Below, one piece after another: positions 1 to 30,025 of a DNA stretch of 30,025 nucleotides (positions are counted from its first letter, which is position 1; every line of letters begins with the position of its first letter). The position numbers were made by a program, and so were the translations under genes. The notes under the pieces were generated by a model, which was not told where the DNA came from, searched no databases, and was given only the letters and a program-made list of their open reading frames with translations. The stretch is from positions 1 through 30,025 of the IMG/VR virus record IMGVR_UViG_3300047388_000139; one strand, given 5' to 3'. The stretch comes from a virus.

Positions 1-1970
1 ATAGCCGCTTGCTCCTGCCGCAATACGTCCACCAATTGCTTGTTGACGGTCTTTGGGACATGCATGGCCGGCACCAGCCAAAACCGCCGCCTCACGGCCG
101 CGTCTACCGTCCCTAGGATTGGCTTCTCGTTTCCTGCCAGGATCAACTTGAACTGGGGTGTGAAGCGGAACCAATTCTCTTTCATGAACTGCGCCTTGTA
201 GCTGCCGCCGCCGGTCAACGGTTTCAACATCCCTAAATCCCATGCCGCGCCTAGCGGCACGTCTGGCGACGTCACGAGCCGTGCTCCGGCAAGATCTGCG
301 ACCATGGCCATATGCTTTCCGCCCTGCTGCGCCATGAACACCGCTGATGCTGCCCGCTCGTGGTAAGGCCCTAATACTTCCGCCAGCGTGTCAAGGAATA
401 CCGACTTGCCGTTGCCACCCGGCCCGTACAGGAACACCACCATATGTTCGTAAGTGTGCCCGGTCAGGCAGTAGCCGCAAAACGTCTGCCACCAAACCAG
501 CAACTCTGCATTCCCCATGGTGAAATCATTGAGGAACCATTCCCACGCTACCCCGCGTGTTCCGCGCGGTGCCGGTCTGACCGCTGTTGCCCGTGACACC
601 ATTTGCGCGGCCACCCCAGTCTCTTCCGCCGCTCCGCCGCTCGACAATCGCACCACCCCACCCGGCACCCCGAACATATTCAGGTCCGCGTCAAAGCGTT
701 CAAACGGGATCATCAGGTCCCCGTGCTTGGTCAGCAGCGCTTGCACCGAGCCTTGCCATTTGGCTTCCGCCAATCGCCGCGCAACCTTGTCGTCAGCTGT
801 CGCCAGCCGTGCCGCCAATACCTTCTCGCGCACTGCTGAGCGCATCAGCCGATCGTGCTCTTCGACCACCCATCGCCCCATGACAGGATCAAACGCCGCC
901 CAACGGTTGCCCTTGGAATTCGACAGCCATCCCAGTGTCCCGCATTGCGCGCGCACAATGTCCGCCGCCATGTCGGCATGCGTTGTCGAATGGCCGCCGC
1001 CGTCAGCTAAAGGGCTTGGATGTTCCACCCCATCATCGAAAGCCGCTTTCCCTTCCCGGCTCATAAGCTCCGCATACTCCCCTGGCGCGGCCTTCTCCAT
1101 CACCGGCAACAGCGCGTTCCCGCTGGTCCGGATGTTTTCCGTGCGGATGCCCTGCCACATCGCCCACGTATCATCAGCGTCGTACCCACCCGGCCACTTT
1201 TGTGACCATGCGTCGAAAGGCCCGAAGCCTTCCTCCGTGCTGTTCAAGGCCTTGAATTCGTGGCATGCGTCGGACCACCCATCGCGGTTCATATCCTCCG
1301 GGTTTGGCAATGCCGCAGCGATTTTCTCCAGCGCTTCCACCGATACCCGGTTCCTCGCTGTTCCGCAGGCAGACTTGCTCGGCGCTGCAACCGGCTCGGC
1401 GAACAGCATAATCCCCGTAGTATCAAGCCGCCGCGAAAGATCGTGCCGCCCCAACGCTACCTTCCAGTTCTGTTCTTCGACTGGAACAGGCTTGCCGTCC
1501 CGCTCCGTCTTGCTGTTGATCCCGAATGGAATGCGGAAGACGTGCCCGGCCTCGGGCCCGTGCAGTTTTTGCCCCACCCGCTGCTCGACTTCCGCAAAAA
1601 ACGTGCGCCAGTCTGCCACTGGTACGCGCTTGTCCAGCACGTACCACCATTGCGCATTGCCCTTCGATGTCAGGACCTCGAATGTCGGCAGCCCCAAAGC
1701 CCGCTCGACCGCCTCTTCAGGCGGCCCGGTGCTGCCGATATCGTCGATGACAAGAGCCCAGACTTCTTTGATGGTATCTGCGCGCGTGCCGGGACCGGGG
1801 CAAACGCCCGATGACAAATAGCAGTCCCGCGTGCCGTCAAGCCGTTCGATCTCGCGGAACTCAGTCCAGCTGTTGGGGATGCCGTTATGCTCGCTGGCGA
1901 ATATTGCACTTTTGGCGTAATCGGGAAAAACCGCTTGGAGAACTTGTTCCACTGCCTTATATGAATTCAT
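1..1970 (-). CDS. D5-family primase / SF3 helicase (N-terminal part, runs off the window)
   Basis: The frame is open without a stop from ATG 1970 to the window edge (about 656 residues visible, C-terminus missing). The N-terminal 160 residues look like an archaeo-eukaryotic (RepB/PrimPol-like) primase: VWALVIDDIG with acidic residues 76-77, then HVFRIPFGINSK at about 143-154. The C-terminal part is a D5/P4-type SF3 helicase: Walker A GPGGNGKS with Lys522, sensor-like LILAGNEKP around Asn614, and RRRFWLVP just after. It should unwind and prime phage DNA as a hexamer. The start is supported by AGGGGAG nine bases upstream. It lies downstream of the polymerase on the same strand, after a hairpin. 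This fold is also called VapE/phage P4-type primase in prophages. Confidence 0.92.
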   Translation of the reverse strand, partial: MNSYKAVEQVLQAVFPDYAKSAIFASEHNGIPNSWTEFREIERLDGTRDCYLSSGVCPGPGTRADTIKEVWALVIDDIGSTGPPEEAVERALGLPTFEVLTSKGNAQWWYVLDKRVPVADWRTFFAEVEQRVGQKLHGPEAGHVFRIPFGINSKTERDGKPVPVEEQNWKVALGRHDLSRRLDTTGIMLFAEPVAAPSKSACGTARNRVSVEALEKIAAALPNPEDMNRDGWSDACHEFKALNSTEEGFGPFDAWSQKWPGGYDADDTWAMWQGIRTENIRTSGNALLPVMEKAAPGEYAELMSREGKAAFDDGVEHPSPLADGGGHSTTHADMAADIVRAQCGTLGWLSNSKGNRWAAFDPVMGRWVVEEHDRLMRSAVREKVLAARLATADDKVARRLAEAKWQGSVQALLTKHGDLMIPFERFDADLNMFGVPGGVVRLSSGGAAEETGVAAQMVSRATAVRPAPRGTRGVAWEWFLNDFTMGNAELLVWWQTFCGYCLTGHTYEHMVVFLYGPGGNGKSVFLDTLAEVLGPYHERAASAVFMAQQGGKHMAMVADLAGARLVTSPDVPLGAAWDLGMLKPLTGGGSYKAQFMKENWFRFTPQFKLILAGNEKPILGTVDAAVRRRFWLVPAMHVPKTVNKQLVDVLRQEQAA

Positions 1971-2034
1971 GACGCGATGCGCTCCCCTGCGGGTTCATTG
2001 TGTTGGCCTTTCGTGGTGGAAGGGTAAGTTATCG

Positions 2035-2066
2035 AGGCCTCTGTGCCGCAAGCGCAGAGGCCTTTT
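2035..2066 (+). terminator. Strong hairpin between polymerase and primase genes
   Basis: A 12-pair stem (2035-2046 with 2052-2063, one G-T pair) encloses a five-base loop CGCAA. It is followed by TTTT on the plus strand (2063-2066). On the minus strand, along which the flanking genes are read, the stem is not followed by a T-run. It is therefore either a terminator for plus-strand read-through from outside, or an attenuator/processing hairpin between polymerase and primase on the minus-strand transcript. The structure is clear. Its job is inferred. Confidence 0.6.
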
Positions 2067-2089
2067 CCATGCTCATACTCGATGCTTCG

Positions 2090-4036
2090 CTATCCCTTGG
2101 CAATCGCTACATCTGGCATCGCAACCCCGTAGCGGCGCATGATCTTGTGCTCGCCATTCAGCGGCAATCCGCCGGCCCAAGGCGGCGCTTCCAACATCAG
2201 ATCGACCATGTACCGTTTGGTGCCGGCACGTACCGGATAGACCAATTCGTCATGCACGCTCATGCACGGCACCAGCGCCTTGCGTCGCCACGCCCGCAAG
2301 CTCGCTTCCGCCATGATGTCCCGCGCCACCGCTTGCGTCGCGTTCTCGGCCAGCTTGCCGCCCCAGGTCCTTAGCTCATGCCAGGGCTTGCCGGCTTCGG
2401 TGCCCCAATACACGATGTTGCCGCTCTCGCGGTCGAGCCGTGGCTTGTGATAATACAGCACCCGCCCCGACGGCAGCCGCATCTGTAGGGTGCGGGATGT
2501 GCAGGTGAACGCCACTCCGGAACCGCCGACCGCCGTCACGTATCCCGAGCCCTGCCGCAAGATCGCGGCCTTCGCCGCCGCGTCCATCTCGCGCCAGAAA
2601 TGCACGATCTTGTAGTTTGCGGTTCGCCAACCATCCTTGAACCGTTCGGCCTCTCCCGCTGTCATCCGTACTTTGTAGGTTTTCCAGGCCTGTTCGCGCA
2701 GCTTGGCGGCGCCCATGCCGAAACCGAGCGCCAGCACCAAAACCTTGCCCAATTGCCGATCCGAAGAGCCAAACTGTGAAGCCGCCCACACATAGACGTC
2801 CTCGCCTGCGGCGAACACCGCCAGGATGTCATGCTGCCCGGCCAGCCACGCCAACACCCTCGCTTCGATCTGCGAGAAGTCGAACGACCATAGCATCTTG
2901 CTATCGTCGGTCGCTTTAAGGCAGCTCCGCAGCGACCACGACACGCAATCCAGCACCGCTGCCGGCGCCACCGCATCGAGGCTATCGGCTTCGCCACGGA
3001 TCACGGCCCAGATCGCCGTGTCCGCGAACAAATCCGGCGAGAACCCCGGTGGCACGCGCGGCAGATTTTGCACCTGCACCCCGCGTCCCGACCACCGTCC
3101 GGTCCGTCCCGCGCCACAGAACTGAAACTGGCCGCGCAGCGCGCCGCTTTCTGGTTCAGCCATGTCGAGCATCCGCTGCAGCTTGCGGTTCGAGGATCTA
3201 GCCGCGCGCAGCCGGATTTGAAGAACTTCGCGGGCGTCCCCTGGCGGCATGTCCGGCAGGGTTTCCTCAACCGTCGCCCGCGCCACGTCAGGCAACGCGA
3301 AGCCTTCGTTCGCCAGCCACGCCAACAGCCGCTTCGTCTGCGTCCCCGGCGACGTCACCATGCCGCCAGTCAAGGCCGCGCACCTGATGGCGTCGATCTT
3401 CCCGGCGGCCTCGGCGACCGCCTGCAGGTGCCAGACTCGCATTTCGTCGATCCCGAGTTCGCCTTGCGTGTTCATCGCGGCATCGAGAAGCGCCAGTTGC
3501 CACTCTTCTGGCAGTAAACGAGGGATCGCCGCCGATAGATCGGCTTCGGCCTCGACATCCCTAGCGCAGTAGTTGGCCAGCGCCAGTTGATCCGAAAGCT
3601 GCCACGGCGGCGTCCCTGGTTTCAGCGGCCGTGACATCTTCAGCATCAGCCGGTGCCCGGTCATGTCCTTCTGGTGTTTGAGCCCCAGCGCTGCCGCTGC
3701 ATGTTCTAGCTTGCCCGGCAACCCGTACGCCAATGCCCGCTGCATGGTGCAACTCAGCGGATTGGCGGGACGTATCCTGAGCCTGTTCAATACGGCGGTT
3801 TCGAACGCGGCATTGAAGGCGTGCACCTGTACATCGGGGTTTTCTATCGCCGTCTGCAATTCCATCGGTGGTCCGACGATGCCGGCGCTGCAGGCCGCGC
3901 GCCCTTCGAACATCCACGCCACGCACAGCACCTGGAACGACGGGTGCGCGACATAGCGGTGAACGCCAACCTTGGCGAGGTCGAGGTCGCAAGTGGTTTC
4001 AAAGTCGAGATGCAAATTTTGTGAGGCTGCAGGCAT
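2090..4036 (-). CDS. Family A DNA polymerase with 3'-5' exonuclease domain
   Basis: A replicative phage DNA polymerase of 648 residues. Exonuclease motifs: DFE (Asp11, Glu13), FNAAFE (Asn75, Glu79, with Glu where Asp is usual) and YCARD (Tyr156, Asp160). Polymerase motif A is DFSQIEAR (Asp386), the motif B region is GKVLVLALGFGMG (431-442), and motif C is VHDE (593-596). There is no room for a 5'-3' exonuclease, as is usual for this compact phage type. The frame extends upstream to 4111, but ATG 4036 follows GAGGAG at good spacing and begins just before the first exonuclease motif, so it is preferred. A minus-strand promoter lies at 4097-4125. The primase/helicase follows on the same strand. 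Confidence 0.96.
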   Translation of the reverse strand: MPAASQNLHLDFETTCDLDLAKVGVHRYVAHPSFQVLCVAWMFEGRAACSAGIVGPPMELQTAIENPDVQVHAFNAAFETAVLNRLRIRPANPLSCTMQRALAYGLPGKLEHAAAALGLKHQKDMTGHRLMLKMSRPLKPGTPPWQLSDQLALANYCARDVEAEADLSAAIPRLLPEEWQLALLDAAMNTQGELGIDEMRVWHLQAVAEAAGKIDAIRCAALTGGMVTSPGTQTKRLLAWLANEGFALPDVARATVEETLPDMPPGDAREVLQIRLRAARSSNRKLQRMLDMAEPESGALRGQFQFCGAGRTGRWSGRGVQVQNLPRVPPGFSPDLFADTAIWAVIRGEADSLDAVAPAAVLDCVSWSLRSCLKATDDSKMLWSFDFSQIEARVLAWLAGQHDILAVFAAGEDVYVWAASQFGSSDRQLGKVLVLALGFGMGAAKLREQAWKTYKVRMTAGEAERFKDGWRTANYKIVHFWREMDAAAKAAILRQGSGYVTAVGGSGVAFTCTSRTLQMRLPSGRVLYYHKPRLDRESGNIVYWGTEAGKPWHELRTWGGKLAENATQAVARDIMAEASLRAWRRKALVPCMSVHDELVYPVRAGTKRYMVDLMLEAPPWAGGLPLNGEHKIMRRYGVAMPDVAIAKG

Positions 4037-4096
4037 GACGGTCTCCTCGCGACGGAGGGCCTGCGAAGCAAGCCGGTGTGTCCGTGGCGGATGCAA

Positions 4097-4125
4097 ACCA
4101 TAGCCGATCACAAAGGGGTTGACAA
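4097..4125 (-). promoter_or_regulatory. Leftward promoter for polymerase (and primase)
   Basis: On the minus strand, TTGTCA (4125-4120) and TATGGT (4102-4097) are separated by 17 bases. This is 5/6 and 4/6 to the sigma-70 consensus. It is about 60 bases ahead of the polymerase start. Its -35 box overlaps the -35 box of the rightward promoter. Confidence 0.55.
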
Positions 4126-4158
4126 TGTATTTTTATCATGTATGTTGAAACTCAACCC
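4116..4158. promoter_or_regulatory. Operator-like repeats over both promoters
   Basis: GGGTTGA (4116-4122) is matched by the inverted copy TCAACCC (4152-4158). A third half-site GTTGA (4144-4148) forms a short palindrome GTTGA-AAC-TCAAC (4144-4156). The sites cover the shared -35 region and the rightward -10/start region, where a repressor or switch protein would act. The repeats are visible; binding is inferred. Confidence 0.4.
4119..4146 (+). promoter_or_regulatory. Rightward promoter for the recombination operon
   Basis: TTGACA (4119-4124, perfect consensus) and TATGTT (4141-4146, 4/6) are separated by 16 bases in a locally AT-rich stretch. Transcription would start near 4153, shortly before the ribosome site AAGGA (4160-4164) and the first gene at 4173. 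No other good promoter is evident before 9550, so it probably drives the whole plus-strand operon. Confidence 0.65.
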
Positions 4159-4172
4159 GAAGGACGCCTTTC

Positions 4173-4343
4173 ATGCTCCCTATGTTGTTTCTCCTGATCG
4201 TCATGCCTGCATCGAACGGTCCCAAGCAATACGTCGCGTTTCGCACCGAGGCGTTGTGCGTCAAAGCCCAAACCATCCTCGCCGAGGCGAAGCCGCCGAT
4301 GTACTCCATCTGCGTCGCCAACGACAACAACGGAAAAAACTAA
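4173..4343 (+). CDS. Small protein with hydrophobic N-terminus, first gene of the operon
   Basis: A 56-residue frame beginning MLPMLFLLIVMPASNG, that is a short hydrophobic stretch that could be a weak signal or membrane anchor, followed by a soluble tail with two cysteines (VALCVKA-like and YSICVAN segments). AAGGA lies eight bases before the ATG. Its stop TAA overlaps the next ATG (TAATG), so the two are probably translationally coupled. I do not recognise the family. As the first gene behind the promoter it is likely made early; an anti-host or membrane role is possible but not shown. Confidence 0.7.
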   Translation: MLPMLFLLIVMPASNGPKQYVAFRTEALCVKAQTILAEAKPPMYSICVANDNNGKN

Positions 4344-4624
4344 TGCCCAAGCCCAAAGTTGAACTCCCCAATATCCACCCCGCCGACGAACTCGCAGCGG
4401 TGCGCGAAGAGATCAAACAGCTGCAAGAGCGTGCCGATGAACTACGCGAACAGCTGTTGGCCGAAGGCGCGAACCTTGAAGGTGACCAATACACCGCCCT
4501 GATCGTCCCCGGCGTCCGTGAGACGCTGGATCGCAAAGCCATCACTGAAGCCTTTGGTGAGGCGGCGATAGCTCCCTTCGTCAAGGCCACCCCCTTCAAG
4601 ACCGTCAAGCTAGTGGAGAACTGA
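4343..4624 (+). CDS. Small coiled-coil protein, unknown function
   Basis: 93 residues. Residues about 15-42 (ADELAAVREEIKQLQERADE and onwards) form a strongly charged heptad-like helix, probably a dimerising coiled coil, followed by a short globular part with a DRKAITEAFGEAAIAPF segment. The frame is open further upstream, but ATG 4343 overlaps the stop of the preceding gene (TAATG), and the upstream extension would cross the promoter and the first gene. No family recognised. It sits among early small genes ahead of the recombination enzymes, so it may be a small regulatory or accessory protein. Confidence 0.78.
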   Translation: MPKPKVELPNIHPADELAAVREEIKQLQERADELREQLLAEGANLEGDQYTALIVPGVRETLDRKAITEAFGEAAIAPFVKATPFKTVKLVEN

Positions 4625-4625
4625 G

Positions 4626-4853
4626 ATGAAAAAGATTGTTTTGTCGTTTGCTGCTCTCGCTTCCCTCGCCATTCCCGCGCATGCCGGACCTTGCGGCGCT
4701 AAGCCTTGCACTGCCGAAGAGATCAACCGGGCGCTGCAATGGCTGGGGCGTCCCGAACATGAGCAGATCGGCCACAGCCGGGTGCTGCATGATGATGGCG
4801 CGGTTCGTTCTGGCGAGACCCGTCAGACTATTCGTATTCAGAGGGATCACTGA
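4626..4853 (+). CDS. Small exported (periplasmic) protein
   Basis: 75 residues with a clear Sec signal peptide: KK, a hydrophobic core (IVLSFAALASLAIP) and a probable cleavage site after AHA near residue 20. The mature part is about 55 residues with two closely spaced cysteines (GPCGAKPC), which could form a disulfide, and an otherwise charged hydrophilic tail. No lipobox is seen. It starts one base after the previous stop. An exported product in a DNA-metabolism operon is unexpected; superinfection exclusion or envelope modification are possibilities, not conclusions. Confidence 0.75.
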   Translation: MKKIVLSFAALASLAIPAHAGPCGAKPCTAEEINRALQWLGRPEHEQIGHSRVLHDDGAVRSGETRQTIRIQRDH

Positions 4854-4854
4854 G

Positions 4855-5142
4855 ATGCCGAAACGTGAACGGATCATCGTCGATCCCGTCGCCCCGGTAT
4901 GGAAGGTGCGGGACATCATCGTCAAGCTCGGCGGCGTGGGAGCAACCACCGAGAAGCTGATGGCGTTGGGGTTCTCGCCGCCCGGGGTCGACACCATGCA
5001 GGGCTGGGTCAGCCGCAACAGCGTTCCCGGCGCCTGGGCGCCGGCATTGTTCGCGGTGGCGCAAGACGAGGGCCTGATCGAGAGCCCGATGGACGCCCTG
5101 ATCAAGGATTTCCGGCTCAAGCGCAAGGCTGCACGCAAATGA
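4855..5142 (+). CDS. Small basic protein with Cro/YdaS-like HTH character
   Basis: 95 residues. The frame is open upstream, but ATG 4855 follows the previous stop directly (TGAGATG) and is chosen for coupling. Residues about 15-70 contain two helices, and the stretch VDTMQGWVSRNSVPGAWAP resembles the recognition region of small Cro/YdaS-type helix-turn-helix proteins (turn, then W..R..IP..W). The C-terminus is basic (LKRKAARK), fitting nucleic-acid binding. It is the best candidate in this window for a regulator of the divergent promoters about 730 bases upstream, but the HTH call rests on pattern only. Confidence 0.6.
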   Translation: MPKRERIIVDPVAPVWKVRDIIVKLGGVGATTEKLMALGFSPPGVDTMQGWVSRNSVPGAWAPALFAVAQDEGLIESPMDALIKDFRLKRKAARK

Positions 5143-5348
5143 CTGATTATACGTTACTTGACCGCAGCCGGCGGCTCGCTGTCGGCGACGACATCAACGG
5201 GTTGAAACTGACGGCCCTGTTCCATGTCGGCAAGGGCGACCGGATTACTTGGGAACCGAGGAGCGAGACGGTGCTCGGACGCCGAAAGGTTCTTGAGGAA
5301 GGTTTCGTCAACGGCAAGCCACGTCTCTACATCGCTGAGGAGTTGTGA
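5139..5348 (+). CDS. Small unknown protein, possibly beta-rich
   Basis: 69 residues, starting with MTDYTLLDRS and overlapping the previous gene by ATGA (5139-5142). The middle part (LKLTALFHVGKGDRITWEP) and the end alternate hydrophobic and charged residues as in a small beta-barrel. No family recognised. Both junctions are overlapping (ATGA before, TGATG after), which supports translation as part of the operon. Confidence 0.7.
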   Translation: MTDYTLLDRSRRLAVGDDINGLKLTALFHVGKGDRITWEPRSETVLGRRKVLEEGFVNGKPRLYIAEEL

Positions 5349-5593
5349 TGATCTTCCTGTTCCCCGTCCCCCTGTGGTTTGTCGGTCTCTGGATTTTCGG
5401 CGGCCTGGTGTTTGCAATCTACGAAATGATCGAAGACGCGGAGATCAGGGCCGATGAGCGCTGGCGCCGGACGCATCTGCACGCTCCGGGGGTGCTGGAT
5501 GAGATGGCTAAGCGCATCGAGCATCATTTGAACGCCTACAAGATCGCGGAGGCCGAGCGCCTGCTCAAGCGCTTGGCGGAGCATCGCAAATGA
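5348..5593 (+). CDS. Small single-pass membrane protein
   Basis: 81 residues from ATG 5348, overlapping the previous stop (TGATG); a GTG at 5345 is an alternative. Residues about 1-24 (IFLFPVPLWFVGLWIFGGLV) form one transmembrane segment. The remaining 55 residues are a long charged, cytoplasm-type helix (EDAEIRADERWRR, then AKRIEHHLNAYKIAEAERLL). No family recognised. The topology (short anchor plus long charged helix) would suit a membrane-tethered host-interaction or lysis-timing protein; this is inference. Confidence 0.72.
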   Translation: MIFLFPVPLWFVGLWIFGGLVFAIYEMIEDAEIRADERWRRTHLHAPGVLDEMAKRIEHHLNAYKIAEAERLLKRLAEHRK

Positions 5594-6069
5594 TCTTCGC
5601 CGCCATCGATCCCGGTGCGGTGCATGCCGCTGTTGCCGTGTTTCACGACGCCGTCCCGGTGTTTGTCGACGACATCAGGACCGTCAACGGCATGCTGGAT
5701 GCCGCCGCCTTCGCCCACGCTCTTTCAGACATGAAGGTGTCGCAAATGGTGGTCGAGAACGTGCATTCCATGCCCAAGCAGGGCGTCGCCAGCACCTTTA
5801 AATTCGGCATGGGCGCCGGCATCATCCACGGCGTTGCCGGCGCTCTCAGGCTTCCTTTGACCCTGGTGACACCCGGTCAATGGAAGTCCTTTCACGGCCT
5901 CCGCACCGCGCATAAGGAAGCCGCGCGGCAATTGGCGATCCGTAAATGGCCTGACCACAATAAACATCTCGACCGCAAGAAAGACGCCGACCGCGCCGAA
6001 GCGCTGCTGATCGGCGACTGGTACTATGTCCACTGCATCCTCCCCCGTACCCCGGAACTATTCGCATGA
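5590..6069 (+). CDS. RuvC-like Holliday junction resolvase
   Basis: 159 residues with the RNase H-fold resolvase pattern: strand 1 FAAIDPG (Asp7), strand 4 MVVENVHSMP (Glu56), the following QGVASTFKFGMGAG and LVTPGQWK segments typical of phage RuvC-like proteins, and a C-terminal helix with Asp134 and Glu137 (DRAEALLIG) supplying the last acidic ligands. It should cut branched DNA intermediates during phage replication or recombination. It overlaps both neighbours by ATGA (5590-5593 and 6066-6069), so it is coupled to the small membrane protein and to the helicase. Confidence 0.88.
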   Translation: MIFAAIDPGAVHAAVAVFHDAVPVFVDDIRTVNGMLDAAAFAHALSDMKVSQMVVENVHSMPKQGVASTFKFGMGAGIIHGVAGALRLPLTLVTPGQWKSFHGLRTAHKEAARQLAIRKWPDHNKHLDRKKDADRAEALLIGDWYYVHCILPRTPELFA

Positions 6070-7466
6070 GCCTTTCGCCGCTGTTTCCGCATCAGACCGT
6101 TGCCGCCAACCGTCTCGCGCAGGGCGTGCCGACCTATCTCGGCCTCGACATGGGCATCGGCAAAACCCGGGCTTTCATCGAGGCGGTCAAGGCGCGCAAG
6201 GCGCACCGGGTGCTGGCGCTGGTGCCGGCCACCGCCGTCCTGGTTTGGAAACGCGAAGTGCATCTCTGGCACGGCTCCGGGCTCGTGGTCGTGGTCAAGA
6301 CCGCCGCCGACTTACGGAAGCCCGGGACCTACTACCTCGTCAGTCACGGTCTGATGTCGCAGAAAGACGGGGAGGTCCCCCGCGCTTTGGCGGACGGTGC
6401 CGCCTTTGACATGACCGCCATCGACGAAGCCCATGCCTTCAATTCCGCCGACACCAACCGGGTCAAAGCCCTGCGCCGTGCCGCGTTCAAGCTGGGCGAC
6501 ATCACCCCACTCAGCGGCACCCCGATGAAAAATCATGCCGGCGACCTCTACACCCTGCTGGACATCTGCTGGCCGCAGGGCCTCAGATCCTTGCAAGGGA
6601 CCCCGATGAGCCGCATCGCTTACGAAGAGCGGTTTTGCCGGGTGACCCACAAGAGCTTCGGCGGCCCGCGCATGATCCGGGTCATCGAGGGCTCCAAGAA
6701 CCTCGACGTGCTCAAGAAGCTGATCGCGCCGTTCATGCTCCGGGTCAGGAAGGAGGACGTCTTCAAGGACTTGCCGCCGATCCTGTGGGATGTCGTCCCG
6801 GTTCCGCTCGACGCCGCCCACTTCTCGCTGCAAGAGGCCGCGAAGTTCGAAGAGGCCGTGACCCGCATCATGGCCGAAGCGCCTAAAACGAATATAGATG
6901 CCGCCGTCGAAGCGCTGCGGATCATGAGCAACAGCGTCGGTCTGATGACGATCCGGAGAATGCTGGGGATCGCCAAGCTGCGCGGCGCCACCGAGTATTT
7001 GGTCGACATGCTCGACAATCTGCCCGACAACCGCAAAGTATTGGTGTTCGCGCATCATTCCCACGTCATCGCCGCCTTGGCGCGGCATCTCGGCGAATAC
7101 TCTCCGGCGGTGCTGGTCGGGACCACGCGTCCTAGGGAGCGCGAGGAGGCGGTCGACAAGTTCTTGAACGACCCGCACTGCCGGGTGTTCGTCGGCAACA
7201 TCCAGGCCGCCGGCACCGCGATTACTTTGGTCGGGCCCAAGTGCAAATGCTCCGACGTGGTGTTTGTCGAAAGCTCATGGACCCCGATGGACAACGCGCA
7301 AGCCGCCTGCCGGGTGCATCGCATCGGCCAACAGGACGGCGTCGTGGCTCGGATGCTTTCGGCGGCCGGCACCGTCGACGATTTGATCAACAGCTTATTG
7401 GTGCGCAAGGCCCGCGAGTTCACCCAATTGTTCGATACTAAGCCCCCCGCAACCACAGGAGAATAA
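6066..7466 (+). CDS. SNF2-type DEAD/DEAH-box helicase
   Basis: 466 residues with the full SF2 set: LDMGIGKT (Walker A, Lys33), DEAH (120-123), LSGTPMKN (motif III region, 149-155), VLVFAHHS starting the second RecA domain, QAAGTAITL (motif V) and QAACRVHRIGQ (motif VI, 412-422). HRIGQ is characteristic of the SNF2 branch, which translocates on double-stranded DNA. Compact SNF2 proteins of this length are typical of phage replication modules with DUF2800, DUF2815 and VapE genes. Likely role: branch migration or fork remodelling together with the resolvase whose gene it overlaps. Confidence 0.93.
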   Translation: MSLSPLFPHQTVAANRLAQGVPTYLGLDMGIGKTRAFIEAVKARKAHRVLALVPATAVLVWKREVHLWHGSGLVVVVKTAADLRKPGTYYLVSHGLMSQKDGEVPRALADGAAFDMTAIDEAHAFNSADTNRVKALRRAAFKLGDITPLSGTPMKNHAGDLYTLLDICWPQGLRSLQGTPMSRIAYEERFCRVTHKSFGGPRMIRVIEGSKNLDVLKKLIAPFMLRVRKEDVFKDLPPILWDVVPVPLDAAHFSLQEAAKFEEAVTRIMAEAPKTNIDAAVEALRIMSNSVGLMTIRRMLGIAKLRGATEYLVDMLDNLPDNRKVLVFAHHSHVIAALARHLGEYSPAVLVGTTRPREREEAVDKFLNDPHCRVFVGNIQAAGTAITLVGPKCKCSDVVFVESSWTPMDNAQAACRVHRIGQQDGVVARMLSAAGTVDDLINSLLVRKAREFTQLFDTKPPATTGE

Positions 7467-7468
7467 CA

Positions 7469-8041
7469 GTGAAGCTAACGTTTGAAGGTCAGAACATGGT
7501 GGAGATCGTTACCGCCATGCAGCACGTCGTCGCCGACTATCAACAGCTCCGTGCCGTGTACGAGGCGAAGCGGGCTGCCGCCAAGGCCAACCCGAACCCT
7601 GAGTTCATGCTGGACGATCCGGGCCTTGTGGACAGCCCGGTGGACAAGCCAGTGCATAAGCCGGTGGACAAACCGAAACCGGACGCGGGCGTGAATGCGG
7701 CTGCGAAAGCCAAGGCTGCCGACCGGATGGCGAAGGCGCGGGCCGCCAAGGTGGCCAAGGCTAAGGTTGAGCCTACGGATTTGAGTGTTGTTCCGCCAGG
7801 AGCCAAAGGGGTTATCCATGAGGAGCCGCCGGTGGAAAAGCCGCTACCTGATGTCAACGAAATCATCAAGATCCGGCAGCGCACCATCAACGATCTGCAG
7901 GAGGCCTACGCCAACGGTCACCAGAAGGAAGTGTTCGAGTTGCTGTCCCGCTTCGGCAACGGCGCCAAGTCGTTCCGCGAGCTGACTGCCGAGAGCTTCC
8001 TGCCGATCCGCGAGGCCATCGACGCCGGGGCGCTGAAATGA
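7469..8041 (+). CDS. Unknown protein with Lys/Pro and Lys/Ala-rich linker
   Basis: 190 residues from GTG 7469, preceded by AGGAG at good spacing. Three parts are visible: a helical N-terminus (about 1-50), a low-complexity middle with short repeats (SPVDKPVHKPVDKPK, then an Ala/Lys-rich stretch around 75-100) resembling histone H1 or DNA-binding tails, and a compact helical C-terminus (about 130-190) with FGNGAKSFREL. The basic linker suggests nucleic-acid contact, and the neighbours (helicase before, nuclease and SSB after) suggest a recombination accessory factor. No family recognised. Confidence 0.8.
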   Translation: MKLTFEGQNMVEIVTAMQHVVADYQQLRAVYEAKRAAAKANPNPEFMLDDPGLVDSPVDKPVHKPVDKPKPDAGVNAAAKAKAADRMAKARAAKVAKAKVEPTDLSVVPPGAKGVIHEEPPVEKPLPDVNEIIKIRQRTINDLQEAYANGHQKEVFELLSRFGNGAKSFRELTAESFLPIREAIDAGALK

Positions 8042-8217
8042 GACCGCTGGCGCCGAGAGGCTGGAAAGAAACCCAGGCGATCCGCAACGCCAGGAAGAAG
8101 TCCCTCCCGGGCGGATCTGCGGTACGCGGTAAGCAATATCCTGCTTTCAACGGCAGTCAGACCAGCCGAAGAAACAAAAAGCGGCCGATCACTTTGCCGG
8201 GTAAGGGTAGCGTATGA
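8038..8217 (+). CDS. Small very basic protein
   Basis: 59 residues, rich in Arg and Lys with few acidic residues (for example TSRRNKKRP), and with no hydrophobic segment. It overlaps the preceding gene (ATGA 8038-8041) and the following nuclease gene (ATGA 8214-8217); this double coupling is the main reason to accept it. It could bind nucleic acid or serve as a nuclease partner. No family recognised. Confidence 0.68.
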   Translation: MRPLAPRGWKETQAIRNARKKSLPGGSAVRGKQYPAFNGSQTSRRNKKRPITLPGKGSV

Positions 8218-8984
8218 CCGATCACGCGGCGTGCTCACCCTCCTCGGCCGCGATGTGGTTGGCCTGCCCGGCCAGCGTCACCAAAACCAAGGACATGGTG
8301 CGGCCGTCGTCGAAATACGCTCGCGAGGGCACCGCCGCGCACGCGGTCGCCGAGATGACCTTGAAGGGGGATGTCTTCCTGCCCGATAAGGTCACTGTCG
8401 AGGGCGAACAGTTCATCGTCTCGCCCGGGATGTGCCGGGCGCTGAACCCGTACATCCACTACGTTCAGGGCTTGATGGCGCTGCCGAAGGCCAACGTATT
8501 CCTGGAAAAACGTCTGGTGGTCCCCGGCACCTCGCAGATGGTCTGGGGCACCCTCGACTGCGGCGTGCATGCCGGCAAGGACCTCTATATTGCCGACCTC
8601 AAATTCGGCAAAGGTCATGTCGTCAACCCTGATGGACCGCAGCTCAAGCTCTACGCGTTGGCGCTGTCGTCGCACATCATGGAGAAGCGGCCACGGATGC
8701 GGGTGACATTGACGATCTGCCAGCCCCGCATCGAGGGTCAAGTGTTGCGCTCCTATGTCACGACGCTCGGCGACCTCGGCGACTGGCGCAACGATGAAGT
8801 CTATCCCGCCATCATGAAAATCCGCAGCGGCGACCAAACTGAAAACGCCGGACCGCATTGCCGCTGGTGCGTGCGCAAAACCGAGTGCAAGGCCTTCGCC
8901 AGCAAGCACCAGGATCGGGCCGCGTCCGTATTCGATGATGTTGACGAGGAGCCTATTTTGACGGATAGTAATCCCTTCACTTAA
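8214..8984 (+). CDS. Cas4/AddB-like PD-(D/E)XK nuclease (DUF2800 type)
   Basis: 256 residues. RecB-family nuclease motifs in order: REGTAAHAVAE (His43), GTLDC (Asp115), IADLKFGKG (Asp128, Lys130) and QLKLYAL (Gln143, Tyr147). Cys18 together with a C-terminal C-x2-C-x5-C (216, 219, 225) matches the four-cysteine 4Fe-4S arrangement of Cas4 and AddB nucleases. It probably resects DNA ends to provide single strands for the SSB encoded next. DUF2800 and DUF2815 genes are standard neighbours in phage replication modules. The start overlaps the small basic gene (ATGA). Confidence 0.9.
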   Translation: MTDHAACSPSSAAMWLACPASVTKTKDMVRPSSKYAREGTAAHAVAEMTLKGDVFLPDKVTVEGEQFIVSPGMCRALNPYIHYVQGLMALPKANVFLEKRLVVPGTSQMVWGTLDCGVHAGKDLYIADLKFGKGHVVNPDGPQLKLYALALSSHIMEKRPRMRVTLTICQPRIEGQVLRSYVTTLGDLGDWRNDEVYPAIMKIRSGDQTENAGPHCRWCVRKTECKAFASKHQDRAASVFDDVDEEPILTDSNPFT

Positions 8985-9004
8985 CCAGATCATGGAGCTA
9001 GATT

Positions 9005-9550
9005 ATGACCGCTATCAACACCCCCTATGCGACCCTTTCATTCGCCAACATCTTCACTCCCCGGCCCCGCGCCGAAGGCGGCCAGCCCGTCTACTCCTGC
9101 TCACTGCTGTTTAATCCGGAGCAACAGAAATCGCCGGCCTACAAGGCGTTGAAGGACGCCTGCGTTGCAGCGGCCAAGAAGGAGTTCGGCGACAATGCCA
9201 ACCTCAAGAGCGTCATCATGCCGTTCAGGGATGCGGGCGAAAAGAGCTATGACGGCTACCATGCCGGCGACACCTTCATTTCGCCGTGGTCGAAGAACAA
9301 GCCCGGGGTGGTCGATAAGGATCGTGAGGATATCCTGCTGCCGGAAGAGGTCTGGTCCGGTCAATTGGTGCGCGCCAACGTGGTGCCGTTTGCGTGGACC
9401 CATACCGGACGCAAGGGCGTCTCGTTCGGTTTGAACCATCTTCAGATCATCAAGTCCGAAGGCCGCCAGCGGCTAGATGGCCGGCCCACGCCCGGCAGCG
9501 CCTTCGATGATGGCGAGGTCGAGGAAGGCGATGGGAAGGAACCCTTCTGA
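9005..9550 (+). CDS. DUF2815-type single-stranded DNA-binding protein
   Basis: 181 residues. The N-terminus (TPYATLSFANIFTPRP, then PVYSCSLLFNPEQQ) and the later VRANVVPFAWTHTGRKGVSF segment are typical of the DUF2815 family, phage SSB-like OB-fold proteins paired with DUF2800 nucleases. The acidic tail (DDGEVEEGDGKEPF) resembles the protein-docking tail of bacterial SSBs. GGAG lies upstream of ATG 9005 after a 20-base gap. It is the last gene of the plus-strand operon and is followed by a terminator. Confidence 0.87.
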   Translation: MTAINTPYATLSFANIFTPRPRAEGGQPVYSCSLLFNPEQQKSPAYKALKDACVAAAKKEFGDNANLKSVIMPFRDAGEKSYDGYHAGDTFISPWSKNKPGVVDKDREDILLPEEVWSGQLVRANVVPFAWTHTGRKGVSFGLNHLQIIKSEGRQRLDGRPTPGSAFDDGEVEEGDGKEPF

Positions 9551-9566
9551 CATCGCAAACGAAAAC

Positions 9567-9597
9567 AACCCCGCCGGATCGCTCCGGCGGGGTTTTT
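9567..9597 (+). terminator. Rho-independent terminator, probably bidirectional
   Basis: A perfect 10-pair GC-rich stem (9569-9578 with 9583-9592), extended by two A-T pairs, encloses the loop TCGC and is followed by TTTTT (9593-9597). On the minus strand the same stem is followed by TTGTTTTC. It therefore ends the plus-strand operon and can also stop the converging late transcript. Confidence 0.93.
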
Positions 9598-9646
9598 AAT
9601 GCTGCCATACCTACCTCAGACACCATACAGCGCGGGGCGACGCCTG

Positions 9647-9751
9647 TCACTGATTGTCTCGGCTTTTAGCTATGCTCAGCATCGCCATAGTTACGGTGGC
9701 GATGAACCCGCCCAGCATGAAGGCGGCAAATATCCACAGCCAACAATCCAT
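9647..9751 (-). CDS. Tiny single-pass membrane peptide
   Basis: 34 residues with one transmembrane segment (LWIFAAFMLGGFIATVTMAM) and a short polar tail SIAKSRDNQ. The start ATG 9751 overlaps the stop of the preceding tiny gene (TGATG), mirroring the junction before it. It is the last gene of the minus-strand late block, shortly before the converging terminator. A holin, antiholin or spanin-like lysis role is possible from size and position; no family recognised. Confidence 0.55.
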   Translation of the reverse strand: MDCWLWIFAAFMLGGFIATVTMAMLSIAKSRDNQ

Positions 9752-9831
9752 CAGTTGGTCCAGAATGGAAAAAACAGACCGCCAACCAGAGCGGCAGTGA
9801 TGATAATCGATAGCAGGATGATCAACAGCAT
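9751..9831 (-). CDS. Tiny membrane peptide
   Basis: 26 residues, almost entirely hydrophobic (LLIILLSIIITAALVGG) and ending FFPFWTN. ATG 9831 overlaps the stop of the polysaccharide-lyase-like gene by one base (TGATG), and its own stop overlaps the next ATG in the same way. Two successive couplings make chance less likely, although a protein this short stays uncertain. Together with the next gene it may act in membrane disruption at lysis. Confidence 0.5.
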   Translation of the reverse strand: MLLIILLSIIITAALVGGLFFPFWTN

Positions 9832-10589
9832 CAGTCGGTCCAGACTTGCATATTCCAGAAGACAACCGACAGCGTTTCCGTAGTGGTCGGATTGGTGTTG
9901 GAGCGGTAGATGTCGACTACCCAATAGGTGCCGGTGCCGTAGCCCAGATTGCCTTTGTAATCGACCAACGTCTGACCGTCGCGCCGCACTTTCAGATAGC
10001 CGTCTTGGGTGAACTTTGCATCGACCTGAATGTGGTAGTCGTGGCCGCGTTGAATTTTATTGGTGTCCTTGTACGGCCACATCCACTGATCGTTGGAGCT
10101 GCTCGACCCGCCGGCGATGGCGACCACCTGCATGAAGTCTTTATCAAAATGCAATGAGACTGGCGGCGAAGTGCCGCGTCCCAGTGCGTCATCGTCATTG
10201 TGGATCTCGCCGCAGATCACCCAGTTGCCGGTGGAGATCGTGCCAGGCTCGATCTTGAACCAGTAATCCAGATGCACGTTTTTCCCGGTCGCAAACTTCG
10301 GCCCGTTCATGCCGGCGAAATCGCATTTGGCGTCCCACGGCGAATGATCGCCGTTCTTGACGATGCACTGCGCCTTGGTCTTGTCGGTGATGTTCACGGT
10401 ACCGCTGGTGTGCTTGTAGTAGGTGGTGAAGTCCTCGTAAGGATGATCCGGCGCCGGGTTCGGATCAGGCGGCACCGGATTTGAGCCGCCGCCTGCGGCA
10501 ATCGCCGCATCGAGCGCTTTGATGGCATTGGCGATCTCGTTGCCAAGCGTGGTCGCGGCAGCCGTAATCTTGCTGGTGTCTGTGGCCAT
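9831..10589 (-). CDS. Polysaccharide-lyase-like (jelly-roll) virion or lysis enzyme
   Basis: 252 residues. The N-terminus is a helix (about 1-32), then a Pro-rich linker (PVPPDPNPAPDHP), then a beta-rich domain of about 200 residues. The HLDYWFKIEPG, WVICGEIHNDDD and VSLHFDKDFMQVV segments resemble the concanavalin-like fold of heparin/alginate-type polysaccharide lyases (PF14099-like). It may degrade capsule or exopolysaccharide, as a tail spike or released depolymerase. AAGGAG precedes the ATG. Catalytic residues cannot be assigned safely. It lies between the GH25 lysin and two membrane peptides. Confidence 0.72.
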   Translation of the reverse strand: MATDTSKITAAATTLGNEIANAIKALDAAIAAGGGSNPVPPDPNPAPDHPYEDFTTYYKHTSGTVNITDKTKAQCIVKNGDHSPWDAKCDFAGMNGPKFATGKNVHLDYWFKIEPGTISTGNWVICGEIHNDDDALGRGTSPPVSLHFDKDFMQVVAIAGGSSSSNDQWMWPYKDTNKIQRGHDYHIQVDAKFTQDGYLKVRRDGQTLVDYKGNLGYGTGTYWVVDIYRSNTNPTTTETLSVVFWNMQVWTD

Positions 10590-10605
10590 TAGGTATTCTC
10601 CTTGG

Positions 10606-11367
10606 TCAGTCGCCGTAGATTACCTCGCCGTTGACGGCGATTGAAACCGCCACCTCGCCGGAAGTCTGAATGTTGAGATGCACGGTCGCCGTCTCCGACG
10701 GTACGGGTGGTTTTGGTGGTTTCGGCTGTTTCGATCCTGAAGCCCACTCGTCGACTAGATCGGCAGGCGAGTCCTGATACGAGTTGATGTCGCAGGGCCC
10801 GATGCCGTCGACGCTATGCGGGCTCGGTCCGACCTGTCCATCAGTGAACTGCCAAAGCCAGTAGTCGTCCCAGCCCGGCGGCAGCGACGGGCTCGAACCG
10901 TATTGGCATAGCCACAGTCGCCGCTCAGCGAGAAACTCGTCGGGCTTCGTGAGCGCCTCTTTGATGGTGTTGCCGCCGTAGAGCACGCACTCGCCGGGGC
11001 GCTCCAACGCGTCCTCGACCTTGGTGATCCACGCCTTGACATTGCTGAGGCTCATCTTGCCGCTGCCGGACGGGTTGTCTTCCCAGTCCAGCGCAAACAG
11101 CTCGTCGGGGTCCGGGCAGGCGAAGTTCAGGAAATTCTCCACTTGGCCGTCGACGTTGCTGCCGTCGGCGAAGTGATAAGCCCCCCACTTCAAGCCGGCT
11201 TGCTTGGCGGCCTTTTGCTGGTCGGCATAGGTGTCGTCGGTGTAGCCCTGGCCTTCGGTGGCCTTGTAGATGACGCCGACAATACCATCGGCCTTGACTT
11301 TGTTGTAATCCTGCGCCGGATCCCAATGCGACAAGTCCACTACGCGTGGATTGATCGGCTCGCTCAT
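10606..11367 (-). CDS. GH25 muramidase endolysin
   Basis: 253 residues. The fold starts with RVVDLSHWDP (Asp11), followed by IYKATEG (Glu38), WGAYHFADGS and ALDWED (Asp94, Glu96, the catalytic D-x-E pair), and ends near residue 200. This is the GH25 (Chalaropsis lysozyme) pattern, which cleaves peptidoglycan between MurNAc and GlcNAc. After a Lys/Pro linker (QPKPPKPP) comes a short beta-type C-terminal domain, perhaps for binding. The start ATG 11367 overlaps the previous stop (ATGA); the longer open frame upstream is ignored. No signal peptide, so release would need a holin or comparable route. Confidence 0.93.
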   Translation of the reverse strand: MSEPINPRVVDLSHWDPAQDYNKVKADGIVGVIYKATEGQGYTDDTYADQQKAAKQAGLKWGAYHFADGSNVDGQVENFLNFACPDPDELFALDWEDNPSGSGKMSLSNVKAWITKVEDALERPGECVLYGGNTIKEALTKPDEFLAERRLWLCQYGSSPSLPPGWDDYWLWQFTDGQVGPSPHSVDGIGPCDINSYQDSPADLVDEWASGSKQPKPPKPPVPSETATVHLNIQTSGEVAVSIAVNGEVIYGD

Positions 11368-11597
11368 TTTGCTGCCTCCAGCTTCTGTTGCACCTCGTTG
11401 CAGGGCTCGATCACGCTGATGAACTTGCCGTTGGTCAGGCCGATGACGCATTGCACGGTTTCGACCAGCACCTTGTTCTTCTCGCCTTCGACATGCGCCG
11501 AGATGCTGGCGACCTGATCCGGATTGACCAGGGTCGCGCGGCCGTCGACGGTGTGCAGCAGCACCAGATGCAGCGCGACGAAGGCGGACGTGCTCAT
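11364..11597 (-). CDS. Small unknown protein
   Basis: 77 residues with a strand-rich pattern (FVALHLVLLHTVDG, LVNPDQVASI, CVIGLTNGKFISV) that loosely recalls the small FlbD-like fold. The C-terminal helix ends VQQKLEAAK. It starts directly after the stop of the upstream fibre gene and overlaps the GH25 gene (ATGA). Function unknown; the position between fibres and lysin suggests an appendage or lysis accessory. Confidence 0.72.
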   Translation of the reverse strand: MSTSAFVALHLVLLHTVDGRATLVNPDQVASISAHVEGEKNKVLVETVQCVIGLTNGKFISVIEPCNEVQQKLEAAK

Positions 11598-12764
11598 CTA
11601 GAGCCTCGCGTTCAGACTGATGTACGCACCAGCACCATTTTGCGTATAGGCCACGCCAGTTCCGGTCACAGCAATCGAATAATACAGACTGCGTGTGCCA
11701 ACAGTAGGTGTGAGGTTGCTTACATTTACCGGCGTCCATGCCCCTACAAACGCGGATGCCGGGATCGCCCGCATCGCCACCGGGTAGTGAATTGTTGGCC
11801 CGAGACCGGCTCCTGCGGTTGGGGAATAGCCTGACGAGATAATGCAGTCCGTTGCAACATCCCCACCGAGCTTCTGCCAGTAACGTTTACATAGCGCCAG
11901 CTCGCTGGCGTAGTCCGGCACCATGAACGCTGGCGCGACGTTACCCTCGTACAGGCCGACATCGAACAGTTCGAAGACGTTGTTGACCGCGCCCATGAGA
12001 TTGAACTGGTTGGGCGAACTTTGAAAATTACCCGCACTCCATGCTCCAGCAGCCAATTGATTAGTGGTGCCGCACATCAACGACCAGCGAATATAAACCC
12101 CCGCCGTGTTGTCCACAGCCCACGTTCCCGTAACATCCCCAGGAACGACAACTGACTTGACGACATCGGTGTTCGCCTCACCGGCCGCGATAACATACTC
12201 GGCTACATAAGTGCGGTTAGCCGCAGCATTGACGAAAGACATCGAGTAAGTGCCCGCCGGAGCCTTGACACCGAATTGCACGATAAACGTTTTTGCCGCC
12301 GCTGATCCGAACCTTAAATCAGCTACCCTGAAACCTTCAGGATTTTGGCCGATAAAAAGGTAATCGCCAGCCGCTACCGCAGCGTGAGCCGCAGTCGCAG
12401 TCACGCGTAGTCTGTTTGGCGACCCCCCGGGTGTGGCAACTGCTACCTGTTGAAGTGTCGGCGTTCCTGCATTGGAAAAAATACCTCCAAACATATCGAC
12501 CGGATAATATCCGTTAGCCGTCCCTGCCGTCGCGCCGTTCTCTTGCGAGACCTGCATTCCGCCGTTGATGATGTAGTTTTTCTTCATCATCCCGTCGTTG
12601 CTGCGGGCCTGCGCCATCTGGTTGGCGGTCAGGCCCTGCGCGATGTCGTATCTGACCGCGCCGCTCAGCGGCGTCGTCACTGCCTGCAGCCACTTCTCGC
12701 CGTCCCAGCTCCAGCCCTGGTAGATCTGGCCGACGGTCGGCGCGTTGGGAAAATCGAACGCCAT
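11598..12764 (-). CDS. Tail fibre / receptor-binding protein (paralogue 1)
   Basis: 388 residues. A short N-terminal region containing QIYQGWSWDGEKW, then KKNYIINGGMQVSQENG, a beta-rich middle, and the [18 protein letters not shown] stretch seen near the ends of many phage and prophage tail fibres. It is homologous along most of its length to the next upstream gene (12767-14404), which has an extra N-terminal collagen-like part. Both end in NARL. The central and distal part appears more AT-rich than neighbouring structural genes, suggesting exchange of receptor-binding sequence. Confidence 0.85.
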   Translation of the reverse strand: MAFDFPNAPTVGQIYQGWSWDGEKWLQAVTTPLSGAVRYDIAQGLTANQMAQARSNDGMMKKNYIINGGMQVSQENGATAGTANGYYPVDMFGGIFSNAGTPTLQQVAVATPGGSPNRLRVTATAAHAAVAAGDYLFIGQNPEGFRVADLRFGSAAAKTFIVQFGVKAPAGTYSMSFVNAAANRTYVAEYVIAAGEANTDVVKSVVVPGDVTGTWAVDNTAGVYIRWSLMCGTTNQLAAGAWSAGNFQSSPNQFNLMGAVNNVFELFDVGLYEGNVAPAFMVPDYASELALCKRYWQKLGGDVATDCIISSGYSPTAGAGLGPTIHYPVAMRAIPASAFVGAWTPVNVSNLTPTVGTRSLYYSIAVTGTGVAYTQNGAGAYISLNARL

Positions 12765-12766
12765 CC

Positions 12767-14404
12767 TCAGAGCCTCGCGTTAAAAGTAAGCGTTGCCGTA
12801 GCAAGGACGCTATGTGCAGCCGTTTGCCAAAACCTGACCCCATTCTGGTCACCAACCATGGCATACGCAGCGCCAGTGCCTGAACTCACAGAGACCAGTG
12901 TGAGCGCTGGAGCTGCCCGTTTTACGGCTAGTAAACTATGGGTAGGACCCACATTCGCTATCGCACAGGTCACAACGAGGGTCTTTTCCCAATAGCGCAT
13001 GCACGCCATCAACTCGCTGGCGTAATCCGGCACCATGAACGGCGGCGCGGTAGCGCCTTCATAAAGACCGACGTCGAACAGTTCGAAAGTGTTGTTGAGC
13101 GTGCCCATGAAGTTGAGCTGGTTGGCAGTGGCGACGAGGTTTCCAGCCTGCCAGCTGCCGGGAGCGGCCTGAAAGTTCGAACCCGCCATCAAGGTCCATG
13201 AAATCACCAACCCGGCAGTGTTGTCGATTGGCCATGTCCCGATTTGATCAAGCGGAATGACGACGGACTTGACGACATCCGTGTAGCTTTCTCCCGCCGC
13301 GATGGTAAATTCCGCGACGTAGCTGCGATTATTTGCAGTATTGCGTATCGCGACGCAGTAGGTGCCAGCCGGAGCCCAAACCCCGAATTGCAGGGTAACG
13401 GTTTTTGCGGACGCCGATCCTGCTTTCAGATCGGCAGCGCGCAACCCTTCGATATTTTGCATCAGAATAAAAACATCTGACGCAGCGACGGACGCATGGA
13501 CCAAGCTGGCTGTAATTCGAATACGGTTAGGTGAGCCTGCCGGCGTCACTTTTGCGACCTGCGAAAGCGTTGGCGTCGTGCCGGAACTGATAGCCGTCAA
13601 AAACTGATCGACGGGGTAATAACTGTTAGTAGTTCCCTGTGCCGCTCCGTTCTCCTGCGACATCATCATTGCGCCGTTGACGACATAATTTTTCTTCATC
13701 AACGCGATGTTGCTGCGCGCCTGCGCCTGCTGATTGGCGGTCAGCGTCTGCGCGATATCGAACCGCACCGCGCTGCCGCTGATGCCGCCGGGGACCATCA
13801 CCCACTGCGTGGAGGTGCCGTCGTTGTAGCGCGAGAACATCAGACCGGTGTCGGTCTCGATCCACAGCGATTTGTCCGGCACCCCGACCGGCGGCGTGTC
13901 CGCCATGTACACGGTTGAACCACCGCCTGCGGCTATCGGGTGAACGTGGTCCTCGCGGGCGTATTTGGTCGCGGTACCGACCGCGCCGGTGCCGCTCTCG
14001 ATCAACGGGATGGCGGTCGCAGGCGCCGGGAGAGCTGCGTTGGTGGCGTAGCCTTGCGCCTTGACGAAAGCCGTCGTCGCAATTGAGGTGTCGCTATCCG
14101 CCGTCGCAGGGGTCGGGGCTTGCGGATCGCCGGTGAAGACCGGCGAAGCCAGCGGCGCCAAGGCGGCAATGGCCACGCCGCCATCCTTGATGAGCGTGCC
14201 GCTGGTGCCGTTGAACACCGCGATGTTATTGTTGGTGGAGCTGGCGGGGCCGTTGACGTTGCCGGTGCCGGTGCCGCTGGCGCCCTGCGGTCCCTGCGGC
14301 CCCTGTGGTCCAGGCACGCCTTGGGGCCCGACAGGACCTGTAGGCCCGACGGGACCTTGCGACCCGGTCGGGCCCTTGATGTTGGTTTCCGTGCTCCAGC
14401 TCAT
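12767..14404 (-). CDS. Tail fibre with collagen-like N-terminus (paralogue 2)
   Basis: 545 residues. After a 10-residue leader come 12 G-X-Y triplets (11-46), a spacer region with [20 protein letters not shown] and [14 protein letters not shown] motifs common in phage fibres, and then a body homologous to the neighbouring 388-residue fibre ([32 protein letters not shown], terminal NARL). The collagen-like part would form a trimeric stalk holding the receptor-binding end. It overlaps the upstream gene by ATGA (14401-14404), so the two are coupled. Confidence 0.87.
14267..14374 (-). repeat. Collagen-like G-X-Y repeat in fibre gene
   Basis: Twelve consecutive G-X-Y triplets (residues 11-46 of the fibre), with Pro at many X positions and Gln or Val at Y. 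At DNA level it is a run of near-repeated GGN-CCN-containing 9-base units. Such stretches are prone to recombination and length change. Confidence 0.9.
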
Positions 14405-15006
14405 GCCACCGTCCCCTTGAACACGGTCCAGCTGCTGGTCAGGTCGCTCCAGCGCCAGACGTCGCCGCTGGTTTCATCGAGCCACATGTCGCCTTCGATC
14501 CGGGTGTCCGGAACGTTGCCGGGGGCTCCGGCGCCGGTGTACCAACGCGAGCCGCGCAGGCCCTGGTCGCCTTGCACGCCGCGCGGCCCCATCGGGCCCG
14601 TCGGCCCCATAGGCCCAACCGAATAGCTCGCCGGCGCCAACGGCCCGTAAATCGCGTAGCCGTATCCGGTGAGATCGATCCGGCCGCACGCGATCATGTC
14701 CTGCGGTTGCAGTTGATCGTTGCGGGTGTAGACCTCGATGTTGAACCTGTCGTTCATCACCGAGGCCGGCAAGGTGGCGATGCCCGAGGCTCCGCTGACG
14801 TCGTGAACCACGATGTCATAGCCGTAGATGCCGCTGTCGGTGAACGGCAGCATCACCAGTTGCGGGTTGAGGCCGACGATGTCGGTATACGGCAGCCCGT
14901 CCAGGCCTTTGAAGTAAAACCGCACGTCGCCCGGCATGCCGGCGGCCTGCGCAAAGCCGATTTCATCCGGCAACGTAGGGTTGACATAGATCGTTGCTGT
15001 GTGCAT
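14401..15006 (-). CDS. Appendage / fibre-adaptor protein with collagen-like segment
   Basis: 201 residues from ATG 15006, with GGTGGGG about seven bases upstream; a TTG two codons earlier is possible. The N-terminal 125 residues look like an Ig-like or beta-sandwich virion domain ([37 protein letters not shown]). Eight G-X-Y triplets follow (about 131-154), then a short tail domain with [16 protein letters not shown], typical of fibre attachment ends. It is coupled to the collagen-like fibre downstream and may form the base of the same appendage. Confidence 0.78.
14545..14616 (-). repeat. Second collagen-like G-X-Y repeat
   Basis: Eight G-X-Y triplets beginning [13 protein letters not shown]. 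It lies about 170 bases from the collagen-like repeat of the next gene and is similar to it in coding pattern. Confidence 0.85.
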
Positions 15007-15009
15007 ATT
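14981..15009 (+). promoter_or_regulatory. Plus-strand promoter inside a virion gene
   Basis: TTGACA (14981-14986, perfect) and CATATT (15004-15009, 4/6) with the ideal 17-base spacing, within the 5' end of the minus-strand appendage gene. It points toward the isolated plus-strand gene at 15042; the leader would be about 25 bases and contain GAGAAGG (15024-15030). Confidence 0.65.
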
Positions 15010-15041
15010 CAAACCCCACCACTGAGAAGGTTATTTCCCCG

Positions 15042-15329
15042 ATGAAGACCCTGATTGCCGCAGCCCTGCTGCTCGCCCTGACCGTTCCGGCACACGCTAC
15101 TAGATTTCGCGAGAGTGATCGCAAGTGGTTGCCGGTCATAGAAATGTACCAAGACCGGGCTGGCGCATGTCACAGCGCGTCCGACGAGGATGATACGGCT
15201 TGCATAGCTGCGGAGAAGTTGACGAAAAAACTCGAAACCGCTGGTTACTGCCTTTACGCCCGGGACGCCGTCGGCCGTCCTAGCAAGGACCGGAAGCATT
15301 GTTACGAGATCGAGTTTCCCGGGAAGTAG
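15042..15329 (+). CDS. Exported cysteine-containing protein, moron-like
   Basis: 95 residues with a clear signal peptide (MKTLIAAALLLALTVPAHA, cleavage near residue 19). The mature part is about 76 residues, mainly helical, with four cysteines (GACHSAS, DDTACIAA, AGYCLYAR, KHCYEIE) that could form two disulfides. The frame extends a little upstream, but ATG 15042 begins the signal peptide and follows GAGAAGG. It is the only plus-strand gene in about 20 kb of minus-strand virion genes and has its own promoter, the signature of a moron expressed apart from the lytic block. Family not recognised; an envelope-level superinfection or lysozyme-inhibitor role is speculation. Confidence 0.8.
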   Translation: MKTLIAAALLLALTVPAHATRFRESDRKWLPVIEMYQDRAGACHSASDEDDTACIAAEKLTKKLETAGYCLYARDAVGRPSKDRKHCYEIEFPGK

Positions 15330-15331
15330 CA

Positions 15332-18300
15332 TCACCGTCCTCCCAGCAAGGATTGCGTCTGCGGCCAACCCGCTATCCTGCGCGCCATGGCGTCCCTCAT
15401 GGCGTCGATGCTGGTATTGCCCAGTTCTCTGGCTTGGTCTTGTTGCCGGCGAACCGGCGTTCCGGTATCGCCGATCAGCATCCTTTCCGACCAAGTCGTG
15501 CTCTGTGGTGCAAACTGTATGCCCTGCAGCAGGGATGCCGCCAACGCCGGGTCCTGCACGCCTCTGAGATAACCGGCGTTCGGCGAGGAAGCGATATAGT
15601 CGCCATAGGCAGCGATCTGCTGGGCGAGCGGGGCGCGTCGATATTGATCGTAGGTCAAGCCGCCGAGTGTACCGCCAGCGGTCTTGAAATCCGCTGGGGC
15701 GATCTGAAACGCCCCCGCTTGGGTCCCGGTGCGGGATCGCGGGTTCCAGGTGCCGCCGGTTTCCAACCCCCCGACGCTCGCGATGGCCTCGGGCGGGATG
15801 TTGAACCTGTCGGCTACCGACTGGATAGCTTTGACAACATCAGCGTTTCTCTGGGTTGCAGGGATGCTCGACTGCCAGCTCGGCATCGTCGGGCCTGCCG
15901 GCTGCGGTATCTGCTGAAAGGTGCTGTAGTCGTTTGCAGGGCTCTGGAAGTCGCGCATGCTCGACGGCGCAGTGCTGTCCCCCGTAAAACGGTCATTGAA
16001 GCTGGCGGGATAAGCCTCGTCCGGCCATTGCTGCGGGGTGTAGCCGAGCAGGTCTTGCGAGCTGGGCATGCCGCCAGGCAATGCCACGCGATCCCATACG
16101 CTGCCGCTGCCGTCACCCGCGATGCCGTGCGGGCGCGACATGGTAGCCGCCGAACCTGTTGGCACGGGTAGGTCCCCCAATCCAAGCGCGGCACCCAACG
16201 GCGTAGACGGCTCTGCCGGCCCATACGGCGGCGTGTAGTAGCTAAACCCGCGCGCTTTCAAGGCCGCCAACTGGTCTTGATTTAGAAATTCAGTCCTGCG
16301 GTCTTCGACATTGCCGCTTCTGGTGAAATCGGCGTACGAGCTGGCGCCGCCGATGGTCTGGTTTTCCGGGCGCTGCATCACGCCGCTGCCTACCATCGGC
16401 TCGTAGATGCCGGCATTCCATTCCGGCGTGCCTGCCTTCGGGATGTCCCAATAGTCGGGGCTTCTGGTGCCAGCACCGGCTTGCGGCGGACCAGCCTCCT
16501 CCGCGCCGAACCGGGGCGGCGAAGCCAGTTGGCCCTGGGCGATAGCTTTGTTGAAATCAGCTTGGGTGATGCCAAGCTGGGGCAGATACGGCCCGATGCC
16601 GGACCGGATCATGCCGCCGGTCATGGCGTTGCCCAGCGCCTCGCGCAGGGTCTGGCTGGCGATGCTGGACGGGACACGGTCGGCGTTATCAGGCGAGTTC
16701 TTCCGCACCAGATCGCCAACGTTGCTGTCGAGCACGCTATGGGCCTGGGCAAGGTTAGCCGCCGCATTAGGGCGCGCGGTAGGTAGCGGAACGGGCTCTG
16801 CCGGAGGTGCGATGACGTCGCTTCTGACATCGTTGACGGGAATGTCTGCCGGCGGACGCGGCGCATTCGGATCCCACTCGACCGGGCCCTCGGGCCTCGC
16901 CGGGAACGGCGCCGCCGTGCCCGGGATATCGCCGGGAGGTCGCGGCGCATTCGGGTACGGATCTTGGTAGGCTTGCTCTTGATACTTCTCCATACCCTGC
17001 GGCGTAAGCGTGGTGTGAAGATGCGCGCCTTGTGTTATCCCTGGAATAGGGTTCCGCGCTTCATCGATGAAGAAATAATCCCCGCCTCTGCCCTCCGTCA
17101 TTCCCCGAGCCCCGAACAGCTCGCGGATTTTGTTCATTGCCGTGTCGGCTTCTGCAGGCGTGTGGGCGCGGGTGTCGAAAGCCAAAGCATCACTATGCTG
17201 CGACCCGGGTCTGTAAAGTTCATGTCCCGGACCCCGGTAGTCCGAAGTCATCACCAAATCCTGCGCCGCCAACTCCTGTTTGAGCGTGTTGCGGAGAGTA
17301 TCTACCTTCCCCGCTGTACTCATGTCGGCTGGCTCGACCCGATCAGGCGCCTCGTCGGGCCGCCTTCTGGGCAGCGGAATAGCCGCTGCATCGGCAGGCG
17401 GTTCGGGAATTTGCGGCGGCGCTGGCGGCCCCTCGGGCGTGCCCATCAGCTTCGCCAGTCGATCCCTGGCCTGCGCCATCAGATCGGCAGCCGGTAGGCC
17501 ACCGCCCGGTGTCAGCGCCCCGCCAGCTGTTTTATCGGCCTCCGAGCCCCCCGTGAGTTGCGGACGGCCTTCGGCTTGGCTGAGGAAACGCTCCGGGTCG
17601 TTAGCGGAAGTGACGTCGAAATAGCGGTCGAAAGACGAAGTGGCTTGCGGCCCGACCGTCTGATACCGGTTCGGCTCGGCCGGCGGCTGATAGGTCGCGC
17701 CCTGCAGCCCGCCCCAGTCGAGCCCGCCGACGCCGAGGCCGCCGCCATAGGGTCCGGCAAACTCGGTCCCTGATATCGGAGACGTCCCGACATCGAACGG
17801 ACTGGCCGGCGTGCTTTGCGGCTGCGGCATCGTCATCGGCGAGTTCAATCCGCCCGGCATCGCCATGCCGGGGTAAGGATCGGCGGTCGCCGTCTGCGGC
17901 TGCGGTTGCGGCTGCGGCTGCTGTTGCGGTTGCTGCGGGAAGGTCATCGGCGAGTTCAGCCCGCCCGGCATCGCCATGCTAGGGGCTGGATCTTCCCGCA
18001 TGCTGCCGCCGCTCCACAGCTTCGACCAATCGAAGCCGCCGCTCGACGGTCCGGACATCGGCGAGTTCAAGCCTCCCGGCATCGACATGCCGGGGAACGG
18101 GTCTTGCCTCGCGCCGGACATATTGCCTGCGGCGCTGCCGACACTGCCCCAGTCGATGGACGGCCCGCTATACCCACCGCCACCGTTGCCGAGGCCGCCG
18201 CTGAACGGGTTGCCCACCTGGCTCAGATCGAGCGCGCCCGCGCCGCCGGACGTATAGCCGAAAGGCCCCGGGCCGGTATCGAAGGACGGCATGCTGTAGC

Positions 18301-18568
18301 CGCCCCCGGGCGTCCTGCCGGGGTCCATGTTCGCGAACGCGCCCTCGGGACTGTTCGGCATCGCCATGGCTGCGGACGTTATGAGATTGGCGGTATACTG
18401 CTCGGACGCCCTCAGATTATTCGTAAGGTTACTGAATTGGTTCTGAGCGTAAGCCGCCGGCGCCGCATACCCCGCAGTTGGGTTTATCTGCGGGTTGTAG
18501 GAGAATTGCGGGGCGAAGAAGTTGCCGCCGCCGAAGCCCATATTGGGGATGCCGGAAACGTCGCTCAT
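15332..18568 (-). CDS. Large virion protein with M15-like peptidase and SLT transglycosylase domains
   Basis: 1078 residues. The first 300 are Gly/Pro/Gln-rich and contain three 16-residue repeats spaced exactly 37 residues apart (156-171, 193-208, 230-245). Around 420-525 is a possible D-Ala-D-Ala/M15-type metallopeptidase: SQHSDALAFD (His458, Asp465) and HLH (516-518) match the zinc-ligand pattern. A Pro-rich linker region follows. Residues about 910-1010 form a lytic transglycosylase (SLT) domain with catalytic Glu936 in GGLETGG, then GAFQIAPADF. It is probably an injected or tail-tip protein that opens peptidoglycan. The peptidase call is less certain than the SLT call. Confidence 0.82.
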   Translation of the reverse strand: MSDVSGIPNMGFGGGNFFAPQFSYNPQINPTAGYAAPAAYAQNQFSNLTNNLRASEQYTANLITSAAMAMPNSPEGAFANMDPGRTPGGGYSMPSFDTGPGPFGYTSGGAGALDLSQVGNPFSGGLGNGGGGYSGPSIDWGSVGSAAGNMSGARQDPFPGMSMPGGLNSPMSGPSSGGFDWSKLWSGGSMREDPAPSMAMPGGLNSPMTFPQQPQQQPQPQPQPQTATADPYPGMAMPGGLNSPMTMPQPQSTPASPFDVGTSPISGTEFAGPYGGGLGVGGLDWGGLQGATYQPPAEPNRYQTVGPQATSSFDRYFDVTSANDPERFLSQAEGRPQLTGGSEADKTAGGALTPGGGLPAADLMAQARDRLAKLMGTPEGPPAPPQIPEPPADAAAIPLPRRRPDEAPDRVEPADMSTAGKVDTLRNTLKQELAAQDLVMTSDYRGPGHELYRPGSQHSDALAFDTRAHTPAEADTAMNKIRELFGARGMTEGRGGDYFFIDEARNPIPGITQGAHLHTTLTPQGMEKYQEQAYQDPYPNAPRPPGDIPGTAAPFPARPEGPVEWDPNAPRPPADIPVNDVRSDVIAPPAEPVPLPTARPNAAANLAQAHSVLDSNVGDLVRKNSPDNADRVPSSIASQTLREALGNAMTGGMIRSGIGPYLPQLGITQADFNKAIAQGQLASPPRFGAEEAGPPQAGAGTRSPDYWDIPKAGTPEWNAGIYEPMVGSGVMQRPENQTIGGASSYADFTRSGNVEDRRTEFLNQDQLAALKARGFSYYTPPYGPAEPSTPLGAALGLGDLPVPTGSAATMSRPHGIAGDGSGSVWDRVALPGGMPSSQDLLGYTPQQWPDEAYPASFNDRFTGDSTAPSSMRDFQSPANDYSTFQQIPQPAGPTMPSWQSSIPATQRNADVVKAIQSVADRFNIPPEAIASVGGLETGGTWNPRSRTGTQAGAFQIAPADFKTAGGTLGGLTYDQYRRAPLAQQIAAYGDYIASSPNAGYLRGVQDPALAASLLQGIQFAPQSTTWSERMLIGDTGTPVRRQQDQARELGNTSIDAMRDAMARRIAGWPQTQSLLGGR
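17834..18103 (-). repeat. Three in-frame repeats, 111-base period
   Basis: The copies at 17834-17881, 17945-17992 and 18056-18103 encode DPxPxMxMPGGLNSPM. They are separated by exactly 111 bases but have unrelated linkers, one of which is Gln/Pro-rich. The motif resembles a docking or structural repeat in a disordered region. Confidence 0.88.
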
Positions 18569-18648
18569 GGTATCAGCAACCTCTACAAATCTTCGGCGTG
18601 AACGGTTCGGCCGAGGGAAGCGCTATGGGTTCGTCCGCACCCTCCGCG

Positions 18649-18825
18649 TCAACGAATGGGACTGCCGAAATCGTGCAGCCCGAGTATTCCAATCAAGATG
18701 AACAGGATCATCCAGCCACCGAACGGCGCCCAGGCCTGCTGCGCCGGCCGCCACGGGTTCATGCCCCAAACGCCGAACAGCAGCGTGATCACGTAGATTA
18801 GCCAGAACCAGATGTTAGCGCCCAT
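18649..18825 (-). CDS. Small two-helix membrane protein, holin candidate
   Basis: 58 residues with two transmembrane segments (IWFWLIYVITLLFGVWG and WMILFILIGILGL) joined by a short NPWRPAQQ loop and ending with a short polar tail. It overlaps the end of the upstream gene by 11 bases. Size and two-helix topology fit a class II-type holin, but it lies about 7 kb from the GH25 lysin and next to fibres, so another membrane role is possible. An approximately 80-base stretch downstream, before the large virion gene, shows nothing clear. Confidence 0.62.
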   Translation of the reverse strand: MGANIWFWLIYVITLLFGVWGMNPWRPAQQAWAPFGGWMILFILIGILGLHDFGSPIR

Positions 18826-19255
18826 GGCTCAGATCCCTAAGTTTGGCTTCGATGGCGGCAACCCGGGCTTCCAGGCCCTGGAAATCGAACGGCGGCGGCG
18901 GTGGCGGCAGATCGTGCAGCGTGTGGGTGTCCGGATGGTACAGCTTGTTGCCCAGCTCTAGGCGCAGATCGTCGCTGCCGTGGTAATCAATGATCTCCCG
19001 CAGCAATGACCCTGCCGGAAACAGCATGGTCGGGTCGCGGGTTGCAAGCCCGATGATGTAGCCGTTATGGATGTCCTGCCATGTCGCGGTGAACTTCACC
19101 GTGCCGGCGCTGAAACTGTTTTCGTCCCTGACATAGTCGTACCAATCGATGCCATCGGCTATCCGGCGGGCGAACAGCGCATTGGGCGGCATCCCCGGCG
19201 GGAGCTTATCCGGCTGGTAGGTCACCCATTTGCCGTGATCGATGATCTGGGTCAT
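18815..19255 (-). CDS. Fibre-partner protein, copy B
   Basis: 146 residues, clearly paralogous to the gene at 20086-20508: shared DHGKWVTYQP-like start, NALFARR, DGIDWYDYV, FPAGSLLREI and a C-terminal coiled coil (LEARVAAIEAKLRDL). It contains a run of six prolines (DLPPPPPPFDF). It overlaps the fibre gene before it by ATGA, exactly as its paralogue does. The constant pairing suggests a fibre chaperone, cap or second subunit of the same appendage. Confidence 0.8.
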   Translation of the reverse strand: MTQIIDHGKWVTYQPDKLPPGMPPNALFARRIADGIDWYDYVRDENSFSAGTVKFTATWQDIHNGYIIGLATRDPTMLFPAGSLLREIIDYHGSDDLRLELGNKLYHPDTHTLHDLPPPPPPFDFQGLEARVAAIEAKLRDLSHGR

Positions 19256-20082
19256 CCGCCCACCGTGACCCAGCCGCCGGGCGTTAGGTATTGCAGGTAA
19301 TTCAAATTAAGACTGGTCACGACAGTAATGCCGCCAGCAACACCGTAGCTGCCTACCCCCGTGCATACGGTTCCGCCGCTGAACCCCGCCAGCCGCACCG
19401 ACTGCACCGGGTTCAGATTGCCGGTGTGCCAGATGTTGCCGCCGCCGCCGAGCGCATAGCTGCCGCCGCCATTCCAGATGATGTAGCCGGGTCCGCCGCT
19501 GGACTGAAATCGCAGATAAGTTGCGGCGGCGACCAGTTCGCCGTTGACCGTCAGACCGCCGGTCATGGTGTCGCCGGCGCGGTTGACCTTGGGATCGGCG
19601 ATGGCGTGAGCCCAGGCCTGGGCCCGGGTCTCGACGTAGTCCTGGGTGGCTACAATCCCCCATTTGTAATTGTCGGCCCATATCTCCATGCCGCTGGCAG
19701 TCCAGTTGAAGTTGAACCAGTTCGCGCCATAGGCTCCCGAGAAACCCGCACGGCACTTGTACGCGGTCGTCGTCACTTGCCCGTTCACCGTGAGGCTGCC
19801 GGTGATCGTGCCGCCCGTCAGCGGCAGCTTGAGGTCGTCATAAGCCTTGGTCACCGCGTCCTGCGGATCGACCGGGTCGGCCAGCGAAACCAGCCGCTTT
19901 GAGTTCATCGGGATGTTCGCCAGCACCACGCTCTGGCCGTCCCTGACGATGCATTGCGACAACCCGTCGGCAAACCCGTCGTCTTCGAGATCGTGATAAT
20001 CGGCACGGATCTTGATGCCTGCAGTCGCGTCAGCAACCCAGTTGCGTATCCGGACAAACAGGCCAGACCCGTTGAAAGGCAT
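19252..20082 (-). CDS. Tail fibre, copy B
   Basis: 276 residues. The N-terminal 100 residues (MPFNGSGLFVRIRNWVADA, KIRADYHDLEDDGFADGLS, SLADPVDPQDAVTKAYDD) form the virion-attachment module seen in many podovirus-like fibres. The middle has LTGGTITGSLTVNG spacer repeats, then GGSYALGGGGNIWHTGN and a divergent C-terminus that is probably the receptor-binding end. It is paralogous to 20505-21515, shorter and with a different tip. Confidence 0.85.
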   Translation of the reverse strand: MPFNGSGLFVRIRNWVADATAGIKIRADYHDLEDDGFADGLSQCIVRDGQSVVLANIPMNSKRLVSLADPVDPQDAVTKAYDDLKLPLTGGTITGSLTVNGQVTTTAYKCRAGFSGAYGANWFNFNWTASGMEIWADNYKWGIVATQDYVETRAQAWAHAIADPKVNRAGDTMTGGLTVNGELVAAATYLRFQSSGGPGYIIWNGGGSYALGGGGNIWHTGNLNPVQSVRLAGFSGGTVCTGVGSYGVAGGITVVTSLNLNYLQYLTPGGWVTVGG

Positions 20083-20085
20083 CGC

Positions 20086-20508
20086 TCATGCGCCTCTCTG
20101 TTTGGCTTCCAGCGCCGCGAGACGCGCCACCAAGTCTTGCAGGGCTCCGGTTTGCGACGGAATGATCGGGTCGGTGAAGGCGCCAGTTGCTGGATCAAAA
20201 GCTTTCGAGCCGAGGTCGGCTTGCGGATCGCTGCCAGCGTAATCCGTCACCTCATGCACGATGCAGCCTGCCGGGAATATCGCGGTGTGGGTGTAGGTCG
20301 CCGGACCGACGATGTACTGACCGGTCTGCGGCGCGAGATAGGCGGCAATCACGACGGTGCCCGGTTGGAAGTTGGTGCCGGGATTGACGTAATCGTACCA
20401 GTCGACGCCATCGCTTTCGCGGCGTGCGAACATCGCATTGGCGGGCGCACCTTCTGGCGGTGGCGCGGGTGTATAGGCAAGCCAATTGCCGTGATCGATG
20501 GTGGTCAT
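20086..20508 (-). CDS. Fibre-partner protein, copy A
   Basis: 140 residues with the same architecture as 18815-19255: IDHGNWLAYTP start, NAMFARRESDGVDWYDYV, FPAGCIVHEVTDY and a C-terminal coiled coil (LQDLVARLAALEAKQ). ATGA overlap with the preceding fibre gene. Function unknown; assembly factor or distal fibre subunit by context. Confidence 0.8.
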   Translation of the reverse strand: MTTIDHGNWLAYTPAPPPEGAPANAMFARRESDGVDWYDYVNPGTNFQPGTVVIAAYLAPQTGQYIVGPATYTHTAIFPAGCIVHEVTDYAGSDPQADLGSKAFDPATGAFTDPIIPSQTGALQDLVARLAALEAKQRGA

Positions 20509-21515
20509 CCTGAGTAACTCACAGTGAACCAGCTGGTGGTGTACAGCTGCAGATAACGGAAGCGTCCGACGTAAGCGAGCAAATGGCCGCCCATGCCGGT
20601 CATGACGGCGCCGGAAAACGCCTCGGGCACGGGATTAGGGGGGCCGCCATACTCTCCGCTGACGTAGGCGTCGCCCGCCAGCGCTAGCCGCCCGTTGGTG
20701 ACCAGGACGCTCGCGGATGGATTGAAATTACCGGTGTGCCAAATGGTGCCGCCGCCGCCGAGCGCATAGCTGCCGCCACCCTGCCTTTGGATGTAGCCGG
20801 GACTAGAGCCGACGGCGCCGAAACGAAATACATTCGCCGAGCTGCCTATTTCACTGCTGGCCTGCACGTAGCCGTTGACCTGCAGATTGCCGCTGACGGT
20901 GCCGCCCGTTATCGGCAGCTTGGTGGCGTCCGCCGTGTCAACGTATTGCTTGGTGGCGATGCCGAGCGCCGTGGTGGGATTGGCTTTGACGGTCAATAGC
21001 GCGGTCGAGCGGCTGCCGAACAGCGCGGTGCCTGTTACCGTGGCGCCGTCGTCGGCATAGGCGATCAGATCGAAATCCGATCCGACATTGTTGCCACTCT
21101 CTGCCGTCGCGTCGCCGAGCACCAGCTCCCAGCGGTTCTTGTCGCCCTTCTGGCCGATGATGCTGTCTTTGTGGCCGGCGGTGCCGTCGAGCGTCAGAGC
21201 CGGATCGGCGTTCTTGACGATGACATCGCCGGTGATCGGCGCTGAGCCATCCAGCGGCATCTTGGTGTCGGCGTAGTCCTTGGTCGCGGCATCCTGCGGA
21301 TCAATCGGATCAGCCAGCGAAACGATGCGCCGGGAGTTGAACGGAATGTTCTGGGTGATGGCGGTCTGACCATCCTTGGTGATGCAGTGGCTTAAGCCGT
21401 CGGCAAAATTGTTGTCCTCGTCGTCGTGCCTGTCGGCACGGATCTTGACGCTGTTGGTCGCGTCCACGACCCACGAGTACAATCGGAGAAAAGTCCCTGC
21501 GCCATCAAAGGCCAC
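20505..21515 (-). CDS. Tail fibre, copy A
   Basis: 336 residues. The N-terminal attachment module (MAFDGAGTFLRLYSWVVDAT, KIRADRHDDEDNNFADGLS, SLADPIDPQDAATKDYAD) is very close to copy B. The middle carries an extra segment with LTLDGTAGHKDSIIGQKG and ALFGSRSTALLTV, then GGSYALGGGGTIWHTGN and a unique C-terminus (GEYGGPPNPVPEAFSG). It is followed by its partner gene with an ATGA overlap. Confidence 0.86.
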   Translation of the reverse strand: MAFDGAGTFLRLYSWVVDATNSVKIRADRHDDEDNNFADGLSHCITKDGQTAITQNIPFNSRRIVSLADPIDPQDAATKDYADTKMPLDGSAPITGDVIVKNADPALTLDGTAGHKDSIIGQKGDKNRWELVLGDATAESGNNVGSDFDLIAYADDGATVTGTALFGSRSTALLTVKANPTTALGIATKQYVDTADATKLPITGGTVSGNLQVNGYVQASSEIGSSANVFRFGAVGSSPGYIQRQGGGSYALGGGGTIWHTGNFNPSASVLVTNGRLALAGDAYVSGEYGGPPNPVPEAFSGAVMTGMGGHLLAYVGRFRYLQLYTTSWFTVSYSG

Positions 21516-21519
21516 GATG

Positions 21520-21720
21520 TCATCCCTTCATCTTCATCACTTTCACGCCGGATTTCGGCAGCCCGTACTGCTTCGAGCTTTTGCCCCGCTGCTGGGCCTT
21601 CTGCAGCGGTTTGGTCTTGGCGTAGCCGGCGCCGTCGGCTTCCGCGATGGCTTCGGGCCTCCGAGCCCTGGCGAACTCGGACGCCTCATTGGCTGGAACG
21701 TCAGCAGTTGTCCTTGGCAT
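21520..21720 (-). CDS. Small basic virion-region protein
   Basis: 66 residues, hydrophilic, ending [17 protein letters not shown]. The end resembles the end of the preceding small protein ([11 protein letters not shown]), suggesting a common origin or shared binding motif. AGAGGA lies about four bases ahead of ATG 21720, and the start overlaps the preceding gene by 20 bases. Function unknown. Confidence 0.65.
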
Positions 21721-21895
21721 TTTTCATCCTCTCTCGTTTTGGCAGCGAATACTGCCCGACCTTCTTCGGCAGCTTGCCGCCCTGGTCGGCGTCGGCGAAC
21801 TCCTTGCCGACTTTCTTCGGTATCCCGATTGTGGATTTGCCGCTGGCAGCGGCATGCATCGCGCGTCTCTGAGCTTCGGATTGCATCGGCATCAT
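21701..21895 (-). CDS. Small conserved phage protein ([14 protein letters not shown] type)
   Basis: 64 residues. The N-terminus [20 protein letters not shown] with the following [12 protein letters not shown] matches a small motif family found in virion regions of many tailed phages, function unknown. The C-terminus is basic ([14 protein letters not shown]). GGAG precedes ATG 21895, which overlaps the end of the upstream 554-residue gene. Confidence 0.75.
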
Positions 21896-23556
21896 TGTTC
21901 TCCTAGCTTGCCGCCGACATAAGCCGCACCGGCGCGTTGCGCGGCTTGCTTCGCCAGCAGTGTTCGCATCGCGTCCGCAGGAATAGCCTTGGGCTGCGAG
22001 CCGGTGATGTTGCGGAGCAGCTCGTCGATGTGGACGGCGCCGCGATTAGCTGCCGCACGGTCCAGCATGTTCTTCACCGCCCCGCTCCCTGCCGATCCCA
22101 CGCTAAATCCACCTAGCCCAGCGCCGGGCCCGCCATGACTAAGTCCTAACAAACCCAGCCCCGTGCCCACGACCCCGCGCGTTAGCGGACTGCCGGCAAC
22201 CGCTCCAGCGCCGCGATAGACATTCTGCAGTCGATCACCCTCGACAACCTTGGCCAGCAGATCGCGCTGCTCTTTGTTCTGCGGGCCCTTAAAGGGGCTA
22301 TAAACGCCAGGTTTTTCGGCTTTCTCCAGCAGCGGACGGAAGGCTGCGCGATTGGCTTCGTCGGGATTGACGCCCGACTTGGCCTGTACCGCACGCTCAG
22401 CCTTGCCTGCCGTATAACCGACATCGTCAGCGATGGCAGCCGCCCGCCACAGCTTGCGAGCCTCCCCATAGTCCGCAGCGACGTTTCTGTTAGTGGGGTT
22501 GATGGCGGGCCTGTTATTCAGCACCAGGTCATCGATCTTCTCGATGACCTTGCCGGCGGCCTCACGGGTAGAGGCGTCATTGCCCCGGGCTTCCTTCGAC
22601 AACGCCGAGCGTAAGTTACTCAACTCGTTGAAGCCCATCCCCTGCGGCTGCTGCGCCTTCTGCAGCAGCTCATCGACGTAACCGGAAATCTTGCTATGCG
22701 CGATCTTGTTGTACTGATTGTTGGCGATCAGACTATCGACGCCCTGCTTCAGCGCCAAAGTCTGCGGCTGGGCGTAGGCGATGCCACCCATATCGAGCGC
22801 CTGAAACAACGGCTTCGCTGCGGCTTTCAGCTCTTCCGGCGTATCGCCCTGGTTGGCTTCGCGCGCGGCTTTCTGCGCCCCTCTCATCCCAGGGACCAGC
22901 TTTGCCGCGCCGCCGACAGCGGCCGACGTGCCGCCGCCCAGGACCCCGCCAATAACACCGCCTTCCACGGCGCTTCCCACGTCCTGCGCGTTTCTGGCGG
23001 CGCCTTCCACGGTCCCCATGCCGGCGCCCTGCGCTATAACTTTTCCAAGCTCTGCCCTGCCAGCGGCCTCTGCCGTAGCAGGCGCTATTGCACGACCAGT
23101 CTGTGCTGCGTTGGCCACTTGTGTGGTAGCCGCCGCTGCACGTCCGGAACCGCCAGCGCCGACGCCACCAGCAATGTCGGTTAACACGCCAAGCGCACCA
23201 GGGGTGTTTGCAACCGCGCGGTTAGCGTAATCCTCCTCGGCGCCGACGCCAGCACGGTAGCGCTCGCCGAAGGTCGAAGTTGGATCGAACACACCGCTGA
23301 CACCGCGCATCAGGCCGCCGAGGGGCCGCATCAACCCGAGCGTCGCGCTATCCTTCAGGCGTTGACTGTAGCCGGGCTCGCCAGCGGTCAATTGATCTTT
23401 CAGGTATTGGGCGCGCAACTCCTTCTCTTTCGCATTCGGCAGCAGATCATCGAACGCACCCGCAGACGTGGCGGCAGCAGGCTCCGTGATGAGGTCACTC
23501 AGCTTTTTGCTGGATACCTTGTCGCCGCTAGGAATGAGATCGTCGAATATGCCCAT
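21892..23556 (-). CDS. Putative internal virion / ejection protein, Gly/Ala-rich
   Basis: 554 residues. The N-terminus repeats a short motif (FDDLIPSG at the start and FDDLLPNA near residue 35). Residues about 110-220 are Gly/Ala-rich and could insert in membranes. The middle (240-420) is helical and charged. A second Gly-rich segment ([20 protein letters not shown]) lies near 480. Such proteins in podovirus virion blocks are usually ejected into the cell envelope with the DNA. No enzymatic motif seen. Confidence 0.68.
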
Positions 23557-23557
23557 G

Positions 23558-24706
23558 TCACAGTCCTGAAGCGTCCACGCCCTTTTCTTTCAATCGCTGA
23601 ATGACCTTGTCCTTCGGAGCCCCAGCAGCGATGGCCTTGCGGGCTTCTCCCAACAAATCGCCGCCCGCTGCCGGAGCTGCTGTAGTTGGTTGCCCCGGCG
23701 TCGTTATCGCGGGCTGCTCAACCTGAACGGCTGTAGCACCCGTATTCTTGAGGTTGATGCTGGACTGCTTCAGCGCCGCATCCGTGTGAACTTTCAGCAT
23801 CCGGAGTACATCTTTCTTGGCCGCTATCGTGCTGCTCGGGTTGTCTATTGTCGCCACTGCCCATTCCCGATCCGCATTCGACATCGAACCTTTCAGCTTG
23901 TTCAAGATTGGCAATACCTGCACCTTCACGAGTTGGCTGTAGCGTTTGCTGATGTCGGTACTTTCCGGATCAACACCCGCAACACCCTGAAGCACTTTCG
24001 GTACGCTCTGCCCGTGCTCGGTTCTGAGCGCTGCAAGACTGCTGTCGCTATAGACCTTGCCGGTATCCAACAGTCTTAGCGCTTCATCCAGCCCCTGCCC
24101 TGTCGCCTGCAAGTCGATGTTCTCGGTCTGGGCCTTGCCGATAGCGGCTTGATCCGACGGGCTCGGCATGGTCTTCTTCTTGATCTCGGCCTGAATTTCC
24201 TCCTCGGTCGGTTTGCGGCCGACGTCGGCAGTGAGCTTGCCGATGTCGCTTTGCGGATGCGCCTGTTGCAGCCTGTCCTGCTCGGCCAGATACGCCTGAT
24301 CCGCCTGAGCCTTCTGGGTGGCCGCTTCCTTGCGGGCCGCAAGCTCTTCAGCGCCCTGCCGCGCCGCGAACGCCTGCTGGGCGTACATTTTGCCGAGGTC
24401 GGTATCGCGCGTGGTGATGCCCGCCAATTGCTGCGGGTTCGGACCCTGGGGCCCTACTTGGCTCATAATGTCCCCGAGTTGCTGCCGCTGCTGCTGCGCC
24501 TGTTGATCGGCGCGCTTGGTGAGGACCGCATCGGCCACGGTGTTGGCGAGGTAGCCGGCCCCCTGCCAGGGGCTCGGCATGCTGGTGGGGAGTTCCTGCT
24601 TGGCCTGCGTCGCCGCCAACGCCTGCGCCCGGGCTTCCAGGGCCTTGATGTTCATGGCTCGGGCCGGATCGCTGGAGCCGAGCGTGGTGGATGCAAAGAT
24701 CGCCAT
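23558..24706 (-). CDS. Putative internal virion / DNA-ejection protein, Gln/Ala-rich helical
   Basis: 382 residues. The N-terminal half is long-helical and rich in Ala, Gln and Lys, with coiled-coil character. The middle (about 200-310) looks globular. After a Thr/Pro/Ala-rich linker the C-terminus ends in a small helical motif (LLGEARKAIAAGAPKDKVIQ) resembling short repeats at the ends of other phage virion proteins. It is separated by one base from the lysozyme gene before it and one from the gene after it. Assigned by composition and place. Confidence 0.66.
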   Translation of the reverse strand: MAIFASTTLGSSDPARAMNIKALEARAQALAATQAKQELPTSMPSPWQGAGYLANTVADAVLTKRADQQAQQQRQQLGDIMSQVGPQGPNPQQLAGITTRDTDLGKMYAQQAFAARQGAEELAARKEAATQKAQADQAYLAEQDRLQQAHPQSDIGKLTADVGRKPTEEEIQAEIKKKTMPSPSDQAAIGKAQTENIDLQATGQGLDEALRLLDTGKVYSDSSLAALRTEHGQSVPKVLQGVAGVDPESTDISKRYSQLVKVQVLPILNKLKGSMSNADREWAVATIDNPSSTIAAKKDVLRMLKVHTDAALKQSSINLKNTGATAVQVEQPAITTPGQPTTAAPAAGGDLLGEARKAIAAGAPKDKVIQRLKEKGVDASGL

Positions 24707-24707
24707 C

Positions 24708-25499
24708 TCAGACCAGCCTTCCGGAGTTCAGCCGCTGCATCGCCAGGGCTAATTGCTGGCGCTGAGCGTCTGCCGCGCGGGGATTGACCATCGGAACCAG
24801 ATTCGGCGGCGGCGCCGTGGGGGCGACCGGAACCGTCGCAGCTACGGACGGGTAGAGGTTCTTACCCGCCATACCGGTGCCAGCGAATGCCTGCCCAAGG
24901 CCCGAGATAGTCTCGCCGAGGCCCGCAGAGGCGTTGCCCTTGGGATCTTGCAGCTTGGCGATAAAATCGCTCGTAGAGGCTCCTGTGGCCGCTGGAGAGG
25001 TATCCACGCCAGTGTCCGGGGTGGTAGTCGATATGTTGGTGCCCTTCACCTGGGTGGCAGAGGTGTCAGACGGTGCGGTGTCCCCGGCCGTGGCGGTACT
25101 TGCCCCGGTCGAAGTCGCCTGGGCACCACCGCTAATCCCGTCATACTCGCCGACGCCGACCTTGGCCGCGCCGTGCCAGGGCTTCCAACCATGCTGAGAC
25201 GCATGCTTCAGTGCATAGTCTATCGTCGCCTTTTCGTTCTTGGGATCGAGCGGGTCGAGCCCAGTCTGCTTCTGGAACTCGTTGCCGAGCCCGCCGCCGG
25301 TGTAGAGCTGGAACGCGCCGCCCGACTTGCCGCCATCGCCGGAAAAGTCGCGCAGGCCCTCGGACTTCGCGACTTTCAGCGCGACATCCGGATCGACCCC
25401 GTATTTCCTGGCGGTCTCCTTGATGTAGCCGGACAAGCCACGCGGGTCGTCCCGGTTGGACCGCCTGGTGTCCTCGGGTAGCGCGTACTGCCGGGCCAT
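24708..25499 (-). CDS. Virion-associated lysozyme / transglycosylase
   Basis: 263 residues. Residues about 20-115 form an SLT/lysozyme-like domain: YGVDPDVALKVAKSEG with probable catalytic Glu47, then GGAFQLYTGGGLGNEF and HGWKPWHGAAKVG. The rest (120-263) is a Thr/Ser/Ala-rich disordered tail ending in a helix (QRQQLALAMQRLNSG). It probably makes a local hole in peptidoglycan during DNA entry. Its place among ejection-type proteins fits a virion component rather than the lysis enzyme. Confidence 0.8.
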   Translation of the reverse strand: MARQYALPEDTRRSNRDDPRGLSGYIKETARKYGVDPDVALKVAKSEGLRDFSGDGGKSGGAFQLYTGGGLGNEFQKQTGLDPLDPKNEKATIDYALKHASQHGWKPWHGAAKVGVGEYDGISGGAQATSTGASTATAGDTAPSDTSATQVKGTNISTTTPDTGVDTSPAATGASTSDFIAKLQDPKGNASAGLGETISGLGQAFAGTGMAGKNLYPSVAATVPVAPTAPPPNLVPMVNPRAADAQRQQLALAMQRLNSGRLV

Positions 25500-25510
25500 G
25501 CGTCACTCCC

Positions 25511-26446
25511 CTACAGCATCCCGACGCCGAGCTTGGCCGCGCCACCGGCAAGACCGAACAGCCCGGCATTCATCGCCGCCGCCTGCTGAGCCTGGGCGTT
25601 GTAGTTGGAATTGATGTACTGCCCGATATTCGACGCTGCGACCGGCGAGCCCTGGAACGCCTGGAACTGCGGCACCGTCGCCTGCGCGCCCGACATCAGC
25701 GACGTGACTTCGTTGATCGGTTGGGTGCGGGCCTGATAGGCCTCCTGCATCTGCGCCCCGCGCAGATTGTTCAGATAGTTGTTGGCCGCTTGCTGCATGT
25801 TGAACTGCTGCGTCGCGGTGTCATTGTAGGCGCCCTGCGCGGCGCGGCTTTCGCTACCGGAAGCCAGATAGGCTTGCCGCGCGGCCTCGGCACGGCTGTC
25901 TTCACTGGTCTTCTGGTACTGAGAATAGCCGGTAGTGCCGGGAGCTAAACCTCGGGCAGCCAGACTGGCTTCCTGGGCCTGCTCTTGCGGCGCGGCGGTG
26001 CGGTTATAGCTTGCCATCATCGCGTCTTCGATACTGGCGCGATCCGTGGGGCTCTGGTCCTGGCGCAAATTCTGCGTCGGCATACTGGTCTGCCACGGCG
26101 TCCATTGGCTCGGGTCGACCGGCTTCGAAAGCGCACTCTGCAAACCAGCCGTCTCTCCTACCGCGGTATTGCCGAGGTTGGTCTTGGCTTGGGTTTCGAG
26201 GTTGAGCAGGTTTTGCTGGTCAGGCGCGAGGGTGGTGGTCTGGGTATATCTCGGCGCGTAGCCGGCGACATTGCCGCTGCTGTCGTAAGTGGGTTGTAGG
26301 GCGCCCTGGTCGTAGCTGACCGAGCCGTAGGGATTGGTGGCGTTGGCGTTGCCGGCAATGGTGTTGTAGTTGCTGGCTTGCGCGCTCTGCTGGTTCTGCG
26401 CATTGGCGGTTTGATAAGGGTTGGGAGGTGTCGGTTGACTAGCCAT
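25511..26446 (-). CDS. Putative internal virion protein, Gln/Asn/Ala-rich
   Basis: 311 residues from ATG 26446, which overlaps the stop of the GNAT gene (TGATG); a TTG one codon earlier is less likely. The N-terminus is Gln/Asn-rich and disordered, followed by SVSYDQGALQPTYDSSGNV and LAPDQQNLLNLE, a pattern common in phage virion proteins downstream of nozzle genes. A long Ala/Gln helix follows, with a Gly/Ala hydrophobic end (LFGLAGGAAKLGVGML). Probably part of the ejection apparatus; no enzyme motif. Confidence 0.7.
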   Translation of the reverse strand: MASQPTPPNPYQTANAQNQQSAQASNYNTIAGNANATNPYGSVSYDQGALQPTYDSSGNVAGYAPRYTQTTTLAPDQQNLLNLETQAKTNLGNTAVGETAGLQSALSKPVDPSQWTPWQTSMPTQNLRQDQSPTDRASIEDAMMASYNRTAAPQEQAQEASLAARGLAPGTTGYSQYQKTSEDSRAEAARQAYLASGSESRAAQGAYNDTATQQFNMQQAANNYLNNLRGAQMQEAYQARTQPINEVTSLMSGAQATVPQFQAFQGSPVAASNIGQYINSNYNAQAQQAAAMNAGLFGLAGGAAKLGVGML

Positions 26447-26940
26447 CAATGCACCCTTTCGTAGAAGTACCCAGGGAGGACCGGCACCTTGCGCGGTGTC
26501 ATGTCTGCGACATGGTTTGGCAAGTAGCGACAGTCCTCCCTGAGCATGCCGTAAACTACAGTGTCTCTGCTACCTTCGATCCCTAACGGCCGATAACCCT
26601 CGTAAACAAATCCTAACCGCTGCACCTGACGTAGGGCTCGACGGTTATCCGGCTCGACTTCTGCGGTGAGCCGTTTCGCTTGCGAAAACGCCGCCATGAA
26701 GATCGCCCGCAGCACCCTTCGTGAAAGACAACGCGGATCGAGCACCAGCACCGTCACTTTGCCTTCAAACCAAACCGGAAATTCGATGGCGAAGATGCCG
26801 ATGACGTGGCCTTTATCGTTGCGCGCCCACGCCGAGAACCAACGCGGAGCCTTGAAGTCGCACGGACTGAAATCGATCCGCAGATGCCGCGTCAGCATCG
26901 CCTGCGCATCGGGAGGAAGATCGCCGAAGGATATTTTCAC
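26446..26940 (-). CDS. GNAT-family acetyltransferase in the virion block
   Basis: 164 residues from GTG 26940. This start is chosen because a strong GGAGGGAGG lies six bases upstream and GTGA overlaps the preceding stop; the longer open frame upstream only shadows the nozzle gene. The pattern VTVLVLDPRCLSRRVLRAIF, AEVEPDNRRALRQVQRLGF and YEGYRP fits the acetyl-CoA-binding core and C-terminal strand of GNAT enzymes. The substrate is unknown; modification of a virion or host protein is possible. GNATs embedded in podovirus structural operons are known but their targets are not established. Confidence 0.85.
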   Translation of the reverse strand: MKISFGDLPPDAQAMLTRHLRIDFSPCDFKAPRWFSAWARNDKGHVIGIFAIEFPVWFEGKVTVLVLDPRCLSRRVLRAIFMAAFSQAKRLTAEVEPDNRRALRQVQRLGFVYEGYRPLGIEGSRDTVVYGMLREDCRYLPNHVADMTPRKVPVLPGYFYERVH

Positions 26941-28604
26941 ATCAGGCCTCCCTCCTCGTAGATCACGTCCGCACCGGTGAGCGAAAATGTCGAGCCGGTG
27001 AAGCTGGCGCGAATGCGCGGAGCGCCGACCCGCCCCAAACCCACCACCCCCTGCCATTGCTGCCGTGGCACCGCGTCCACCGCCCAGCCATCGACATCCC
27101 AGGTGGCGGTATTCCACAGCGCAGCGGTGTTGACCTGGGCGGCCTCGGGTTGGTTGGTCGGCGGGATATTCTGGTAATCCACTTCGACATCGACGAACGG
27201 CTGCGGAATGCTATCCGATATCATGTAGAGCCGGATCATCTTGAATTGTTTCTTGTTGACGCTCTTGAAGCTCGACCAGGCAAAGCGAACGTCGATGTCG
27301 ATGGGGTTGCCGTCATCGTTGAGATACTCACGGCCGCTACGGCAGATCCGGCCATCCTCGGTGCCGAAATAGGCGTAGTTGGAAAGCCAGGCCCAGCAGC
27401 GCGACGGCACGTTGCTCCATTTCGACCAGATCGGGTTCGGCATGAACCGCACCAACTGCTGGTACTGGCCGCTGCCGAGCGGCATGTTGCAGATCGCGTG
27501 GTTGGTCTGGCTGTTGATGATGACGCTCCAGCCATAGCTATCGCGGAACGTCTTCGAGACATCGCTGAATTCCTGCATGATGTTCTGGTCGGCGATACCG
27601 AGGTTATCCTCCTCGGCTTTCAAGAGCGTCGACATCGGCACCAGACCCGTGCCAATCAGCACGTAAAGCTCGCCGCCGTAGTTGACGGTGCAGCCGGGAG
27701 CCATCGGAGCGTCGAAACGATAAACGCCGACCAGCTTGAAACTGCCGTCGACGGCATCGGGATCGCTGCCTTGGTAGATCGCAGCCTCGCCATTGGTGGA
27801 GAATATCACCAGCATGTTCTGCATGCCGGCGCCGCCATCCAAGGTCCAGGTCATCAGCGCCCTGATGGCGCCGCCGCGCCTGAAATAGGCGTTGAGCGGC
27901 AGGATGCCGAAAGCGCCAGTCGAGACCTGGATCGGCAAATAATACACCGCCAAATCCGTTGAATTGGCGAACCACAACCGATTTTGATGCGCCAGGACTT
28001 TGTCGAGTTTCTTCTGATCAAAACCGGGCGGCAGCGCGCGAACATCCATCTCGACAATCTGAAGACCGTTTGGATCGACCTCAGGCAGACCCATGAAATC
28101 GTCCGGGTGCCCGGCCAGAGCCGTGGCCGGCAGCGAAGCCGTGGTGCCATCCCACACCACGATGCCGTCGATGCCGTTGACCATGACGGTGTATTTGGTC
28201 TGCGACAGATTAGCGAACGAGGTCCACTGCCAGGCATCGCTGCCGTAGGAATGGGTGCCGATCCTTGTGCCGCTGGCATTGAACAGACCATCACCGGCAG
28301 CGGCCATGAACGTCGCCGTGCTGCCATAGCCATAAAACGGGATCAGCGTGGAAATCGGCCGGCCGTCGGCAATCTTGCCCATCCTGAAATAACCCGGCCG
28401 CAAAGTAATACGGTCCTGCTCGACCACGAAGTTGGTCAGGATCGAAGCCAGCAGCGGATCGGCCTCGTTCAACTGCGCAAGCCGGGAAAGCCCCTTCAAC
28501 GGCACGCTCATATGCGCGACATGACTGGTCGACTTGCGCTTGCTGCGGGTCGCGGTGCCGCGCTTGTCGTGGAGCTTCACAAACTCGGTCGGCATCATCC
28601 TCAT
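26937..28604 (-). CDS. Tail nozzle / tubular protein B-like virion protein
   Basis: 555 residues from ATG 28604, coupled to the preceding gene by ATGA; the longer upstream frame is rejected because it covers that gene. Almost wholly beta-rich, with repeated blade-like units (TLIPFYGYGSTATFMAAAGD, YTVMVNGIDGIVVWDG, RLWFANSTDLAVYYL, YAYFGTEDGRICRSG), which suits the propeller-like nozzle proteins of podoviruses (T7 gp12 or P22 gp10 role). The gene order (connector-type, nozzle, internal proteins) supports this. Assignment to a specific family needs profile comparison. Confidence 0.75.
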   Translation of the reverse strand: MRMMPTEFVKLHDKRGTATRSKRKSTSHVAHMSVPLKGLSRLAQLNEADPLLASILTNFVVEQDRITLRPGYFRMGKIADGRPISTLIPFYGYGSTATFMAAAGDGLFNASGTRIGTHSYGSDAWQWTSFANLSQTKYTVMVNGIDGIVVWDGTTASLPATALAGHPDDFMGLPEVDPNGLQIVEMDVRALPPGFDQKKLDKVLAHQNRLWFANSTDLAVYYLPIQVSTGAFGILPLNAYFRRGGAIRALMTWTLDGGAGMQNMLVIFSTNGEAAIYQGSDPDAVDGSFKLVGVYRFDAPMAPGCTVNYGGELYVLIGTGLVPMSTLLKAEEDNLGIADQNIMQEFSDVSKTFRDSYGWSVIINSQTNHAICNMPLGSGQYQQLVRFMPNPIWSKWSNVPSRCWAWLSNYAYFGTEDGRICRSGREYLNDDGNPIDIDVRFAWSSFKSVNKKQFKMIRLYMISDSIPQPFVDVEVDYQNIPPTNQPEAAQVNTAALWNTATWDVDGWAVDAVPRQQWQGVVGLGRVGAPRIRASFTGSTFSLTGADVIYEEGGLM

Positions 28605-29023
28605 TGGACGCGTCCCGGATCGAAATTGAGGTCGAGCACCGGCGCGTTGCGCGCGGCGATCTTGTTGAGGCGAACGATGAAGTCGCGCTGCTCCTCGCCG
28701 TATTCGAGGCCCTTGGCTTTCAGAAAACGGTATTTGAGCCCGCTGACCGACAACCGGGGATCGAACAGCACGATGTCGGTGTCCTGGGTGGGGCGCGCTT
28801 TGCGGACCAAAAGCCCTGGATCGTACAGCCAATCGCCATCGCCCAACGCATCGCGATACGGCGGATCGAGCATCAATTCATCGGCCACGTTCTGCATCAA
28901 AGCCGTGATCTGCGCGATGTCCTGATCCGTGGAGCCAATCGCCTGGGTCACCGGAATTTGAGTGGTGCCCAATTCCATCGAGACATCGGAGACAATCTGC
29001 AGGATGGTGGACAGCCGGGGCAT
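28601..29023 (-). CDS. Head-tail adaptor-type protein
   Basis: 140 residues. The N-terminus is helical (STILQIVSDVSMELGTT, ITALMQNVADELM), and the end has GLKYRFLKAKGLEYGEEQ followed by a helix, a pattern common in small podovirus proteins encoded just before the nozzle (tail tubular A or stabilisation-protein role). Start and stop are coupled to both neighbours (TGATG at 29023, ATGA at 28604). Function inferred mostly from order and size. Confidence 0.72.
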   Translation of the reverse strand: MPRLSTILQIVSDVSMELGTTQIPVTQAIGSTDQDIAQITALMQNVADELMLDPPYRDALGDGDWLYDPGLLVRKARPTQDTDIVLFDPRLSVSGLKYRFLKAKGLEYGEEQRDFIVRLNKIAARNAPVLDLNFDPGRVQ

Positions 29024-29574
29024 CAGGCCACCGCCTTCAGCTTGAGGGTTTCAATTAGGGTCTTCTGCGCCGAGATGGTGGCGACAGCTTCGGTAACCTG
29101 CTCCTTCAATACCTCAATCTGACTTTGCAGATTGGTCACCAGCTCTTCATACTGACCCGCCTTCGATTGCAGCTCGATCATTCTGGTCGCGCGGTCGGCT
29201 AGTTCGATGATTTCCGGGGGTATGGTCTTGACCGCTTCACTGCGGCGTTTCTTGGTGACCAGCTGCGCCAGCTGCTCAACGGTGTGGATGTCGCGCGCCG
29301 CGCACATTTGAAACAGATGCGGCAGGCACGCCGGCCATAACACCAGCGGATAGCCGACGATCTCCTTGCAGCCTTGGCTGGTTTTTCGATAAAGCTCGTA
29401 AGGCATCGGATGGTCGGTGATGTCAGTCTCTTCAGCTACGCGCTCGACAGAAAGATACGGCGGTCGATCCAGCCGTACGCGCACGGTCTCGCGAAACGTC
29501 GGCAGCCCATCGGGGCCGTTGCCGTCTCTTTCCCACCCACTGTAAAACCTGACGAGTGTCGGGGTATCGTTCAT
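29023..29574 (-). CDS. Unknown virion-block protein with C-terminal coiled coil
   Basis: 183 residues. The N-terminal 110 residues appear globular (LVRFYSGWERDGNG, YLSVERVAEETDITDHPMPY, LVLWPACLPHLFQMC). From about 120 to the end is a long heptad helix (EELVTNLQSQIEVLKEQVTE). GGGAAG lies ahead of ATG 29574. It is the first gene after the capsid terminator, between capsid and adaptor. Family not recognised; a capsid decoration or adaptor-ring role is possible. Confidence 0.75.
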   Translation of the reverse strand: MNDTPTLVRFYSGWERDGNGPDGLPTFRETVRVRLDRPPYLSVERVAEETDITDHPMPYELYRKTSQGCKEIVGYPLVLWPACLPHLFQMCAARDIHTVEQLAQLVTKKRRSEAVKTIPPEIIELADRATRMIELQSKAGQYEELVTNLQSQIEVLKEQVTEAVATISAQKTLIETLKLKAVA

Positions 29575-29600
29575 AGTCGCTTCCCTAGAGGGGAGCTTTG

Positions 29601-29640
29601 AAAAACGGCGGGCGTCGCTCCCCGCAAGCCGCCCGCCGTT
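29601..29640 (-). terminator. Terminator after the major capsid gene
   Basis: An 11-pair GC-rich inverted repeat (29604-29614 with 29630-29640) has a 15-base loop and is followed on the minus strand by a T-run (the A-tract at 29601-29605). It starts nine bases after the capsid stop. It would end most transcripts there, giving more capsid than downstream proteins. Confidence 0.88.
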
Positions 29641-29648
29641 TCCGATGC

Positions 29649-30025
29649 TCAGGTACCCGTTGCGAACAAGCGGCCCTGCATCGAGCGATTGGACAGCGTC
29701 AGCGCGCCCATGAAGGCGAGATGCTTGGTGACGGCGTCCATGTCGGGGCTCTGGTCGGGCAAATCGAGCGCTTCGAAATTGCGGCCAGAGTAGATTTCAA
29801 ATTTCATGTACTTGGTATTCAGATAATAGGCGCCAGTCAGGCCGGTGGCGACGCCGTCGAACACCAACGGCGCGCTCTTGTACTTGAGGGTCTCGAAACC
29901 GAGCGCGCCGAGTTTGGCGTCGGCATAGCGCTGGTTGACTTGCAGCCCGCTTTCGTAGGTCGAGTAGATTTCGCCGTCGGCGACGATCAGATCGGGCTTC
30001 TCCGCACCACGGATCAGCTTCATCC
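29649..30025 (-). CDS. Major capsid protein, C-terminal part
   Basis: The last about 125 residues of a protein that continues beyond the window. LIRGAEKPDLIVADGEIYST, then LGALGFETLKYKSAPLVFDG and AYYLNTKYMKFEIYSGRNFE, are characteristic of the C-terminal P- and A-domain region of HK97-fold capsid proteins from podovirus-like phages. The Met at 30023 is probably internal. It is followed by a terminator, as expected for a highly expressed capsid gene. Confidence 0.85.
   Translation of the reverse strand, partial: MKLIRGAEKPDLIVADGEIYSTYESGLQVNQRYADAKLGALGFETLKYKSAPLVFDGVATGLTGAYYLNTKYMKFEIYSGRNFEALDLPDQSPDMDAVTKHLAFMGALTLSNRSMQGRLFATGT

Follow-up and report, generated by a model that had tools for sequence, protein, structure and literature searches.

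Several known systems resemble in part the locus described here. Polymorphic toxins have a conserved export front end followed by a variable C-terminal payload. Phages T5 and BF23 carry unrelated llp genes that perform an equal task next to their receptor-binding genes, oad and hrs (PMC4728585, PMC9586334). In phage T4, the early gene for Spackle (gp61.3) encodes a 97-amino-acid precursor of a 75-amino-acid, disulfide-containing mature periplasmic protein that takes part in superinfection exclusion and inhibits the tail lysozyme (PMC7677548). Here we describe a locus in a virus record of 30,025 bases, a 30 kb fragment (the window), from an uncultured group of soil phages. Its product, of 95 amino acids as a precursor and 76 when mature, compares in size with the 97 and 75 amino acids of Spackle, and its gene lies beside a virion gene with a muralytic domain. 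We propose, with a rough probability of 45%, that the locus may be an export cassette with exchangeable cargo that serves superinfection exclusion.

A plus-strand gene in the virion block

Other large genes between about 9.8 and 30 kb of the window read as virion or lysis genes on the minus strand, so that one small gene, here called the slot gene, stands alone on the plus strand there. The features of the locus, with one element from elsewhere in the window, are as follows.

4119–4146, plus strand: second promoter match scoring 10/12, TTGACA-16-TATGTT, with which the plus-strand early block opens
14401–15006, minus strand: opposing conserved tail gene, collagen-like, 201 amino acids from its ATG (the list of open reading frames starts it at TTG 15012)
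14981–14986, plus strand: −35 hexamer TTGACA, antisense to the Tyr7-Val8-Asn9 codons of the opposing tail gene
15004–15009, plus strand: −10 hexamer CATATT; the tail-gene ATG, read in reverse complement, overlaps it
15024–15030, plus strand: Shine–Dalgarno-like GAGAAGG, the AAGG core of which is kept before the gene in relatives
15042–15329, plus strand: slot gene, from ATG 15042 to the stop at 15329, 95 amino acids
15042–15098, plus strand: signal peptide MKTLIAAALLLALTVPAHA (export part, conserved among relatives)
15099–15329, plus strand: mature cargo of type A and stop, 76 amino acids with four cysteines, replaced in relatives
15332–18568, minus strand: large virion-block protein, 1,078 amino acids, convergent with the slot gene, the two stops 2 bases apart
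15500–15844, minus strand: C-terminal peptidase/transglycosylase-like domain of the 1,078-amino-acid protein (residues 909–1023; phrog_21656 'peptidase', E 1.3e-5)

The signal peptide MKTLIAAALLLALTVPAHA is followed by T, and this AHA/T cleavage context is compatible with signal peptidase I. Read directly, the context holds no lipobox cysteine; a signal peptide without a lipobox leads us to expect a soluble periplasmic product, and the periplasm is very probably where the cargo resides. A sequence-only reading of the window had described a lone plus-strand gene for a four-cysteine protein bearing a signal peptide, which agrees with the 95-amino-acid open reading frame and its four-cysteine mature part. 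A start at TTG 14994 is not supported; the start is conserved, as ATG or GTG, at the position of ATG 15042. Comparison with the relative L001 indicates that the slot gene encodes a real protein that is changing faster than the adjacent tail gene (mature part, Ka 0.45, Ks 1.25, Ka/Ks 0.36; tail gene, Ka 0.17, Ks 0.88, Ka/Ks 0.19). The slot gene has a GC content of 57.6% (window, 61.4%), and a consensus scan of 14000–16500 returned no match to a plus-strand intrinsic terminator after 15329.

Relatives of the locus

Slot-protein homology identified one viral contig, L001 (55% identity overall, equal slot and all four cysteines conserved). At E 1, no homologue was found in 50,697 phage records; none was found in plasmids or in bacterial contigs, the latter searched by pattern. 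Pattern matches at L019, L024 and L048 were judged by eye to be due to chance. The earlier reading had considered that homologues might turn out always to be chromosomal housekeeping genes; with no homologue from these phage, plasmid and bacterial-contig searches, the slot gene does not resemble one. A search with the tail protein revealed more slot-bearing contigs (L003, L004/L005, L007, L008, L009 and L033). Given that the record of L004 (G004) duplicates that of L005 and is chimeric, there are seven distinct slot-bearing relatives besides the window. G004 (79,810 bases; L059–L062) is an IMG/VR contig that joins two different phages, with a 127-base repeat and a GC content of 51–57% up to approximately 52 kb and 62–67% thereafter; it was rejected as independent of G003, as its right part is 99.98% identical over 27.8 kb. 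More distant relatives (L034–L044; tail 51–62% identical) lack the slot gene and have another gene upstream of the tail gene. Contigs bearing different cargo derive from common samples (3300045120 and 3300037070).

Constant front end and exchanged cargo

In every slot-bearing phage the slot gene begins MK(T/S)LI..., with a GTG start in L009, and (P/S)AHA closes the signal peptide in most. Between pairs of slot genes, 27–40 of the first 48 bases of signal-peptide DNA agree, compared with at most 24 of 48 between slots and 40 rhizobial control signal peptides. The slot signal peptides are therefore homologous rather than merely alike in function; the same controls led us to reject chance resemblance. 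The early block of the window encodes a second small exported-type protein (4626–4853, plus strand; 75 amino acids, MKKIVLSFAALASLAIPAHA then GPCGAKPC...), the signal-peptide DNA of which is unlike that of the slot (15–23 of 48 bases).

The mature parts, compared by local alignment against shuffled sequences, score as mutually unrelated except within type A (window and L001), within type C (L007 and L033) and for a B-like half: the C-terminal half of the L007 protein resembles the L004 cargo (z 6.9), so the L007 cargo is a fusion of C and B parts. Types D (L008), E (L009, cut by the contig end) and F (the second gene of L033) match nothing. By these scores the mature parts represent at least six unrelated types (A–F), and these small proteins mostly contain cysteines. 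L033 holds two tandem cassettes with like signal peptides and different cargo. Cargo D (L008 4704–4967, minus strand) contains a motif, KEGIRDYRRGLC...WIRGYEYAG, that we take to resemble ribosome modulation factor, an odd thing to find behind a signal peptide.

The boundary of homology falls at the end of the signal peptide. The blastn alignments of the window with G002 and G008 extend across the tail gene, the leader and the signal peptide, of which the penultimate base, 15097, is the last one aligned. The tail genes of the window and L003 differ at about 1 base in 10, and the last 80 shared bases, comprising leader and signal peptide, are identical up to the end of the L003 contig. Two contigs break off within the slot gene, as happens in assembly where strains differ; this is only suggestive. 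The tail gene of the window is closer to that of L008 (pS 0.35) than to that of L001 (0.52), yet the cargo is common to the window and L001, so that kinship in the tail gene does not predict the cargo. From these alignments we hold with high confidence that the locus is a swappable export cassette, in which a constant promoter and signal peptide precede unrelated mature parts.

The window and L001 also differ in their endolysins although both phages carry cargo A: as read from sequence, the former has a GH25-like gene (10606–11739, minus strand) and the latter an apparently unrelated GH24-like lysozyme gene (L001 1253–1828, minus strand). Next to the window endolysin gene, 9831–10589 (minus strand; 252 amino acids) resembles a polysaccharide lyase in its sequence and may encode a depolymerase.

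None of the family libraries (Pfam, PHROGs, NCBIfam and PADLOC) recognizes any cargo tested, in line with the initial description of the family as unrecognized; matches were weak and below curated cut-offs where such exist. A match to PepSY_2 (E 0.012) was discarded because it is below the cut-off and overlaps the signal peptide. The AlphaFold2 model of cargo A, made from two sequences, has a pLDDT of 84.7 and a helix–helix–three-strand arrangement. Foldseek and VIA gave no significant match for this model among PDB and viral models, an absence that proves nothing; Spackle is not among the fold matches listed, and no PDB sequence match to the cargo A profile was better than E 0.77. The cargo C model (pLDDT 44) was discarded.

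Promoter-like element

On the plus strand, TTGACA is followed by a 17-base spacer and CATATT, together scoring 10/12 against a sigma-70-like consensus (CATATT itself, 4/6); the perfect TTGACA and 17-base spacing within the start of an opposing virion gene are present just as the earlier reading had them. A score of 10/12 was reached in 6 of 2,000 random 160-base samples from the virion region of the window, and the 30,025 bases contain two such matches, at 4119 and 14981. The former belongs to a divergent promoter-like pair (4097–4146) that separates the DNA polymerase gene from the plus-strand early block, with hexamers TTGACA-16-TATGTT (plus) and TTGTCA-17-TATGGT (minus). A strong terminator-like hairpin (9567–9594, minus strand; 12 pairs, 9 of them GC, T-rich downstream) lies where the early and late blocks converge.

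At the −35 position, TTGACA occurs at an equal offset in seven of the eight slot-bearing phages and TTGACG in the remaining one, whereas slotless relatives (n = 7) have TCGATG or TCGACG. The −10 hexamer CATATT is identical in L001, L003 and L009, weaker in L007, L008 and L033, and missing from L004. The best promoter scores near the slot are 10/12 in the window, L001, L003 and L009, 9 in L007, 8 in L033 and 7 in L004; L008 reaches 9 using a different hexamer pair. Slotless phages score 6–8 at the corresponding place, a comparison that is confounded by common descent. Extra synonymous constraint on the promoter was considered and rejected: tail codons 1–10 show a similarly low synonymous rate in slotless phages, and low synonymous change over the promoter codons is thus no proof of promoter selection.

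Junction with the convergent neighbour

Relatives of the large neighbouring protein exceed the Pfam cut-off for SLT (L008) or Amidase_2 (L004). In phages with both flanks, the final slot gene (in L033, the second cassette) always adjoins the stop codon of this neighbour: the ends range from an overlap of a few bases to a 9-base gap for single slot genes, and in L033 the second cassette occupies the gap before the neighbour. The last 250 residues of the neighbour are of four types: one in the window, one common to L001, L007 and L033, and one each in L004 and L008. Both these C-termini and the cargo types vary, indicating that the junction has been exchanged on both sides.

This arrangement could reflect a strict pair of the Spackle type, in which each cargo acts in the periplasm specifically to inhibit the peptidoglycan-degrading domain of the convergent neighbour and protects the infected cell against premature damage to its wall or against particles of its own phage. 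Such a pair would account for the constant adjacency, for the exchange of both the slot gene and a neighbour with muralytic domains, and for precursor and mature sizes that match those of Spackle (PMC7677548). However, the pairing is not one-to-one: cargo A is found next to two unrelated neighbour C-termini (window and L001), and the C-terminus common to L001, L007 and L033 occurs with both cargo A and cargo C. The inhibited domain could instead be the central one of the neighbour. We consider a dedicated pair of this kind unlikely.

Possible functions of the cassette

Superinfection exclusion is the best fit for a gene with replaceable cargo that has an early-type promoter, would yield a soluble exported product and lies next to genes for adsorption or entry. 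In this reading, the host RNA polymerase would transcribe the cassette early, a step that we regard as probable, while the virion genes of the opposite strand are still silent. The product would be cleaved, would fold with disulfides in the periplasm and would there stop the entry of a second phage, by one of two routes: the receptor or entry channel may be jammed, as by Llp of T5 and BF23, or a wall-degrading or ejection protein of the incoming particle may be neutralized, as by Spackle of T4. Between a receptor and a muralytic target we see about even chances. As competitors change, cargo would be pressed towards replacement while the promoter and signal peptide are reused. Counting against exclusion, L004 (7/12), L033 (8/12) and L008 have a weak or unclear promoter match; counting against a Spackle-type action in particular, the predicted fold of cargo A is not an all-helical bundle.

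The early-type promoter would equally serve a takeover of the host envelope or a counter-defence, in which the exported proteins neutralize a periplasmic host factor (a protease, nuclease or defence sensor) and not a competing phage. The higher Ka/Ks of the cargo (0.36, against 0.19 for the tail gene) and its replacement suit any arms race. However, no PADLOC or other family match was obtained and nothing points positively to a host factor, and we think this improbable.

Less probable still is a moron for lysogenic conversion or general host fitness that alters the envelope of the carrier cell, as might be suggested by the promoter match, the exported-type product, the patchy occurrence and the slightly lower GC content (57.6% against 61.4%). 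Searches for integrase and resolvase (PF00589 and PF00239) found none in the related records examined, several of which are 40–42 kb long, and plasmids and bacterial contigs hold no homologue. Expression in the lysogen, one of the two possibilities named in the sequence-only reading, is therefore unsupported, and early expression is the better guess. Exchange of cargo behind a retained promoter and signal peptide, the main feature of the locus, was beyond the reach of that reading. The description there of a self-promoted exported gene in the virion block stands at the level of sequence, through the promoter match and signal peptide, and the term 'moron' applies in part: the promoter match, patchy occurrence and slightly lower GC content fit, whereas a terminator match and a clean empty site are missing. 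A search for a phage RNA polymerase (PF00940) gave no match, but neither did the control.

A lysis accessory on the opposite strand (spanin-like or a timing factor) is very unlikely: a small exported-type protein does lie near the GH25-like endolysin gene, but it is encoded opposite to the late genes behind its own promoter match, has neither a lipobox nor a transmembrane anchor, and is replaced by unrelated cargo in close relatives.

Superinfection exclusion by an exchangeable cargo can be extended, more tentatively, to a dedicated phage 'effector socket': a promoter and signal peptide that stay the same, within an overlapping virion gene or adjacent to it, and that receive one unrelated periplasmic effector after another. 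This doubtful but possible extension would take in tandem and fused cargo, exchange of the convergent wall-degrading domain and different types of exclusion within one soil community. If the slot does decide superinfection, exclusion proteins missed by family searches could be discovered by position, and reading what follows the common signal peptide would be a way to find them. It would then be possible to compare the six unannotated cargo types of this phage group in one expression frame, making the specificity of exchange measurable. Exclusion, if true, would also show how an early promoter read by the host can persist inside an opposing virion gene.

Comparison with known systems

Compared with polymorphic toxins, the cassette is of minimal size, shares the signal peptide alone, and has no visible immunity partner and no recognized toxin domain. 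Like phage morons, the slot gene is an added gene among virion genes with its own promoter (here a sequence match); unlike them, it has no terminator match, its empty site is not clean and its cargo is modular. Gene order differs in the slotless relatives, in contrast to the empty junction of a moron. Spackle is a helical bundle, whereas cargo A is predicted to form two helices and three strands with four cysteines, and the two have no sequence match. Llp of T5 and BF23 is a lipoprotein, in contrast to the slot product without a lipobox; neither T5 Llp nor Cor matches the slot in sequence, and the slot lies next to a virion protein to which no receptor-binding role is assigned. The slot would at most work like Llp or Spackle, and by its sequence belongs to neither. 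As with the llp genes, a small exported protein is encoded next to a gene for adsorption or for the virion, and unrelated sequences share one place in related phages; in contrast to llp, the slot keeps its signal peptide and promoter and changes the mature part only.
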